Positions 1 through 64,000 of a stretch of DNA of 64,000 bases are shown one piece after another. The notes below the pieces were generated by a model, which searched no databases, was not told the origin of the DNA, and saw nothing but the letters and a program-made list of their open reading frames with translations. Numbering within the stretch: the first letter of the stretch is position 1; every line of letters begins with the position of its first letter. The position numbers and the translations under genes are program-made. Source of the DNA: Humisphaera borealis (GTDB taxonomy: Bacteria > Planctomycetota > Phycisphaerae > Tepidisphaerales > Tepidisphaeraceae); assembly GCF_015169395.1 (NCBI RefSeq), contig NZ_CP063458.1, positions 1,364,001-1,428,000 of the forward strand, given 5' to 3'.

Positions 1-639
1 GACGGAGGTCGTTTTGGTCAGGCTCATCGCTGTCGAAGCGGTCGAGAAGGCCGGACTGGGAGCCGCCGTGGAACCGGTGGAGAAGGTCACCCGCTGCAGG
101 TTGGCATTGATGATGACAGGGCCGATCGGGTCGGCCTGACCGTTGCCGTTGACGTAGTCGTTGTCCTGCTCGCCGTCCACGTAGTCGTTGCCCTGTCCGC
201 CGTAGAGGATGTCGTCGCCGAACCCGCCCAGGAGGGTATCGTCGCCGCTCATGCCGCGAAGGGTGTCGCCGCCGCCGGAGCCGCGGAGCAGGTCGTTGCC
301 GGCACCACCGTCGAGGGTGTCCGGGCCGTTGCCGCCCTTGAGGGTGTCGTTGCCGTCGCCGCCATTGAGGAACGCCGGGATGGTGATCAGCTCCGAGACG
401 GCGATCTGGTCGTTGCCGGCCAGGCCGTTGACGGTGACGGCGAAGACGGGCTGGTTGGCGTACGTGGTGGTAACGCCGTTGAGCGTGACCTTGATCGCCG
501 AACCCTGCTGGCTGACGTTGATCACGTCATTGCCGGCGGTGCCGTTGACCGTGACGTTAAAGTGCCTGCGGTCTTCCAGGCTTTCGAGAACCGCGGCGGC
601 CAAGCGGGAAGATTCACGGCGGGCTGACGCGGTCTTCAT
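1..639 (-). CDS. RTX-like calcium-binding repeat protein, 3' end outside window
   Basis: The first 213 codons of a larger reading frame lie here; the C-terminus runs off the left edge. Residues 18-27 read LESLEDRRHF, the LExLExR-type N-terminal motif found on many large secreted or surface proteins of planctomycetes. From about residue 93 there are tandem nonapeptide repeats of the GGxGxDxLx type (GGDGNDTLKGG, GGAGNDLLRG, GGFGDDILYG), the calcium-binding beta-roll pattern of RTX/hemolysin-type proteins. No classical signal peptide precedes the LESLEDRR motif. The likely role is a calcium-stabilised secreted or cell-surface protein; its ligand or enzymatic activity, if any, would lie in the missing part. 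The ATG at 639 is the only start in front of the motif. Confidence 0.8.
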   Translation of the reverse strand, partial: MKTASARRESSRLAAAVLESLEDRRHFNVTVNGTAGNDVINVSQQGSAIKVTLNGVTTTYANQPVFAVTVNGLAGNDQIAVSELITIPAFLNGGDGNDTLKGGNGPDTLDGGAGNDLLRGSGGGDTLRGMSGDDTLLGGFGDDILYGGQGNDYVDGEQDNDYVNGNGQADPIGPVIINANLQRVTFSTGSTAAPSPAFSTASTAMSLTKTTSV

Positions 640-898
640 GGGCGAACTCCATTGAAACGGATGTCGGACGGCAAACGTCTTCAAGGAACACCGTAGCCCG
701 CATCTGACGACCGGCAAACGAGCCGGAACCGGTCAGCCCTGATCAGGTCTGCTGGTCTGTGTGGTGCCGAAACGCCCCGGTACGGATCTGAAATGCCGGC
801 AGTATTCAACGCGGCGACGCGCCAGCATTACCGTATACCGGCGGCTCCCGACATTGGCTCCGATCTTGAAGCGAACTACACCTGACGCTGGAGGAACT

Positions 899-2458
899 GT
901 GAGAAAGCGGGCTTTGGCATCGTTCGGCGGCATCCTGATGGTCACGGCTTTGGCTTCGCCGGCGAATGCCGAAGTGAAGCTGCCCAACGTCCTCAGCGAC
1001 CACATGGTCCTGCAGGCCGACCGGAAGGTGCCCATCTGGGGCGCGGCGACGGCCGGCGAGAAGGTCACCGTCAAGTTCCGCGACCAGCAGAAGGAGGCAA
1101 CCGCCGGCAATGACGGCAAGTGGCGCGTCGAGCTTGATGCGCTCAAAGCCGGTGGTGCGGCCGACGAGATGACGGTCTCGGGCACGAACAAGCTGGCCAT
1201 TAAAAACGTGCTGGTCGGAGAGGTATGGGTCGGCTCCGGGCAGTCGAACATGGCCGGTGCCGTCGGCAGCTACGCCAAGAACGACCCGGTCCTGGCCAAG
1301 CTCGCCGAGGCGACCTACCCGACGATTCGCATTCTCAAAGGCAACGGCAAGTGGGCCGAGGCCGATCCCAAGTCGCTCCCGGGATTCTCGGCGATCCTGT
1401 TCGCGTTCGGGGTGAACCTGCAGAAGGAACTGAACGTGCCCGTCGGCCTGATGGTCGGTGCGGTGGGTGGTACGCCGTCGGGTCACTGGCTGTCGGAAGA
1501 CGCGCTTCGCAGCGACGAGGCGGTTAAGGGCCAGATCGCCGAGTCCGCTAAGACGTATGACCCCGCCAAGCAGCAGAAGGCGTACGAAGTCGCGCTGGCC
1601 AGGTGGGAGAAAGATGTTGAAGCCGCTAAAGCGGCCAAGAAGAATCCGCCACGCAAGCCGGAAGCCCCGACACCGCCGGGCGCTGTTCGCGGCGGCAAGG
1701 AGGGCAAGGCCGGGCATCTCTACGAGGCACACATCCGCCCGATGATGCCCCATGCCATTCGCGGCGTGCTGTGGGACCAGGGCGAAAGCGGCACGGCGGT
1801 CGCCGGTGTCGATCAGTACGTGCTCATGGGCGCGCTGATCAAAGGCTGGCGCAAGGAATGGGGCCAGGATTTCGCGTTCATCTACGTTCAAAAGCCCAGT
1901 GGCCTGGGGTGTGCCTGGGACCCGACCGAGCCCGTCACCGACAAGGCCGACAAGTTCGAGCCGCTGCCGGCGGCCGTCCCTGCGGACGGCGCGTATCGCG
2001 AACTGCACGTTCGCATCATGGAGCACCCGAACACGTACATGGCGATCTCGAGCGACCTGGGGCCGATGACCCACCCGACCAACAAGTCGGGCTACGGCGC
2101 ACGCTCGGCACGCGTCGCGCTCGGCGCCGTGTACGGCAGGAAGGTCGAAATCTACGGACCAAAGTACAAGTCGCACACGATCGATGGCGGCAAGATTCGC
2201 ATCAGCTTCGATCACATCGGCCAGGGCTTGGCGTTCAAGCATGGTGACAAGCTGCAGGGCTTCGCAATCGCCGGGGCCGACGGCAAGTACGTCTGGGCGG
2301 ACGCGGTGATTGATGGTGACGCGGTTGTCGTTTCAAGCAAGACCACCGCCCAGCCCAAATCGGTCACGTATGCCCTGGCGGCGCGGCACACCTGGGCCAA
2401 CCTGTTCAATAAAGACGGGCTTCCGGCGTTACCTTTCAAGATCGATGTAGCGAAGTAG
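899..2458 (+). CDS. Sialate O-acetylesterase-like SGNH esterase, secreted
   Basis: A 519-aa protein read from GTG at 899. This start has GGAGG five bases upstream and opens a signal peptide (MRKRALASFGGILMVTALA, cleavage after ANA). An upstream in-frame ATG at 761 would add 46 unrelated residues. The nucleophile motif GQSNMAG (Ser116 of this form) and the N-terminal LPNVLSDHMVLQ block are typical of the sialate O-acetylesterase (DUF303) family, which removes O-acetyl groups from sugars. An Ala/Lys/Pro-rich segment about residues 210-265 is a probable surface loop. A periplasmic or extracellular role in deacetylating glycans is inferred; the natural substrate is unknown. A second SGNH gene follows 130 bases downstream on the same strand. 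Confidence 0.85.
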   Translation: MRKRALASFGGILMVTALASPANAEVKLPNVLSDHMVLQADRKVPIWGAATAGEKVTVKFRDQQKEATAGNDGKWRVELDALKAGGAADEMTVSGTNKLAIKNVLVGEVWVGSGQSNMAGAVGSYAKNDPVLAKLAEATYPTIRILKGNGKWAEADPKSLPGFSAILFAFGVNLQKELNVPVGLMVGAVGGTPSGHWLSEDALRSDEAVKGQIAESAKTYDPAKQQKAYEVALARWEKDVEAAKAAKKNPPRKPEAPTPPGAVRGGKEGKAGHLYEAHIRPMMPHAIRGVLWDQGESGTAVAGVDQYVLMGALIKGWRKEWGQDFAFIYVQKPSGLGCAWDPTEPVTDKADKFEPLPAAVPADGAYRELHVRIMEHPNTYMAISSDLGPMTHPTNKSGYGARSARVALGAVYGRKVEIYGPKYKSHTIDGGKIRISFDHIGQGLAFKHGDKLQGFAIAGADGKYVWADAVIDGDAVVVSSKTTAQPKSVTYALAARHTWANLFNKDGLPALPFKIDVAK

Positions 2459-2505
2459 ATTTCGTCGCGAGACAGGTTCGCTATCGAAGATTGAATGGCT
2501 CGATC

Positions 2506-2545
2506 GGGTGGCATGGGCAAGCGAGTACATTTGCCCATGCCACCC
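2506..2545. repeat. Palindromic element with GAGTAC loop (short form)
   Basis: A perfect 15-bp inverted repeat, GGGTGGCATGGGCAA and its complement, encloses the 10-base loop GCGAGTACAT. It lies between the two esterase genes. It could act as a transcription terminator, but it lacks a T-tract and shares its outer sequence and GAGTAC core with the longer element at 3415-3506, so a dispersed palindromic repeat family is more likely. Confidence 0.75.
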
Positions 2546-2590
2546 AGGACGTCCTACAGAAACACGGAACTGACATCGGAGAATTGATCA

Positions 2591-3352
2591 ATGCGTAAGA
2601 TGCAATGGACAGGCGTTGTAGCGATGGTGCTGGCGATGGGCGGTATCGTGTCCGCCGATTCAACGCCGAAGAAACCCACCGAGAAGCCCGCCGCGAAAAA
2701 GCCAGCCGCCAAGCCCAGCCCGGCGCTAGCGCAGGTTGAGGACGATCCGAAGTTGCCCCGTGTCCTGCTGATCGGCGATTCGATTTCCATGGGCTACACG
2801 CTCGACGTGCGCGAGCTGCTCAAGGGCAAGGCCAACGTTCATCGCCCGCCGACGAACTGCGGTCCGACGGCCACCGGTCTGGCGCAGCTCGATAAGTGGC
2901 TCGCCGTAGGCAGCCCGACGGGCGGGCCGGCGAAGAAGTGGGATGTCATCCACTTCAACTGGGGTCTGCACGATCTCAAGTACGTGGACGACAAGGGCAC
3001 GATGGTCGATGTTGCCAAAGGCAAGCAACTGGCCTCGCCGGAGCAATACGAAAAGAACCTCCGGGAGCTGGTTTCCAAGCTGAAGGCAACGGGTGCCAAG
3101 TTGATCTGGTGTGCCACCACACCGGTGCCCGAAGGAACGACCGGCCGCCAGGCCGGCGACGACGCCAAGTACAACCTCGTCGCCGAGAAAGTGATGAAGG
3201 AGCAAGGCGTGCAGATCAACGACCTGAACGCCTTTGCCAAACCCAGGCTCGCTGAGATCCAGTTGCCGAAGAACGTTCACTATTCACCGGCGGGGTCGAA
3301 AGTGCTGGCGGCCGAGGTGGCGGGCGTGATCGAGAAAGCGCTGAAGCCGTAG
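2591..3352 (+). CDS. Secreted SGNH/GDSL hydrolase
   Basis: A 253-aa protein with a signal peptide (MRKMQWTGVVAMVLAMGGIVSA) and a short Lys/Pro/Ala linker. Block I is VLLIGDSISMGY with nucleophile Ser64, and later HFNWGLHDLKY supplies the Gly/Asn oxyanion region. The C-terminal His sits in LPKNVHYSPAGSKVL. In most SGNH enzymes an Asp lies three residues before this His; here it is Lys, so the triad may be incomplete or the acid may come from elsewhere. The family includes carbohydrate esterases such as rhamnogalacturonan acetylesterases. Co-orientation with the sialate O-acetylesterase-like gene upstream suggests glycan deacetylation, but substrate is unknown. Confidence 0.8.
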   Translation: MRKMQWTGVVAMVLAMGGIVSADSTPKKPTEKPAAKKPAAKPSPALAQVEDDPKLPRVLLIGDSISMGYTLDVRELLKGKANVHRPPTNCGPTATGLAQLDKWLAVGSPTGGPAKKWDVIHFNWGLHDLKYVDDKGTMVDVAKGKQLASPEQYEKNLRELVSKLKATGAKLIWCATTPVPEGTTGRQAGDDAKYNLVAEKVMKEQGVQINDLNAFAKPRLAEIQLPKNVHYSPAGSKVLAAEVAGVIEKALKP

Positions 3353-3414
3353 ATATCCCATCCTCCGACGGGCAGGCCTCCGGCCGGCAAAACCGCGGCG
3401 GGAAACGAAATTCC

Positions 3415-3506
3415 GGGTGCCATGGGCTGCGGTACTCCGCTGCCCGTGTCCGCCTCCCTGCAGGAACGACGCCACGGGCAGACGAGTACGTCAGCCCATG
3501 GCACCC
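3415..3506. repeat. Palindromic element with GAGTAC core (long form)
   Basis: The outer arms GGGTGCCATGGGCTG (3415-3429) and its exact complement (3492-3506) enclose a second imperfect pair, GGTACTCCGCTGCCCGTG against a near-complement containing CACGGGCAGACGAGTAC. The whole 92 bases can fold into one long hairpin. It sits between the convergent esterase and asnS genes and resembles the element at 2506-2545. Confidence 0.75.
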
Positions 3507-3532
3507 AGAGTCAGCTTGTCTATCGACAAAGC

Positions 3533-4942
<1,410 letters not shown>

Positions 4943-4952
4943 ATGAATGATT

Positions 4953-5050
4953 GTAGGGTCCGCCTTGGCGGACGCGTTGTTCGAGGCCAGTCGTTCGGGG
5001 CCAGTCATGAATTGTGCGTGATGCGTCGCGTCCGCCAAGGCGGACCCTAC
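4953..5050. repeat. Long palindromic element ending GTAGGGT...ACCCTAC
   Basis: A perfect 24-bp inverted repeat (4953-4976 with 5027-5050), beginning GTAGGGTCCGCCTTGGCGG, encloses a 50-base spacer. Each arm itself contains the smaller palindrome TCCGCCTTGGCGGA. The element fills almost the whole gap between the MBL-fold gene and asnS, both on the minus strand, and must be transcribed with them unless a promoter lies inside it. Its GTAGGGT/ACCCTAC ends match those of the element at 7404-7553. Confidence 0.8.
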
Positions 5051-5056
5051 ATAGAG

Positions 5057-6091
5057 CTACTTCGTGTCGTACTTCTGCTCGTGCTTCGTCGCCGGCACGG
5101 TCAGGGTGTACGCCTTGGCGTCCGGCGCGACGGCGCATTTGATGTAGTTTCCATCACATTCCTTCTTCGGGTTGGCGATGAACTCGTCCGGCACGTTGTT
5201 CTTCTCTTCGCCTTTGCGTTCGTTCCGGTGCAGCTGATAGATCCCGACGATCGAGTCGGTTGTTCGGACGGTCTGCACCATCTCAGGCATGCACCCCTTG
5301 GTCGACCCGTTGGTGATCACCACCACCGTCGGCGCGACGGATTTGATCACCACCGGGTTATTGCTGACATCCAAGCCGTGGTGCGTCGACTGATAGACAT
5401 CGACCTGCCCCAGGATGTTGGCAGGCACGGCGAGCTTCTCTTCAATGTTCCACGTCAGGTCGCCGCCGACAAACATCGACCAGTCGCCGAAGCGGATGAG
5501 CGAAGCGATGCTATTGGCGTTGTCGGAAAAATCGTCGGGCTTGCGGCGGGGGTTCTCGAAGTTAGTCGTCTTGGCGTCGGCCGGGGCCTTCATGACCTCC
5601 TTGCGGGCGGCGACGCAGGTCAGGCTGACCTTCGGGCCGGCGTCGAGATTCTTGAGCGGCAGTGTGTCGCCGGGGTTCAGGACGACCCGCTTATCGGCCT
5701 TGAACGCCAGGTACTCGGCCGAGGGGCGTTCGCGGCCGCCGGGGAACTCGCCGTTGTCGTAAACGGTGCCGACGGGGATCTGCGCGGCAACTTCGGCGAT
5801 CCCGCCGAAGTGGTCGCGGTGGTTGTGAGTCAGGATGAAGAAGTCGATCCTGGTCAGCCCGGCGACCTCTTTGGCGACTTTCACGATGCGGGCCGAGTCG
5901 CGCGGCGGCTTGCCGGCATCGGCGGGATTCCCGGAGTCGATCAGGATCGACTCCCCCGCCGGCGTAACGATCAGCGTGCCGCCGCCGCCTTCGACGTCGA
6001 TCCAATAGACATCCAGTTTTTTATCGGCCGCCCCGCCCAGGACCGATGCAGCCGGTATCAATGCCAGCAGAGCCGTCAGGATGCGTCGCAT
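5057..6091 (-). CDS. Secreted metallo-beta-lactamase-fold hydrolase
   Basis: A 344-aa protein with a signal peptide (MRRILTALLALIPAASVLGGA). The metal-binding motif THNHRDHFGG (His89, His91, Asp93, His94) and the preceding ILIDSGNP strand identify the MBL fold, and the general layout resembles the ComEC/Rec2-type competence hydrolase domain. Later His/Asp residues (FVGGDLTW, STHHGLDVSN) would complete the binuclear site. It has no membrane helices beyond the signal peptide, so it is not a full ComEC. ATG at 6091 has GGAGGAG just upstream. A periplasmic nuclease or phosphodiesterase-like activity is possible but unproven. Confidence 0.8.
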   Translation of the reverse strand: MRRILTALLALIPAASVLGGAADKKLDVYWIDVEGGGGTLIVTPAGESILIDSGNPADAGKPPRDSARIVKVAKEVAGLTRIDFFILTHNHRDHFGGIAEVAAQIPVGTVYDNGEFPGGRERPSAEYLAFKADKRVVLNPGDTLPLKNLDAGPKVSLTCVAARKEVMKAPADAKTTNFENPRRKPDDFSDNANSIASLIRFGDWSMFVGGDLTWNIEEKLAVPANILGQVDVYQSTHHGLDVSNNPVVIKSVAPTVVVITNGSTKGCMPEMVQTVRTTDSIVGIYQLHRNERKGEEKNNVPDEFIANPKKECDGNYIKCAVAPDAKAYTLTVPATKHEQKYDTK

Positions 6092-6469
6092 GGTTCTCCT
6101 CCTCGGTATGCAGATTCAGTGTCGGTCGTCGCCTCGAACGTGAACGCTATCACGCCGTGGGCGGCGTTTCCAGAAGTCGGGTGTTGATAAGGCGTTCTGA
6201 CGTGAGTCACCCATTTTTGCTCCCTCATACCGCGGAGCGTTTCGTCCGATGTAGGCGTGTGCGGACTCGACGGGAGACTCCGCGCAACCGCCGGCGGTCG
6301 CTGTCGCGGCGCGGACTTCGATGCGTTGCTTCAGCTCCCGGTTTCACGAGATGACTACCATCCCTTGCGGCGGCGGACCGTGTTCCCTAGTCTCCGCCGA
6401 TTACGCCGACTACCGTTGTCAGGGCGTTTAGACGGGCGGTCGACAGCGACCGCCGAGAAGAAGGATCCG
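6092..6469. other. Divergent intergenic region upstream of cysD
   Basis: This 378-base space separates the minus-strand MBL gene from cysD and should hold both promoters. I see no convincing gene. Just before the cysD ribosome binding site is a perfect 8-bp hairpin (see 6435-6454). Confidence 0.5.
6435..6454 (+). promoter_or_regulatory. Hairpin in the cysD leader
   Basis: GGCGGTCG (6435-6442) and CGACCGCC (6447-6454) form a perfect stem with the loop ACAG. It ends 15 bases before the cysD ATG and directly precedes the ribosome binding site AGAAGAAGGA. It could influence translation or mRNA stability; there is no T-tract. Confidence 0.4.
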
Positions 6470-7378
6470 ATGAGCAGTTACAACCTGACGCATCTCAAGC
6501 AGCTCGAAGCCGAGAGCATCCACATTATTCGTGAGGTGGCGGCCGAGTTTCAGAACCCGGTCATGCTGTATTCGATCGGCAAGGATTCGGCGTGCATGGT
6601 ACGGCTGGCGCAGAAGGCGTTCAGCCCCGGCCGGTTGCCCTTCCCGCTGATGCACGTGAACACGACGTGGAAGTTCCGCGAGATGATCACCTTCCGCGAT
6701 CGCTACTGCAAAGAGAACGGGTTTGAGCTGATCGAGCACATCAACCACGAAGGCGTCGCCGCCGGTGCCAACCCCTTCGACTGGGGCAGCAACAAATACA
6801 CCACCACGATGAAGACCGAGGGCCTGAAGCAGGCCCTGAACAAGTACGGATTCGATGCCGCGTTCGGCGGAGCCCGGCGTGACGAAGAGAAGAGCCGGGC
6901 CAAGGAGCGCGTCTACAGCTTCCGCGACAAGATGCACCAGTGGGATCCGAAGAATCAGCGCCCCGAGCTTTGGAATCTGTACAACGGCAAGGTGAACAAA
7001 GGCGAAAGCATCCGCGTGTTCCCGCTGTCCAACTGGACGGAGCTGGACGTCTGGCAGTACATCCACCTGGAAAACATTCCGATCGTGCCGCTTTACTTCG
7101 CCGCCGAGCGACCCGTCGTCTATCGCGACGGCACCATGCTGATGGTGGACGACGAGCGCATGCGGCTCCGCCCCGGCGAGAAGCCGGAGATGAAGCGCGT
7201 CCGCTTCCGCACGCTCGGCTGCTACCCGCTGACCGGCGCGATCGAGAGCAACGCAACCACGCTGCCGGAGATCATCGAAGAAATGCTGGTGGCGCGCAAC
7301 AGCGAACGCCAGGGCCGCATGATCGACCACGACGAGCAGGGGTCGATGGAGCAGAAGAAGCGGGAAGGTTACTTCTGA
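6470..7378 (+). CDS. cysD: Sulfate adenylyltransferase subunit 2 (CysD)
   Basis: A 302-aa protein, the usual CysD length. It belongs to the PP-loop ATP pyrophosphatase superfamily: the loop [15 protein letters not shown] lies near residue 30, followed by [13 protein letters not shown] and the [24 protein letters not shown] region typical of CysD. With the CysN GTPase it makes adenosine 5'-phosphosulfate from ATP and sulfate. I chose ATG 6470, which has AGAAGAAGGA upstream and gives the family-typical [17 protein letters not shown] start; a longer in-frame extension to 6257 is unlikely. The partner cysNC follows on the same strand after 182 bases occupied by a palindromic repeat. Confidence 0.95.
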
Positions 7379-7403
7379 TGTTCGAGTTGCCGCGGCCGTA
7401 GCC

Positions 7404-7553
7404 GTAGGGTGGGCTTCAGCCCACCGCATCGCATTCGAACGCAGATTGTGTGCCCATGGCGAAGCGCCGCAAATCAATCCGCTGTATTGAGCCGTTTGCC
7501 TGAAAACAGGTTCTGATTCTCAAAGGTGTGCGGTGGGCTGAAACCCACCCTAC
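7404..7553. repeat. Palindromic element between cysD and cysNC
   Basis: Arms of 25 bp at 7404-7428 and 7529-7553 are inverted copies with one mismatch; each starts GTAGGGTGGGCTTCAGCCCA or its complement. Each arm also contains a smaller palindrome (TGGGCTTCAGCCCA). The element ends eight bases before the cysNC ATG and lies inside an expected operon. Confidence 0.8.
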
Positions 7554-7560
7554 AGACGTC

Positions 7561-9498
7561 ATGATGCAAGTCGATCTCGCTAACGAAGACATTAACGCCT
7601 ACCTCGCCCGCCATCAGAAGAAGGAACTTCTTCGGTTCCTTACTTGCGGGTCGGTGGACGACGGCAAATCGACCCTGATCGGTCGGCTTCTGCACGACAC
7701 CAAGGGCATCTACGACGACCAGCTCGCCGCGGTGAAGAAGGACTCGGTTAAGCACGGCACCACCGGTGCCGGCGAAGTCGACCTGGCGCTGCTCACCGAC
7801 GGCCTTAAGGCCGAGCGCGAACAGGGCATCACCATCGACGTGGCGTACCGGTACTTCAGCACCGACAAGCGCAAGTTCATCATCGCTGATACCCCCGGCC
7901 ACGAGCAGTACACCCGCAACATGGCGACGGGCGCGAGCACCTGTCACCTGGCGATCATCCTCATCGACGCCCGGCACGGCGTCATGTCGCAGACCCGGCG
8001 GCACTCGTTCATCGTCTCGCTGCTTGGCATCAAGCACGTGGTCGTCGCGATCAACAAGATGGACCTCGTCGGCTTCAGCCAGGAGCGGTTCGAAGAGATC
8101 AAGGCCGAGTACACCGGGTTTGTTGCCAAGCTGGACATTCCCGACGTGCAGTTCATCCCGATGTCGGCCAAGAACGGCGACAACGTCGTCGAAAAGAGCG
8201 AGAAGTCGCCGTGGTATCAGGGCCCCCCGCTGCTGGCGCACCTGGAATCGGTACACATTGCGTCCGACGTGAACCTGCAGGACATGCGCTTCCCGGTGCA
8301 GTACGTCATCCGCCCGAACCTCGACTTCCGCGGCTTCGCCGGCACCGTTGCCAGCGGCATTATCCGCAAGGGAGATGAGGTCGTATCGCTGCCGAGCGGC
8401 AAGAAGAGCAAGGTCGCCAGCATCGTCACGTTCGACGGCGAACAGGACGAAGCGTTCGCCCCGCAGGCGGTGACTGTCACGTTGGAAGACGAAATCGACT
8501 GCTCTCGCGGCGACATGCTGATTCACCCGGCGAATCAGCCGCACGTGTCGTCGCAGATCGAGGCGATGGTGGTCTGGATGGCCGAGAAGCCGTTCGTTCC
8601 GGGCAAGACCTACTGGATCAAGCAGACGACCAAGACCGTGGGCGGCGAGATCGCCGAAGTGCGATACAATGTCGACGTCAATACGCTGGAGAAGAAGGCG
8701 TCGAATCAGATCGCGATGAACGAGGTCGGGCACGTCGTCCTGAGCCTGAATCAGCCGCTGGCGCATGACGCGTATCGAAAGAATCAATCGACCGGCGCGT
8801 TCATCATTATCGACCGGCTGTCCAACAGCACGGTCGGCGCCGGAATGATCCTGGAGCAGCAGGATCGAGGCGGCGCCGCCGGCGACCACTGGGGCCATGA
8901 GCCCGTCGCCGGGAAGCTGAAGCAGAAGGCGAGTTCGATCTCGCTCGCCGAGCGCGAACAGCGGCTGGGGCAGAAGGGGGCGACGGTCCTGTTGTACGGC
9001 CTGACGGGCAGCGGCAAGGCGACCATCGCCTACGCGCTGGAAAAGGTGTTGTTCGAAGCCGGTCGCACGGTGACGGTGCTGTATGGCCCGGATATGCGCC
9101 AAGGGCTGTGCCGCGACCTGGGCTTTACCGCAGACGACCGCAGCGAGAATCTCCGCCGAAGCGCCGAGGTGGCGAAGCTCTTTAACGATTCAGGGATCCT
9201 GACAATCTGCGCCTTTGTCGCACCGCACGATGCGGTGCGCGTCAAGGCCAAGCAGGTCATCGGCGGTGAACGCTGCGTGTCGGTTTACCTCAAGTGCGAT
9301 CCGCAGATCGCGGAACAGCGCGACCGCACTGGTGCATGGGCCGCCGCCCGCGAGGCGAAGATGGCCAGCTTCCCCGGCGTGAGCGCGACGTTCGAAGAAC
9401 CTTCAGCCGCGGACCTGGTGCTGGAAACCGACAAGCTGACCGTTGACGAATCGGTAGCGAAGATTCTCGACGCGTTGAAAATCCGCAGCATCGCATGA
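7561..9498 (+). CDS. cysNC: Bifunctional sulfate adenylyltransferase subunit 1 / APS kinase-like protein
   Basis: A 645-aa fusion. Residues about 20-440 are CysN, an EF-Tu-like GTPase with G1 GSVDDGKS (30-37), G3 DTPGHEQY and G4 NKMD, followed by beta-barrel domains; it drives APS synthesis with CysD. Residues about 470-645 resemble APS kinase (CysC), which phosphorylates APS to PAPS. In this half the P-loop is GLTGSGKAT with Ala487 where the family has Ser/Thr, and the catalytic LDGDNVR motif reads LYGPDMR, with Pro510 where the catalytic Asp is expected. The kinase half may therefore be inactive or altered. Two ATGs are adjacent (7561 and 7564). The pair would support sulfate assimilation or sulfation of polysaccharides. 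Confidence 0.9.
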
Positions 9499-9740
9499 GA
9501 CGAGCCGATCGGGATCGCAGCCGGCGATTCGGGCTGCTCAGTTGATTCGACCTGCGACCGCGAGTGGCGCGCTGCGCGGATATTTCGCGGACGTGGCCGA
9601 GCAGTTTTGCCGTCGCCCGTCGAAATGCCCTCGCCTTGTGCTTCGGTCGGCTGTCATTTCCAATTCCCCGCCCGTACACTTCCGCCCTCCGCCGACGGGG
9701 CGGATTCTGATCTTGGATTTTGTGACCCCTTCTCCCTCAC

Positions 9741-11165
9741 ATGAGTGCTCCGAAGAAGCGTCGGATCGGCTCGATACTGCGGTGGCTGATTGCCATTGTG
9801 GGGATCACTTACGTGCTCTGGAACATCCGTTTCCACGACCGCGTACGGGTGATCACTCCCGGCCCTGATTTCCAGGTGTCGGAGGTGCGCGTCTGGAACG
9901 ACGCCGGCGAGAAAGACGCGACGTTCGTCATCGATGCAGACCAGCGCACCGTCCTTCGATCCGACCTTTGGACCCTTCCCGACCGGAAAACCGTTGAAAC
10001 GGCCGACCCGCAACAGTCGGGCAAAACGCGCAAGTGGAAGCTCATCGCGGTGCGTCCGGCGGGTGATCTACCGTCGCCGGCCGTCGAACTGTTGGTGGAG
10101 GACGGCGACAGCAAGCAGCGGCAGATCATCCCCCCCGCCGCCGTTGTGACCAGAGACCCGATTCGCGTCACGTACCCGCTGGTGGAAGTCGGGGTCAGCC
10201 GGATGGTTCGCGAGGCGGACTGGAGCTTCCTGGCCGTCGCGATCCTGCTCATGCCGCTGAGCTATCTCCTGACGAGCTATCGATGGCACGTGCTATTGAA
10301 GTCGCAGCAGATCCGCATCGGCATGGCGCGTACGTTTGTCATCAACATGGTCGGGGCGTTCTACAACAGCTTCATGCCCGGATCGACCGGCGGCGACCTG
10401 GCCAAGGCGTACTACGCGTCGAAGTATTCAGAGCACCGAACCCGCGCGATTCTGACGGTTGTCGTCGATCGCATCATCGGGTTGCTCGCACTCTTCGTTC
10501 TCGGCGGAGTGCTTGCGGCGTTCCAGTGGCATGTGCCCGAATGCCGCAAGGTGGCGATCGCCGCGGGCATTGTCGTCACTGCGACTGCCGCCGGATTACT
10601 GGTGTTCTACACGCCGGCACTGCGTCGCGGCACCGGCCTTGACTGGCTGCTGGGCAAACTGCCCATGCAGAAGCAGGTCGGCCAGGCTGTTCACGCGATG
10701 GAACTCTACGGTAAACAGCCGAGGGTGATCATCTGGGCGTTTCTCTGCAGCTTCCCGGTGCACGTCACCACGATCCTCTCGGCGACGATGAGCGGGCAGG
10801 CATTTCATCTGCCGTTGTCGCCGCTGTACTACTGGGTGATCGTCCCGGTGATCGCACTGGTCGGCGCGATTCCCATCAGCCCTCAGGGCGCCGGGGTGAT
10901 GGAGTTCTTCGCGGTGCAGCTGACTATTCACCGGGGCGTCACCGTGGCCCAGGCGGTCGCACTGGTCATGAGCATTCGCCTGGTCACGATCTTCTGGAAC
11001 GTATTGGCGGGGATCTTCGTGCTCAAAGGCGGATACCACGCGCCGACAGAGGCCGAGCAGCACGAACTGGAAGACGACGGGAAGGAAGCGGACACGGGCA
11101 GCGTTCCAAGGCCTGCTCCTGCGACGAATGACGTGGTCGCTGCCGACAAGGGTAAGCCCACTTAA
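9741..11165 (+). CDS. Lysylphosphatidylglycerol synthase/flippase-like membrane protein (UPF0104)
   Basis: A 474-aa integral membrane protein. One N-terminal helix (about 12-30) precedes an extra-membrane domain of about 120 residues, then at least six helices. The core contains FVINMVGAFYNSFMPGSTGGDLAKAYY and later PISPQGAGVMEFFAVQL, both typical of the lysylphosphatidylglycerol synthase TM region/UPF0104 family. Members with this short form lack the catalytic aminoacyl-transfer domain and probably handle lipids or lipid-linked glycans. The soluble insert between the first two helices is unusual for the family. There is no strong ribosome binding site before the ATG. The C-terminal 30 residues are charged and disordered. 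Confidence 0.75.
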   Translation: MSAPKKRRIGSILRWLIAIVGITYVLWNIRFHDRVRVITPGPDFQVSEVRVWNDAGEKDATFVIDADQRTVLRSDLWTLPDRKTVETADPQQSGKTRKWKLIAVRPAGDLPSPAVELLVEDGDSKQRQIIPPAAVVTRDPIRVTYPLVEVGVSRMVREADWSFLAVAILLMPLSYLLTSYRWHVLLKSQQIRIGMARTFVINMVGAFYNSFMPGSTGGDLAKAYYASKYSEHRTRAILTVVVDRIIGLLALFVLGGVLAAFQWHVPECRKVAIAAGIVVTATAAGLLVFYTPALRRGTGLDWLLGKLPMQKQVGQAVHAMELYGKQPRVIIWAFLCSFPVHVTTILSATMSGQAFHLPLSPLYYWVIVPVIALVGAIPISPQGAGVMEFFAVQLTIHRGVTVAQAVALVMSIRLVTIFWNVLAGIFVLKGGYHAPTEAEQHELEDDGKEADTGSVPRPAPATNDVVAADKGKPT

Positions 11166-11201
11166 CCGCCACTCCCAGCTACCCACTTGCGGGTTCCGTC
11201 C

Positions 11202-11954
11202 CTATCCGTGCTTTGTGAGCATATTGATTGCCGCCCGCATGTCTTTTGGCGGCGGCGCGGTCAAGGTGACCAGCTCTCCGTTCAAATCCGTGAACGCCAG
11301 CGACTCGGCGTGCAAAGGCAGCCGGCTGATGAGTGGTCGTTCGTCGTCGCCCCGTGTCGGCCGGTAGTCGCGCTTGAAACGGCTCAGGAAGAGGCCGTCG
11401 GTGTTCCGGCCGGCGTAGTAGAGGTGGTCGATCGCCAGCGGATGGCCGAGATGGGCCATATGAACGCGGATCTGATGGGTTTTACCCGTCTTGGGGAACA
11501 GCCGAACCAGCGAGAACTGGCGATAGCGTTGCTCGACGCGGAAGAGCGTCCGAGCCGGCCGCCCGCCATGCCGAACGACTGCCATCTTCAGGGCGCTGCC
11601 GGGATGCTCGCCGATCTGGGTCTGGATGTCCCCTTCGTCCTGTTCGACCCGACCGACAACGATCGCGAGGTACTGCTTCTGAATCGTGTTGTTCTGGAAC
11701 TGGTGACAGAAGTGTCGCTGGGCGGCGGTGTTCAAGGCGTACAGCAGAACGCCGGTGGTTTCCTTGTCCAGACGATGGACGACCCGAACGCGCGGGTCGG
11801 CTGAGCCGGTCGAGGGAAGTCCAAGTTGACGCCCCAATGCTTCGAGCACGCTGTCGGTTTCAGCCCGACCGGGAATCACGGCGAGGCCTGCCGGCTTGGA
11901 GACGGCGACCCAGTCGTCGGTGCGGCGGAGAATTTCCAGGGGCGGGGTTCGCAA
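11202..11954 (-). CDS. RluA-family pseudouridine synthase
   Basis: A 250-aa protein with the catalytic signature VVHRLDKETTGVLLYA, whose Asp is the universal nucleophile of RluA-type synthases, preceded by WVAVSKPAGLAVIPG and followed by GRPARTLFRVEQRY and KTGKTHQIRVHMAHLGHPLAIDHLY. It isomerises uridines in rRNA or tRNA; the exact site cannot be told from sequence. There is no N-terminal S4 domain, as in RluA itself. An in-frame TGA lies five codons upstream of the apparent TTG start at 11954, so this rare start codon is the only option for a full-length domain. The 3' end overlaps no neighbour and lies 36 bases from the convergent flippase-like gene. Confidence 0.85.
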   Translation of the reverse strand: MRTPPLEILRRTDDWVAVSKPAGLAVIPGRAETDSVLEALGRQLGLPSTGSADPRVRVVHRLDKETTGVLLYALNTAAQRHFCHQFQNNTIQKQYLAIVVGRVEQDEGDIQTQIGEHPGSALKMAVVRHGGRPARTLFRVEQRYRQFSLVRLFPKTGKTHQIRVHMAHLGHPLAIDHLYYAGRNTDGLFLSRFKRDYRPTRGDDERPLISRLPLHAESLAFTDLNGELVTLTAPPPKDMRAAINMLTKHG

Positions 11955-12095
11955 TGCGGGAGGTTCTGATCACCGTCAAAAGGAAGGCTGGATCGGCATC
12001 GAACCGCGGTGCCTCCACTCCAGAGGCGACCGCGGACCCAGCGTCGATGTAAGTCAAGCTGCGCAGGTCCGCGATCGCCCGGACGCGACGGCGGG

Positions 12096-12953
12096 TTACT
12101 TCCCGCGGAGCGCCTCGGCCTTCTTGTACTGCTCGTCGGCTTCGGCCGTCTTTCCCTGCCCCTTGAGGGCATCACCGTAGATCCGCCGGGCCATGGTCGA
12201 GTCCTCGATCTTGACCACCTCGGCGACCACCGGCAACACCTGATCATACTTCTTCTGTGCCAGCAGGCTCTGGCTGAGGTTGAGCATGGTGCCCGGCTGG
12301 TTCGCCGCAAGGGTCAACGCCATGCGGTAGGCCTGCTCGGCATCGGCGGGATTGCCGCCGGCGTCGAGCGCGACGCCGTAATTGCTCCAGGCGTCGGCTT
12401 CCTTCGGGGCAGCCTCGGTGGCGAGCTTGGTCGCCTTGACTGCTTCGTCGACCTTGCCCTGCGCCAGGCGTACCAGGCCCAGGTTCATGCGGCTGCGCCA
12501 CTCGCGGGAATCGAGCTTGAGCGACTTCTGATAGTTCTCGGCCGCGGGTTCCAATCGGCCGAGCAACTGCTGCGTCACGCCGAGCTTGTAGTAGCTGGTC
12601 GGCCCGTAAGGATCGAGTCGGGCCAGCTCGCGGTACTCGACCATCGCGTCTTCGTAGCGGCCGACATCCTTGTACGCGTCACCCAGGCGCTCGCGTGCCA
12701 TGAGCATCTTGGGGTCGGCGGCGACGGCGGCTTCAAGGTCCTTGATCGCCGCGACGCGGTCGCCGGACTGATAAGCCTGGTCGCCCTTGGCGTAAAGCGC
12801 GCTGGCACCGGCCGCCCTGGTGTTTGGCGCTCCCGACGAACCACCGCCGGAACAGCCAGCTGCTGCGAGCAGGCCCAATGGGATCGCCAGCAGGGTGCGG
12901 TACGGCAGTTTCTGACCCTTGCCACCGGACCGCTTCGACAGATTCATAGACAT
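12096..12953 (-). CDS. TPR-repeat lipoprotein
   Basis: A 285-aa protein starting at ATG 12953, which has GGAAGG eight bases upstream; the frame stays open for 30 more codons but those lack signal-peptide character. The N-terminus is basic, then hydrophobic (LLAIPLGLLAAAGC), with a lipobox Cys at residue 34, so the mature protein is a predicted lipoprotein. At least six tetratricopeptide repeats follow (YAKGDQAYQSGDRVAAIKDLEAAVAADP, YEDAMVEYRELARLDP, YGVALDAGGNPADAEQAYRMAL). TPR proteins act as protein-binding scaffolds; the partner is unknown. The gene is divergent from the glycosyltransferase at 13313. Confidence 0.8.
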   Translation of the reverse strand: MSMNLSKRSGGKGQKLPYRTLLAIPLGLLAAAGCSGGGSSGAPNTRAAGASALYAKGDQAYQSGDRVAAIKDLEAAVAADPKMLMARERLGDAYKDVGRYEDAMVEYRELARLDPYGPTSYYKLGVTQQLLGRLEPAAENYQKSLKLDSREWRSRMNLGLVRLAQGKVDEAVKATKLATEAAPKEADAWSNYGVALDAGGNPADAEQAYRMALTLAANQPGTMLNLSQSLLAQKKYDQVLPVVAEVVKIEDSTMARRIYGDALKGQGKTAEADEQYKKAEALRGK

Positions 12954-13312
12954 AAGGTTGCCTTCCGTTTCCCGTGCGACATTTCCAGGGCGTGTGCTGC
13001 CCTTTTCGCCAATGTTCGCGTTTGCGTACCCGCCGTGCACCATCGACAGACCGACATTCGGCCCGCAACGGGTCTACGCCCGTTCAAGCGGCGCAAACTT
13101 TAGCGATCCGGCACGGCTAGTCACGCCCGCGCGACATCTCATTCGCCGCCGGGCCAAAGATCTCGTTGATTCCGCGCTAAGACACTTCTAGTATCCCGAG
13201 CGTCGATTCTGCGGCAACACCCGCCGACGCGATGGCTGAAGGTGACAGAGGTCTCCGACCGGACCCTGGTCCAGGCCGGCGAGTCAGAGTGCTGTTTTCC
13301 GAAAGGCGCCGC

Positions 13313-14119
13313 GTGAAGCTGCTGATTGCAATTCCTGTTCACAATGAACGCAAGTACGTCGAGAAGGTGTTGCGCAAGGTCCGTTCGTTCCACGACGACA
13401 TCCTGGTGGTTGACGACGGCAGCACGGACGGCACCTCCCAGGTGCTCGGCACGATTGCCCAGGCGGGTGAAATCCACCTCATCCGCCATCGTACCAACCA
13501 GGGTTACGGCCAGAGCCTGATCGACGCCTTTGCCTTTGCCGATCACCAGGGCTACGACTGGGTCATCACCATGGACTGTGATGAGCAGCATGAGCCCCGG
13601 ATGATCCCGGCGTTCAAGACGCTGATCGAATCCGATCGGTACGACCTCATCAGCGGTTCCCGCTACCTTCGCCCGCTATCCACTGACGATCTTCCGCCTC
13701 CCGATCGCCAGTCGATCAACGCCAAGATCACCGCACTATTGAATCGGCTTTTTAACTGGCGTATTACCGATGCGTTCTGTGGCTTCAAGGCCCATCGCGT
13801 TTCGGCGATGAACAAACTTTCGCTGACGGAAACCGGGTACGCGTTCCCGCTGCAATTGTGGCCGCAGGTGTGCGCCGCGGGGCTTCGTCTGACCGAACTG
13901 CCCGTGAGACTGATCTACAACGACGCGACGCGCACCTTCGGTGGCAACCTCGATGACGCCGGCCGCCGACTGCGGCACTATCTCGGCGTATTGTCGGCAG
14001 AGTTGACGGCGCAAGGTGCCTTCGCCGAAGCGGCGGCCGTCGAGACCGACGGTGTCGATGCGAGGGTCGTCAGGACCGACGCCGCCAAGGTGCCGGCCGC
14101 CTGTGGTTGCATCGCGTAG
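13313..14119 (+). CDS. Family 2 glycosyltransferase
   Basis: A 268-aa GT-A fold enzyme. The start GTG 13313 follows AAAGG with a six-base spacer and opens directly into the first strand, VKLLIAIPVHNERKYVEKVL. The nucleotide-binding motif LVVDDGSTDGT and the DxD-like TMDCDEQHEP, about residues 85-92, define GT2. The protein resembles dolichyl-phosphate or polyprenyl-phosphate sugar transferases but lacks C-terminal membrane helices, so it is probably peripheral or soluble. The last 35 residues are Ala/Val-rich and end in CGCIA. The donor and acceptor are unknown. A palindromic repeat lies just downstream. Confidence 0.85.
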   Translation: MKLLIAIPVHNERKYVEKVLRKVRSFHDDILVVDDGSTDGTSQVLGTIAQAGEIHLIRHRTNQGYGQSLIDAFAFADHQGYDWVITMDCDEQHEPRMIPAFKTLIESDRYDLISGSRYLRPLSTDDLPPPDRQSINAKITALLNRLFNWRITDAFCGFKAHRVSAMNKLSLTETGYAFPLQLWPQVCAAGLRLTELPVRLIYNDATRTFGGNLDDAGRRLRHYLGVLSAELTAQGAFAEAAAVETDGVDARVVRTDAAKVPAACGCIA

Positions 14120-14123
14120 AGGA

Positions 14124-14208
14124 TTGCGGGAATCGACACCGTTGTGGTGCAGTCGTCCCGGCTGCATGGCACGCGGGATGCCTGCACCACGAGCGCCGAA
14201 TCCCGCAA
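14124..14208. repeat. Imperfect palindromic repeat downstream of the glycosyltransferase
   Basis: The left arm (14124-14152) begins TTGCGGGAATCG and ends GTGGTGCAG; the right arm (14182-14208) begins CTGCACCAC and ends GATTCCCGCAA-like in complement. The central part (CGTCCCGGCTGCATGGCACGCGGGATG) continues the pairing imperfectly. The unit is different in sequence from the elements at 2506, 4953 and 7404 but has the same nested-hairpin design. Confidence 0.65.
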
Positions 14209-14329
14209 AGTCATTTGGCGACGTTCGAACGCCCGGAACAACCATGTTCGCTGCCGGCTTGCTTCGCATCGGGCGTCGAGCCTCGACTGTAGAGACTCGG
14301 CAGGGCTTTGCCGATAGATTGCCGATTCA

Positions 14330-15886
14330 ATGGACGACCTCGCTTCCCGCTACGACGCCTGGAAGGCACCGCAGAATGACGGTGCCGTCCTGCTGTGGCC
14401 CGAGCCGCGAACGCTGATCGCACAGGCCCGGGAGAATCAACAGAGCCTGGCGCGGGCCGCATCGCCCATTCAGAACACGCCGCTCTCCGAGCTTCGCAGG
14501 CAGCTTCGCCAGTTTCTAGGTATCCAGGACGACAGACAGCTCGCTTTTTTCACCGGACATCAGACGGAACTGCACCACCCGGGCGTCTGGGCGAAGAACG
14601 TACTGATCGACGCGGCTGCGTCCGCCATCGACGGTGTCGCGATGCACGTCGCGGTCGATACCGACGCGCCGAAGCATCTGTCGATTCGGTTCCCGGGGTT
14701 CAATCAACCCTTCACCGACGACCCGGCCGCCGCCTCGGCGGATTGGGCGCAGCTTGTCGCCCCGCCGACACCGGCACATCTGGCTTCGCTTTCCGGCGGG
14801 CTTTCAACCACTAGCGAGCACCTGCCGTTCTCGCTCGGGGTGCAACCGTTCCTGGACTGCTGTCGCCGATTTTCCCTCGACGCCGAGCACCTGCCACAGC
14901 TACTGACGGCGGCGCTGCACGAGTACGACTGGTCGCTGGGTTTGCGTTATTCGGCGTTGCTCGCATCGCCGATCTGGTCGTCTCCGCAGTTTCTGGCTTT
15001 CGCGCATCACCTGCTATGTCACGCCGACCGGTTTGCCGCCGACTACAACGCCGCCCTCAAGTCGTACCGCGAGCGCAACGGGATTCGGACGCCCGGCCGA
15101 CCCATGCCGGAACTGGTGCTCAAGCGTGATGCGACAACCGGGAAAGCCGGCGACGCCGATGGCCACCAGGACGGTGACCGCTGCGAAACCCCCTTCTGGC
15201 GCGACGACCTGCAGCGTGGCCGGCGCGTTCGCGCCTGGGTCGAGCGCGCCGGCGGCCAATGGGCGCTGGTTGTCGGCGAAGACGCCTTCGGACTGGATCC
15301 CGCCCTGCCGGCCGACGAAGCAGCCGACCGCCTGGCGATCTTCCTTCGCCGCCACCAACTACGGCTCGCACCCCGAGCGCTCACGCTGACGATGACGCTA
15401 AGGCTTCTGGTGGCCGATCAGTTCGTCCACGGCATTGGCGGTGGACAGTACGACCAGGTCGCCGACGAGATCATCGCCCGGTTTTTTGCCGTGGATCCCC
15501 CGAGGTTCTGCGTCACTACCGCAACGCTCTACTGGCCGACCGCCGCGGGCCGGCGGCGAACGGATCTCCCGGAACTGCTCCAGGCGTTTCATCGGCTGAA
15601 ACACCAGGTGCTCGGCGATGCCAAGTCGGAACTGGTGTCGGCGATCGTCCGTGCGCCCCGACGCAGCACCGAACGCCAGCAATTGTTCCAGCGAATGCAC
15701 AGCGACCTCGCCGCCGCTTCGGCTGCCTCGGCAGAACTGGCGTCATGGGAGCAGCAGTTGAAAGACGCCTCGGTGCGGGTGATCGAGGAGCGGGCGATCT
15801 TCGATCGAGAGACGTTCTACGCGCTGCAGCCATCCGACCGATTGCATAGCCTCATCGGCACGTACGGCAGGATGATCCGCGGCTGA
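14330..15886 (+). CDS. BshC-like protein of unknown function
   Basis: A 518-aa soluble protein. Near residue 73 is AFFTGHQTELHHPGVWAKN, followed by MHVAVDTDAPKH; this pattern resembles the VxGxQxGLxxGPLYxxxK and later VAGEDHD segments of BshC, the putative cysteine-adding enzyme of bacillithiol synthesis. Near residue 350-375 is LRLLVADQFVHGIGGGQYDQVADEII, which aligns in position with the BshC region around GPGE. The C-terminus is helical and coiled, also BshC-like. Similarity is distant and the Gln-Gln-Ala-Gly core is altered, so catalysis cannot be assumed. It reads in the same direction as idi, which follows after 40 bases and may be cotranscribed. Confidence 0.5.
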   Translation: MDDLASRYDAWKAPQNDGAVLLWPEPRTLIAQARENQQSLARAASPIQNTPLSELRRQLRQFLGIQDDRQLAFFTGHQTELHHPGVWAKNVLIDAAASAIDGVAMHVAVDTDAPKHLSIRFPGFNQPFTDDPAAASADWAQLVAPPTPAHLASLSGGLSTTSEHLPFSLGVQPFLDCCRRFSLDAEHLPQLLTAALHEYDWSLGLRYSALLASPIWSSPQFLAFAHHLLCHADRFAADYNAALKSYRERNGIRTPGRPMPELVLKRDATTGKAGDADGHQDGDRCETPFWRDDLQRGRRVRAWVERAGGQWALVVGEDAFGLDPALPADEAADRLAIFLRRHQLRLAPRALTLTMTLRLLVADQFVHGIGGGQYDQVADEIIARFFAVDPPRFCVTTATLYWPTAAGRRRTDLPELLQAFHRLKHQVLGDAKSELVSAIVRAPRRSTERQQLFQRMHSDLAAASAASAELASWEQQLKDASVRVIEERAIFDRETFYALQPSDRLHSLIGTYGRMIRG

Positions 15887-15926
15887 CGGCGGGAAGTTCT
15901 TAGACGTGCCCCGATGATCGGTTAGG

Positions 15927-16511
15927 ATGTCTCCCCGACGCGTTATGCACGACTCTATTGTTCCCAGCGAGCTTCCCGTTGACACCGACGAGATCGTTCT
16001 CGTTGACGAGTTCGACAGGCCCGTTGGCTATTCCAGCAAGCTGCCGCCTCACCAGGATGGAGGTCGGCTGCACCGCGCGTTTTCGGTTTTCCTCTTCGAT
16101 TCCCAGGGCCGGGTGCTGCTCCAGCAGAGGGCAGCGGAGAAGTATCATTTCGGCGGGCTCTGGACGAACGCCTGCTGCAGCCATCCCCGCCGTGATCAAC
16201 CTGTCGCCGAGGCGGCAAGGGCTCGACTGCGGTACGAGCTGGGCATCGATTTGCCACTGCGACCGCTGTTCAGCTTCATCTATCGTGCCGAAGACCCCGA
16301 AAGCGGTCTGACCGAGCACGAACTCGACCACATCTTCATCGGGGACTTTGACGGAACACCCCAGCCGCGTCGCACCGAGGTCGCCGACTGGGAATGGGCG
16401 GATCCACAGGCGCTGCTTCGCGACATCCTCCGCCGGCCGGGCCGCTACACGCCGTGGTTTCGACTGGTGTTGGATCGCGTTCTGAGCGAGTTCGCCTGTC
16501 GCAGAAAATAG
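15927..16511 (+). CDS. idi: Isopentenyl-diphosphate delta-isomerase, type I
   Basis: A 194-aa Nudix-fold enzyme, slightly longer than E. coli Idi. It carries GRLHRAFSVFLFDSQGRVLLQQRAAEKYHFGGLWTNACCSHPR, whose second Cys of TNACCSHP is the catalytic Cys position, and the acidic TEHELDHIF motif containing the catalytic Glu and metal ligands. It converts isopentenyl diphosphate to dimethylallyl diphosphate in isoprenoid synthesis. It probably shares a transcript with the BshC-like gene 40 bases upstream. An alternative ATG at residue 7 is possible. Type I Idi is dispensable in bacteria with the MEP pathway. Confidence 0.92.
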   Translation: MSPRRVMHDSIVPSELPVDTDEIVLVDEFDRPVGYSSKLPPHQDGGRLHRAFSVFLFDSQGRVLLQQRAAEKYHFGGLWTNACCSHPRRDQPVAEAARARLRYELGIDLPLRPLFSFIYRAEDPESGLTEHELDHIFIGDFDGTPQPRRTEVADWEWADPQALLRDILRRPGRYTPWFRLVLDRVLSEFACRRK

Positions 16512-16717
16512 TTCTGTAAGCTCAGGACGCAGAGCCGCTTACGTACTACCGTAGCATTGATATATCATACCGCCTGCCGGTCTTAGCGCAAATCTAATCA
16601 AATCATGTCATAACCCCAATCGTTCAGAGGGTTCGGTTTCGTCCAATATTGGAGCCGGTCCATTCAGGAGCATCCTGACTGGTCGGTTCGGACGGACTTG
16701 TTCACAGGAGCGTGGTT

Positions 16718-16936
16718 ATGCGACTTCATTTCCGATTTATCGGCGGTCCACAGGACGGAAAGACCTTGCCCGTACCCAGCCCGGTGACCGGGGGAATGGA
16801 AATCTCCGTGCGTCCGGTCGAACCCTACCTGCCCTGCGCCACCTATACCCTCGGCGACGACGGCTTTTTCCGGTTTAGCGCGGTCGATCTGACCGACGCG
16901 ACCGACGATCTGGAGTGCTGCCAGGCTGGCTCCTAG
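16718..16936 (+). CDS. Small IGGPQDGKTL protein, function unknown
   Basis: A 72-residue protein from ATG 16718, with a good AGGAG seven bases upstream. It begins MRLHFRFIGGPQDGKTLPVP and is otherwise a compact beta-rich sequence with YTLGDDGFFRFSAV and a C-terminal Cys pair. It has no signal peptide or helix. Short proteins with an IGGPxDGxxL opening are known to me from planctomycete genomes without a function. It stands alone between idi and the secretin gene; the preceding 200 bases are comparatively AT-rich and may contain its promoter, with a small TCAGGA/TCCTGA hairpin near 16664-16678. Confidence 0.7.
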   Translation: MRLHFRFIGGPQDGKTLPVPSPVTGGMEISVRPVEPYLPCATYTLGDDGFFRFSAVDLTDATDDLECCQAGS

Positions 16937-17741
16937 TACCGCCGGCCGTACGTCCAGCGACGATGGAAGAGAGCAGCTATCTCTGCTCGCCGGTTTCGCT
17001 CCCGTTCTTTGACCAAACCGCTCGGTAACTGAAATGCCCGGAAGTCTGTGATTGGGCGTATACCGCGGGGACGGGATTGCGCTTTGGTCGGAAAACGATT
17101 TTGTTTGCATCGATCAGATCGTTTCCTTACACTCGCTTACGGTCGATGAAGGATCCCTGAGCGTCGGCGACCGCGGAAGTTGCCCCGTTTTTGTGCAGGG
17201 TTTCTCAGTCTCGGCTGGGTGAATGGAAGCGGAGTTCCCGCCTTTTGTCCTTCGGTTTTCGAAGCACAACGCACTAAACGAAATTAGAGGTTTGCCCGGG
17301 TTTGGGTGATGTCGCCTCCGGTTCGATGACGCGACCCCTTGGCGCGGGATCGTTTGGCGGAGAACATGCCGAACCGCGGCGAAACGTCCGGCTGTGAATC
17401 GAGCCGGCGGGTCGTCGCGGTAGAGCGGGATTGAATGTTTCTGGGTTGTTGGTCTTGATTGTTTAAATTTGTTCGTCCAGTTGTTCCACGCATGACGTTC
17501 GTCGAGCATTGTCCGCCGATCGCCGTCTGGCACCGAAAACCGTCTTGCAGCCCTTCGCGGGGTTGGCTGTTCGGTCGCTCGGTCGGGTGTCTGCGAGTCT
17601 GATGTCAACGACGACGCCGACACCTCCGGCATGACGCATCAGGAGGCGGTTGGCGGAGGGAGAACCCGGCTCGGGATGCCCATCGAGTCCGTCGGGTGTG
17701 CGTGGATGAGTTTTAATGGCGCAGCTTCAGGAGGAACCTCC
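16937..17741 (+). other. Long gene-poor region before the secretin gene
   Basis: About 800 bases without a protein I can support. A minus-strand frame of 172 codons covers 17114-17632 but its composition is low in hydrophobics, rich in Arg/Pro/Thr, and it resembles no family. An AT-rich patch near 17455-17475 is a plausible promoter area. The strong AGGAGG at 17729-17734 belongs to the secretin start. Confidence 0.4.
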
Positions 17742-20700
17742 GTGTTCTTCAACGGTAACGGCCTCGATCGGGACGAGACTCGCCTCGGAACCAAAACTCC
17801 GGGGATCGCCAATTCCGGCGCAGCGGATTCCATCGCACGGGATTCCGCCAAAGCCACAGGCCGGTCCCGGGCACGAAGCCTGACGCTGCTGGCCATGGCG
17901 GCAACGGCTGCATTGCCGCCAGGGTTGCTCCGCTCGGCGATGGCACAGGTTTCTGCGGACGACATCCCCGTTCCCGCCGCGCGGACACCGCTGTTCGCGT
18001 TCCAGCAGCCCGCCCCGGCCGCGCAGACGCTGGACGAAGCCAAGTCGCTGCTGTCGCAGTCCCGCTATGAGGACGCCGCCGACCAGCTCTCGCTCCTGAC
18101 GCCCGACGGCCTTGCCGCGGGCGAACTGCAGACCTACCTCGACCTTAAGAGCAAGATTGATAAGGGAATCGAGCAGCGTCGCGCTGCCCGCGACGCGTTC
18201 CGTGCCGGCGAGGACGCCCGCAAGGCTGGCAACAGCGTCGAAGCCCAGGCCCAGTACAAGTCGGCGATCGCCAACACGTTTGCCGATGAAGGCACTCGCC
18301 AGCGTGCAACCGAGCAGTTGGCCCTGGTGAGCGGCACCGCCGCCAACGATTCTCCGGGCAAGGTCGCATACCTGCTCGGCAAGGAGCAATACAAGGCCGG
18401 CGACTACCGCAGCGCCAAGCGGAACTTCGCCGCCGCCGGTCAGGCCGCCTACGAGCCGCCGCTGGGCCAGGACCCGCCGACGGTGTACCTGGAGCGTATC
18501 AGCAAGCGAGAGGCCGAGCTGGCCGCGATTCCGGTCACGCCGCCGGTGGCGCCGGTGGCAGTCGCCCCCGTGGTCCCCGCACCGACTGAACCCGGCACCG
18601 CGCCGGCGGTGAACCCGCCGGTGGCCGTTGTGCCGCCCGACGCCGTCAAGCCCGCCCCCGCACCCGTTGCCGGCGAAGCAACCCCGCAGACCCTGGTCGT
18701 CGATAACACGCCCGAGGCCGACCTTCGTCGGACCGCCCAGCTCGAGGCGATTGCCAAGCAGCAGGCGGCGTACGATGCCCGCGTGCTCGTCACCGAGGCC
18801 ACCAAGGCCAAGGGACAGGGCAAGACGCAGGAAGCCTATAACCTGTACTCGCAGGCCGTTGCGAAAGATCCGGAGAACCAGGCCGCGCTCGCCGGCCGCG
18901 ATGAACTGGCTTCGGTTCTCGGTCTGGACGTTGCCCGCCGCGATCCGTTCACCGGAATCGAGAGCGCGACCAAGCAGCGTCGCGAGGAAATCGACTTCAA
19001 CTTCAAGTCGGCCAAGCAGGACTTCGACGCCGCCCTGGCGCTGCAGGAGTTCGGTAAGGCCGATGCCGCGCTTAACGCGGCACGTACGGCCGTCGTCGCC
19101 AACCCCGGCGTGCTGACCCGCGATGAGGCTCGCTCGTACAACGATCAGTTGACGGCGATGAACCTCGCGCTGACCCAGACCCGCGACGAATCCATCCGCA
19201 AAGCCGAAGAGGCCCGCAAGATCGCCGAGGTCGAACGCCTGACCCGCGAACGCGCCCGGGCAATCCAGGAACGCGAGCGGACTGTCGCCGACCTGATCAT
19301 CACCGCCCGCGCACTGACTGACGCCGGCAAGTACCGCGAAGCGATCGGCGTGACCGACCAGATCCTCCTGCTCGAACCGAACAACGATTACGCCAAGGGC
19401 GTTCGCCCCCTGCTCGAAGACCGCGCCAACTTCGCCGAACAGCGCAAGTACCGCGAGCTGTTCGACCGCGAGGCGACCCGTCAGTTAAACTCGGCGGAAG
19501 AAAAGCTCATTCCGTACGACGACATCCTCCGCTATCCGACCGACTGGCCGGATATCAGCGCGATCCGCGATCAGACCGTCGCGCAGGAACGTGGGATCGG
19601 TACCGAAGAGCGTGCCATCCAGGCCCAGCTCGAGCGCAAGCTGCCGGAAGTCAAGCTCGACAACATCGGCTTTACCGACGTCATCGAGTTCCTTCGGGAC
19701 GTGAGCGGCGCCAACATCTTCGTCAACTGGAAGGCGCTCGAAGCCGCCGGCATCGACCGTAATTCCCCGGTTTCTGTTCGCCTGTACAACGTCAAGTTCT
19801 CCAAGGCGCTGACGATCATCCTCGACAGCGTCTCGACCCCCACGGCGAAGCTCGGATACACGATCGACGAAGGCGTCATCAGCATCTCGACGGGTGAAGA
19901 CCTGTCGAAGAACGTGCTGACCCGCGTCTACGACATCCGCGACCTGATCATCGACATTCCCGACTTCACCGATGCCCCCGACTTCAACCTCCAGAGCACC
20001 AGCAACTCTCAAGGCGGTGGCGGCGGTGGTGGTGGTGGCGGTGGTGGTGGCGGCGGCGGCGGGTTGTTCAGCGGCAGCAACAGCGGTGCTGCCAATAAAG
20101 ACGTCGGCAAGAGCCGCACCGAACTGATCGAAGACATCACCAAGCTCATCCAGGAAACGGTCGCCCCTGACACCTGGCGTGAAGTCGGTGGCTCGGTCGG
20201 CGCGATCAAGGAGCTCTCCGGTCAGCTCATCGTTACGCAGACCCCCGAGAATCACCGCTCGCTGGTGGCGCTGCTCGAGCAGCTTCGCGAGCAAAAGAGC
20301 ATCCAGGTCACGGTCGAAGCCCGCTTCCTCACCGTGCAGCGCAACTTCCTGGAAGATGTCGGCCTCGACTTCGACTTCATCTTCAACATCAACGGTTCCA
20401 ACAGCAAAAAGATCAGCCCGATCGTTGTCAACAACGACAGCTCGACCTTCACGCTCGGACCCACAACGCCGCTGCCCGGAAGCATCGGCACCACCGCGCA
20501 GGGCCTGACAACGGCTGCAACATTCCTGGATGATTTCCAGGTGAACCTGTTGCTCCGCGCCACGCAGGCGAGCCAGGTCAGCACCGTGGTGACCGCGCCG
20601 CGTGTGACGCTGTTCAACGGCCAGCGGGCTTACGTGCTGGTTGCCACGCAACGTGCCTACGTTTCCGATCTGAACCCCAGTGTCGGTCAGAACACCGCTT

Positions 20701-21209
20701 CGTTCGACCCGACCATCAGCATCGTCGAGTCGGGCGTGCTTCTGGACGTGCAGGCGACCGTCTCTGCCGACCGCAAGTACGTCACGCTGACCCTGCGTCC
20801 GCAGTTGGCGACCCTGGTTGCTCTTCGGGAGTTCACCTTCCAGAACGGCACGAACGCCAGCAGCAACCCGGCCGGCGGCGCGCCGATCATCATTGGTGGT
20901 AACGGCGGCTCGGCTCCGACGGGTATCATCCAGACGCCGGAAATCCAGATCACCGAAGTGCGGACCACCGTCAGCGTTCCCGACGGTGGCACCCTGCTGC
21001 TCGGCGGTCAGACCCTGTCGGGCGAGATCGAGAAAGAGGCCGGCGTGCCGGTGCTGTCAAAGATCCCGGGTCTCAAGCGGCTGTTCACCAACCGATCGAC
21101 CGCCAAGGACGAGCAGATCCTGCTGATCCTTGTGCGGCCGACGATCATCATCCAGAAGGAAGTCGAGCAGCGACAGTTCCCCCTGCTCAACACCCGCGTC
21201 GGCGGCTAA
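17742..21209 (+). CDS. Large TPR-secretin (type II/III secretion superfamily, GspD/PilQ-like)
   Basis: A 1155-aa protein. I prefer GTG 17742 because AGGAGG lies seven bases upstream; the frame is open back to 17631. A long basic N-region precedes a signal peptide (SLTLLAMAATAALPPGLLRSAMA). The N-terminal half holds TPR-like helices, a Pro/Ala/Val linker (about 265-325) and charged coiled coil. Around residue 637 is an N-domain (LDNIGFTDVIEFLRDVSGANIF, VSVRLYNVKFSKALTIIL), then an uninterrupted glycine tract (about 758-773). The C-terminal secretin domain contains VEARFLTVQRNFLEDVGLDF, VVTAPRVTLFNGQRAYV, VSVPDGGTLLLGGQ and the hallmark AGVPVLSKIPGLKRLF. It should form an outer-membrane pore. 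No secretion ATPase or inner-membrane partners are nearby. A hairpin terminator follows. Confidence 0.92.
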   Translation: MFFNGNGLDRDETRLGTKTPGIANSGAADSIARDSAKATGRSRARSLTLLAMAATAALPPGLLRSAMAQVSADDIPVPAARTPLFAFQQPAPAAQTLDEAKSLLSQSRYEDAADQLSLLTPDGLAAGELQTYLDLKSKIDKGIEQRRAARDAFRAGEDARKAGNSVEAQAQYKSAIANTFADEGTRQRATEQLALVSGTAANDSPGKVAYLLGKEQYKAGDYRSAKRNFAAAGQAAYEPPLGQDPPTVYLERISKREAELAAIPVTPPVAPVAVAPVVPAPTEPGTAPAVNPPVAVVPPDAVKPAPAPVAGEATPQTLVVDNTPEADLRRTAQLEAIAKQQAAYDARVLVTEATKAKGQGKTQEAYNLYSQAVAKDPENQAALAGRDELASVLGLDVARRDPFTGIESATKQRREEIDFNFKSAKQDFDAALALQEFGKADAALNAARTAVVANPGVLTRDEARSYNDQLTAMNLALTQTRDESIRKAEEARKIAEVERLTRERARAIQERERTVADLIITARALTDAGKYREAIGVTDQILLLEPNNDYAKGVRPLLEDRANFAEQRKYRELFDREATRQLNSAEEKLIPYDDILRYPTDWPDISAIRDQTVAQERGIGTEERAIQAQLERKLPEVKLDNIGFTDVIEFLRDVSGANIFVNWKALEAAGIDRNSPVSVRLYNVKFSKALTIILDSVSTPTAKLGYTIDEGVISISTGEDLSKNVLTRVYDIRDLIIDIPDFTDAPDFNLQSTSNSQGGGGGGGGGGGGGGGGGLFSGSNSGAANKDVGKSRTELIEDITKLIQETVAPDTWREVGGSVGAIKELSGQLIVTQTPENHRSLVALLEQLREQKSIQVTVEARFLTVQRNFLEDVGLDFDFIFNINGSNSKKISPIVVNNDSSTFTLGPTTPLPGSIGTTAQGLTTAATFLDDFQVNLLLRATQASQVSTVVTAPRVTLFNGQRAYVLVATQRAYVSDLNPSVGQNTASFDPTISIVESGVLLDVQATVSADRKYVTLTLRPQLATLVALREFTFQNGTNASSNPAGGAPIIIGGNGGSAPTGIIQTPEIQITEVRTTVSVPDGGTLLLGGQTLSGEIEKEAGVPVLSKIPGLKRLFTNRSTAKDEQILLILVRPTIIIQKEVEQRQFPLLNTRVGG

Positions 21210-21769
21210 AGCCGTCTTTATCGCAGGCATCCCATACCCCAGGCGTCCCGGCTCGACCATCGAGCCGGGACGCTTGTCTTGTTTCAGGTCGCGTTGTTCA
21301 CCGGAGAATGCAGGACCACCACGGAGGACACTGAGAACACGGAGAAATCACGGAGCACTTGCCCGAATGTGATCTACGCAGCCTGCGAGTCGAATGAATT
21401 GCTCAAGTCGTTCGTGAGCCTCTTCTCTGTCTTCATCCCCGTAAATTGCTCCGAAAATCGAACTGATGAACGCCAAGACGCCAAGTTGCCAAGGACGCAA
21501 TCCAAGGCAAGGCAACTCTTGGCGTCTCGGCGTCTTAGCGTTCAATCCTGGTGCCGTACGAAGGTTTCGTTGTCTCTCTAAGAGGCCAGATGATGGGCCC
21601 CGTGGTGGATTTCCGGGGCTCGGCGTTGGTCGGAATCCGGCGGCAGTCGATTCCTCCCCAAGAAACGCGGGTTTGCGGACGATGAAGATGCCTGAGGAGG
21701 CGGATTGGACGCCGCAGATGTTATGCGGTAAGACCCCCGCTTCGATTTTCTCGGACTTGTCCTTTGCCT
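21210..21769. repeat. Gene-free region with degenerate dispersed repeats
   Basis: Apart from the terminator, this stretch contains a run of the CACGGAGGACAC / ACACGGAGAAATCACGGAG type (21314-21358) and an inverted pair at 21467-21493 and 21518-21544, beginning TGAACGCCAAGACGCC, with four mismatches in 27 bp. Translation of such repeats gives meaningless frames such as MNAKTPRRQE. I see no gene. Confidence 0.6.
21243..21283 (+). terminator. Rho-independent terminator of the secretin gene
   Basis: GCGTCCCGGCTCG (21243-21255) pairs perfectly with CGAGCCGGGACGC (21261-21273) around a five-base loop, followed by the T-rich TTGTCTTGTTT. It lies 34 bases after the secretin stop codon. Confidence 0.85.
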
Positions 21770-23326
21770 ATGTCTGCCACGACTCTCGAATCGCGTCCTG
21801 AGCCTGCGGCCATTAGTTGTGCCCGGGGCGCCGAAGCCTGGCCCCTGCGGCGAAGTCTGACGCGCGTCACGGTCGCGTGGATGTTCGGTGCGATCTGGTT
21901 CAACGTTATCACCGGGGCTCCGATCGTTGCCTTCGCCAAGGGACTCGGGGCGAGCTATTTCCAGTTCGGCTTGCTCGCCGCGATTCCGTACGTCGCCGCA
22001 TTGTTCAGCCTTCCCGGGAGCCTGTTCGCCGAACGGCATGGCGGTCGTAAGTCGATCTTTCTCAATGCGTTTTACATCCAGCGAGGGCTCTGCTTCGGGG
22101 TTGCGGCAGTCCCGGTGCTGCTGTTGTGGCTCAAGGGTTCGCAAGGCGCTTCGGTCGCGGTGTCCGTTCTGTTGGTGTTGATGTTCCTGATGCACGCCGT
22201 CGGCGCCGCCGGCAGCCCGTCGTGGGTAAGCTGGATGGCGGATGTCGTACCAAAGCGGATTCGCGGGTCTTACTTTTCCAAGCGGCGTCAGTGGGGAATC
22301 GTTTCAGCCGTCCCCGCTGCCCTGGCCACCGGCTGGGGGCTGGAGTATCTCGCCGGCGTGCCGTCGGCGTCGTCGCCGCTGCCGGGGGTATCGGCAGTGG
22401 TGTTCTGGACGGCGGTTCTGATCGGCGTGACGGCGTTCTTCGGGATTGCGGACATTGCGCTTTTCCGCCCCCTGCCGCATACCCCTCGCCCGGTGGTGAC
22501 CGGCTCGAGCCTGCTCCAATCGATCGCGGTACCGCTGAAGGACCGGCCGTTCATGACGATGTCGCTCTTCGTCGGGGCGATCAACTTCACCGTCGGTTTC
22601 ACGAACCAGTTCGCGATGGTTTATGTGATTGACCGCCTGGGTGTTGGGCAGGTTCAGGTGCAACTGATGCTCCTGGTTGCGCCAATGCTCCTTCAGCTGG
22701 CCATGCTGCCTGCCTGGGGCGCGGCGGTGGACCGCATGGGGCGAAAGCCTCTATTGATGATCGCTGGCCTCGGTTTGATTCCCATGGGGTTCGGATGGTG
22801 TGCCATGGGACAGGGTGGCACCGGAATGGCGTGGCTTGGCTACGTCCTTTTTGCCGGCGGATCGGCCCTCTGGACCGGCATCGAAGTCGCCAACTTTAAC
22901 GGCGTGCTAGATGCCGGCGGTCGTGCTGAGACGGGCGGCGGCAGTGGCTATCACGCCGTCAACACGGTGGTCATCAACCTGGCCGGCTGCGGCGGCGGGC
23001 TGATCGCCGGCTTGGTCGCGACGGCGCTTGCGGACTGGCACTGGCAGCCGTTCGCTGCCTTTGGCGCGCTGGACTTCTACGATGCACTGTTTGCTCTCAG
23101 TGGCCTGATGCGCGCGGCCGCGCTGATCGTGCTCGCTCCCCTGATCGTCGAGCCGGCAGCGAAGTCCGTCGGACAGACGTTGCGTTTCATCATCCGCTAC
23201 TCCGCCACGGGTATTCGCGACCGATTGGCATTCGACAGCCGCCAGGATGTTCGAACGCCCACGCTGCCGGCGGTATGCGCTACGATACGCCCGGAGGAGC
23301 CAGCCGACGTGCGCTCGGCGGCATGA
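21770..23326 (+). CDS. Major facilitator superfamily transporter
   Basis: A 518-aa protein from ATG 21770 with about 12 predicted membrane helices. The loop between helices 2 and 3 has GSLFAERHGGRKSIFLNAF, the MFS A-motif (G-x-x-x-D/E-R-x-G-R-R/K), and the equivalent in the second half is AAVDRMGRKPLLMI. The first helix starts VTVAWMFGAIWFNVITGAPIVAF. The substrate cannot be inferred. The last 50 residues are polar and may be cytoplasmic. It is a single gene facing the convergent polysaccharide export gene across a repeat-rich space. No strong ribosome binding site was found. Confidence 0.85.
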   Translation: MSATTLESRPEPAAISCARGAEAWPLRRSLTRVTVAWMFGAIWFNVITGAPIVAFAKGLGASYFQFGLLAAIPYVAALFSLPGSLFAERHGGRKSIFLNAFYIQRGLCFGVAAVPVLLLWLKGSQGASVAVSVLLVLMFLMHAVGAAGSPSWVSWMADVVPKRIRGSYFSKRRQWGIVSAVPAALATGWGLEYLAGVPSASSPLPGVSAVVFWTAVLIGVTAFFGIADIALFRPLPHTPRPVVTGSSLLQSIAVPLKDRPFMTMSLFVGAINFTVGFTNQFAMVYVIDRLGVGQVQVQLMLLVAPMLLQLAMLPAWGAAVDRMGRKPLLMIAGLGLIPMGFGWCAMGQGGTGMAWLGYVLFAGGSALWTGIEVANFNGVLDAGGRAETGGGSGYHAVNTVVINLAGCGGGLIAGLVATALADWHWQPFAAFGALDFYDALFALSGLMRAAALIVLAPLIVEPAAKSVGQTLRFIIRYSATGIRDRLAFDSRQDVRTPTLPAVCATIRPEEPADVRSAA

Positions 23327-23831
23327 GCCGTCTGATCAACCGCGGTTCCGCTCAGGTCTGACGCTAGCGCTCTATCTGGGGATTGGCCGGTTCGGCCGGC
23401 TTGGCCTTCAAGAGTTCTCTGCTCATCACGGCGTTCATCAAAAGGGCCGTCGGTTTCTCACCAACTTGATGAAAAGTGACGTCGGCGCCAACAGGCCCGA
23501 CCTAGATCCGATAGCCCAGGGCAACGCCCTGGGATTGGGTCGGCCCAACAGTAACAGGCCTGAATGGCCGGGATATCGAACGGCGTACATGGCGGCCCAT
23601 TCAGGCCTTGACCGCGTGGGGGCCAGGTCGTCCCATACCGATGCCACGGGCGGCAGATGACGGCCCCCTGGGCCTGCGTACACGCCCGTCAATCGCTTTC
23701 ACCCCGTTTCCACCGTGGTGCCTTATCCGGGCTACAGCGATGTGCATGAAATAACCCAGGCCGGCCAAGTTCATTGGCCGGCCCGGGTCGTTGTCGTTCG
23801 AAGGCGAATCAACCGTCGCGTGTGACCGCGA
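23327..23831. repeat. Repeat-rich convergent intergenic region
   Basis: No gene is supported in these 505 bases. There is a perfect 8-bp hairpin CCCAGGGC-AAC-GCCCTGGG at 23515-23533 and a second inverted pair, AGGCCTGAATGG (23556-23567) with its complement at 23597-23608. They are adjacent, suggesting a composite dispersed palindrome. The terminator of the minus-strand gene is at the right end. Confidence 0.6.
23759..23783 (-). terminator. Terminator of the polysaccharide export gene
   Basis: GGCCGGCCAA and TTGGCCGGCC form a perfect 10-bp stem with the loop GTTCA. On the minus strand it is followed by a TGGGTTATTT run. It lies 48 bases beyond the stop codon of the export lipoprotein gene. 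Confidence 0.75.
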
Positions 23832-25553
23832 TCAGTTACCGCCTGTCGAATTGTTCTCTTCAGAAGCGAAGTTCCTGTCGTACAGGAAGCCGAAGCCGTA
23901 GGTGAAGCGGAATGCACCACGGATGGCGGCGATGAACGGCGCCAGCGCGTTGGTGCCGACCAGCACCTGGTCGTCGGGCTTCAGGTACAGGTCCGGGGCC
24001 GAGCCGTCGAAGATCGCGGCGAGGTTGATGCGGACGAAGACTTCCTTGTTGCCCGGCAGGCGGCGGATGATGTCCGTGCGTTCCGGGATTGCCAACTGGT
24101 CGAGCATGCGGGCGGCGATGATCGCCTGCTTCAGCGTGATGCGACGCTGCGACAGCGTGTAGGCACCAGGCGAGCCGACGTGACCGCCGACGTAGTATTC
24201 ACCCAGCGGCAGGTTCTGGACAATGATCATGTCCTTCGGCTTGATGACGACGTTGTACTGAAGTTCGCCGTTACGCAGCCGTTCCAGCGGGATGTGGATG
24301 ATTCGGACGTTCTCCGGAGCCGAAAGATCTTTGAAACCCTTGAAGCTGGTGCCGGGTTCGGCAGCGGCCGGTGTAGCCGGGGCGGCGGGTTCGGCCGCGG
24401 GAGTCGGTGCGGGCGTCGGAGCCGGGGCAGGGGTCGGCGACGGCACGGGAGCTGGTTCCGGTGCCGGGGTCGGGGCGGGAGTTGGAGCAGGCGTCGGTGC
24501 GCCCGCGCCGGCGGCCGGCGTTGCGTCGCCGATGTAGACCTTCTTGCCGTCAACGTAAATAAATCGGCCCTTCTCGTCAGAGTTGCCACCCGTGGCCTGA
24601 GCGAGCTCGGGGAACTGTTCGGCCATCAGCAGCGGTGCGCCCGTGTTGACGGAGCGGACGGTGGTTCCGAACTTGGTGGCTTCCGATGCGGTAACCGGCC
24701 CGATCGGCATCCGAGCCGCCGCCGGAGCGGTCGGCTGGATCGCGCCAAAACGGGGCGAGGTCGGCACCATGCCCTGGGGCTTGATGTCTTCCACGCCGCC
24801 GCCTGCGGGCTTGGGCTTCGACTGGCCGCCATCGACCGGCGGGGTCATGTCGGTCTTGCCGGCGCCTCGGCCGTCGGTTCGACGGATGATGTAGAGGTCG
24901 GTCACCAGCGGAGACGCGGTGTCACGGGCGAGGGTCAGGGCGTCGAGCACGCGGAAGTCGGGGTCGACCAGTGCGTACTGGCCTGGTCCGTTGACGGCAC
25001 CGAGGATGCTGATGACTGCACCGCGGCGTTCGACAACGGCTACCGTCACCTGGGCGCGTTCGATGATCTTGGCGCCTTTGTACGCCTCGATGATCGCCTG
25101 CTCCATCTCGTATTCGGTCTTGCCCTCGGCCTTGAGCTGGCCGACGAACGGCATCGAAATGCTGCCGCTCTCGGACACGCGGCTGGTCTTGGTGGTGATC
25201 GTTCCCGGGCCGTTGAGGTCGCTGATTTCGATCTGCAGCAAGTCGTTCTTGCTGATGACGTAATCCGACGCCTTAACCAGCAGGTCGTCCTGCGTGGGCG
25301 GCTGCGCGGTGACGAAGTCGCGGTTGGGCTCTTCGATCGCCGGATCGACCTGATTCAGGATCGGCACGATCATCGTCTTTTTATTGACGCGGCCGGCCAG
25401 TTCGCTGGGGTCGATCCAGGACTTGGTGTCCAGAATGTTGAAGCTGTTGACCTGCGGGTTGGTGCAACCGCCGACGGCCGCAAAGCCCGTCAACGCCACA
25501 CACACCGCCAGCCGACCGGCTTTCCGATTCAGATTCTCGGGGAGAAAACGCAA
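23832..25553 (-). CDS. Polysaccharide export lipoprotein (Wza/GumB-like, SLBB domains)
   Basis: A 573-aa protein that starts with TTG at 25553; AAGGAG six bases upstream makes this rare start convincing. A lipobox ends at Cys30 (ALTGFAAVGGC). The polysaccharide export domain (about 90-190) contains DYVISKNDLLQIEISDLNGPG and SVSESGSISMPFVGQLKAEGKTEYEMEQAI-like sequence, followed by an SLBB domain (ISILGAVNGPGQYAL). A Pro/Ala/Thr-rich linker (about 340-400) separates a second SLBB-like part (YYVGGHVGSPGAYTLSQRRITLKQAIIAA). The family forms the outer-membrane channel for capsule or exopolysaccharide. The Pro-rich insertion between the domains is unusual. No synthesis genes or Wzc-like kinase are adjacent, so its partners are elsewhere. 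Confidence 0.9.
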   Translation of the reverse strand: MRFLPENLNRKAGRLAVCVALTGFAAVGGCTNPQVNSFNILDTKSWIDPSELAGRVNKKTMIVPILNQVDPAIEEPNRDFVTAQPPTQDDLLVKASDYVISKNDLLQIEISDLNGPGTITTKTSRVSESGSISMPFVGQLKAEGKTEYEMEQAIIEAYKGAKIIERAQVTVAVVERRGAVISILGAVNGPGQYALVDPDFRVLDALTLARDTASPLVTDLYIIRRTDGRGAGKTDMTPPVDGGQSKPKPAGGGVEDIKPQGMVPTSPRFGAIQPTAPAAARMPIGPVTASEATKFGTTVRSVNTGAPLLMAEQFPELAQATGGNSDEKGRFIYVDGKKVYIGDATPAAGAGAPTPAPTPAPTPAPEPAPVPSPTPAPAPTPAPTPAAEPAAPATPAAAEPGTSFKGFKDLSAPENVRIIHIPLERLRNGELQYNVVIKPKDMIIVQNLPLGEYYVGGHVGSPGAYTLSQRRITLKQAIIAARMLDQLAIPERTDIIRRLPGNKEVFVRINLAAIFDGSAPDLYLKPDDQVLVGTNALAPFIAAIRGAFRFTYGFGFLYDRNFASEENNSTGGN

Positions 25554-25995
25554 GGCGTGCTCCTTTCAGTCCCTTTTTCGATCCACACACAAGGCTTCGT
25601 TCACAACTGCAGCGGTTGTCCGTTCGAAGGACAAGCCGACGTAAGTCCGGCGTCAGAATGAAAGTCAGACGACGACGCGCGGGCGACCTCCGCCGGGAGG
25701 CTCGTCCAGCCCTTGGACCGGCCCGCCACGTACCTCGCATCTTGCCGCAAACCCCATCTCAACGCAAATAGACGTATCGGTGGTCGCGGAAAGTGCGCCG
25801 GGCTCAGATCAACATCGGGTCGCGGCCGAATGACTGCAAGCAAAAACCAGTGCGAACACGACTTATAGCCCGCTACCCTTCTGATCGGCTATCCGCCGGT
25901 AACGAGTGTAATGATCGAACGGACCGAATCTCGCATTGCCGGCTTATCGGACGTCGCGTTAGGCCGCCTGATGGGATAACGCAACTCCGCGGTAC
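25554..25995. other. Intergenic region upstream of the export gene
   Basis: These 442 bases separate two minus-strand genes and probably contain the export gene promoter. I see no convincing open frame, repeat or hairpin apart from the AAGGAG ribosome binding site near 25560. Confidence 0.4.
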
Positions 25996-26676
25996 CTATA
26001 CGAGGACGATTTTCAGTACGACGCCCTTGTCGGTCAGTTTCTTGCGTCCGATGGTGCTGAGCCACAAGCGTTCACCGTCGCTGCTGCGGCCGATGTAGTC
26101 GTGCTTGTCGAGCCAGTCGAGCGCGGCGATAAAGACGGGCATGTTTTCAGGTGGACGCATGATCTGTTTGATCTCGACGCCGCTGGAATACTTGCCCAAC
26201 TCCAGGACGGCTTGAGCGGCGCGTTTGAATCGTGCCGATCGGTCGCCGCTCTTTCGGCCGCGGATCGCGGCGAAACCGTCGAGCAACTGCCGGGGACCCC
26301 ACGTCAGCAGCATCGCAAACCCAGCGGCCTGTAACTTAATCGAGTCCGAAGCCGCCTCGCCGGCGGTGTATGGCGTCCCGTCGTCTTCGGTCAGCGATCG
26401 AACGACGTAGTCCTTGCGGTTCTTTCGCTCGTGCCAGACCAGAAGCGGGATCAGGACGAGCCAGTAGATTCCGAACCATCGAATCCATGACCAACCCAGC
26501 GGAACGACGAACCACAAGAGGCTTGCCAGGACAATGCCCACGCCCAGGCACCAGGCAAGACCGACCAGAAACATACCCAGCGACCCGGCGAGACTCATTC
26601 GATCTTCCGCAACAAGCAGGTCTTGGACCTGCTTGCGAAGCGACGTTTTTTCGGCCGTCAGTTCCGTTTGCGACAT
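25996..26676 (-). CDS. Two-helix membrane protein, unknown function
   Basis: A 226-aa protein. A short charged N-terminus is followed by two strong membrane helices (about 28-55, MFLVGLAWCLGVGIVLASLLWFVV, and 62-82, WFGIYWLVLIPLLVW). The C-terminal cytoplasmic part (about 140-226) has the layout of a small winged-helix fold: an Ala/Leu helix, VFIAALDWLDKHDYIGRSSDGERLWLSTIGRKKL. This could bind DNA or another protein, but I do not recognise a family. It is divergent from purA, with about 170 bases between the starts. Confidence 0.65.
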   Translation of the reverse strand: MSQTELTAEKTSLRKQVQDLLVAEDRMSLAGSLGMFLVGLAWCLGVGIVLASLLWFVVPLGWSWIRWFGIYWLVLIPLLVWHERKNRKDYVVRSLTEDDGTPYTAGEAASDSIKLQAAGFAMLLTWGPRQLLDGFAAIRGRKSGDRSARFKRAAQAVLELGKYSSGVEIKQIMRPPENMPVFIAALDWLDKHDYIGRSSDGERLWLSTIGRKKLTDKGVVLKIVLV

Positions 26677-26846
26677 GGGACTACCGTTTGTGAAACAACT
26701 TGTGTGCGATACACGGGCGGATCAGCAACAGCGTGTTCAACGATAGCCGATACACAACGGCTTGACAGCCCTTGAACATACCCCTAGCTTCGCCCACTTG
26801 GCGCAGGCAGAGGCCGCGCCGAGGCTCATCCGAAAGGCGATCCAAC

Positions 26847-28142
26847 GTGTCTGAGTTTCTCGACGGAAATACCTGCGTTGTCGGTCTGCAATGGGGCGAC
26901 GAAGGCAAAGGCAAGATTGTCGACTTCCTCACCGAGAATGCGGAGGTCGTTGCCCGATATTGCGGCGGTGCCAACGCCGGCCATTCCGTTCGCATCGGCA
27001 ACGAAAAGTATGCGACCCACCTGCTTCCCGTCGGCGTTTTCCGCCCGGGTGTGATGAGCCTGATCGGCAACGGCGTGGTGCTCGATCCAGTCGTGCTCTT
27101 CAAAGAGATCGACGAGATGGTGGCACGCGGCGTCCCGATCTCTCCGGCCAACCTCCGCGTGAGTTACAAAGCACATCTGGTGATGCCGTACCACCAGCTC
27201 GAAGACGCCGCCCGCGAGGCCAAGGCGGGAGCCGGCGGTATCGGCACGACCAAGCGCGGCATCGGCCCGGCGTACGCCGACAAGATGCACCGCACCACCG
27301 CGTTCCGCGTCGCCGACCTTCTGCACGAAGAGCGGCTCAAGGAACGGCTGGAGCGCGTGATCACCGACCGTAACACGGTGTTCAAGGCGTTGTACGACGC
27401 CCCGCCGCTGAATTGGCGCGAAACGTTCGAGCAGTACCGTGCGTTCGGCAAGCGGATTGAGCCCTACGTCGATGACGTCGGCCACCTGCTGATCGGCTAT
27501 GCGAAGGAAGGCAAGCGGATCGTGTTCGAAGGCGCGCACGCCGTCCTGCTTGACGTCGATCATGGCACCTATCCGTACGTCACGAGCAGCAATTGCTCGG
27601 CGCTGGGCCTCTACACCGGGGCAGGTGTTCCGCCGCAGACGGTCAAGAACTTCTTCGGCATCATGAAGGCGTACAGCACCCGCGTGGGCGGCGGTCCGTT
27701 CCCCACCGAGCAGGAAAACGCCACGGGGCAGTACATCCGCGAGCGCGGCAACGAGTACGGCACCACGACACGCCGTCCCCGCCGCTGTGGCTGGTTCGAT
27801 GCAATGGCCGTCCGCTACTCGGTCGAGCTTTGCGGCATCACCCACATCGCGCTCACGCTGCTCGATGTGCTCTCGGGTCTGGAGCAGGTGAAGGTCTGCA
27901 CCGGCTACATGCACAAGGGCATCCGGCAGGACTTCTTCCGCGCCGACATGGACGTGCTGGCGGAAGTCGAGCCTATCTACGAAACCTTCCCCGGCTGGAA
28001 GCAGGACATCTCGCAAGTCCGCCGCTGGGAAGACCTGCCGCCTGAAGCGAAGTCGTATGTGCAGGCTCTCGAAAAGCTGGTCGGAGCGCCGATTCGGATG
28101 GTTAGCGTGGGACCGGAACGGACAGCTACGCTGATCCGTTGA
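26847..28142 (+). CDS. purA: Adenylosuccinate synthetase
   Basis: A 431-aa protein, the standard PurA length. The GTP-binding loop GLQWGDEGKGKIVDFL lies at residues 12-27, followed by YCGGANAGHSV, TTKRGIGPAYADK, and the C-terminal GVGPERTATLI-like VSVGPERTATLIR. The enzyme condenses IMP and aspartate using GTP, the first committed step from IMP to AMP. I chose GTG 26847 (VSEFLDGNTCVVG), with AAAGG nine bases upstream; the upstream in-frame codons are Arg-rich and not family-like. It stands alone, without other pur genes. Confidence 0.96.
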   Translation: MSEFLDGNTCVVGLQWGDEGKGKIVDFLTENAEVVARYCGGANAGHSVRIGNEKYATHLLPVGVFRPGVMSLIGNGVVLDPVVLFKEIDEMVARGVPISPANLRVSYKAHLVMPYHQLEDAAREAKAGAGGIGTTKRGIGPAYADKMHRTTAFRVADLLHEERLKERLERVITDRNTVFKALYDAPPLNWRETFEQYRAFGKRIEPYVDDVGHLLIGYAKEGKRIVFEGAHAVLLDVDHGTYPYVTSSNCSALGLYTGAGVPPQTVKNFFGIMKAYSTRVGGGPFPTEQENATGQYIRERGNEYGTTTRRPRRCGWFDAMAVRYSVELCGITHIALTLLDVLSGLEQVKVCTGYMHKGIRQDFFRADMDVLAEVEPIYETFPGWKQDISQVRRWEDLPPEAKSYVQALEKLVGAPIRMVSVGPERTATLIR

Positions 28143-28367
28143 GATTCCCGGGATCGCGGATTTCCATCTCCCCTGCGAGAGCATAAGAAGCTGCGGCTTC
28201 GTGGTCTCACTGGTGAACGTCAATTAACGCACAACGATCCCGTCGGCATCGTATAGTTTAAAGAGCTGGCGCAAGGTCTCCTGGGGATTGCAGGGCCTTC
28301 GCGCCGATGTACATTGGTCGCGGACAACCACGGGCGGTGGTAGGCGAGGAACCGGGAGTCTTCGCGC

Positions 28368-29240
28368 ATGAGCAGAGATGGACTGTCAGACGGGCCGTTT
28401 GCCTCGATTGGGGTGCCTTACAGCGTCGAGTTCTTGTACCCACAGTCCCCGCCGCTGGACGCCGATCTTCTTTCGAAACGAGTCCGTAATTTCTGTCCAC
28501 AGGCCGAGGCCGCCGACTCCGGCGGCAGGCCGCCAATCCTGATCTCCCACAAAGACCACCCTGTACCGATCGAGATGCACGCCGACGGCGGACCGACCTC
28601 CGTGCCCGCGCGCACTGTCGTCATGCCGAGTGAGGCGGTGGTCAACGTGGGCTCGCTGCATGAATCCCTGTCGCAAACGCGCGACTGGGATGCGGCGGTC
28701 GAAGCACTTGCCATGTCGACCCGGCGCGTTGTTGTGTCCGATCTGCTGGCCAAAGACCTGCCTGCCCGCGAGCGGCTTGCATTGTTTGAAGCAGTCGTCC
28801 TCGGCATCATCGAAGCCGCACGTCCCGTCGCGATCCATTGGAAACCCGCCGGCAAACTGGTTGATCCCGCGGCACTGCTCAAGGCATCGGGTTCGAACAG
28901 CGTCGATGCGTTGCCTCAGGCCGCGATCAACGTTCGCATGTTTCGAATTGCCCGCAGCGACGATGACCTGTTGATGGACACGCTGGGGCTGGCGTCACTC
29001 GGATTGCCGGATATGCAGGTGCTCTTCCACGGGATGGAGCCGTCGCGCGTCGCGGCGCATCTGTATGCCGTCGCGCTCTACACACTTCGTAATGGAGCAC
29101 TGGTGGACGAAGGTGAAACGATCGAAGGTCCCACCCGTGGCACGGAGTGGACGGCGCGACGCGGCAAAGCACTGGTCGAACCGGCGCGGCCGGTGTTCGA
29201 CTTCGATCCCGGGCCGGATTACTCGGTGCATGCTGCATGA
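28368..29240 (+). CDS. DUF4261-like protein
   Basis: A 290-aa soluble protein starting at ATG 28368, with GGGAG about nine bases upstream. The N-terminal part has a ferredoxin-like strand pattern (PYSVEFLYPQSPPLDADLLSKRV) and the C-terminal part contains MDTLGLASLGLPDMQVLFHGMEPSRVAAHLYAVALYTLRNGALVDEGETIEGP, which matches my recollection of DUF4261 proteins of unknown function. There is no signal peptide or membrane helix. It ends 23 bases before the convergent SGNH-like gene. The family assignment is from memory and should be treated as tentative. Confidence 0.6.
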   Translation: MSRDGLSDGPFASIGVPYSVEFLYPQSPPLDADLLSKRVRNFCPQAEAADSGGRPPILISHKDHPVPIEMHADGGPTSVPARTVVMPSEAVVNVGSLHESLSQTRDWDAAVEALAMSTRRVVVSDLLAKDLPARERLALFEAVVLGIIEAARPVAIHWKPAGKLVDPAALLKASGSNSVDALPQAAINVRMFRIARSDDDLLMDTLGLASLGLPDMQVLFHGMEPSRVAAHLYAVALYTLRNGALVDEGETIEGPTRGTEWTARRGKALVEPARPVFDFDPGPDYSVHAA

Positions 29241-29263
29241 TAGCGGCTGAGCTGCCGCGACTC

Positions 29264-30427
29264 TTAACCGTTGCGCAGGAACCAGTTTTTGCAATACGTG
29301 TCGGATTTGAAGAACTTGAGAAGCGTCTCGGCGACCTTCTGTCGGCCATTGTTGCTGGGATGTGTGCCGTCCGGGCCCAGGTCGTCCGCCTGGTAGATTA
29401 ACCCGTCGGCTTTACGCCCCTTCGTGCCGTCGGCCCAGAGATACGCACCCCAGACAGCCACGGGTGCAATCACTTCCCCTTTGCCAGGATCGCAATTCAA
29501 TTCAGGGTCGCCGACCGCCTGCTTGGCGATCGCCCATTGCACGGAAAACGCCCCTTCATAGGCGAAGGGCTCGGGGTTCAGAGCGGACTTGGCGTACCCG
29601 GCATAGATCCGACTGCTGAGGAACGCGAGTTTCAGGTTCGGATAACGCTTCCTGGCGGCGCGCAGAATGTTTTCGAGATCGTCCTGCAACACCTTGGCAT
29701 GTTGCGGAAAGGCACCAAGCGTTCCCGGGCCCTTGCGTGCCTGCTTGATCCAAACGGCCTGCACCTGGTTTGCAGAAACCTTCGCCGCCGACAACCGTCG
29801 TGCGGCCTCGTCGTAGGTTGGCATTTTCGCATCCGTCCAGTCGTCTGCGGCCCGCCCGCCCTGGGCCGCATCAACGATCGTGAGCGACGGAGAAACGTCT
29901 TTGTCACCGTCCGCGAGCTCCTTGAAACGGGAGAACTCCTGTGTCGTGTTTGACATGCCGATCGACATCAGCACGACACGTCCAACCTTGGCGTCGGGCT
30001 TGCCGTCAACGTCGAGCGGCCGGATCTGTGCGGCGGCCGCCAAGGCGAGTTTCGCGTGGGCCGCGGGCGGTTCGTTCATCCCGTGGCCGTAAAGCCCACC
30101 CTCAAAGCCGTTGTAGCGTTGCGTCCCCACAAGCTCTGGCAAAGGCACAAGGCCCGTGGACTCCCTCGGCGATACATTCGCTCGCGCGGCAGGCTGTTGT
30201 GACTGACGTCGTGCCTCGCGGGCGCGGTCCAGATACGCTTGCTCTTCGGGCGTGAGCTTCTCACCCTGCTCCGATTTCCGGAGTAGCACACGCGCCCTGT
30301 TGAAGTCGATCGCGCCGGCGGGTTTGGTCGCCGGCGTCTGTGCCCACGCCATGACGAAGTCGCCAACGGCAACTGTAATAGTGGTTATGAGCACGATGCT
30401 TGTGCCGAGGCGAGCGATTTGACGCAT
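29264..30427 (-). CDS. Secreted SGNH-like hydrolase
   Basis: A 387-aa protein read from ATG 30427, which follows AAGGAG by six bases; a longer frame to 30457 lacks a binding site. The signal peptide is MRQIARLGTSIVLITTITVAVGDF with cleavage near AWA. After a charged low-complexity stretch (about 30-90), VVLMSIGMSNTTQEF occupies the block I position (Ser before Asn, as in sialate esterases), and DGTHPSNNGRQKVAETLLKFF supplies the Asp-His pair of block V. It is therefore a probable SGNH esterase, although the G-x-S nucleophile motif is not classical. It is the third secreted SGNH-type gene in the window. Confidence 0.65.
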   Translation of the reverse strand: MRQIARLGTSIVLITTITVAVGDFVMAWAQTPATKPAGAIDFNRARVLLRKSEQGEKLTPEEQAYLDRAREARRQSQQPAARANVSPRESTGLVPLPELVGTQRYNGFEGGLYGHGMNEPPAAHAKLALAAAAQIRPLDVDGKPDAKVGRVVLMSIGMSNTTQEFSRFKELADGDKDVSPSLTIVDAAQGGRAADDWTDAKMPTYDEAARRLSAAKVSANQVQAVWIKQARKGPGTLGAFPQHAKVLQDDLENILRAARKRYPNLKLAFLSSRIYAGYAKSALNPEPFAYEGAFSVQWAIAKQAVGDPELNCDPGKGEVIAPVAVWGAYLWADGTKGRKADGLIYQADDLGPDGTHPSNNGRQKVAETLLKFFKSDTYCKNWFLRNG

Positions 30428-30581
30428 CCAATTCTCCTTGCCCCCGACATGGCTCACTGCAGATTCAACGGACTGTCAGGTTGCATATTACTGTTCGCAT
30501 CAGCGTGAAGCGTTTTGACGCGGGGATGATACATGCAACGCTCACCACGACCGTTGGTCGTACTGCCGGGCTGGAGGTTTG

Positions 30582-31277
30582 ATGACCGTCGCAGAACTAC
30601 TGGAATTGGCGGGACAGGACAGCGGACGCGTGATCGAGCGGATGGCAGGGATGACCGATGACGCAGCCGCTCTGAAACTCTATGCCGATGCCGTCAACGA
30701 GGCCTACTGGGTGCGGAAGGACCTGGTGGTTACGGTGGCACTGTGCCGGGCCGGTATTCACTGCGGGCTTAATGCGGCCGTTCGATTACCGGATGGCGAT
30801 TCCGTGCGGCAGGCAGAGCTGCGCGGTAAGGCTAAATCGCTCGCCTACAACCTGGCATCTTTCACCTGGCCAGGATGGGATGAGGCAGGAATCGCCTGTG
30901 ACACCGGGAGCATCGCCGCGGGATACGACGCGGCCAGGTTGAACGTTCGCTTGGCGCGCGAACTGCAAAAGGGCGAACTCCCCATGAGCCGAGGGCTTTG
31001 GATGCTTGCCGGGCACGAACTGTGTCGCAAGCAGTATGCGCTGGCCCGCGATCATTACGAACGGGCGGCTGCACACGCTGCCATCGCCGCCAGTCCCGCA
31101 GATGAGGCACTTGGAAAAGCGTTCGCTTCGCTGGTTTCGGTGATTCAGGATCCTCAAGACGCCGACGCACGAATGAGGCTGGAGCATTTGACCGCATTGC
31201 TTGGCGAAGTGGAGGAGGGCGCTGCGTTTGTACAGCAGGTCCGAAACGCCGAACGCGTTTTCCTATCAAATGTGTGA
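30582..31277 (+). CDS. Helical TPR-like protein, unknown function
   Basis: A 231-aa soluble, alpha-helical protein starting at ATG 30582 with GGAGG four bases upstream. It is Ala/Leu-rich, and residues about 135-190 (LWMLAGHELCRKQYALARDHYERAAAHAAIAA) have TPR-like spacing, the rest looks like an all-helical solenoid. I do not recognise a family. It ends 16 bases from the convergent GAF-phosphatase gene, which does not imply a functional link. Confidence 0.6.
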   Translation: MTVAELLELAGQDSGRVIERMAGMTDDAAALKLYADAVNEAYWVRKDLVVTVALCRAGIHCGLNAAVRLPDGDSVRQAELRGKAKSLAYNLASFTWPGWDEAGIACDTGSIAAGYDAARLNVRLARELQKGELPMSRGLWMLAGHELCRKQYALARDHYERAAAHAAIAASPADEALGKAFASLVSVIQDPQDADARMRLEHLTALLGEVEEGAAFVQQVRNAERVFLSNV

Positions 31278-31293
31278 CAGAGGTATGGAGCTC

Positions 31294-32724
31294 TTAAGAC
31301 GGGCTGGCCGCCGCGCGCTGAACGATGACGGCCGTCTGGTCGTCCAACGGGTCTTCGCCGTTGGACCAATCCTTCGCGTACTTCTGAAGGGCACCCAGCA
31401 GCTCCTCGGGGCTCGCACGGCGATAGCGGTCGGCGACCTCGGACATGCGCTCAAGGCCCATCTGTTCGCCACTCGGATCGGCGGCCTCGAAGATGCCGTC
31501 GCTGGTCAGGATCAGTTGTCCACCGGGCTCAATGGTGACCGGGGGCGGGGCGCCATCGAACCACTTGAGGACGACTCCGAGAGGCTGAACCGGAGGGTCG
31601 AGCTGCTCGAGCGGCAGTTCGGGTGAACGTCGAACCAGCAACGGTCCGTGTCCGGCGCTGCTCCACTGCAGGGTTCCGTCGGGCGACAGGAAGCCCAGAA
31701 ACGCGGTGACGAATTGCCCCCAGTCCAGGTCGTCGGCAAGGCGGGCATTCACGTGGACGAGCAACTCGTGTGGGTCGGTGATCAGTTCCGATAGCGCACG
31801 CACTAGTGTCCGGGCCTGCGAGACGACCAGCGCTGGTCCCAGGCCGTGACCACTTGCATCCGCCAGCAGGATGCCCAGTCGACCATCCGGCAACGCCCAG
31901 AGGTCGAAGCAGTCGCCACCGGTTACGCTCGCGGGAAGCGTCCAACCGGCACAGAGCAGGCCGGGCACGCTCGGCGGCTCTTTCGGGATCAGTGCCTGCT
32001 GGGTGCGGCGGGCCAGATCCATCTCGTGCTTCAGAGCCAGGGCTTCGATCGCCTGTAGCTGGAGCGTGTGGCGCTGAAGTGCAATGCCAGCTTGCTCGGC
32101 GAGGAGGCGAACCAGGGACTCGTCCTGTTCCCCGAACGCCCCACCCTTTTTATTGACCGCCTGCACAACGCCCATCGCCCTTCCGTCCAGATCAGCCATC
32201 GGAACGGAAAGGAGGTTTCTGGTCAGAAAGCCGGTCTTTCGATCGAACTCTGGATTGAATCGGTGATCTTCGTAGGGTTTGGCAACGTGTACCATGCAGT
32301 TACCGCTGAAGGCGGCGCCGACGATGCCGGCCGTGCACGGGACACGGATTTCATTGCTGCCGATTGCGACCTTGGTCCAGAGTTGCTGCGTCGCCGGGTC
32401 GTGAAGGAAGATGCTCGCGCGTTCGCAGTGGAGCAGTTGCGTGGCGTACTCGGCGATTTTGCACAGAAGCGTGTCCAGATCCGTCGGGACGGCGAGCATC
32501 CGGGACAGATCGAGGATCATCCTCATCTGCGTATCGGTGACATGGGCAACGTCTTCGGCAGTGGCCGTTTCCACCCGCCCATGACGCCGACCATCTACTG
32601 GGGTGGCGGGTACGTCTGCGCGCAGTTCCTCTTCATGACCCGGCTGAGGGTCGAGCGTGTCTGAGCGCGGATTGGGAGTTTTCAACTGCACATCCCACCA
32701 GCCCGGTAACGGAAATCGAGCCAA
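31294..32724 (-). CDS. GAF-domain SpoIIE-type serine phosphatase
   Basis: A protein of up to 476 aa. An unstructured N-terminus precedes a GAF sensory domain (about 75-225: DLDTLLCKIAEYATQLLHCERASIFLHD, ending VVQAVNKKGGAFGEQDESLVRLLAEQ). A helical linker (about 235-260) leads to a PP2C/SpoIIE phosphatase domain (about 262-470) with the metal-binding motifs VTGGDCFDLWALPDGRLGILLADASGHG and, near the end, DDQTAVIVQR. Such proteins usually dephosphorylate anti-anti-sigma factors and so switch sigma-factor activity; no such partner is nearby. The start is uncertain: TTG at 32724 and GTG at 32691 are both possible and neither has a strong binding site. Confidence 0.85.
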   Translation of the reverse strand: MARFPLPGWWDVQLKTPNPRSDTLDPQPGHEEELRADVPATPVDGRRHGRVETATAEDVAHVTDTQMRMILDLSRMLAVPTDLDTLLCKIAEYATQLLHCERASIFLHDPATQQLWTKVAIGSNEIRVPCTAGIVGAAFSGNCMVHVAKPYEDHRFNPEFDRKTGFLTRNLLSVPMADLDGRAMGVVQAVNKKGGAFGEQDESLVRLLAEQAGIALQRHTLQLQAIEALALKHEMDLARRTQQALIPKEPPSVPGLLCAGWTLPASVTGGDCFDLWALPDGRLGILLADASGHGLGPALVVSQARTLVRALSELITDPHELLVHVNARLADDLDWGQFVTAFLGFLSPDGTLQWSSAGHGPLLVRRSPELPLEQLDPPVQPLGVVLKWFDGAPPPVTIEPGGQLILTSDGIFEAADPSGEQMGLERMSEVADRYRRASPEELLGALQKYAKDWSNGEDPLDDQTAVIVQRAAASPS

Positions 32725-33055
32725 AGCCTAGCCCTGAAGAGACCCACGATCGTAGATGCCCTGGGTCGTCTTGGACGACGATCGGCAAAGGGGTTCCAAG
32801 TCTGCATCAACCCGAAACACCGATCGACGATCCGTGCATCCCGGCGCAAAGCCCCTGCCGCATAAGACGTTAACATCTGTGTATGGGTTTGGGAAGCAAA
32901 AGTCGTCCGGAAGACAAGTGCCCTCTTGCGGGCAGTTCACCAGAAAGAACCCTGCTGGATGCAGAAGAGAGGTCTCGCCAGAAATGTCATCAGAAGCGGC
33001 ATCCGGCAGACCTGAGATTTCACCACGGTGTTTACCCATGCCGTTCAACTAACGT
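32725..33055. other. Left flank of the insertion sequence
   Basis: No gene is convincing in these 331 bases. A short frame from ATG 32883 would run across the empty insertion site and end shortly after it once the IS is removed, but the product resembles nothing known. Confidence 0.4.
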
Positions 33056-33065
33056 GGACGACAGG
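33056..33065. repeat. 10-bp target-site duplication, left copy
   Basis: GGACGACAGG directly precedes the left terminal repeat of the IS; the identical 10-mer follows the right end at 34379-34388. Confidence 0.85.
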
Positions 33066-34378
33066 CAGGGCGATTGCATGTTCAGGTCGTTAGCAGACGG
33101 AGCAGGTAGTGCTCGTCCCAACCTGCCTTTAACCGTTTCCCGTGGATTCCGTTTTTGATGCTCCTGTCCCGCTTGAGAAGATTGAGCGTCAGCCGGCACA
33201 ACCGGGAGTAGTTCTCCGCACCATAGCCTTTGCGGATCCGCCGCTCGTCCTCGCGGGAGCTCACGTCCAGTTGCCAGTGCAGCTTGTTCTCGATGGCCCA
33301 GTGGCCGCGGATCGCCGCCGCCATCGCCCTGGCGTCGGTCCCTGCGACGCTGCTGATGAAGTAATGCCGCTCGACGCTGCTCTTGCCGGCAAGCACCTCC
33401 CGCTTGCGTTCGACCGCGATCACGCCGGCCAGTCCCGGCCACTGCTGACATAGGTCGCCGAGCCAGTGCACTTCGTCCATCACCCACACTTTGCGGGTGT
33501 CCAGCCGGCCGTGGTCGGCGTCGAACTCCTCGTGGACGCCGTGGCTCACGTCCTTCATGCCGCCCAGGATCGCTTCGTCCAGCAGCTTCCTGACCTTCGC
33601 GTGCAGCGTCGGACGAGGCGAAGCCTGGTCCTCGGCTGGTTCTCCTTCACCGACAGCACGTAGTTGCCGCCGGCATCGACGATCTGTCTGGCGATCTGCG
33701 TCTGGCAGCCGGCGGCATCGATCGTCACCGTCGCGTCCTGAATGTCTAACAGGCCCAAAAGCCGCGGGATCGCCTCGATCTCATTGCTCTTGTCATCCAC
33801 GGCGACCTGGCCGAAGACCATCCGGTGGGCGTCGACGAACGCGCTGACCATGTGGGTCATGTTGTTCCTGGCCCAGGCGTGTTCGAAGGACCGGCGGATG
33901 GCCTTGCCGTCGATCGCGATCAGTCGTCCGCCGGCGGACTGTGCGATCGCGCCGACCCAGGCGTTGAAACACTGCTCGAAGGCGTCGGGATGGAGCTTGG
34001 CGAAGACGCGACCGAAGGTGTCGTGAGAGGGGATGCCGTGGGGAAGATCCAGGAAGGTTCGAAGCCAGGAGAGCTTGCTCTTGCCATAGAGTTCAACGTC
34101 GACCCAGCCGTCGGCGCCGCAGATAACGGCGCAGACGGAGATGACGAGGATGTCGTGGAGTTTGTGAATCACGTTGCAGCCGCGAGGATCGGGGAGGTTG
34201 GAAAACGCGCGCAGGGTACCACTGGTCGCAGGGCCATCCATGGCGAAGCTCCGTTTCAGGAGATGAAAGTTGTTACCAGCGAAGCTTCGCGACCGGTGAA
34301 GGAGTGATAGCGAGAGAAGTTAGAAAGCGCAACCCGTACAAAACACAACCATCGACAAAAGGAGATGCGATTGCCCTC
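33066..34378 (-). mobile_element. ISAs1-family insertion sequence, about 1.31 kb
   Basis: The ends are imperfect inverted repeats: CAGGGCGATTGCATG at 33066 and, on the complementary strand at the right end, GAGGGCAATCGCATC. The element is flanked by the perfect direct repeat GGACGACAGG, in line with the 8-10 bp duplications of ISAs1 elements. It carries one transposase gene on the minus strand, now disrupted. The perfect target duplication suggests a fairly recent insertion. Confidence 0.88.
33082..34241 (-). pseudogene. ISAs1-type DDE transposase, frame-disrupted
   Basis: The N-terminal part (34241 down to about 33636) includes the H-repeat-associated N-region (FSNLPDPRGCNVIHKLHDILVISVCAVICGADGW) and the first catalytic Asp in IAIDGKAIR and second in TIDAAGCQTQIA. 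The C-terminal part, in another frame, includes HWAIENKLHWQLDV with the catalytic Glu. The frame changes between SVKENQP and LHAKVRKLLDEA. A 23-base segment (33609-33631) bordered by TCGG copies lies exactly there; removing it restores an ENQPTLHAKV junction and a single 378-aa protein, the usual family length. As read, the transposase should be inactive, unless this is a sequencing artefact. Confidence 0.85.
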
Positions 34379-34388
34379 GGACGACAGG
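34379..34388. repeat. 10-bp target-site duplication, right copy
   Basis: GGACGACAGG, identical to 33056-33065, immediately follows the right terminal repeat of the IS. Confidence 0.85.
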
Positions 34389-34752
34389 TTCGACATTTCA
34401 TGATTCCCGTTCGCCTTTATGAGACTAATTGGTAGAATCCCTCGTTGCTCCCGGGCCGATGGCCCGATAATCGGAGTACCGTGCCGCCCTTCTCGTCACC
34501 CGCGTAAGCGGGCCGTTCGTGCGGCGATTGCGACAAACGGTTAGGCCGTATTTAGCCTTGTGCTCCCGGCCGAACCAAGAGTTCCTTTTTCTCGGACCAC
34601 CTCTCTGGTCTCGTCGACGAACCCCGTCGGGTGTCCAGAGGTCGCGTCCGTGATGGGTCGTCGATGTTGCAGCGGCGGGTTCCGCCCGACCGCATGCAGC
34701 ACTTTCGACTATGGCCCGTTACGCCGCTAACGTCCGGAGGGATCAATAGTCC
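34389..34752 (+). other. Long leader upstream of the ferredoxin oxidoreductase gene
   Basis: No gene is supported. The region should contain the promoter of the downstream oxidoreductase, whose GGAGG lies at 34736-34740. A small hairpin GGGCC-GAT-GGCCC is near 34456. Confidence 0.4.
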
Positions 34753-37700
34753 ATGGGCCTAGACCCCCGCTTTCTCACGTCCAACGGGCGTGAAGTCTTC
34801 ACCGGAAACGAACTTCTCATCAAAGGCGGCCTGGAGGTTGAAGGTGGTGTCCACCTTTACACCGGCTATCCCGGCTCTCCCGTAGCCGGATTCTTTGACG
34901 TCCTCGGTGACATCCAGGACATCCTTAAGAAACAGGGTATCCGCGCCTTTCAGGCCAACAACGAAGCGCTTGCGGCCGCCGCGCTGAACGGATCGCAGAT
35001 GCTTCCCGTCCGCGGGTTGATCGCGATGAAGTCGGTTGGCGTTCATGTGGCAGCGGACGCGCTCGCCCTGGGAAACCTCGCCGGTGCCCACCCGCAAGGC
35101 GGGGCCGTCGTGATCTCCGGAGAGGATCCCTGGTGCGACAGCACCCAGGTACCCGCAGACAGCCGATTTCTCTTCGAACACCTGCGCATGCCGGTCGTCG
35201 AGCCGGGGACCATTCAGGAAGTCAAAGACTGGATCGACGTCTCGTTCAAGCTCAGCCAGGCTGCGGGCATGTACATCGGGTACATCGTCACGACGGCCCA
35301 GGCCGACGGCGGCGGAAGCGTCTATTGCAAGCCCAACGTCTTCCCCGAATTGTCCCAGAAACATCGCATCGAAATGGAAACGGCGAAGGTCGACCTCGGC
35401 CGCGTCCTGCTTCCGCCCCGGACTTGGCAACGCGAGTTGCTGACTCCCGAGCGATTTGCCTCAACGATTGCCGCGGCGCGCAAGCTTGGCGTGAACAGGA
35501 TCATCCCCGCGACCAAGTCCGACAATCCTGAATCCTCGAAGCCCTCCTCTCCACTCGGCTTCATCGTCACCGGCATGGGCGGGCCGTACCTGCAGCATGT
35601 GCTGACCGATCTGGGCCTCTCGGGTCAGTTCCCCATCCTGCAGATGGGCCTGAGCTACCCTGCCGACGTTGGGCTGGTCCAGGAGTTTTCAAAGCTCTGC
35701 ACGACAATGATTGTGATTGAGGAACGCCGAAGCTTCCTCGAGAAGAACATCCGCGACTCGGCGTTCCGCGATCTGCCGGCCGAAGAGGCGATCGAGCTGA
35801 CGAGCAGGATGTTCGGGAAGAAGTTCCCGACGGCCAAGGGAACCGAAGCCAACGGCATTCCCGAAGTGCGCGGGCTCAGCGTATCGCTGCTCGCTCAGAA
35901 GCTCATTCCGTTGATCAAGTCGTTTAAGGAGATCCCCGAGCACCTGCGCAACGGCCGACTGACGGCCGAACTGGAGCGCATTCGCAAGGCGAGCAAGCCG
36001 AAGCTGCAGGTGGTCAGCGATCGCCTGATCGCCCGTACGCCAACGTTCTGCCCCGGCTGTCCGCACCGCGACAGCTCGGCGACACTGCTTCAGCTTCGCG
36101 AAGACCTCAAGAGCGCCGAGTACATGCAGAAGGTTCACGGCAAGCCGCCGGTGGACCTGGTCGCCCACGGCGACACCGGTTGCTACACGATGCTGATGTT
36201 TGCGCCGACCGAACAACTCATGCACAACTACAGTGGCATGGGACTGGGCGCCGGAACGGGCAGCGGTGTCGATTCGTTCATCACGAACAAGCAGCTTGTG
36301 TTCATGGGAGACGGCACTTTCTTCCATTCCGGGCAGGTTGCCATCTCCAACGCGGTCAAAGCCGGCCAGGACATTACGTTTATCATCCTGGAGAACGGCA
36401 CGACCGCGATGACCGGGCACCAGGAGCACCCCGGTACCGAGATCGATCTGCTCGGCAACGAGTCCTACATCCAGGACATCGAATCGATCTGCCGGGCGAT
36501 GAAGGGCACCAGCCCGCTGACGGTCACCAAGTTGCGACCCGACAATCGCAGCGACTACCGCCAGGCGCTTGAGAAAACGATTCTCGCCGACGGCGTCAAA
36601 GTCATCATCGCCGACAAGGAATGCGGCATCACGCACCAGCGCACGGTACTGAAGAACGAGCGAAAGGCCGTCAAAGAGACCGGCTTCCTGCCGACCAAGA
36701 CACACATGAACGTCACCCCGGAAGTGTGCGAACACTGCCTGGAGTGCACCAAGCAGACGGCCTGCCCGGGGCTGACGCTGGTGAACACCGACTACGGCCG
36801 TAAGGTCGATACAGACCTGACCTGGTGCGTGAACGACGGCGCGTGCGAGCGCGTCCGGGTGAACAACAGCTACGGCCGCGATCACAAGCCGTGCCCGAGC
36901 TTCGAGCAGATCACGGTCGTCCGATCGAAGCGCAAGCGATACAAGCTCCCGAACATGGAGCTGAGCAAGCTCCCGGACCCCGAACAACTGCACAAACTGA
37001 CCAACCCCGGCGACGCCTGGCGGGCGCACCTGTCCGGTGTCGGCGGGATGGGTATCGGCGTAGTGAACGCCATCCTCGTCCGCGCCGGTCACAAGGAAGG
37101 CTACAACGTCCTCTTCCAGGACAAAAAAGGGCTGGCGATCCGCAACGGCGGTGTGTACTCGCAGATTTCATTCATCCGCGAAGCGGACGAGGAGCGCGAA
37201 GCTGGGAGCGGGAAGCTGGAAGGAAAGCCGGGCACTCAGCACTCAGCGCCTACTACACCCACTGGCACCACCGGCTCCATTCCCTTCGGCAAGGCAGACC
37301 TGCTTCTGGGCGTGGACATCCTCGAAGCCGCCCGGGCGATCGATCCTCGGGAACAGTTCCGTATCGCGTCGATCGACAAGACGTCGGCGGTTCTCAACCT
37401 GCACAAGCAGCCGACCGTCTACACCCTTCTGGGCAAAGAAGACTTCGATCCCGAGCACATGAAGCAGGAGATCGCCGATCACTGTCTTCCCGGCCAGGTG
37501 TATGCCCGCAACCTTTCCGAGATCTGCGAGCAGCGGCTGGGGTCGAAGCTTTACGTCAATATCATGATGCTGGGCGTGGCTTATCAGCTCGGGCTGATTC
37601 CTGTCAGCTTCCACAGCATTGCCTGGGCGATCAAGGATTCGATTCGCCGGGAGTTCCGTAAGAATCTCAAGGCGTTCAACATCGGCCGGCGGTTGGCCCT

Positions 37701-38541
37701 CGACGGCCGGGCCCTGCCGAGCCGTCCGGAGCCTGTAACCTGGCAGCAGGTGGTCACCAACAAGGGGCGCATTCTCCGCAAGACCAAGCGGTACAACGCC
37801 CAGTGGTGGGGAGAGACCTTTGAGAAGCTTGTCACGGACGCGGCGCTATCCATGCCGAACCTGCCCGATCAGGCCAAGTACGACCTCGCGGTGAGAATCT
37901 ACGACCTGTTCCAGTACCAGAACGACGCTTTTGCGCTGCAATACATCGCGCTGATCCGGAAGATGTACCAGCGCGACGATGCCCGACGTGACTATGGCGT
38001 CACTGTCGCCGCAATCTGGAACCTCGCAAAAGTGATGCTGATCAAGGACGAAGTGTACGTCTCGTACCTGCTCACGCGGTACGAGAAGCACGTTCGCGAC
38101 GTCGCCAAGTACCATGTCGATGAAGCCAACGGCGACAAGCTCGTCTACCGCCATCACACCAGCCCCGAGTTCAACCTCGGCCCCTGGCGTATTCGGCTGA
38201 AGCTGACGACGCGGGATTGGCAGCTCAAGCTCGTCCGCCATATGAAGTGGTGGCGGAAACTACCAGGGTGGCATAAGCGTGAGGTCGCGTTCCGCGACTG
38301 GTACATCGCTCTGCTCGATCGCGTGGCATTGGGTTCTCCGGCAGAATACGAGCGGGCCTTGAAGGTACTGAAGTCGCCTGAGGAAGTGACTGGCTACCGC
38401 GAAGTCCGTTATCCGAAGCAGGATAAGGCGCGGGAGTGGGTGGAAGCAGAGATGTCGCGTCCGCTGCCTGTGCATCGCCCCGAGTTGCACCTGAACCGCG
38501 ACGTGCTGGCGACGGCGGCGGCCGAACGCGTCGAAGTCTAA
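34753..38541 (+). CDS. Fused indolepyruvate:ferredoxin oxidoreductase (IorA-IorB type)
   Basis: A 1262-aa cytoplasmic enzyme combining both subunits. The N-terminal pyrimidine-binding domain has YTGYPGSPVAGFFDVL and NNEALAAAALNGSQM; the TPP domain has FCPGCPHRDSS, HGDTGCYTML and FMGDGTFFHSGQVAISNAV. Fe-S ligands are C659, C662, C665, C671, and a second motif C692-x2-D695-x2-C698 with CPS at 714. From about 755 comes the gamma/IorB domain (LSGVGGMGIGVVNAIL, QDKKGLAIRNGGVYSQI), then a C-terminal DUF6537-like region. It oxidatively decarboxylates aryl or other 2-oxo acids to acyl-CoA, reducing ferredoxin. At residues about 814-841 a Gly/Ser/Thr-rich segment is encoded by internally repetitive DNA (see findings). 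A hairpin terminator follows. Confidence 0.92.
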   Translation: MGLDPRFLTSNGREVFTGNELLIKGGLEVEGGVHLYTGYPGSPVAGFFDVLGDIQDILKKQGIRAFQANNEALAAAALNGSQMLPVRGLIAMKSVGVHVAADALALGNLAGAHPQGGAVVISGEDPWCDSTQVPADSRFLFEHLRMPVVEPGTIQEVKDWIDVSFKLSQAAGMYIGYIVTTAQADGGGSVYCKPNVFPELSQKHRIEMETAKVDLGRVLLPPRTWQRELLTPERFASTIAAARKLGVNRIIPATKSDNPESSKPSSPLGFIVTGMGGPYLQHVLTDLGLSGQFPILQMGLSYPADVGLVQEFSKLCTTMIVIEERRSFLEKNIRDSAFRDLPAEEAIELTSRMFGKKFPTAKGTEANGIPEVRGLSVSLLAQKLIPLIKSFKEIPEHLRNGRLTAELERIRKASKPKLQVVSDRLIARTPTFCPGCPHRDSSATLLQLREDLKSAEYMQKVHGKPPVDLVAHGDTGCYTMLMFAPTEQLMHNYSGMGLGAGTGSGVDSFITNKQLVFMGDGTFFHSGQVAISNAVKAGQDITFIILENGTTAMTGHQEHPGTEIDLLGNESYIQDIESICRAMKGTSPLTVTKLRPDNRSDYRQALEKTILADGVKVIIADKECGITHQRTVLKNERKAVKETGFLPTKTHMNVTPEVCEHCLECTKQTACPGLTLVNTDYGRKVDTDLTWCVNDGACERVRVNNSYGRDHKPCPSFEQITVVRSKRKRYKLPNMELSKLPDPEQLHKLTNPGDAWRAHLSGVGGMGIGVVNAILVRAGHKEGYNVLFQDKKGLAIRNGGVYSQISFIREADEEREAGSGKLEGKPGTQHSAPTTPTGTTGSIPFGKADLLLGVDILEAARAIDPREQFRIASIDKTSAVLNLHKQPTVYTLLGKEDFDPEHMKQEIADHCLPGQVYARNLSEICEQRLGSKLYVNIMMLGVAYQLGLIPVSFHSIAWAIKDSIRREFRKNLKAFNIGRRLALDGRALPSRPEPVTWQQVVTNKGRILRKTKRYNAQWWGETFEKLVTDAALSMPNLPDQAKYDLAVRIYDLFQYQNDAFALQYIALIRKMYQRDDARRDYGVTVAAIWNLAKVMLIKDEVYVSYLLTRYEKHVRDVAKYHVDEANGDKLVYRHHTSPEFNLGPWRIRLKLTTRDWQLKLVRHMKWWRKLPGWHKREVAFRDWYIALLDRVALGSPAEYERALKVLKSPEEVTGYREVRYPKQDKAREWVEAEMSRPLPVHRPELHLNRDVLATAAAERVEV

Positions 38542-38568
38542 GTGTCGTTGTCGGCTCTGTAGTAAAGT

Positions 38569-38600
38569 AAAGCCGGCCCATCGTTCGATGGGCCGGCTTT
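38569..38600. terminator. Bidirectional terminator
   Basis: AAAGCCGGCCCATCG and CGATGGGCCGGCTTT form a 15-bp stem almost without a loop, with A/T flanks on both strands. It lies between the convergent oxidoreductase gene and the unknown secreted protein gene. Confidence 0.85.
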
Positions 38601-38638
38601 GTTTGTCGAATGCCCTGCTCGTCTCGCGAGCTGGCCAG

Positions 38639-40213
38639 CTATTGACGTCGCACGAGTTGCATCTCGGTCACCTGTGTGGCGCCGGGGATCATCTGCAGCC
38701 CGTTCTTCCAGCCCACCAGCATGCCGGACTGCACGTCGAAGTAGCATTCCGTGCTCTCGTTGGGTCCCTTCTCGACGATCACGGCAACGCCGCCTCGAAC
38801 ACCCGCGAAAATCGTCCGGTAGCCGGTGATGCGGTCTTCGTCGAGGACGGCGTTCGGCTGGAGTTTCTGGATCACACCAGGCGACATCCAGAGCGCGCCG
38901 AAGTACATCGCCCCTCCGAAGCATCGCATGCCCTGGCCGCCGTCATTCAGTCCGCCGCGATCGATGTTCTTTACCATCGAGAACTGCGCGACCGCCGTCT
39001 TCTTGGTGCCGCCCTGGAAGGCGAAACTCATCGCGACTGGGAACCCTTGCTGCGGGGGCAGTGCGTAGGGCCCCTGCTGTTGCATTTCCAGACGATATCC
39101 GCCGCGGAACTCCATCGTGAAGCCTTTGACCGCCCAGGCCGGAGCGTCCTGGTTGGCGCCGGCGAAGTCAATGCTTCGTGCGCCCAGCAGGTTGAACCGC
39201 TCGATCGTCACGGAGCCGTTGAAGTGGTGAGTGCCGTCGGGACTCTGAACCGCGAAGTCCGGTGCGCGGTCGCAGCGATAGCCCGCCAACAGCAGGCCTG
39301 AATCCAGGTCGTAAGTGAGGCTTGCCGAGCCGTCGCCATTGGTGCGGAAAAGGGCGATGGCGTTGAACTCCTTGCCGAGTGCGGCGTAGCGAACCCGAAC
39401 GGTCGTCGTGCCGTCCACTTCGCGGCCCTGGGGTATCTGGGCCAGCACCGCCGGGTTCATCCAATAGTCTCCAAGCGCGACCGGATTGCCCGCAACCAGG
39501 CTGATGCCGCCGGTGGAGATCACTTTGCCCTGTAGGTTGGCGTCGATCGAGAAGAGCCGCATCTCGGCGAGGATGCCCTTCTCGGTCGCCTCCTGAACGG
39601 TGACCGTCTGCATGCTCTCCTGGCCTCGGCCGTTATGGCCCCGAAGGCTGTACCGCTTGCCATTCCTCTCGATAAAGCCATTCGGGTCAGGAACGAGGCT
39701 TGCGCCGTTGGTCGTTGAACGGCCGGTGCTCCAATACATGCGATAGCCGGTCTTCATGAACGCAGGAAGCGCCGGACCCCCGGCGGCTGGTTGGCCATTC
39801 GGGGTGATCTGCCCGGGCTGATTGGCTGGGGCGGGCTGCGGTTGGGGAACCGGCTGTTCGACGGGTGCCGCGACTTCCTTGCGTTTGAGAATGTGTCGCT
39901 TCTTTTCGCTTTGGAGAAGAAGTGTTCCGTCGTCCTGAACGTCGATCGAGATGTCGAATGACTGATTGTCGACTTTGAAGCCCCCGAGCAGGCCGGACGC
40001 TTCCGTATACACGCCCGCAAGCGGATGTGACTTCCCGCCGACCGCGATCGTGCCGGTGTAGTTGCCGGTCGAGTCGCCCCGAAGTATCAGGGTGATCTGC
40101 TCATTAACGTAAATGCCGGAGATGTCTTTTGGTGCGGCACTGACCGTTGCCGCAAACGCGACAGTCATCAGACCGACGATGGCGGTTGCGATCGAAACTG
40201 GGAGGCGACGCAT
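38639..40213 (-). CDS. Secreted protein of unknown function, 524 aa
   Basis: ATG 40213 has AGGAG six bases upstream and opens a signal peptide (MRRLPVSIATAIVGLMTVAFAATVSA). A small beta-rich domain follows (about 30-110: ISGIYVNEQITLILRGDSTGNYTGTI), then a Pro/Gln-rich linker (about 118-150) and a long beta-rich region to the end. I recognise no catalytic motif or domain. Two separate beta-rich parts joined by a disordered linker suggest a multidomain exported protein. It lies convergent to the oxidoreductase gene and divergent from the GH15-ferredoxin gene. An 18-bp perfect palindrome 49 bases upstream may be its operator. Confidence 0.7.
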   Translation of the reverse strand: MRRLPVSIATAIVGLMTVAFAATVSAAPKDISGIYVNEQITLILRGDSTGNYTGTIAVGGKSHPLAGVYTEASGLLGGFKVDNQSFDISIDVQDDGTLLLQSEKKRHILKRKEVAAPVEQPVPQPQPAPANQPGQITPNGQPAAGGPALPAFMKTGYRMYWSTGRSTTNGASLVPDPNGFIERNGKRYSLRGHNGRGQESMQTVTVQEATEKGILAEMRLFSIDANLQGKVISTGGISLVAGNPVALGDYWMNPAVLAQIPQGREVDGTTTVRVRYAALGKEFNAIALFRTNGDGSASLTYDLDSGLLLAGYRCDRAPDFAVQSPDGTHHFNGSVTIERFNLLGARSIDFAGANQDAPAWAVKGFTMEFRGGYRLEMQQQGPYALPPQQGFPVAMSFAFQGGTKKTAVAQFSMVKNIDRGGLNDGGQGMRCFGGAMYFGALWMSPGVIQKLQPNAVLDEDRITGYRTIFAGVRGGVAVIVEKGPNESTECYFDVQSGMLVGWKNGLQMIPGATQVTEMQLVRRQ

Positions 40214-40261
40214 GGTGAACTCCTGCTGAATGAGCGACTTCCAGCTCCGATCTTATCGGGC

Positions 40262-40279
40262 TGTCGAAATATTTCGACA
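40262..40279. promoter_or_regulatory. Perfect 18-bp palindrome, possible operator
   Basis: TGTCGAAATATTTCGACA is a perfect palindrome centred on AT. It lies 49 bases upstream of the minus-strand start at 40213 and 356 bases before the GH15-ferredoxin start. The position and dyad length fit a binding site for a dimeric repressor acting on the minus-strand gene; no regulator gene is close. Confidence 0.5.
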
Positions 40280-40634
40280 AGAATCTTGAGACATCCCAAG
40301 TGTTCGACCGGCAACAGAGGTTCGGAGAAGTCCGCCCGATCTGGGCGACTGCCCTGTTTCGGTCTGTCGATGCGTCCGGCGCAGCCGGCGAGCCTGCTGG
40401 CATAAGACTTGCTCGACGGCCCGCGGCAAGTGGGTGATGAACGGAGCTGGAAGTGACACAAATGCCGTGCTTTCCTTCTGTTCCGGCCTGATAATCTTCA
40501 AGCCACCTCTCCGCGCCGCCGACATAACCAGTACAGGTTCCTTGCGCGCTGGAAGGTCCGGCGTAGTGGAAAACCCGACCAGTCGCCCGCTCGCGCGACA
40601 CCTCGATTCGACGCCCTGACGAAAGCAAACGCCT
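40280..40634. other. Remaining divergent intergenic region before the GH15 gene
   Basis: These bases should carry the promoter of the GH15-ferredoxin gene. I see no gene, no obvious repeat and no strong ribosome binding site before ATG 40635 (only a weak GAAAGC). Confidence 0.4.
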
Positions 40635-43250
40635 ATGCCTCGCGATATTCCAGTCGGCAACGGACGAATGCTGGTTACTTTCGACGACAAGTACCAGATC
40701 CGCGACTTCTACTACCCCCACGTCGGGCAGGAGAACCATGCAGGCGGAAACCCGTTTCGCTTCGGCGTCCATACCGACGTCCCCGGCGAGGGCCGCAGCG
40801 CACTGTACTGGACCAGTTCGCCCGGCTGGCAGATCCGTCAGCGTTATCTTCGCGACACGCTCACCACCAGCGTCAGCCTGGAGCACCCCGAACTGCAGTT
40901 AGTGGTCTACTGCAACGACTGTGTCGACTTCCACCGAAACATCCTGGTCCGAAAGATCAAGATCAAGAACCTCGCGAACCATGGTCGCATGGTGAAAGTC
41001 TTCGCGAACCAGGACTTCAACATGTTCGGGGCGAAGATAGGCGATACGGCCTACTACGATCCCGATCTGCGGAGCATGGTCCACTACCGGGCCAACCGCT
41101 ACGTGTTGGTGACCTTCTTCGGGTCGGCGCCGGAGGGATCTTCGGCCGACACGATTGGTGCTCAAGGCATCGACGAATACGCCACCGGCACCGCCGGCTT
41201 CCATGGTGCCGAAGGCACCTGGCGTGACGCGGAAGACGGCCACCTTCAGGGGAACCCGATCGCACAGGGCGCGGTCGACTCGACCTGCGCCTGCCATGTC
41301 GCCGTCCCGCCCCTAGGCGAGAAGGTCATCTACATGGCAATGATCGCCGGGCTAAGTCGCGGCGAACTTGTGGACATGCACTCTTGGCTGCTGCGGATGG
41401 ATCCCCAGGGCGTCATCGACCGAACCAGTGGCTACTGGCGGCTGTGGGTCGGCGGAACGAACATCAACTTCGGTAACCTGCCGCCCAAGGTCGTCGAGTC
41501 CTTCAAGCGGTCGCTCCTGGTTCTGCGAACCCAGATCGACAACGGCGGTGCAATCATCGCCGCCAACGATTCGGACATCATGCAGTTCGCTCGGGACACC
41601 TACTCGTACATGTGGCCGCGCGACGGCGCTCTCGTCGCCAATGCCCTGGACCTGGCCGGCTTCTCGGACATCGCGCGCTCGTTCTACACCTTCTGCGCCA
41701 AGGTCATCACCGAAGACGGCTACTTCCTTCACAAGTACAACCCCGACGGCTCACCCGCTTCGTCCTGGCACCCGTGGGTGCTTAAAGGCAACCGCGTACT
41801 GCCGATCCAGGAAGACGAGACTGCGCTGGTGGTCTGGGCCCTTTGGCGGCACTACTTCCGTTACCGCGACATCGAGTTTATCCGCCCGCTCTGGGTCGAT
41901 GTCGTTCAGAAGGCCGCCGACTTCATGGTGCGGTACCGCGACCCGCGAACCGGACTGCCCCTGCCCAGCTACGACTTGTGGGAAGAACGCTGGGGCGTCC
42001 ACGCGTTTACCGTCGCCACTGTGTACGGCGGATTGAAAGCCGCGCACAACTTCGCCGTCGCATTTGGCGACCGCGAGCGTGCCGCCAACTACGCCAAGGC
42101 TGCCGAAGAAATGAAGATCGGCGCCGCCAAGTACCTTTTCAGCCCCAAGCTCAATCGCTTCGTCCGTCGACTGGTCCCCAAGGACATGCAGGCACCGCCG
42201 GACAGCCCGACCTATCACGAAGATCAGCCTTTGGCATATGAGCCTTCGATCGACGAGGTCTACGAGGTGGACGAGACCGTCGATGCCTCGCTCTACGCGA
42301 TCTACAAGTTCCACTTGTTTGACGCCGACGACCCCCGCGTCGTCAGCACGATGCGCGCGGTCGAGTCCAAGCTGTGGGTGAAGACCCGCGTCGGCGGCAT
42401 CGCCCGCTACGAGAACGACTACTACCACCGCATCAGCGACGACATCGCGAGCGTGCCGGGCAATCCCTGGTTCATTTGCACGCTCTGGCTCGCCGACTAC
42501 CACATTTCCCGAGCCAAGAACACTGCCGACTTGAAGATGGCGATCCCCATCCTGGAATGGGCCGCCGGCCATGCCCTGGAATCCGGCGTGCTCGCCGAGC
42601 AGGTGCATCCGTACACGAATGAGCCCTTGAGTGTCGCCCCGCTGACATGGAGCCATGCGACGGTGGTCGCGACGGTCATCAAGTACCTCGAGGCCCTCGA
42701 GCAGGCTCAACTCTGCGACACTTGCCAGCATCCGATGTTCCGGCTCCGGAAACGCGGCAGCGTCGAAGTGCGCAACCAGGCCGTCTTCAACCGTCTGGAC
42801 GCGGACTTCGAGTCCGAAGACGACAGTTCACTTGAAATGGCCAGCCCGTCGGGGCGGGTGGTGGTGCCCGATCCGAAGACCGGCAAGTCGTTGCGGCTGA
42901 CCCTCTCGATCGACACCCGTGATTGCATCGGCTGCGACGTGTGCGTGGCGCATTGCGACAAGGGCGTACTGCGGATGGTCGAGCAGAAGGCGCTGGTTGA
43001 TCTGCGGAACCTGAACCAGTGCGACATGGATGGCGCCTGCGTGGACGTCTGCCCGACGAAGGTGGTCGCACTGAGCGTAACGCCCGAGGATGGGATCTCC
43101 TTGAGCGATGCGGAAACCGCCAGCCTTAACGACGGGCCCGTCCTGACGCCGCTGGATGAATTGTTCGATGGAACCAGCCACGGGAAGACGCCGAGCCCAT
43201 CCGAGGCAAAAAAGGGCAACGGGCGAAAACTGCCGATCGTGGGCCGATAA
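40635..43250 (+). CDS. GH15 glucoamylase-like enzyme fused to a C-terminal 2[4Fe-4S]-type ferredoxin domain
   Basis: A single uninterrupted 871-codon frame. Residues about 1-270 form the beta-sandwich domain usual in bacterial GH15 enzymes (VGNGRMLVTFDDKYQIRDFYYPHVGQENH). The (alpha/alpha)6 domain (about 285-705) has TYSYMWPRDGALVANALDLAG, the acid motif YDLWEERWGVHAFT (Glu450) and the base in AEQVHPYTNEPLSVAPLTWSHA (Glu655). GH15 enzymes hydrolyse or phosphorolyse alpha-glucosides and trehalose-type sugars. A CDTC pair follows, then a linker, then C764-x2-C767-x2-C770-x3-C774 and C796-x2-D799-x2-C802-x3-C806-P, a ferredoxin fold with Asp replacing one Cys. No signal peptide, so cytoplasmic. 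The link to electron transfer is inferred. Confidence 0.9.
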   Translation: MPRDIPVGNGRMLVTFDDKYQIRDFYYPHVGQENHAGGNPFRFGVHTDVPGEGRSALYWTSSPGWQIRQRYLRDTLTTSVSLEHPELQLVVYCNDCVDFHRNILVRKIKIKNLANHGRMVKVFANQDFNMFGAKIGDTAYYDPDLRSMVHYRANRYVLVTFFGSAPEGSSADTIGAQGIDEYATGTAGFHGAEGTWRDAEDGHLQGNPIAQGAVDSTCACHVAVPPLGEKVIYMAMIAGLSRGELVDMHSWLLRMDPQGVIDRTSGYWRLWVGGTNINFGNLPPKVVESFKRSLLVLRTQIDNGGAIIAANDSDIMQFARDTYSYMWPRDGALVANALDLAGFSDIARSFYTFCAKVITEDGYFLHKYNPDGSPASSWHPWVLKGNRVLPIQEDETALVVWALWRHYFRYRDIEFIRPLWVDVVQKAADFMVRYRDPRTGLPLPSYDLWEERWGVHAFTVATVYGGLKAAHNFAVAFGDRERAANYAKAAEEMKIGAAKYLFSPKLNRFVRRLVPKDMQAPPDSPTYHEDQPLAYEPSIDEVYEVDETVDASLYAIYKFHLFDADDPRVVSTMRAVESKLWVKTRVGGIARYENDYYHRISDDIASVPGNPWFICTLWLADYHISRAKNTADLKMAIPILEWAAGHALESGVLAEQVHPYTNEPLSVAPLTWSHATVVATVIKYLEALEQAQLCDTCQHPMFRLRKRGSVEVRNQAVFNRLDADFESEDDSSLEMASPSGRVVVPDPKTGKSLRLTLSIDTRDCIGCDVCVAHCDKGVLRMVEQKALVDLRNLNQCDMDGACVDVCPTKVVALSVTPEDGISLSDAETASLNDGPVLTPLDELFDGTSHGKTPSPSEAKKGNGRKLPIVGR

Positions 43251-43385
43251 TCGTGGCGCCTGCGACGAACTGACGGTTAACGAGGTAGAATGGGCGAAAC
43301 ACTGACGTTCTTCGTGCGTCACTGTCTTAGACAATAGCGGCCGATATGGGGAGCCGCGTCAGTAGTAAGCCATGCGGAGGTAGTC

Positions 43386-43814
43386 ATGAACTCGTCGAGA
43401 CTGAAGAGCGCCTTTCGGGCCGGCCTTGCAATGGTCGTAGCGGTCACCCTCGTCGCACCGGTATCAGCCCAGGAAAAGAAGAAAAAGGACAATCAGAGCG
43501 AGCAGGCCCAGAAAGCGATCCAGAAACAGAAGGACATCGCCAAGGGGTTGGCGGACAAGGCCGCCGGCGATCCGGCCGTGCTGCAGAAGCAACTCGATGA
43601 AGCCAAGGCCGCCCTTCAGGCCGAAAAGGATCGGCACACTGCTGAACTTGCCAAGCTGAACGGCGAGTTGAAGACGGCAACCGACGCCGGCCAGAACGGG
43701 AAGGTCAAGACGACCGAGAAGGCGATCGAGAAGGAAAACGATCAGTACAACAAGAAGATCGAGAAGCTGCAGAAGGATATAGACGCGGCGCAGGCGAAGG
43801 TCGACGGCAAATGA
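43386..43814 (+). CDS. Small secreted coiled-coil protein
   Basis: A 142-aa protein with GGAGG upstream of ATG 43386 and a clear signal peptide (RAGLAMVVAVTLVAPVSA, cleavage before QEKKKK). The mature part is Lys/Gln/Glu/Ala-rich with heptad spacing (LQKQLDEAKAALQAEKDRHTAELAKLNGEL; IEKENDQYNKKIEKLQKDIDAAQAKV) and should form a long coiled coil. It could be a periplasmic structural or chaperone-like protein. No family is recognised. A hairpin terminator follows. Confidence 0.75.
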   Translation: MNSSRLKSAFRAGLAMVVAVTLVAPVSAQEKKKKDNQSEQAQKAIQKQKDIAKGLADKAAGDPAVLQKQLDEAKAALQAEKDRHTAELAKLNGELKTATDAGQNGKVKTTEKAIEKENDQYNKKIEKLQKDIDAAQAKVDGK

Positions 43815-43897
43815 GTGGGGGTCGGTAGTCGGACGGAACACGCCGGATCACGACTCAGAGACTCGACATCCGCAGTGCGGGACACAACCCGATTAAA

Positions 43898-43933
43898 GAA
43901 AAAGCCCACGGACTGCGGTCCGTGGGCTTTTTC
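43898..43933. terminator. Bidirectional terminator
   Basis: GAAAAAGCCCACGGAC and GTCCGTGGGCTTTTTC form a perfect 16-bp stem with the loop TGCG, with A- and T-runs at the ends. It lies between the convergent coiled-coil and PQQ-propeller genes. Confidence 0.9.
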
Positions 43934-43991
43934 GCGCTCCTGACTACGCGACCGCAAATCGCGCTCATTCGCGAACTACGCTCGCCTCGCC

Positions 43992-45236
43992 TCACTTATC
44001 CCATTTGAGCTTGAGCAGCCCGCGCTGCTCCCTGACGAAGATCTCGTCACCGCAAACGACCAGATGTCCCCACGTTTCCTGCTTGCTGATCTTCTTCTGA
44101 TCGAGCAGCTCGAACTTTTCCGGGTTGTGCTTGATGAGCATCAACTCGCCGCTCGAATCCAGGGCCAACACATTTTTCCCGTCGGTAACGAGCGAGGCAT
44201 AGTCGCTGAAACCGGCCTTGACGGTCCATTTCTCCTGCCCACTTGCCAGGTCAATACAGCTGAATCGCTTGTCGCGTCGGTGGAGATAGGCATGGCCGTC
44301 GATGACGACCGGGGTGCTCATGTTCGCCTCGATCCGCAGCTTCCACGCCTGGGCCGTTGTCAGCGCATCGCCGTCGGCTTTGAGGGTGAGTAACTGGGTC
44401 ACGCCGCCGTAGGTGCTGGTGAAAATGCCGGCATCGCCGAAGATGACGGGGGTCAGGATGTTCATGCCCCGGAAGCTTTCGATCTTGTTCTGCCACAAGA
44501 CCTTGCCCGTCGCAGGGTCGACGCCGGCCAGCAGGTTGCGGGTCTGCACGATGAGTTGGTCCCGCCCCGCGACCTTTGCCAGCACGGGGGATGAGAAGGC
44601 GCTGCCTTCCATGCCGCCGCCATCGACGAGGGTCCGCCAGATTTCCTTGCCGGTGGCCTTCTCCAGTTTCAGGAAGGACCCGGCGGCCTGAACGTACAGC
44701 CCGTCGTCGGTCGCGAGTGGCGAACAGACGAAGCCGAATGTCGGCACGGGGGTTTTGTACCGTTCGACGAAGTCGACGCGCCAGTTCTCCTTGCCGGTGG
44801 CGGCGTCCAGGCTCACGAGCAGTTCGCGCATGCCGCCGACATAAAGCGAGGTGCCGTCGAACGCCGGCGTGGACCGCACCCAGCTTCCATTCTTCATGGC
44901 AAAGAATGGGACCGTCATCTGCCCCGTCCAGTCGAAGGACCAGAGCTCCTTGCCGGTGGCGCGGTCATAGGCATGGACGAGCTCTTTGCCGCCCTTGGAC
45001 TCGGCTGTGAAGACCTTATCCACGGTAACAACCGGCGACGGGTAGCCGTCTGCCAGAGCGACGCGCCACACCTCCTTGAGTCCGCCGAGTTTGTCAGGCC
45101 ATTCGAACGACGCCGGCGCGACGCGGCCGTCACGTGAGGGGCCGCGCCATTGGTGCCAGGTCGGGCTTTCGGCAGCGATTGCCAGCGTGGGGAGGAAAAG
45201 CGCGGAGGCAATGACGAGCGAAAAGGGTTTGGCCAT
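43992..45236 (-). CDS. PQQ-like beta-propeller repeat protein, secreted
   Basis: A 414-aa protein from ATG 45236 (MAKPFSLVIASALFLPTLAIAAE signal peptide). The frame is open for 51 codons upstream but without signal character. The mature protein starts WHQWRGPSRDGRVAP, typical of planctomycete PQQ-propeller proteins, and contains repeats such as YDRATGKELWSFDW, LDAATGKENWRVDF, LEKATGKEIWRT and VDPATGKVLWQNKI: at least seven blades. There is no dehydrogenase active-site motif, so it is probably a binding or scaffold protein of the BamB/PQQ-like fold. It is divergent from murA. Confidence 0.85.
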   Translation of the reverse strand: MAKPFSLVIASALFLPTLAIAAESPTWHQWRGPSRDGRVAPASFEWPDKLGGLKEVWRVALADGYPSPVVTVDKVFTAESKGGKELVHAYDRATGKELWSFDWTGQMTVPFFAMKNGSWVRSTPAFDGTSLYVGGMRELLVSLDAATGKENWRVDFVERYKTPVPTFGFVCSPLATDDGLYVQAAGSFLKLEKATGKEIWRTLVDGGGMEGSAFSSPVLAKVAGRDQLIVQTRNLLAGVDPATGKVLWQNKIESFRGMNILTPVIFGDAGIFTSTYGGVTQLLTLKADGDALTTAQAWKLRIEANMSTPVVIDGHAYLHRRDKRFSCIDLASGQEKWTVKAGFSDYASLVTDGKNVLALDSSGELMLIKHNPEKFELLDQKKISKQETWGHLVVCGDEIFVREQRGLLKLKWDK

Positions 45237-45696
45237 GATGCGGGATTGTAGGCAATTGCTTGCAAGACTGCAGTATTGGGGGCAATCCCGACTTGGACGC
45301 CGACCAGGCAATGCCCTCTGGAACCTTATCCACAGAACCTTCGCCCCGCTTGCATCCGTCAAGCTGAATAGTGACAATCTGCGTGGCAAGGCGAGGCCCT
45401 CCGGGTCTCAGCCGAGCCGGCCGATTATTTGAATCGTATCGCGATTGATCAGGCTCGATAACGATTCATTGCCCCTGCCGCACACTTTGCATTTGGCCGA
45501 GTGTGCCACCGGGGTGTTCGGCAGCCTGCTAAGACTGATCGCCGGCCGATGGAGCGGCCGATAGACCGAAGAGTCGCAGCGTTGTGAGGCTCGTCGTTGA
45601 CGTCTCACTCACCTGCGGCGGCTCGTATCGGTTGCTGGTTCGGGCTCGGACGCCTCCACGTCCCTCCCGTTTCGGCAGCCAAGGATGGCTTGGGCA
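45237..45696. other. Divergent region between the PQQ-propeller gene and murA
   Basis: About 460 bases without a supported gene. It contains a direct repeat, CGGCCGAT at 45543 and 45555. Promoters for both flanking genes are expected here. Confidence 0.4.
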
Positions 45697-47007
45697 ATGG
45701 ATAGCTTCCTCATCCGCGGTGGTAACCGCCTCAAAGGCAAAGTCGAGATCTCGGGTTCCAAGAACAGCGCGCTGCCGATTCTGGCCGCGTGCCTTTTGGC
45801 CGAGGGCAAGACCGTTCTCAAGAGCGTTCCGCGCCTCAGCGACATCGACTCGATGGTCAAGCTGCTCGGCGAACTGGGCGTTCACGTCTACCGGCACGAA
45901 CCGACGGAACCCCCTCAAGGCGCGATGCCGCCGCTCAATGGCAACCTCGACATCGAGGTCCGCGACGAGCGCATCAGCGAAGCCCGATACGACATCGTCA
46001 AGACCATGCGGGCGAGCATCTGCGTGCTCGGCCCCCTGCTGGCCAAGCGCGGCCGGGCCGTGGTCAGCATTCCCGGCGGGTGCGCGATCGGCGATCGCCC
46101 GGTGGACCTGCACGTCCGCGGTCTGCAGAAGCTTGGTGCCGAGTTCCGGACCGAAGGCGGCAACATCGTCGGTACGGTACCTGGCGGACGCCTCCGGGGC
46201 TGCCGCATGTACCTCGGCGGGGCGATGGGACCAACCGTCCTGGGCACCATCAACGTCATGTGCGCAGCGGCGCTAGCCGAGGGAGAAACCGTCCTTGTCG
46301 GCGCGGCGTGTGAGCCGGAAGTGGTGGACTGCGCCGACCTGCTCATCAAGATGGGCGCGAAGATCAAGGGTCACGGCACGCCTGAGATTCGCATCGAAGG
46401 CGTCGAGAAACTGACAGGTGCCGAGCACCGCATCATTCCCGACCGCATTGAATGCGGCACGTTCATGATGGCCGCCGCCATCACCAACGGCGAGCTCGAA
46501 CTCAAGCACTGCAACCTCGATCACCTGATCGCGGTTCAGGACCGCCTCGACGAAGTCGGCGTTAAGATCACCCGCGAGAACGGTACGATCTTCGTCGCGT
46601 CAAGCCGTCGGCTGACGCCCATTGAGATGACGACCCAGCCGTTCCCCGGCTTCCCGACCGACCTCCAGGCGCAGCTCATGGCGTTGCTCTGTCTGAGCGA
46701 TGGCATGAGTGTGATTACCGAACGCATCTTCCCCGACCGCTTCCTGCATGTCGGCGAGCTCAACCGCATGGGCGGCCGTATCCGCAAGGAAGGTCCGACC
46801 GCGATCATTCAGGGCGTCAAGGAGTTCCAGGGTGCTGCCGTAATGTGCAGCGACCTGAGAGCCTCGGCCGCACTGGTGCTGGCCGGCTTGGCATCCCGCG
46901 GCGAGGCCCGGCTTGATCGCGTGTACCACATCGATCGCGGCTACGAGAAGATCGAGCAGAAGCTTAAGGCCGTCGGGGCTGATATCGAGCGCGTCAGCGA
47001 GCGGTAG
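45697..47007 (+). CDS. murA: UDP-N-acetylglucosamine 1-carboxyvinyltransferase
   Basis: A 436-aa protein (440 if read from ATG 45685). The start at 45697 gives the family-typical MDSFLIRGGNRLKGKVEISGSKNSALPIL. The catalytic loop has IPGGCAIGDRPVDLH with Cys129, the position of the fosfomycin target Cys in E. coli. Lys of SGSKNS and later QPFPGFPTDLQAQLMAL fit the EPT fold. It transfers enolpyruvate to UDP-GlcNAc, the first committed step of peptidoglycan synthesis, in the cytoplasm. Its presence supports a peptidoglycan wall in this organism. A hairpin terminator lies about 75 bases downstream. Confidence 0.96.
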   Translation: MDSFLIRGGNRLKGKVEISGSKNSALPILAACLLAEGKTVLKSVPRLSDIDSMVKLLGELGVHVYRHEPTEPPQGAMPPLNGNLDIEVRDERISEARYDIVKTMRASICVLGPLLAKRGRAVVSIPGGCAIGDRPVDLHVRGLQKLGAEFRTEGGNIVGTVPGGRLRGCRMYLGGAMGPTVLGTINVMCAAALAEGETVLVGAACEPEVVDCADLLIKMGAKIKGHGTPEIRIEGVEKLTGAEHRIIPDRIECGTFMMAAAITNGELELKHCNLDHLIAVQDRLDEVGVKITRENGTIFVASSRRLTPIEMTTQPFPGFPTDLQAQLMALLCLSDGMSVITERIFPDRFLHVGELNRMGGRIRKEGPTAIIQGVKEFQGAAVMCSDLRASAALVLAGLASRGEARLDRVYHIDRGYEKIEQKLKAVGADIERVSER

Positions 47008-47079
47008 GCTCCGCCCTCACGGTTTAAACCAATTCGCCGTCGACACTTTGTCGTGTGTGGCGTTGGGCAAATTGAACCA

Positions 47080-47120
47080 AAGTGTCCATCGCGATGACGT
47101 CGCGATGGACACTTCTCTTT
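47080..47120 (+). terminator. murA terminator
   Basis: AAGTGTCCATCGCG (47080-47093) and CGCGATGGACACTT (47101-47114) form a perfect 14-bp stem with a seven-base loop, followed by CTCTTTT. Confidence 0.85.
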
Positions 47121-47361
47121 TAGCATACAGTCGCCCGCAGGCCCGTTCGGCTTGGATGTCATATCGGGCTTGAAGACCGCAGGCGTCTCCCGAGTGGATG
47201 AGCGAAGCAACCTCATCGGTTAAGCCAAGTCCGTCGACGATTGCCCTGAAGTATTCAGTCAATCCGACTGAACTTTGGCGAACCGCTGGGTCGTCGCTTC
47301 GGATGGTTGCCGGTACTCCAGTCGTCAACAGAGTCCGGCCTTGGCCATCAAGGAAGTTCTA
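47121..47361. other. Intergenic region before the cytochrome gene
   Basis: No gene is supported. A minus-strand frame of 103 codons (47017-47328) runs through the murA terminator and resembles nothing. The promoter of the cytochrome gene is expected here. Confidence 0.4.
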
Positions 47362-48087
47362 ATGGTCCGAATTCTCATCTGGGACCTGCCCACTCGACTT
47401 TTCCACTGGATGCTGGCGATCGGCGTTCTCGCCGCCTTCGGGATTGCTCAGTTCGCGGGTGAAGACAGCCCGTTGTTTCCTTACCACTCGCTTGTCGGCG
47501 TGATTCTGGGGGTGATCGTTCTATTGCGCATTGCCTGGGGACTGGCGGGCACACGATATGCAAAGTTCTGTTCCTTTCTGTTCAGTCCGCTGAGCGTGAT
47601 CGCATACATGAAGGGCGTTGCGACGGGCGGCGGAGTCAGACATCTGGGTCATAACCCAGGCTCGAGCTATGCCATCTTTCTTATGCTCGCTCTGGTGCTG
47701 CTGATCGCGACAACCGGCCTGCTGATGGGAGGAGGAAATGAAGCGTTCGAGGACATCCACTCGATTGCGGCCTATGGCCTTATTGCCGTCGTGGTCGTTC
47801 ATGTCGCCGGTGTTTTGATTCACACCATTCGATTCCGCGAGAACATCACGGCAAGCATGTTCATCGGGACAAAGCAGGGAGAAGCGAGCGAATCGATTCA
47901 ATCGGCCGCACCGATCAGCGCGGCAATCTTCATGGTGGTGGTTTCAGTGCTCGCCGCAGGACTCTTTCGCAACTACGACGTGGCGGCACGACGGACGACG
48001 GTTCCGATGACTGGAATCGTGATTCACCTGGGAGAGGTCGAGGGGGAGAACGGACCAACGCAGCACAAGCCGGGAAACGACGACTAG
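47362..48087 (+). CDS. Cytochrome b561/Ni-hydrogenase b-type membrane protein
   Basis: A 241-aa protein from ATG 47362, with AAGGAA eight bases upstream. Four membrane helices carry heme-type histidines: LPTRLFHWMLAIGVLAA, FPYHSLVGVILGV, and DIHSIAAYGLIAVVVVHVAGVLIH. The layout matches the bacterial cytochrome b561 family, which moves electrons through the membrane. A fifth helix follows (SAAIFMVVVSVLAAGLF), then a charged tail. Its redox partner is not obvious; nuoH and nuoJ follow on the same strand after 206 bases. Confidence 0.8.
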   Translation: MVRILIWDLPTRLFHWMLAIGVLAAFGIAQFAGEDSPLFPYHSLVGVILGVIVLLRIAWGLAGTRYAKFCSFLFSPLSVIAYMKGVATGGGVRHLGHNPGSSYAIFLMLALVLLIATTGLLMGGGNEAFEDIHSIAAYGLIAVVVVHVAGVLIHTIRFRENITASMFIGTKQGEASESIQSAAPISAAIFMVVVSVLAAGLFRNYDVAARRTTVPMTGIVIHLGEVEGENGPTQHKPGNDD

Positions 48088-48293
48088 ACTCAGCATCGTG
48101 CCACGCTCAGATCCTGAGTACCTGTCGATGCGTCATTCCGCTCGATCGCGCCGCAACTGCCTGGAAGCGGTGTCACGCCATGCGCCCGTTCTTGACGCTC
48201 TGTCCCGGCATGCACTACAACACCGAAACCTTCGCCGGGCGATCAGACCGGAAGTCGTGCCGGCTGATGGCCAGTTTCTTTTCCACCTAGGCG

Positions 48294-49730
48294 ATGCCTT
48301 TTCCTCTCATCGAATCCTGGCTCGGAAGCGTCGCCGCAGCCCCCACAAATGACCTTGCTTTTTCCATGCGCGATTGGGTGTTCGAGCGGATCGGCTTGCC
48401 GCTGAATCCGTGGACCGATGTCGCATTCGGCCTCTTCCTGATCGCAACCGTGTTCATCGGCATCATCTCGTTGACCGCGTTGCTTGGCATTTGGGGCGAG
48501 CGGAAGGTCGCCGGGCGCATTCAGAGCCGCCACGGACCCAATCGCGTGGGGCCGGTCGGCCTGCTCCAATCCATCGCCGACGGCGTAAAGCTGCTGACCA
48601 AGGAAGACCTCGCCCCCAAGGCGGCGGATCACCTGCTGTTTCGGTTGGCCCCATACCTGGCATTCGTACCGGTGTTCGTTTCATTCCTGGCACTGCCTTT
48701 CGGGCCGGAGATGACCTTTGAGCCTCGGCTGGCGGTCGGCGTGTTCTGGATCCTCGCGATCCTGTCGGTTGAGGTTCTGGGTGTGATCCTTGCCGGCTGG
48801 GCCAGCAACAACAAATGGGCCGTGTACGGGGCCATGCGTGAAGCCTGCCAGATGGTGAGCTACGAAATCCCGCTGGGCCTCGCGATCATCACCGCCGTAC
48901 TGACGGCCGGCTCAATGAATCTGGTTCATCTTGGGCACCTCCAGTCGGGCGGACTGCACACCTGGATCATTTTTAAGAGCCCGTTCGTGTTCGCGGCTTT
49001 CTTCGTTTACTTCGTCGCCGCATTGGCGAGTAACAAGCGTGCCCCGTTCGACCTGCCCGAGAGTGAGAGCGAACTGGTTGCCGGTTATCACACCGAGTAC
49101 TCGGGCCTGCGGTTCAGTTTCTTCTTCTTCGCCGAGTACGCCGGCATGTTTGTCGTCTCGGCGATTCAGGTGGCGTTGTTCCTGGGCGGCTGGAACGATC
49201 CGTTCGGGCTGCTCGGCTACTACCACCATCATTTTCTCCACGATCCTGCCGGCGCTAACGGCTTCGGCCTGGTCGCGGTCAATCTGATTGGCGTCGGCGT
49301 GTTCATGGGTAAGTGTGCGATCCTGATCTACATACAGATGTGGATCCGCTGGACCCTGCCGCGGCCTCGGATTGACCAGGTGCTGTATGTCTGCGTGAAG
49401 GTATTGCTGCCGCTGTCCTGCGTCCTGCTCCTGGGGGCGGCAATTTGGGCCCTGTTGATTCCCGGCCAGGCCGGCGTCCCGTGGCGCGACTACATGCCGT
49501 TTACAATGGAGGCCTGGAAGACAGCGTATGGCGCGCTGGCCACCCAGAGCGTGCTGGCGGCGGCGGGCGTTGTGCTCGTGGCCACGGTCTTGGCGTGGAT
49601 CGCACACGCTTTCGTCACCGGTCGGAATCTCAAGCAGCGTTTGACCGAACCGGCCCCAATTGACCCCGCACCTGCGAAAGTGCAAAAGCCCTCCGGACCG
49701 ACCGCAGAGACCAAGGCGGTGCTGACATGA
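48294..49730 (+). CDS. nuoH: NADH-quinone oxidoreductase subunit H
   Basis: A 478-aa multi-helix protein, clearly longer than usual NuoH (about 330-350), with a 40-residue N-terminal extension and a long C-terminus. The quinone-site segment ERKVAGRIQSRHGPNRVGPVGLLQSIADGVKLLTKED is highly conserved, as is MREACQMVSYEIPLGL and APFDLPESESELVAGYHTEYSG. It anchors the hydrophilic arm of complex I and helps form the quinone pocket. nuoJ overlaps its end by four bases (ATGA), so the two are translationally coupled. The other nuo genes are not next to them. Confidence 0.95.
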   Translation: MPFPLIESWLGSVAAAPTNDLAFSMRDWVFERIGLPLNPWTDVAFGLFLIATVFIGIISLTALLGIWGERKVAGRIQSRHGPNRVGPVGLLQSIADGVKLLTKEDLAPKAADHLLFRLAPYLAFVPVFVSFLALPFGPEMTFEPRLAVGVFWILAILSVEVLGVILAGWASNNKWAVYGAMREACQMVSYEIPLGLAIITAVLTAGSMNLVHLGHLQSGGLHTWIIFKSPFVFAAFFVYFVAALASNKRAPFDLPESESELVAGYHTEYSGLRFSFFFFAEYAGMFVVSAIQVALFLGGWNDPFGLLGYYHHHFLHDPAGANGFGLVAVNLIGVGVFMGKCAILIYIQMWIRWTLPRPRIDQVLYVCVKVLLPLSCVLLLGAAIWALLIPGQAGVPWRDYMPFTMEAWKTAYGALATQSVLAAAGVVLVATVLAWIAHAFVTGRNLKQRLTEPAPIDPAPAKVQKPSGPTAETKAVLT

Positions 49731-50254
49731 CACTTGCCGCTTCACCGCTCAGCGAGGTGCTACTGTTCTATATGCTGGCTGTCATTGCCGGCGGCTCGGC
49801 GATCGCGGTCGTCGTCAGTCGGAACATCGTGCGGATGGCTGTCGCGCTGATGTTCACTCTCGTCGGCGTTGCCGGGATCTTCTTCCTGTTGAATGCCGAG
49901 TTCCTTGCCGCCGTGCAGTTGGTCGTCTACGTCGGTGGGACACTCATCCTGATCGTTTTCGGTGTCATGCTCACCAGCAGTTCGCCGTTTGCCCAGTTCT
50001 CGGCCACCCGGGCCGAGATCGCCGCCGCCATCACCCTGGCGGTTGTATTGCTCGCGACGGTCATTCTCGCGATACCTTACGGCGGTCCGCCGGGCGGGAT
50101 CGCACCGCGAGCCATCGACGGTCAAGCCCCCTACCCGATGACGTCGCTCGGGGTCAGTTTGATTGGCGAGTACCTGTTGCCGTTCGAATTGGTCAGCGTG
50201 CTCTTGCTGGCGGTCATGATCGGGGCGGCCTACCTGGCAAAGGCCAGGAAGTAG
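49727..50254 (+). CDS. nuoJ: NADH-quinone oxidoreductase subunit J
   Basis: A 175-aa membrane protein with five helices. The conserved third helix has LNAEFLAAVQLVVYVGGTLILIVFGVML, the NuoJ signature with its helix-breaking YVGG, which is part of the proton-coupling region near the quinone site. Start ATG 49727 overlaps the nuoH stop. NuoI, which often lies between H and J, and NuoK, which usually follows J, are both absent; the next gene is convergent and starts ten bases away at its stop codon. Confidence 0.93.
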   Translation: MTLAASPLSEVLLFYMLAVIAGGSAIAVVVSRNIVRMAVALMFTLVGVAGIFFLLNAEFLAAVQLVVYVGGTLILIVFGVMLTSSSPFAQFSATRAEIAAAITLAVVLLATVILAIPYGGPPGGIAPRAIDGQAPYPMTSLGVSLIGEYLLPFELVSVLLLAVMIGAAYLAKARK

Positions 50255-50264
50255 TTCCCGCCGA

Positions 50265-52745
50265 TCACCTCTTTGCCGCAAGCAGGGACACGTTACGCAT
50301 GATCGCAGTTGCGGTCGCCGGGCTGTAGCCGGCGATGCCGTCGGTGTTCTGCCCGACGCAGCCGCCGGTGATGTCTTCACGGCTGAAGAACACGATCGTT
50401 CGGCCGGCACGATCGATCCCCATCATTCGCGGCGAGTTGAGCTTTCCGGTGACACGGCTGGACAGGAACCGCCGGTACTCGAACTTGTCGATCCTCGCTT
50501 CACGCAACCGGTAGACCGGATCGTCGCCGGCCAGCAGGGCACCTGTCGTTCCGAAAATCGCCTTGAGTTCGGCGGATGCCGAATCGGCGAAGTCGGTCGA
50601 GCCCCCTGCCGCGTCAACCACGAGCGTTCCGCCCCCCTTAATGAACCCGTCGATTGCCTTCCGTTGAGCGTCGGTCAGTGTCACGCGGGAGGTGCCCGTC
50701 CAGTGCAAGAGTTTGACGCCGGCAAGCTGTGCGGGGGAGGGTTCGACGGCTTTGACTTCAACGAACAACCTGAAGTCGTTGGCAAGAAGTGTTGAGAGCC
50801 TTCGCCAGGCCCCTGGCTCGGGATCCCAGTTATCGCCGATCTTCAATCGGCCGACGGTCATCCGTCGGGCGTCGGACGGCACTCGCAGGTATTCCTGCCC
50901 TTCGGGCGATGTGGGGGCAGCGGTCCCGCTGATCTCAGGAGGAATAACGCCGGGCAAGGTCGCGGGATTCGTAGAGGGTTGCGACGTCGCGATCTCCAGC
51001 AGGTATCGGGGCTTGATCACATGGGTCTGGCCCTTGGGTGGGGGTCGCTCGCGCGAAACCGCGTACTGCAGAATGTCAGCCCCGACTTCGAACTTGACCG
51101 AATCGTTCTTGAGGCTGTTAAAGTTCCAGGAACGGCCATGATCGCCGAGCGGTAGCAGTACGATCAGCTCGCGAACGCCGTTGCTCATGCCCCAGACCAC
51201 CGGCTTTTCAAGCCACTGTTTCGGACGGAATTGCTGGTCGGTGAAAATCGGATGGTCCAGCGGCAATTCGCGAAAGGTGTATCCGAACATCCGACGGCCG
51301 AGTTCGACGATCGACCTGCTGAACGCGTCGCTGCCGGCCGCGCCTGCGATCGGCATGGCCTCGCTGCTGGCCATCAGCATGCCGCCGCCTTCGAGATACA
51401 GCTTCAGCTTCTCCCGCTCGCGTTCGAGCAGGACTATAGGCTTGGAACCCGACACGTACGTGACAGGCACATCGAGCATTTCATCGACAGAGGAGTTAAA
51501 GCCGACGATCTGCCAGTTGTAGGGCTGCTCGGCCGAGTTTGCCGTGTAGCGGACAAGGTTGGCAACATCCCGCGGGCGCTGGTTCCAACCGGCATCCTGG
51601 CTGACGCCGTTGGGCGCGGCGCTGTAGTTCAGTTTGCTGATCAGCACGGGTGCCCGACCGTGTACCAGGAACAGCACCGCCAGCGCTGTTTCGGACACGT
51701 CGGTACTGGCGACCTCGGCGTTGCTGGTGTCCCAGCTTCCATTCTTGAGTTGCTTGGCCAGGAGACGGTCCGACCCGATCTGGTACCAGTCGTGCCGACC
51801 GAGGAAGCGGTAGCCGCCGGCGGTGCCGATCCGCTCGGCCGCGTAGAGGGCGTAAGCGCCTTCGCGGGGGAGGCGATCGAAGTTCTTGTCGAGCCAGCCC
51901 AAGCCGCGCACGATCGCCAGGTCGGTCGTCGCCGCGACACCCGCTCCGGTCGCCACACCGCTGGTCAGCGGTGCCGCGCCGACGCTGTCCTGGATGATCA
52001 GCAGCGTTGCGATGCCGGCCGCGGTGATGCCGGGTGTAGAACTGCCGTTGTCAGGTAGCGCGATTCCGTTGTAGGACCAGCCGCCCCCGACGTTCTGGTT
52101 CGACCGCCAGATCTGCTCGAGTTCGCGCCAGCGGGCCGGGGGAATCTCGATACCGGCCTTGGAGCATGCCCAGAGCCCCAGCACGCCAAACTGACTGACA
52201 CTGTGATCGAATGTGCCTGTCTCGGAGCGCTTCCCTCCGATCGGCGCGACGCCGTAATCCCAGAGGCCCTTTCCGCGGCCTTCGGGAATGGCCGAGGCGA
52301 GGATGCGGTCGGCGTCGGCGCGAAGCACGCCGAGATTCTCGGGCGTCGGCGGAAGCTTGGCGAACACCATGCACCGCAGGCCGATCGAATAGACGCTTCG
52401 AAGGTCGGCGGTACGCAGGAAGGCTATCGCTTTGGCCAACCGCGGATCGGTCGGTTTCTCGCCGGCCTCGAGCAACGCAAAAGTGGCGATTGCCGTCCAT
52501 CCGCCGTGCGTGGGGCCGTCCATCGTCGCCGCGGCACCATGGGTCGCCTCGGGATCACGGCGGGGATTGTCCTCCCAATGCCCGGCTGGCTTCTGCTGTG
52601 CATATAGCCACGCGACGGCCTTGCTTACGGCGGCGTTGACCTGCTGCGGGGAAGCGGCCCGTGCGAAATCCGGCATGACGAACCATGTCGCTGCCAGAAT
52701 CATCAACGTCGCGCGGACAGATAAATGGATGACGGAGATCCTCAT
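50265..52745 (-). CDS. Secreted prenyltransferase-repeat/DUF4159 protein
   Basis: An 826-aa protein from ATG 52745 with AGGAG seven bases upstream and a signal peptide (MRISVIHLSVRATLMILAATWFVMPDFARA). The N-terminal half (about 30-380) has helical repeats of the terpene cyclase/prenyltransferase toroid type (AVAWLYAQQKPAGHW, GGWTAIATFALLEAG, NVGGGWSYNG). Residues about 385-600 match DUF4159 (LEREREKLKLYLEGGGMLMASSEA; FRELPLDHPIF), and a second Gly-rich segment about 700-760 (FIKGGGTLVVDAAGG) repeats the pattern. No terpene cyclase Asp-rich catalytic motif is evident. The combination is frequent in planctomycetes and its function is unknown. Confidence 0.82.
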   Translation of the reverse strand: MRISVIHLSVRATLMILAATWFVMPDFARAASPQQVNAAVSKAVAWLYAQQKPAGHWEDNPRRDPEATHGAAATMDGPTHGGWTAIATFALLEAGEKPTDPRLAKAIAFLRTADLRSVYSIGLRCMVFAKLPPTPENLGVLRADADRILASAIPEGRGKGLWDYGVAPIGGKRSETGTFDHSVSQFGVLGLWACSKAGIEIPPARWRELEQIWRSNQNVGGGWSYNGIALPDNGSSTPGITAAGIATLLIIQDSVGAAPLTSGVATGAGVAATTDLAIVRGLGWLDKNFDRLPREGAYALYAAERIGTAGGYRFLGRHDWYQIGSDRLLAKQLKNGSWDTSNAEVASTDVSETALAVLFLVHGRAPVLISKLNYSAAPNGVSQDAGWNQRPRDVANLVRYTANSAEQPYNWQIVGFNSSVDEMLDVPVTYVSGSKPIVLLEREREKLKLYLEGGGMLMASSEAMPIAGAAGSDAFSRSIVELGRRMFGYTFRELPLDHPIFTDQQFRPKQWLEKPVVWGMSNGVRELIVLLPLGDHGRSWNFNSLKNDSVKFEVGADILQYAVSRERPPPKGQTHVIKPRYLLEIATSQPSTNPATLPGVIPPEISGTAAPTSPEGQEYLRVPSDARRMTVGRLKIGDNWDPEPGAWRRLSTLLANDFRLFVEVKAVEPSPAQLAGVKLLHWTGTSRVTLTDAQRKAIDGFIKGGGTLVVDAAGGSTDFADSASAELKAIFGTTGALLAGDDPVYRLREARIDKFEYRRFLSSRVTGKLNSPRMMGIDRAGRTIVFFSREDITGGCVGQNTDGIAGYSPATATAIMRNVSLLAAKR

Positions 52746-52960
52746 TCGCTCGCTCCTGTCCGACTGCCGCGGCGACCACCCGCGGCGTCGCCTCGTTAAC
52801 AACACTTTAGTCCAAGCGCCAGCGGAATGTGAAGGTGGCTCATCGGCCTTCTTGTCGCACAGCGCGATGCAAGTAAGATCGCCAAAAATCTGCCAGAAAT
52901 GCTGGCCCGGGAACGGGCTGCGGCGAACTTTCGATCCCGTGCGACGTTTATCTGCTTCCC

Positions 52961-53905
52961 ATGAAGAAAAACACGAGCAAACCGCGTCTATCCAGCTCTC
53001 CGGTCGTCCAGGTCGGATTGACCCAAATGGCCTGTTCGGACGATCCGAGGGACAACCTGCGTCGCCAGCTCAAGCTGGTGGAGGAAGCAGCCAAGAACGG
53101 CGCACAGATCATCTGCACACAGGAGCTCTTCAAGAGTCTGTATTTCTGCCAGAGCGAGGATCACCGCTTTTTCAAGCTAGCCGAACCCATTCCCGGCGAG
53201 AGCACGCAGGCATTCCAGAAGATCGCCAAGAAGTACAAAGCTGTCGTTATTGCCAGTCTTTTCGAACGGCGCGCACAGGGGCTCTACCACAATACCGCGG
53301 CGATCATCGACGCCGACGGTTCGCTCATGGGCACGTACCGGAAGATGCACATTCCCGATGATCCGCTCTTTTACGAGAAGTTTTACTTTACGCCCGGCGA
53401 CCAGGGCTTCCGCACCTGGAATACAAAGCACGGAAAGATCGGCGTGCTGATCTGCTGGGATCAATGGTTCCCGGAAGGCGCACGGCTGACCGCAATCCAG
53501 GGAGCGGAGATCCTGTTCTACCCGACGGCGATCGGCTGGCACCCCAGCGAGAAGGCTGAGTATGGCAAGGCCCAGCACGAAAGCTGGGAGCTTATCCAGC
53601 GGAGTCACGCCGTCGCCAACGGCTGCTATGTTTGCGCTGTGAACCGAATCGGCCACGAGCATGTGACCGATGCCGCCGGCAGTCGGGTGAGCGAGGAAGG
53701 GCTGGAGTTTTGGGGACAGACGTTCGTGACATCGCCCAACGGCCAGATTGCCGCCAAGGCGAGCGTGGACAAGGAGCAGGTGCTGGTGGTGCCGTGCGAC
53801 CTGGAGAAGGTGGAGTTCAGTCGCACACACTGGCCGTTCCTGCGCGACCGTCGCGTCGACGCATATGGAAACATGACCAAGCGATTCGTCGACCAGTCGC
53901 TATGA
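52961..53905 (+). CDS. aguB: N-carbamoylputrescine amidase-type nitrilase-superfamily enzyme
   Basis: A 314-aa cytoplasmic enzyme. The catalytic triad is Glu55 (ICTQELFKSLYF), Lys128 (YRKMHIPDDP) and Cys165 (VLICWDQWFPEGARL). FYEKFYFTPGD and SHAVANGCYVCAVNRIGHE are characteristic of the AguB branch, which hydrolyses N-carbamoylputrescine to putrescine, CO2 and ammonia in the agmatine route to polyamines. The partner agmatine deiminase (AguA) is not in the window, so substrate remains a family inference. A bidirectional terminator follows. Confidence 0.88.
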   Translation: MKKNTSKPRLSSSPVVQVGLTQMACSDDPRDNLRRQLKLVEEAAKNGAQIICTQELFKSLYFCQSEDHRFFKLAEPIPGESTQAFQKIAKKYKAVVIASLFERRAQGLYHNTAAIIDADGSLMGTYRKMHIPDDPLFYEKFYFTPGDQGFRTWNTKHGKIGVLICWDQWFPEGARLTAIQGAEILFYPTAIGWHPSEKAEYGKAQHESWELIQRSHAVANGCYVCAVNRIGHEHVTDAAGSRVSEEGLEFWGQTFVTSPNGQIAAKASVDKEQVLVVPCDLEKVEFSRTHWPFLRDRRVDAYGNMTKRFVDQSL

Positions 53906-53940
53906 GCGGCTCTGGACCTCCGGGCGGGCCTGAAATTGGC

Positions 53941-53971
53941 AAAGCGGGCGAGTCACTGACTCGCCCGCTTT
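53941..53971. terminator. Bidirectional terminator
   Basis: AAAGCGGGCGAGT and ACTCGCCCGCTTT form a perfect 13-bp stem with the loop CACTG. It separates the convergent aguB and prepilin-like genes. Confidence 0.88.
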
Positions 53972-53993
53972 GCGTTGCTGCCTTCCCACAGTG

Positions 53994-54956
53994 TCATGGG
54001 AGCGGACTGGTCGTTCCCGGAGGCGGCGGCGGAGGAGGGGGCGGCGGTGTTGTCGGGGGAGGCGGCGTGGTCGGAGGCGACGTGGGAGGGGGCGGCGGCG
54101 GTGCGGGCGGCGGAACGGCCAGCCCGGGTGTGTACGACATGCCGGGGCCCCAGAAGTAATAGCCCCTGCTGCCTCCACTGGAGTTGTCGTGCAGGAACGA
54201 GTACCGCCCGGTCTCCGAATCGATCCGGTTCGGGAACAATCTCATGTTGTTCGCGGCCACGTGCCCGTCGCCGTACAGCACGCCCTGGTAATCCACCTGT
54301 TGCTCGAGCGCGCTGTTGGGATGATTCACCTGGTAAAGCCGTCCCCACCCGCTCTTGCCCGCATAGAACACGACGTCGGCGGCGAGCAAGCGTTCTTCCG
54401 GCTTGGGATCATGGATCGTCAGCGCGGGCTGCAGCAGGCCCCACCGTGCCCGGCTCTTGGTCCCGACGAACGCCGACTTGCTGCTCAGACCGCCGAGGTA
54501 CATGTAATCCATCATCAGAAGGGGACCCCAGGCCTCACCGGGCGTGGGAGCACCACCGGGGACGTTGTAGCGGCTGAGATCCTTCTCGAAAGCCGGGCAC
54601 TTCCATGTGGTGTCCGGGGCCCCGTACTTCGTCCATTCCGAAAGTGGTACCCCGTACAGCTTCCAGGTCGCCTCGTCCTTCATCAGCAGCGGATCCATGC
54701 TGATGCCCGATAGCAGTCGCTTAAAGCCGGACTCGTTCGTGGCATAGCCGATGGGGTAAATACCGTTGTGATCCATCGCAAAGGCCCGAGCGGCCGTTCC
54801 GATATTGCGCAGGTTGGAGGCACAAACCGATCGACGTGAGATCTCCCTGGCCCGGCCGGCTGTGGGGAGCAGTATGGCAATCAGGATGGAGATGATGCCA
54901 ACGACCACCAGTAGCTCGATGATCGAAAACCCGCGAACAGACGTACGGCGACGCAT
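53994..54956 (-). CDS. Type II prepilin-like protein with polyproline tail
   Basis: A 320-aa protein from ATG 54956, preceded by GGGAGG with good spacing. The class III leader has [24 protein letters not shown], where prepilin peptidase would cut after Gly9, with Glu at position 5 of the mature form. [24 protein letters not shown] and the later [13 protein letters not shown] are typical of the DUF1559-like prepilin family abundant in planctomycetes. Unusually, the last 45 or so residues are almost only Pro and Thr ([16 protein letters not shown]). The DNA there is a long G/C-only tract. The pilin-like body probably anchors or assembles at the envelope; the tail's purpose is unknown. Confidence 0.85.
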
Positions 54957-55227
54957 GGTCACCTCCCGGTTGAAGGGAACGCAGTTCAGATATGTTTTTT
55001 CAAAGTACGGCTCGGACGAAATGCGTAGGAGCATGCCCTACGAGGCGCATCCTACCCAGATTACCCAAAAGCGGCAAGAAAAATCCTGCTATTTTCAACA
55101 AAGGTTTACGACGTGTCCCAGCGTGGAGGGGAGTTGGTGATTCAGCTGGGTCGATATCCAATCGACAGTTGCCGAACTGAGAAGGGTCTGTCGCTCGTAA
55201 TGCAGAAGCGCTCAACGGACCAGCAGC

Positions 55228-57078
55228 CTATTGCCCCCGAGCCCGTTTCCCATCACCGGCCTGCTTCTGTCCCGCTTTGAAGCGTTCCATCTGGTCTTTT
55301 AGTTCCCGTGCCTCGGGGGCGAGCTTGATTGCTTTCTCTGATAGCTCGATAGCCTTGTCGAATCGGCCAAACTGGAACTGCACCTCGGCCGCCGTATCAA
55401 GATACGCGGGGTTTTCGGGTGCCAGTTTGAGCGCCTTGGCCATCAACGCTTCGGCCTCCTCCAGCCTTTCGCCGCATCGAGCACACAGCCATGCGAGGGT
55501 GTTCATTCGCCGGGGATCGTCCGGGTTCATGTCCAGCAGGGCTTTGCTCGCGGCGTACGCCTGGGCGAACAGCCTAGAGGCCAGCTCTTTCTGGCCTGCC
55601 TCACGCAGGGAGGTGACCGCGTCGATGGCAAGGTCGGGGTCATTTCCGCGAACGCCCCCGAGACGGCCTTTCTCCCCCAGATCGGCCAGCGCGGTGGCAT
55701 GGCGGACGAGATCGTCGTTGGCGCCGGCCTTTCGTGCGGCGCGAAGGCCGTAACGGTGCATAATCGACTTCATCACGATCAGCGCCTCGTCGCCGGCAAC
55801 CTGTTCGCCGTCGGTCTCGGCCGTCAGAATGCCGCCTGCGCCTTCCCAGGCAGACAACGCTTCCTCGTACTCCTTCGCCGCTTGGGCATCGTCTTTACGA
55901 CCGGCGGCGATGGACGCCAGCCGGAAGTGCACGTTCACTGAGTAAACGTCATTGGGTGCGTCGGCCAGCGCCAGAACCCCGCGCAACTCCTGTTCCGCCG
56001 ATTCGACCCAGCGGCGCTCGAGGAGGAACGTTCCGGTCTGGTAGCGTCGGGCCTGAAGACTTCGATTCCGTTCGGCGATCGATCCCCCGGGCGTGGGCAG
56101 GCTGCCGCTCAGGACTCCCGCAACAAACCGCAGCGATCCCCCACCGAAGTCGAGCCCTGCGCGGTCGATGAACTGTGCGTACGTGTACCAAGTCAACGCC
56201 GAGTCCAAGGGGCGCGGAAACTGCCTGACATCGTCGGCGAACTTTGGCAGGTCAGGGGTGTTGGCGTGCAGGGCAAACAGTGCGTCAACCAACTCCTGAG
56301 ACGGCCGGACCGTATTCCACCGGCGGAGAAGATCGGCCGCCGCGGCCGACCGCCTGGTACGCTCATACACCTTCTGCAGTTCCGACAACATGGTGCCGGC
56401 GACGGATCCCCCCTGCTGAGGCGTGGGGTTGGCAAGTTCAATGTCGGCGGCGGCCGCGTGCAGTCCGATGGCTTTGCGGGCGTCTCGGGGCATCCACCCT
56501 ACCGCCGCCAGCCAGAGCGCCGGCGCATTGGTCCGCTCGGTTTCGAGGCTTCGTACCGCCTTCAGCAGATCGGCGTTCTTGGCCATCGCCTTGACGTTGG
56601 CGGCGATGATCCACCGCCGCTGGGGATCGATTTCGCCCCTGACGAGTCGTACCAGCGCGTCGCCCCCGACGCCGTCGGGTAGCTGCCGCATCTGCATGAC
56701 GGCCTGAGCCCACTGTCCGTCGGGATTGTTGGTGCTGTAGAGCTTGAGCGCCTGCTTTACCGCGTCGGGATCTGTGTCTGCGTGCCATGGTAGCTTGCGA
56801 AGGATCGCCCGCGCACGGCCGGCCAGCTCGGGGTTGTCGGATCGGGTTGCTTCTTCCAGCGCCGGTCGCGCCGTGATGCCGACTTCCATCAGCCGTTTGG
56901 CAGCCGCTTCTCGCGCATCAAAGTCCCCATCGGAGAGCTGATCAATGAGCCGGGTAATCTCGTCGGGTGCCGATTGCTGCCCGGCTCCCGCAGCCGGCGG
57001 CGCGGCCACATCGGCAGGCAACGCTGCAGCGCCGCAGGCAAGGGCGATCACGAACGATGAAAGAACGGGTCCCCGCAT
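55228..57078 (-). CDS. Secreted HEAT/TPR-repeat protein
   Basis: A 616-aa protein with a signal peptide (MRGPVLSSFVIALACGAAALPADVA). Residues about 40-95 contain a HEAT-like pair (LIDQLSDGDFDAREAAAKRLMEVGITARPALEEAT). A helical middle region follows, and the C-terminal third has TPR motifs (RMNTLAWLCARCGERLEEAEALMAKALKLAPENPAYLDTAAEVQFQFGRFDKAIELSEKAIKLAPE). HEAT plus TPR combinations serve as protein-binding scaffolds in the periplasm of planctomycetes; the partner is unknown. It is transcribed in the same direction as the DUF1501 gene 118 bases upstream, without overlap. Confidence 0.78.
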   Translation of the reverse strand: MRGPVLSSFVIALACGAAALPADVAAPPAAGAGQQSAPDEITRLIDQLSDGDFDAREAAAKRLMEVGITARPALEEATRSDNPELAGRARAILRKLPWHADTDPDAVKQALKLYSTNNPDGQWAQAVMQMRQLPDGVGGDALVRLVRGEIDPQRRWIIAANVKAMAKNADLLKAVRSLETERTNAPALWLAAVGWMPRDARKAIGLHAAAADIELANPTPQQGGSVAGTMLSELQKVYERTRRSAAAADLLRRWNTVRPSQELVDALFALHANTPDLPKFADDVRQFPRPLDSALTWYTYAQFIDRAGLDFGGGSLRFVAGVLSGSLPTPGGSIAERNRSLQARRYQTGTFLLERRWVESAEQELRGVLALADAPNDVYSVNVHFRLASIAAGRKDDAQAAKEYEEALSAWEGAGGILTAETDGEQVAGDEALIVMKSIMHRYGLRAARKAGANDDLVRHATALADLGEKGRLGGVRGNDPDLAIDAVTSLREAGQKELASRLFAQAYAASKALLDMNPDDPRRMNTLAWLCARCGERLEEAEALMAKALKLAPENPAYLDTAAEVQFQFGRFDKAIELSEKAIKLAPEARELKDQMERFKAGQKQAGDGKRARGQ

Positions 57079-57196
57079 GCACAGAGTATAGCCGCAATCC
57101 GCGATTTTCGGACCGGCCGAAACGGATCGCCGGGGCGTTGAACCGCCAGGAGCGCAGGCGTTCTCACTGGCGCTCCGATTCGCGGCGCCGAAACGG

Positions 57197-58681
<1,485 letters not shown>

Positions 58682-58776
58682 CAGTGGCTCGCGTTCGTCG
58701 TGACATTGCCGTCTCGGCCGTGTTTTGGATTGATGGCAGGTACAGACGTGGGCGAGACGCCCACGCCGCAGAGGGG

Positions 58777-61700
58777 TCAGTCCTTCGTTACGGACTCGTC
58801 CAGGTTCAATACCGCGCGGGCGACAGCGGTCCACGTTGCCAGTTCCGTGATGTCGCCGTCCTTTGCATTCGTGAACTTCGCGGGGTCGAGTTCCTTGGCC
58901 TTGAATCGCGCCCGTTGACCGGATGCAAACGCCGTCAACATCGCCAACTCGTCTTTGGCCGGCTCACGGGTGAGGATTCTGCGGAATACAAACGTCGCCC
59001 GGGCCGCGTCATCACCTTTGACTTCCAGTGCGAGCTTGCCGAGCGACTGCGCCGCCTCGACGAAGACCTCATCGTTGAGCACGGTCAGTGCCTGCAACGG
59101 CGTGTTGGAAAGCTCACGCCGTGCCACGCACGCCTCGCCGCTGGGGGCGTCGAAGGTTCCGTACATGGCGTAGGGGGCCGTCCGCTTCATGTAGGTATAA
59201 AGACTTCGTCGATACCGGTCTTCCCCGGTGCTGGTCTTCCATGCCAACTGGCCGTACGCGCCTTCGGTGGTGACTGACGCCGGTTGCGGCGGGAAGACGC
59301 TGGGGCCGTACATCTTGCCCGACAGCAGCCCGGCCGCCTTGAGCGCCGCATCGCGGACGATCTCTCCCTCCACGCGGAATCGAGGCCCGCGGGCGAGCAG
59401 GACGTTCTGCGGGTCACGCGTCTGCAGCGCCGGCGGAACCTCCGACGACTGCCGATACGTGCCGCTCATGACGATCAACTTGTGCAGCCGCTTCATCGAC
59501 CAGCCGTCGTTCATGAACTGGACTGCGAGCCAGTCGAGCAGTTCGGGGTGAGACGGCATTTCCCCCTGCAGGCCGAAGTCTTCGGTCGTGCGGACGATGC
59601 CCCGGCCGAAGAAGGCCTGCCACTGGCGATTGACCGTCACGCGCGCCGTCAGCGGGTTCTCCGTCGACACCAGCCAGCGCGCAAACGCCAGCCGGTCGGC
59701 CGGCGCGCCTGCCGGCAACGGCGGCAACGCCGCGGGAACGCCGGGCTGAACCGGTTCCTTCGGCGACGTGAACTCGCCGCGGTGATACACGTGCGTGGTG
59801 CGGTCGTGTCCCGGAGGGCGGGGTGTCATCACGAGTGTGCTGGTGGGCTCCGGAATACTCTTGAAGAGTTGGTCGATCTCCTTACGAGCGCCGGCCAATT
59901 CGGGGGCCGTGAGCAGGAATTGACGGAAAAGGACGTTCGAAGCGTCCAATGGGGCGGCCGAGCGATTGCCCGGCTCTTTTGCGTCATTCGCATCTTTCGA
60001 AGAAGCCGAGCCGGCGCTCGGCGTTCCCACCAGGAGAGCCGACTCCACCGTCGGCGGTAGCGCTACGGGACTCACGATCGCTTTCGGATCGGTGGTCACC
60101 GAAACCCGGAAATGACCGAGTGCCGGGGCAAAATGCCGCTCAAACAACATCTTGATCAGCAGGTCGCCGCCAGCGTCTGTCGGCTTTTCCAGGGCGAAGA
60201 CGGCGCAGTGCGGTTTGCCCTGCTGGCCGTTGATCATCCAGCCGGTCTGCGGGTTACCGTCGATCGACTTGGCCGACTCGAAGTTTCCCGCCGCGTAGCT
60301 ATGGGCCGTCTTGCCGAACTTCTGTTCTTTGCCGGCGACCAGCAGGTTCAATTCGCTCAGGCAGAAGTCACCCTTCGGGCCTTCGTAATAGATCATGCCT
60401 GGTCCGTTGCCGGGCAGGCTTTCGTGCGGAAGCGCTTCAATACGGATTGCCGTGATTCCCCTGGGCGCGTTCTTGAAAGTCAGATCGTAGGTGTCCGACT
60501 TGGTGATATCGCCGCTGCCAAGGATCGCGCCGTCGGGCTGCAGCGTAAGCGTCGGCGTGCTGCTCTTCATGTCGGAAGGACGGATGATCGTCCACTCGAC
60601 CGCTTTGGGCGTCTGCTCGGCGAGCCACTTGCGGTAGGAGGCTTCGACCAACGCCTTTCGGCTGTCGGCCGCGGTTGGGTCGTCGGCTTTTGTGGCGCCA
60701 AGGCTGATCCGCAACTGCCCGATCGTGTGCGACTGGCCGAACTTCTGCGCCAGGACAAGCGTTACCTTGCCACCCTTCTGCAGCTTCTGCGGCTCGGCGA
60801 AATAGAAGGTCGCGGTCTGCGCCTTCGTTTCGGCGCCGCCGATCCCCCAACCCGTGCGCGGTTTTCCGTCAATGGCGTCGGCGATCGCGTATTTCGGCTG
60901 CGAGAAACTCGCCTCAGCGCGCGAGACTTTGACTGCCCCCGTTTTGCCGTCAGTGCCGGCCAAGGTCGCGGTGAACTCCGTGAGAACGAAGTTGCCGTGC
61001 GCCGTCCTACCCGGACCGGACTTTCCGTCGGTCAGGGCCTCAATGCGGATGCGATCCACCGATGGAAGGCTCGACTCGATCTCAAACGTGTACGTATCGG
61101 AGGGAACAACCGGCCCCACCGCCCGCCAGGTGTTGTCCGCGGAAGCTTCGAGCTTTACTTCGCTTGTGGTCGCGGCCTTTGTGTGCGCGGCGGTCGCGAC
61201 CTCCCACTGCACGCTCGACACCGGCCAGCGGTTCGGCAGTTCCGACGTCAGCTTTTCAATCTTTGTTTCGATTTCCTTCTTCTTTTCGAGCTGTTCCGCC
61301 GTCGGCATCTCGAGGTCGGGTTCGTCGGCGTTATTGAAGAACGCCATCATCTGGTAGTAGTCGGTGTGAAGGATGGGATCGTACTTGTGCGTGTGGCACT
61401 GGGCACAGGCAATCGTCATCCCCAGCCAGGTGGTGCCGGTCGTGCCGACGCGATCGACCAGCGAATAGAACCGGAACTCCAGCGGGTCGATGCCGCCTTC
61501 CTCGTTCCGCATCGTGTTACGGTGGAAGCCGGTGGCGATCTTCTGATCCGTCGTCGCGTTGGGCAGCAGGTCGCCGGCGAGCTGTTCGACCGTGAACTGG
61601 TCGAACGGCATGTCGGCGTTGATCGCCTTGATGACCCAGTCACGGTACGGCCAGATGCTTCGGGGGCGATCTTTCTCGTAACCGTTGGTGTCGGCGTAGC

Positions 61701-62412
61701 GGGCCAGGTCGAGCCAGCGGCGTGACCATCGCTCGCCGTATTGCGGCGAGGCGAGCAACCGGTCGACCAGTTTCTCGTACGCATCGGGCGATTTGTCGTT
61801 CAGGAAGGCGTCCGCTTCTTCAGGCGTCGGTGGGAGACCCACCAGGTCGAGGTACACCCGACGAACGATCGTGTACCTGTCGGCCTCGGCCGAAGGGTTC
61901 AACCCTTCCTTCTCCAATCGCGTCAAAACGAACGCGTCAATCGGATTGCGAACTCGATCGGCGTTGCGAACGGCCGGTGGCGTAGCGGCTTTGGGCCCTA
62001 CAAATGCCCAGTGCGGCGCGTATTCCGCGCCCTGCTCAACCCAGCGCCGCAATGTCTGCTTCTGGGCATCGGTCAGCTTCACCTTCATCGAAGGCGGCGG
62101 CATGACTTCGTCTTCGTCGTTACTGACGATGCGTTTGATAATCTCGCTCTGGTCCGGCTTACCCGGGACGATCGCGATTTCGTCGGAACTGCCGGCGCGG
62201 GTCGCCGCCTCGCGAACGTCGAGCCGCAGCTTGGCCTTGCGGGACTTGTCGTCGATGCCGTGGCACTTAAAGCAGTACTGCGAAAGAATCGGCCGAACGT
62301 CGTGGTTGAAGTCGACCGGGCCGTCCGCCGCGCGCGCAGCCGGTGCAACGATCCACGCCAGGACGCAGACCACGGAAACAGACCACAGCCGTGTGAGGGG
62401 AAGTTTCGGCAT
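58777..62412 (-). CDS. Planctomycete cytochrome c / DUF1549 / DUF1553 (PSD1) protein
   Basis: A 1211-aa exported protein. The signal peptide is LWSVSVVCVLAWIVAPAARA. The heme c motif CFKCH (47-51) follows VDFNHDVRPILSQY. DUF1549 (about 150-350) has YLDLVGLPPTPEEADAFLNDKSPDAYEKLVDRLLASP and WLDLARYADTNGYEKD. A central region (about 370-850) contains probable carbohydrate-binding beta domains. DUF1553 (about 920-1170) has FARWLVSTENPLTARVTVNRQWQAFFGRGIV and FDAPSGEACVARRELSNTPLQALTVLND. It is likely periplasmic and paired with the DUF1501 protein downstream. Confidence 0.94.
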   Translation of the reverse strand: MPKLPLTRLWSVSVVCVLAWIVAPAARAADGPVDFNHDVRPILSQYCFKCHGIDDKSRKAKLRLDVREAATRAGSSDEIAIVPGKPDQSEIIKRIVSNDEDEVMPPPSMKVKLTDAQKQTLRRWVEQGAEYAPHWAFVGPKAATPPAVRNADRVRNPIDAFVLTRLEKEGLNPSAEADRYTIVRRVYLDLVGLPPTPEEADAFLNDKSPDAYEKLVDRLLASPQYGERWSRRWLDLARYADTNGYEKDRPRSIWPYRDWVIKAINADMPFDQFTVEQLAGDLLPNATTDQKIATGFHRNTMRNEEGGIDPLEFRFYSLVDRVGTTGTTWLGMTIACAQCHTHKYDPILHTDYYQMMAFFNNADEPDLEMPTAEQLEKKKEIETKIEKLTSELPNRWPVSSVQWEVATAAHTKAATTSEVKLEASADNTWRAVGPVVPSDTYTFEIESSLPSVDRIRIEALTDGKSGPGRTAHGNFVLTEFTATLAGTDGKTGAVKVSRAEASFSQPKYAIADAIDGKPRTGWGIGGAETKAQTATFYFAEPQKLQKGGKVTLVLAQKFGQSHTIGQLRISLGATKADDPTAADSRKALVEASYRKWLAEQTPKAVEWTIIRPSDMKSSTPTLTLQPDGAILGSGDITKSDTYDLTFKNAPRGITAIRIEALPHESLPGNGPGMIYYEGPKGDFCLSELNLLVAGKEQKFGKTAHSYAAGNFESAKSIDGNPQTGWMINGQQGKPHCAVFALEKPTDAGGDLLIKMLFERHFAPALGHFRVSVTTDPKAIVSPVALPPTVESALLVGTPSAGSASSKDANDAKEPGNRSAAPLDASNVLFRQFLLTAPELAGARKEIDQLFKSIPEPTSTLVMTPRPPGHDRTTHVYHRGEFTSPKEPVQPGVPAALPPLPAGAPADRLAFARWLVSTENPLTARVTVNRQWQAFFGRGIVRTTEDFGLQGEMPSHPELLDWLAVQFMNDGWSMKRLHKLIVMSGTYRQSSEVPPALQTRDPQNVLLARGPRFRVEGEIVRDAALKAAGLLSGKMYGPSVFPPQPASVTTEGAYGQLAWKTSTGEDRYRRSLYTYMKRTAPYAMYGTFDAPSGEACVARRELSNTPLQALTVLNDEVFVEAAQSLGKLALEVKGDDAARATFVFRRILTREPAKDELAMLTAFASGQRARFKAKELDPAKFTNAKDGDITELATWTAVARAVLNLDESVTKD

Positions 62413-62622
62413 AGAAGAACTAATTGAAGGCTTCTTACAGTGTTACCAGCCTACGCATGATACCAGAAGCAAAAGTGTCGCACTTCTGTTTGACAAAGCC
62501 CCGGCGGACCGTCGATTCTTACGGCCGCGTCGAAGCTCACCGTTACACCGTTCACTCCGTTCGACATTCATCCAAGTCCCTCCCCATATGGGAGGGACAG
62601 GTCGTCCGACTGCAAAGGACCC

Positions 62623-63873
62623 ATGGCCGACACCGCTTTTCACTCCGCTCGCCAGCGATACGCCGATCTTGGCGTCGATGTTGACGCCGCTTTGTCGCGT
62701 CTGGCCGGTATATCGATCTCCCTGCACTGCTGGCAGGGAGACGATGTCACCGGATTTGAAAGTTCCAGCCAGTCGCTCGGCGGCGGTATTGCCGTGACCG
62801 GGAGCTACCCCGGTAAGGCCCGTAACCCAGCCGAACTTCGCGAGGACCTCGACAAAGCACTGTCGCTCATCCCCGGATCTCACCGGCTCAATCTGCACGC
62901 CAGCTACGGCGAGTTCGGCGGTGTCAAGGTCGATCGTGACCAGATCGATGTAAGCCATTTCGCAGGCTGGATCGATTGGGCTCGAAGCCGGCGTATGGGG
63001 TTGGACTTCAACCCGACGTTTTTCAGCCATCCGCTCGCTGCCGACGGATTCACGATCGCCCATTCAGATGACGGAATTCGCGGGTTCTGGGTTCGCCACG
63101 GCCAAATTTGCCGAAAGATCGGTGCCGCCATGGGGGCGGCGCTGGGGTCGCCGACCGTCACGAATGTCTGGATTCCGGACGGCTACAAGGATACCCCTGT
63201 GGATCGCCTTGCCCCGCGCCGACGACTTGAAGACTCGCTGGACCGCATCTTTGCCGAGCCGCTAAGCCCGGCTCATAACCTCGACGCGGTCGAACCCAAG
63301 CTGTTCGGTCTGGGCTCGGAGAGCTATGTCGTCGGCTCACACGAGTTTTACCTTGGCTACGCGATCCGTCGTGGCAAGCTCATGTGCTTGGACGCCGGTC
63401 ACTATCACCCCACGGAGACCATCGCCGACAAGCTGACCAGTGTGCTGATGTCGGTGGATCGGGTTCTGCTGCACGTCAGCCGGGGTGTCAGGTGGGACAG
63501 CGATCATGTCGTGACGCTGAACGAAGAGCTGCTGGCGATCAGCCACGAGCTGGTGCGGAACGACCTGCTCGGGCGGGTGCATATCGGCATGGACTATTTC
63601 GACGCCAGCATCAATCGAGTGGCGGCGTGGGTCATCGGTGCTCGAAACGTGCTGAAGTCGCTGTTGATTGCCCTTCTGGAGCCGACCGAGCGGCTGCGAC
63701 AGGTGGAGCTGAACCGAGATCTGACTGCCCGGCTTGCGATACTGGAAGAGTGCAAATCTTTGCCATGGGGAGCCGTGTGGGACGAGTATTGCCGGCGACA
63801 GAGCACGCCGGTGGGCCAATCCTGGCTGGATGAGGTCCGAGCCTACGAGCAACTGGTGCTCTCCAAACGGTGA
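62623..63873 (+). CDS. rhaA: L-rhamnose isomerase
   Basis: A 416-aa TIM-barrel enzyme, near the E. coli RhaA length of 419. [16 protein letters not shown] near the N-terminus, [38 protein letters not shown] and [20 protein letters not shown] hold the metal-binding His and Asp residues. It converts L-rhamnose to L-rhamnulose in the cytoplasm. ATG 62623 has AAGGA close upstream. It is divergent from the PSD1 gene. No rhamnulokinase or aldolase follows within the window, and the last 127 bases contain no further gene. Confidence 0.94.
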
Positions 63874-64000
63874 AATAACGCATTGGAGGGGTCGCAAACG
63901 CCGCAGCCAGGAATGCAACCCGCGACGACAGATCGGGTTTCGTTTGCCTCCGACAGCTTTTCTGCTATATCTACACGCTCTTCCGAGGGATTCCTCTCCC

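Follow-up and report, generated by a model that had tools for sequence, protein, structure and literature searches.

What purpose might a ferredoxin domain serve at the end of a GH15 glycoside hydrolase, given that GH15 hydrolysis requires no redox centre? The question is raised by a gene of Humisphaera borealis that lies within the 64,000-nucleotide stretch of DNA analysed here (the window). A reading made from the sequence alone had proposed that one uninterrupted reading frame of this gene joins a complete GH15 enzyme to a C-terminal domain with two ferredoxin-type cysteine motifs. GH15 enzymes are among the best-studied enzymes, and to our knowledge none carries an iron-sulfur module.

Architecture of the GH15-ferredoxin protein

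The gene (Table 1) is a single ATG-started frame with no internal stops, as had been claimed, and the N-terminus of its product (MPRDIPVGNG) is kept in relatives; no signal peptide was seen when this N-terminus was inspected by eye. The Humisphaera genome (7.19 Mb, one contig) contains a single copy of the gene, and the model of the full-length protein has a mean pLDDT of 82.6. In a domain search both parts of the protein scored above the Pfam cut-offs, with PF00723 matching residues 296–679 (E 7.8e-28, 98 bits against a cut-off of 22) and PF13237 (Fer4_10) matching residues 758–807 (28.9 bits against a gathering score of 25.5).

Comparison of the model of residues 1–688 with solved structures indicated that the GH15 part forms an (alpha/alpha)6 barrel, the best matches including the bacterial glucoamylase 1lf6 (Z 40.3 over 593 residues), the glucodextranase 1ug9 (Z 39.0) and the dextran dextrinase 9ju0, with 5z3a at Z 38.7. 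The NCBIfam model TIGR01577, "oligosaccharide amylase", aligns with residues 12–685 (E 2e-101), but the score of 340.5 bits is below the equivalog cut-off of 820.7 bits, marking the protein as a relative and not a member of that group. The fold, the PF00723 match and the invariance of E450 and E655, which we take to be the general acid and the general base from what is known of GH15 enzymes, bear out the proposal that the GH15 enzyme is complete. The 1lf6 glucoamylase and the TIGR01577 oligosaccharide amylases share the N-terminal beta-sandwich, the barrel and both catalytic glutamates with the Humisphaera protein but, unlike it, are not known to have an Fe-S domain.

As substrate the sequence-only reading had offered glycogen or trehalose. 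We rejected a trehalase identity, since the trehalase models TreH1 and TreH2 gave 58 and 50 bits, far under their cut-offs of 820 and 1000, with E values of 7e-16 and 1.5e-13 as against 2e-101 for TIGR01577; trehalose is thus the less likely substrate. Glycogen or maltodextrin is favoured by the presence elsewhere in the Humisphaera genome of genes for a debranching enzyme, a glycogen phosphorylase and a glycogen-synthase-type transferase, and by the neighbourhood of the fused genes in f11, a second family of the class to which f1, the family of the Humisphaera protein's genome, belongs. In all five f11 loci examined a GDE_N/GDE_C glycogen debranching enzyme is encoded downstream of the fused gene (assigned by Pfam for L047 and by sequence clustering for the remaining loci). 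The GH15 part is probably a cytoplasmic, exo-acting alpha-glucan glucohydrolase, with glycogen-derived oligosaccharides or malto-oligosaccharides as the predicted substrate.

A GH15-ferredoxin protein is, in line with the sequence-only reading, which was aware of no characterised counterpart, not described in the open-access literature as we found it, although absence there is no proof, and matches found in a PDB search cover either the GH15 or the ferredoxin part, with no chain containing both. What is new is the kind of accessory domain; the enzyme family itself is known.

Table 1 Features of the Humisphaera GH15-ferredoxin gene, with positions in the window
Feature	Position	Strand	Basis
GH15-ferredoxin fusion gene, 871 aa	40635..43250	+	Single open frame; full-length relatives from the same family 66-80% identical
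N-terminal beta-sandwich domain, residues 1-262	40635..41420	+	Predicted mostly strands; aligns from residue 1 to the N-domain of 1lf6, 1ug9 and 9ju0
GH15 (alpha/alpha)6 catalytic domain, residues 263-690	41421..42704	+	PF00723 at 296-679; structure match to GH15 glucoamylases at ~280-688
E450, predicted general acid, WEER motif	41982..41984	+	Invariant in 48 homologues
E655, predicted general base, LAEQ motif	42597..42599	+	Invariant in 48 homologues
Linker CxxC, C694 and C697	42714..42725	+	Exactly 19 residues past the WSH motif in homologues
Ferredoxin domain, residues 756-812	42900..43070	+	Fer4_10 above gathering score; polyferredoxin profile match; full-length model predicts E-H-E-E-H-E (pLDDT about 90)
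Cluster motif I, complete, C764-x2-C767-x2-C770-x3-C774	42924..42956	+	Sequence; invariant among fused f1 and f11 proteins
Cluster motif II, variant, C796-x2-D799-x2-C802-x3-C806-P807	43020..43055	+	Sequence; second ligand Asp or Asn in f1, Cys in f11
C-terminal tail, residues 813-871, variable, probably disordered	43071..43247	+	pLDDT < 50 for 824-871; 9-36% identity in the family

Cluster ligands in three fused lineages

The assignment of the C-terminal domain to the ferredoxins is supported by a match to Fer4 (23.5 bits against a cut-off of 21.1; Fer4_7 and Fer4_9 fall slightly under theirs) and by profile comparison with solved polyferredoxins (E 1.9e-25 and about 5e-22). It has the motif I cysteine spacing and the order of strands and helices of 2[4Fe-4S] ferredoxins and polyferredoxins such as 9sfi chain O and MvhB in 9sw6, from which it differs in being fused to a glycoside hydrolase and in having a motif II that is one cysteine short. 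Modelled alone, the domain gave a poor structure (pLDDT 58.7). In the Humisphaera genome the fused copy is the sole match to the domain profile at E 0.001, and we therefore rejected a free ferredoxin paralogue from this genome as the source of the domain.

Of the two motifs that had been proposed, the first is complete and the second is not, its second cysteine being replaced by D799. Across 16 fused homologues there is no variation at C764, C767, C770 and C774 or at C796, C802, C806 and P807, and the second position of motif II is Asp in 12 of the 14 matching f1 proteins and Asn in the other two. Two complete CxxCxxCxxxC motifs are found in f11, in all six fused proteins as far as they were read. 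In the usual ferredoxin topology the ligands of cluster I are the first three cysteines of motif I and the last cysteine of motif II; applied to the Humisphaera protein, this leaves cluster I complete and cluster II one cysteine ligand short. Judged by these ligands, cluster II of the Humisphaera family is probably a 3Fe-4S or an Asp-ligated 4Fe-4S cluster, and the Asn found in some relatives makes a 3Fe-4S cluster plausible. A C-x2-D-x2-C-x3-CP repeat like that of motif II is also present in 9sfi chain O (KCDLDGACQKACP). Among the structures matched is 2z8q, titled only "Ferredoxin", which we presume to be a ferredoxin of the Pyrococcus furiosus type, in which one cluster ligand is Asp. In ferredoxins of that type Asp replaces the second cysteine of CxxCxxC, as in the Humisphaera protein, where by contrast the Asp lies in motif II and not in motif I and gives way to Asn in some relatives.

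Within f1 the ferredoxin domain is mostly 68–81% identical to that of the Humisphaera protein (51% in the most divergent), as compared to 32–52% for the linker and 9–36% for the tail, so selection acts on the domain. Anammox bacteria (Brocadia, Kuenenia, Scalindua and relatives) encode a fused protein of 775–780 aa, and all 16 anammox proteins examined have cysteines at +0, +3 and +6 from the start of the motif together with CCP at +40/+41. Each thus keeps the cluster-I set, made up of three ligands from motif I and the cysteine of the distal CP, and has none of the four cluster-II ligands. That the cluster-II ligands vanish as a unit while those of cluster I strictly persist suggests that the predicted clusters are really bound. 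Cluster I, as predicted from the ligands, is the only cluster for which these are kept in every fused lineage, and cluster II would vary by lineage, from a 4Fe-4S cluster in f11 to none in anammox bacteria.

A further pair of cysteines lies in the linker. This CxxC follows the WSH motif at a distance of exactly 19 residues in 35 of 36 homologues with the fusion and in 25 of 43 without it, and in this GH15 subfamily it is possibly half of a zinc ribbon or a thiol switch.

Gene neighbourhoods and the proposed role of the Fe-S module

In Humisphaera the fused gene is preceded, 2.1 kb upstream, by a gene (34753–38541, + strand) for a single-chain indolepyruvate:ferredoxin oxidoreductase-type protein with a TPP domain, a POR gamma-like domain, DUF6537 and, mid-chain, a ferredoxin-like cysteine segment. 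Adjoining the fused gene is a gene for a 524-aa protein (38639–40213, − strand) with no Pfam or NCBIfam match, and nuoH (48294) and nuoJ (49727) lie 5–6.5 kb downstream. In seven Phycisphaeraceae loci (L046, L048, L050, L055, L058, L080 and L107) a ferredoxin-less GH15 gene is located between nuoG, on the opposite strand, and complex I genes of the nuoJ-nuoL/M/N type. None of the neighbours of the Humisphaera gene recurs in the loci of its relatives.

At many anammox loci the GH15-ferredoxin gene is followed by a gene for a Tll0287-domain hybrid histidine kinase, mostly together with two response regulators. This is the arrangement at L068 (14189–17824), where the kinase carries a Tll0287 (heme-c Cache) domain, and likewise at L065, L066, L067, L071, L077, L079 and L084, the seven of 16 loci at which the kinase frame overlaps the 3′ end of the fused gene. 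The set of fused gene, kinase and response regulators is apparently an ancestral anammox operon. CxxCH is present in every anammox Tll0287 kinase examined. Several anammox loci have a gene of the rubrerythrin family just upstream of the fused gene. Binding of c-type heme by the Tll0287 domain has been reported and, where the domain is attached to signalling modules, so have NO binding and NO-sensor properties (2026 preprint, PMC12889525).

We propose that the protein is a cytoplasmic GH15 alpha-glucan glucohydrolase with a permanently fused accessory Fe-S module that is regulatory and contributes no catalytic centre, a reading to which we give a probability of about one half. The accessory nature of the module follows from the chemistry of GH15, which needs no redox centre, and from the persistence of GH15 proteins without it. 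A regulatory role is favoured over electron delivery because a heme sensor kinase is the sole signalling neighbour to recur, and there is no recurrent oxidoreductase. This context is that of a lineage other than Humisphaera's. Against the regulatory reading count the limitation of the kinase link to anammox bacteria and of the debranching link to f11, the lack of a conserved partner beside the Humisphaera gene and the poor model of the isolated ferredoxin domain; nor does a co-operonic kinase show any sensing by the Fe-S cluster as such.

Electron delivery would mean that the ferredoxin domain exchanges electrons with a separate oxidoreductase, for example an enzyme oxidising the sugar that is set free or a 2-oxoacid:ferredoxin oxidoreductase, and that the fusion couples glucan breakdown to electron transfer. 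The nearest solved relatives of the ferredoxin domain are electron-carrier polyferredoxins and PsaC, the cluster-I ligands are retained in all fused lineages, and the gene 2.1 kb upstream in Humisphaera could supply a partner. However, relatives do not keep that oxidoreductase beside the fused gene, which led us to reject coupling to it, no other oxidoreductase recurs among the loci of the fused genes, and GH15 catalysis involves no redox step. We consider this explanation rather unlikely.

Origin, loss and meaning of the fusion

The survey of relatives showed that the architecture is conserved: at least three lineages have this fusion, each in independently sequenced genomes. Within f1, 15 of 16 full-length homologues have the ferredoxin domain (the exception is L017), and in the phylum sample the match extends into the ferredoxin region in 25 of the 27 matching genomes of f59 (anammox), most of which also hold a second GH15 without the domain. 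Recurrence in f1, in f11 and in nearly all sampled anammox genomes indicates that the fusion is not an accident of assembly, and on the strength of conservation across three lineages we rejected chance cysteines or an artefact as its source. The GH15 proteins of Phycisphaeraceae have no ferredoxin domain, and none was found in relatives from Nitrospirota, Chloroflexota, Acidobacteriota, Eisenbacteria or Obscuribacterales among the best 80 of 529 named relatives. Among plasmid sequences, the best of the listed GH15 matches share only 22–27% identity with the query, and none of them covers 80% of it.

In a tree of the GH15 part, f11 branches outside the clade of f1 and Phycisphaeraceae (SH-aLRT 100 and 99), which, given an ancestral fusion, implies that Phycisphaeraceae lost the ferredoxin domain at least once. 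Two further genes, L083 (3736–5799) and L099 (532–2601), fall among the anammox fused proteins in the tree, yet their products terminate right past the linker, and the kinase start sits directly at the shortened GH15 end; from their sequences, these are anammox-type GH15 genes that lost the ferredoxin part. The anammox fused proteins group with Phycisphaerae, but the joining node is unsupported. Stronger evidence than the tree for a common origin of the anammox and Phycisphaerae fusions is the shared linker past the last GH15 helix (ELHTCGQCGRSIFRYDRAGRQQV in anammox bacteria, DLHRCPTCGRSIFRMDRRGRHQI in f11 and AQLCDTCQHPMFRLRKRGSVEV in f1), which in linker-only hhalign comparisons among the three lineages gave E values of 2.8e-17, 2.4e-11 and 4e-12. 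Since the linker aligns across all three, one ancestral fusion is the simplest history, and one such fusion followed by several losses is probable. Retention of GH15 after loss of the module (in Phycisphaeraceae, L017, L083 and L099) indicates that the module is dispensable for keeping the GH15 gene.

These repeated losses, and the decay of cluster II from lineage to lineage, might be expected of a structural or assembly module, in which the clusters merely stabilise the fold or dimerise the protein and have no redox role. The ferredoxin-less sisters show, however, that GH15 stands without such support, and the strict retention of the cluster-I ligands, in a domain far better conserved than the linker and the tail, also speaks against a structural module; we regard it as unlikely. 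Mis-joined genes, a frameshift error or two proteins translated separately from one frame are very improbable, because the in-frame fusion is repeated in many independent assemblies from at least three lineages and the linkers, when inspected by eye, showed no internal start whose position is conserved.

According to the regulatory reading that we prefer, cluster I would respond to redox state, oxygen or NO by being oxidised or lost, the change in the cluster would alter how stable or active the hydrolase is or how it assembles, and glucan breakdown would thereby track the cell's electron-acceptor status. Accessory Fe-S clusters occur in other non-redox enzymes, among them the glutamine-PRPP amidotransferase of Bacillus subtilis, which is controlled by oxygen-driven cluster loss, and the Fe-S DNA glycosylases. 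As in the Humisphaera fusion, the chemistry of these enzymes does not need the cluster; their folds are unrelated, and the Humisphaera cluster is predicted to occupy a ferredoxin domain of its own. NO is a pathway intermediate in anammox bacteria. Tentatively, a built-in Fe-S switch may tie the hydrolysis of storage glucan in planctomycetes directly to redox state or NO, the fused enzyme of anammox bacteria working with the heme-c NO-sensing hybrid kinase of the same operon, and the linker CxxC possibly acting as a thiol switch reduced via the cluster.

The cluster variants found in nature, with two full motifs, with one full and one altered motif, or with one only, amount to a natural experiment on what the clusters are for. 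That several planctomycete lineages, anammox bacteria among them, have kept the fusion points to a direct physical link between the use of carbohydrate reserves and redox or NO state, one that is testable on a single expressible protein.

Follow-up and report, generated by a model that had tools for sequence, protein, structure and literature searches.

A GH15 hydrolase with a built-in ferredoxin

The window, a 64,000-nucleotide stretch of the genome of the soil planctomycete Humisphaera borealis, carries a gene whose product joins a glucoamylase-type hydrolase of family GH15 to a ferredoxin domain. The gene and the features of its hydrolase part, in window coordinates, are as follows.

40635..43250, + strand: GH15-ferredoxin fusion gene, 871 aa, with full-length relatives
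40635..42704, + strand: GH15 part, residues 1-690, an N-terminal beta-sandwich and a helical catalytic domain of the glucoamylase type (PF00723, TIGR01577, 1lf6)
41982..41987, + strand: E450/E451 (LWEER), candidate GH15 general acid, invariant in a 28-row alignment and matching WEE of 1lf6
42597..42599, + strand: E655 (LAEQ), candidate GH15 general base, invariant in the same alignment and matching SEQV of 1lf6
42714..42725, + strand: C694-x2-C697, closing the GH15 part ahead of a conserved linker (alignment of relatives)

The source genome is a single contig of 7,189,892 bases. Fourteen relatives in other genomes of the window's family (f1, which we infer to be the Tepidisphaeraceae) align to residues 1-816 or further with 66-80% identity and, since they span both parts of the fusion, an assembly join is ruled out. 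AlphaFold2 modelled the whole protein with a mean pLDDT of 84.3 and a pTM of 0.86. The fold search, whose rows covered residues 1-705 with the ferredoxin part outside, aligned 593 positions of the predicted model of residues 1-688 with the bacterial glucoamylase 1lf6 (Z 41.2, r.m.s.d. 3.1), and this score and the pTM of the model identify a glucoamylase fold with an N-terminal beta-sandwich. The GH15 profile PF00723 matched residues 296-679 with 98 bits against a gathering cut-off of 22 (E 7.8e-28); the oligosaccharide amylase profile TIGR01577 matched residues 12-685 (E 2e-101) with 340.5 bits, below its equivalog cut-off of 820.7. The glutamates expected of a GH15 catalytic acid and base are both present and invariant, and we presume from GH15 enzymes in general that they play these roles, with either E450 or E451 as the acid.

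No obvious signal peptide was seen on the GH15 part, which begins MPRDIPVGNG. The protein is most likely a cytosolic GH15 glucan hydrolase with a built-in ferredoxin, and its substrate is probably glycogen or malto-oligosaccharides. The CxxC at C694 and C697, absent from two relatives (L016 and L017), resembles half a zinc ribbon and is shared with many GH15 relatives from other phyla that have no ferredoxin. Directly downstream of the fusion gene (43386-43814, + strand) lies a reading frame for a lysine- and glutamate-rich protein of 142 aa with, by eye, a likely signal peptide; a Pfam search returned no match for it above a family cut-off. Our literature search, which covered open-licence papers, found no report of a GH15 enzyme or glucoamylase fused to a ferredoxin, and the available portion of PMC11046441 does not mention one.

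The corner residue of cluster II

The C-terminal part of the protein contains the following features.

42906..43082, + strand: dicluster ferredoxin core, residues 758-816 (PF13237 at 758-807; pLDDT about 90 in the full-length model)
42924..42956, + strand: motif I, C764-x2-C767-x2-C770-x3-C774, codons starting at 42924, 42933, 42942 and 42954
43020..43052, + strand: motif II, C796-x2-D799-x2-C802-x3-C806, then Pro, codons starting at 43020, 43029, 43038 and 43050
43029..43031, + strand: D799 (gat), replacing a ligating Cys; Asp or Asn in 15/15 readable f1 proteins, Cys in 6/6 proteins of the all-Cys group f11

The match to PF13237 (Fer4_10) scored 28.9 bits, above the cut-off of 25.5. The ferredoxin region was modelled with a pLDDT near 90 in the full-length protein, and the domain modelled alone had a mean of 61.9. 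The first-pass annotation had read motif I as a full CxxCxxCxxxC and motif II as the same motif with Asp at one position, and its coordinates and residue numbers are exact. We take the assignment of cysteines to clusters from the known dicluster fold: C764, C767, C770 and C806 would hold cluster I, and C774 would serve cluster II, which is thus predicted to be a three-Cys site of C774, C796 and C802. With seven cysteines and D799 in place of the eighth, the domain falls short of the eight ligands of a 2[4Fe-4S] ferredoxin, and its sequence has the 7Fe ([3Fe-4S][4Fe-4S]) layout of one four-Cys and one three-Cys site. Elsewhere in the same genome, Fer4_10-type matches with readable motifs have Cys at this corner, apart from one motif with Ala that presumably belongs to an SdhB-like protein. 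The other place in the genome with Asp here is an indolepyruvate oxidoreductase (IOR) in the window.

To judge whether D799 is particular to this genome, the first-pass annotation had proposed aligning homologues. A fused profile matched 19 of the 26 f1 genomes at E <= 1e-50; four of the 19 gave no readable corner, one because the protein has no ferredoxin (G017), one because of a frame stop near a contig end (G003) and two because of contig-end cuts or partial matches (G021, G023). Among the 15 readable f1 homologues, which span 13 genera, residue 799 is Asp in 12 and Asn in three (L007, L012 and L016); not included in this count are L015, whose frame stops near the end of a contig, and matches from G013, G021 and G023 that are truncated or partial. 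The position is thus conserved in kind, and an assembly error or a private mutation, the latter an outcome that would have undone the first-pass interpretation, is ruled out: every readable f1 homologue has Asp or Asn. Cys stands there in all six proteins of the related group f11, which we infer to belong to the FEN-1346 order of PMC11266412.

All seven cysteines (C764, C767, C770, C774, C796, C802 and C806), among them the three assigned to cluster II, do not vary among 21 aligned dicluster fusions. A GH15 tree with 112 rows, computed with a short search and SH-aLRT support only, places Asn at three separate positions and unites the Cys form in one clade with support 100; left out of this tree were 13 repeat loci, the L111-L130 repeats, rows lacking the PLTWSH motif, rows shorter than 550 residues and identical cores. 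With 15 of 15 proteins carrying Asp or Asn, the seven cysteines unchanged and Asn on three separate branches, the corner in f1 is under constraint, with Asp and Asn the residues allowed, rather than simply lost.

The same data bear on the idea that cluster II is decaying and that Asp or Asn marks relaxed selection toward a one-cluster state. Such a course would agree with the lack of cluster II in anammox versions and of the whole ferredoxin in L017 of f1 and in L063 and L152 of the anammox clade. However, the restriction to two residues across 13 genera, with C774, C796 and C802 unchanged, signifies constraint and not drift, and we regard decay as very improbable. The ferredoxin-less members do indicate that the domain is dispensable for the hydrolase. 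Of 579 confirmed relatives in a scan of genome contigs, the 80 best-matching ones include 20 with the ferredoxin, all titled as planctomycete records.

In Brocadiales-type (anammox) relatives the domain has a one-cluster form, CVGCGIC...CCP, with 23 distinct tails. These keep three motif I cysteines and the final Cys-Pro, which are the cysteines assigned to cluster I only. The predicted cluster I is therefore the constant part of the domain and cluster II the part that varies between lineages. We consider the fusion itself, with its three cluster layouts, a more interesting result than a sensor function for Asp799. In L063 (3736-5799) and L152 (532-2601) the protein stops soon after the shared linker, and these ends look as if the linker had been joined directly to the usual last residues, the domain being lost in frame. 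Anammox-type genomes such as G265, G353 and G405 have two GH15 copies each, one with a ferredoxin-length tail and one without.

Oxygen reductases and gene neighbourhoods

We compared the corner residue with the oxygen reductases of the same genomes. A COX1-family gene (PF00115) was found in 16 of the 17 f1 genomes tested, and the remaining one, G005, has a bd oxidase instead. Neither a haem-copper-type nor a bd oxidase was detected in the six f11 genomes, most of which are incomplete assemblies. All 15 genomes with Asp or Asn at the corner thus have a candidate oxygen reductase and all six with Cys have neither type detected, in counts that pool NO reductases with oxidases since PF00115 covers both. 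This agrees with excerpts of PMC11266412, in which FEN-1346 appears strictly fermentative and Tepidisphaerales facultatively anaerobic. The match is clean but is a single evolutionary contrast, f1 against f11. Anammox-type genomes (f65/f110) matched PF00115 in 10/10 and PF01654 in 6/6 tested, mostly weakly and, for PF01654, partially. Glycogen phosphorylase as an alternative route gave no clear pattern, with PF00343 matches in 26 of 33 genomes mixed over all groups.

The IOR gene of the window (34753-38541, + strand, 1262 aa, with a ferredoxin region reading CVNDGAC) lies two genes upstream of the fusion. It has the CxxDxxC Asp in 16/16 f1 genomes with a readable motif; f11 genomes gave only weak partial matches to IOR, in two of six. 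A conserved operon with it is ruled out, as IOR is present in 16 of the 17 f1 genomes searched and in none of the other clustered neighbourhoods. The nine f1 neighbourhoods that we clustered contain no conserved redox partner beside the fusion gene, and the only recurrent upstream neighbour is adenylosuccinate lyase (5/9, at about 1 to 4 kb), which we judged uninformative.

These neighbourhoods bear on the proposal that the ferredoxin, by electron transfer or docking, ties the hydrolase to an oxidoreductase, for example one oxidising sugars or 2-oxoacids, with D799 only tuning the potential. The domain is intact, with seven invariant cysteines, the PDB chains that match it best in sequence are of the polyferredoxin type (9sfi and 9sw6), and the IOR gene is close by in the window. 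That gene is, however, missing from the other clustered neighbourhoods, and glucan hydrolysis consumes no electrons; we hold this proposal to be unlikely. Because the hydrolase needs no electrons, the ferredoxin is most likely a regulatory or docking module.

A different neighbour recurs in the anammox clade. In 13 of its 23 distinct members, a histidine kinase with a Tll0287 domain (by Pfam on L049) starts -13 to +15 bases from the last codon of the fusion, as measured from the start of the tblastn match; in L049, with the fusion at 3618-5951, the two reading frames share ATGA. The kinase lies about 0.9-1.9 kb away in two further members, and eight have none in the flank searched (6 kb for two, 0.3-1.5 kb for the others). 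The kinases located at four of eight loci (L054, L059, L063 and L064) carry a CxxCH motif, and a rubrerythrin-like gene lies upstream of the fusion in seven of the 23. According to available sections of PMC12889525, a 2026 preprint, signalling-fused Tll0287 domains bind c-type haem and act as sensors of NO rather than oxygen. This arrangement argues that the hydrolase-ferredoxin operon of anammox bacteria has a function connected with redox state or NO. Since the ferredoxin-less L063 and L152 keep the kinase overlap, the kinase link is independent of the ferredoxin, and since anammox versions lack cluster II, their neighbourhood is uninformative on Asp799.

A proposed role and known systems

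We propose that cluster II is an air-stable three-Cys cluster with Asp or Asn at its corner, adopted with aerobic life, in a hydrolase coupled to redox state; for this explanation as a whole we estimate a probability of about 0.5. Cluster I would be a standard [4Fe-4S] site with four cysteines, present in all forms that carry a ferredoxin. At cluster II, C774, C796 and C802 would leave the fourth corner to a residue with an oxygen donor, Asp or Asn. As this three-Cys site is common to the Asp and Asn forms, we favour an air-stable [3Fe-4S] cluster as its most likely resting state, to which a fourth iron may be added reversibly where the corner is Asp. Judged from the sequences, these cluster types are likely to be correct. 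The change from Cys to Asp or Asn most likely accompanied aerobic life in Tepidisphaeraceae, and would have removed a labile corner and reset the potential while leaving the job of the domain unchanged; that it hardened the cluster against oxygen seems to us about an even bet. The job itself would most likely be to couple the activity or docking of the hydrolase to the redox state of the cell, a step that we put forward tentatively.

The explanation draws on the corner counts, the match with oxygen reductases, the CxxDxxC of the f1 IOR and the [3Fe-4S] precedents given below. Several points weigh against it: the oxygen link is a single contrast, PF00115 pools NO reductases with oxidases, most f11 assemblies are incomplete, the f1 neighbourhoods clustered show no conserved redox partner, and the hydrolase can do without the ferredoxin. 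Asp outnumbers Asn by 12 to 3, so Asp ligation could still matter in most members, and the classic Asp ferredoxin comes from an anaerobe, Pyrococcus furiosus, so Asp need not mean air.

More broadly, one could imagine an iron-sulfur-gated glucan hydrolase by which a fused ferredoxin controls the release of glucose from storage glucan in planctomycetes. Cluster I would be its constant redox- or NO-responsive element and cluster II would be retooled by lifestyle, with four cysteines in fermenters, Asp or Asn in aerobes and no cluster II in anammox bacteria, where translational coupling to the c-haem Tll0287/DUF3365 kinase would place carbon release and redox or NO sensing in one operon. As a complete scheme we find this speculative and on balance doubtful. 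A glucoamylase-type enzyme with a conserved ferredoxin remodelled alongside oxygen use would link the release of storage carbon directly to redox state. The natural all-Cys, Asp, Asn, one-cluster and ferredoxin-less versions also make the role of a non-Cys corner in dicluster ferredoxins testable inside one family.

The first-pass annotation had drawn a parallel with P. furiosus ferredoxin, in which Asp binds one iron and which, as described in the accessible text of PMC6237146, is [3Fe-4S] when isolated in air and [4Fe-4S] without air. The fusion shares CxxDxxC with it and is a candidate for the same conversion. There, however, the motif with Asp is the first one, CXXDXXC(X)nCP (same source), and the protein is free-standing, with a single cluster and an anaerobic host, whereas here the domain has two clusters and Asp sits in its second motif; the likeness holds through the pseudo-symmetry of the fold only, and the fusion is not a ferredoxin of the P. 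furiosus type.

A similar layout is found in the 7Fe zinc-ferredoxins of Sulfolobus and Thermoplasma, which come from aerobic hosts and combine a four-Cys site with a three-Cys site that has Asp at the free corner (PMC2946596, in the part available). Unlike the fusion, they have Asp in the first motif and no GH15 part. The fusion lacks both the first-motif Asp and the His-bearing N-terminal extension of zinc-ferredoxins: its Asp is in the second motif, and residues 730-763 contain no His for a zinc site. The same text describes Asp48 of the Sulfolobus protein (first motif Cys45/Asp48/Cys51/Cys93) as unbound beside [3Fe-4S] and held by Ser50. In the 15 f1 proteins, the equivalent residue 801 is Ala, Lys, Glu, Thr, Gln or Val and never Ser, and therefore iron binding may be less hindered for Asp799 than for Asp48.

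Mycobacterial and other CXX?XXC [3Fe-4S] ferredoxins resemble the fusion in tolerating Asn among their corner residues, but have a single cluster, with the corner in the first motif, and serve P450s (PMC6237146, as excerpted). In the same excerpts, all M. marinum ferredoxins examined with other corner residues are [3Fe-4S], the Asn-type Fdx4 takes up no fourth iron, and Fdx2 and Fdx4 withstand 40 min at 120 uM oxygen.

These precedents allow a judgement of the original proposal, that a labile fourth iron is ligated by Asp799 and that the cluster, converting between [3Fe-4S] and [4Fe-4S], acts as a sensor of oxygen or iron, which here would switch the hydrolase. The presence of Asp in 12 of the 15 f1 proteins, the behaviour of the P. 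furiosus protein, the lack of a Sulfolobus-type Ser hydrogen bond as such and the redox and gas-sensing neighbours of anammox relatives would all suit it. Against these stand Asn in the other three proteins, the placement of Asp in the second motif, the retention of the fusion in the all-Cys group and the anammox versions, which lie beside a sensor kinase and entirely lack cluster II; we consider the proposal unlikely. Asp may still be an iron ligand, freed by the absence of Ser at 801, but not an obligatory one, given Asn at three places on the tree, the unbound Sulfolobus Asp and the behaviour of Fdx4. Nor does Asp argue for a sensor over a plain electron carrier, as non-Cys corner residues are known from plain carriers. 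A sensor role for the ferredoxin as a whole is possible from its fusion to GH15 and, in anammox members only, from the adjoining haem-sensor kinase; for Asp itself it is possible but not favoured.

Among PDB entries, chain O of 9sfi (named Ferredoxin) has a second motif reading CDLDGAC, with Asp at the identical place in the alignment, but consists of several dicluster modules. The 1lf6-like GH15 glucoamylases and TIGR01577 amylases share the fold, length and catalytic glutamates of the fusion, but those aligned lack the ferredoxin part. A precedent for a redox-controlled glucan hydrolase is found in the thioredoxin-regulated plant amylases BAM1 and AMY3 (PMC12351283 and PMC6685290, both available in part); they use a disulfide switch and no iron-sulfur cluster, and the analogy with the fusion is one of function only.
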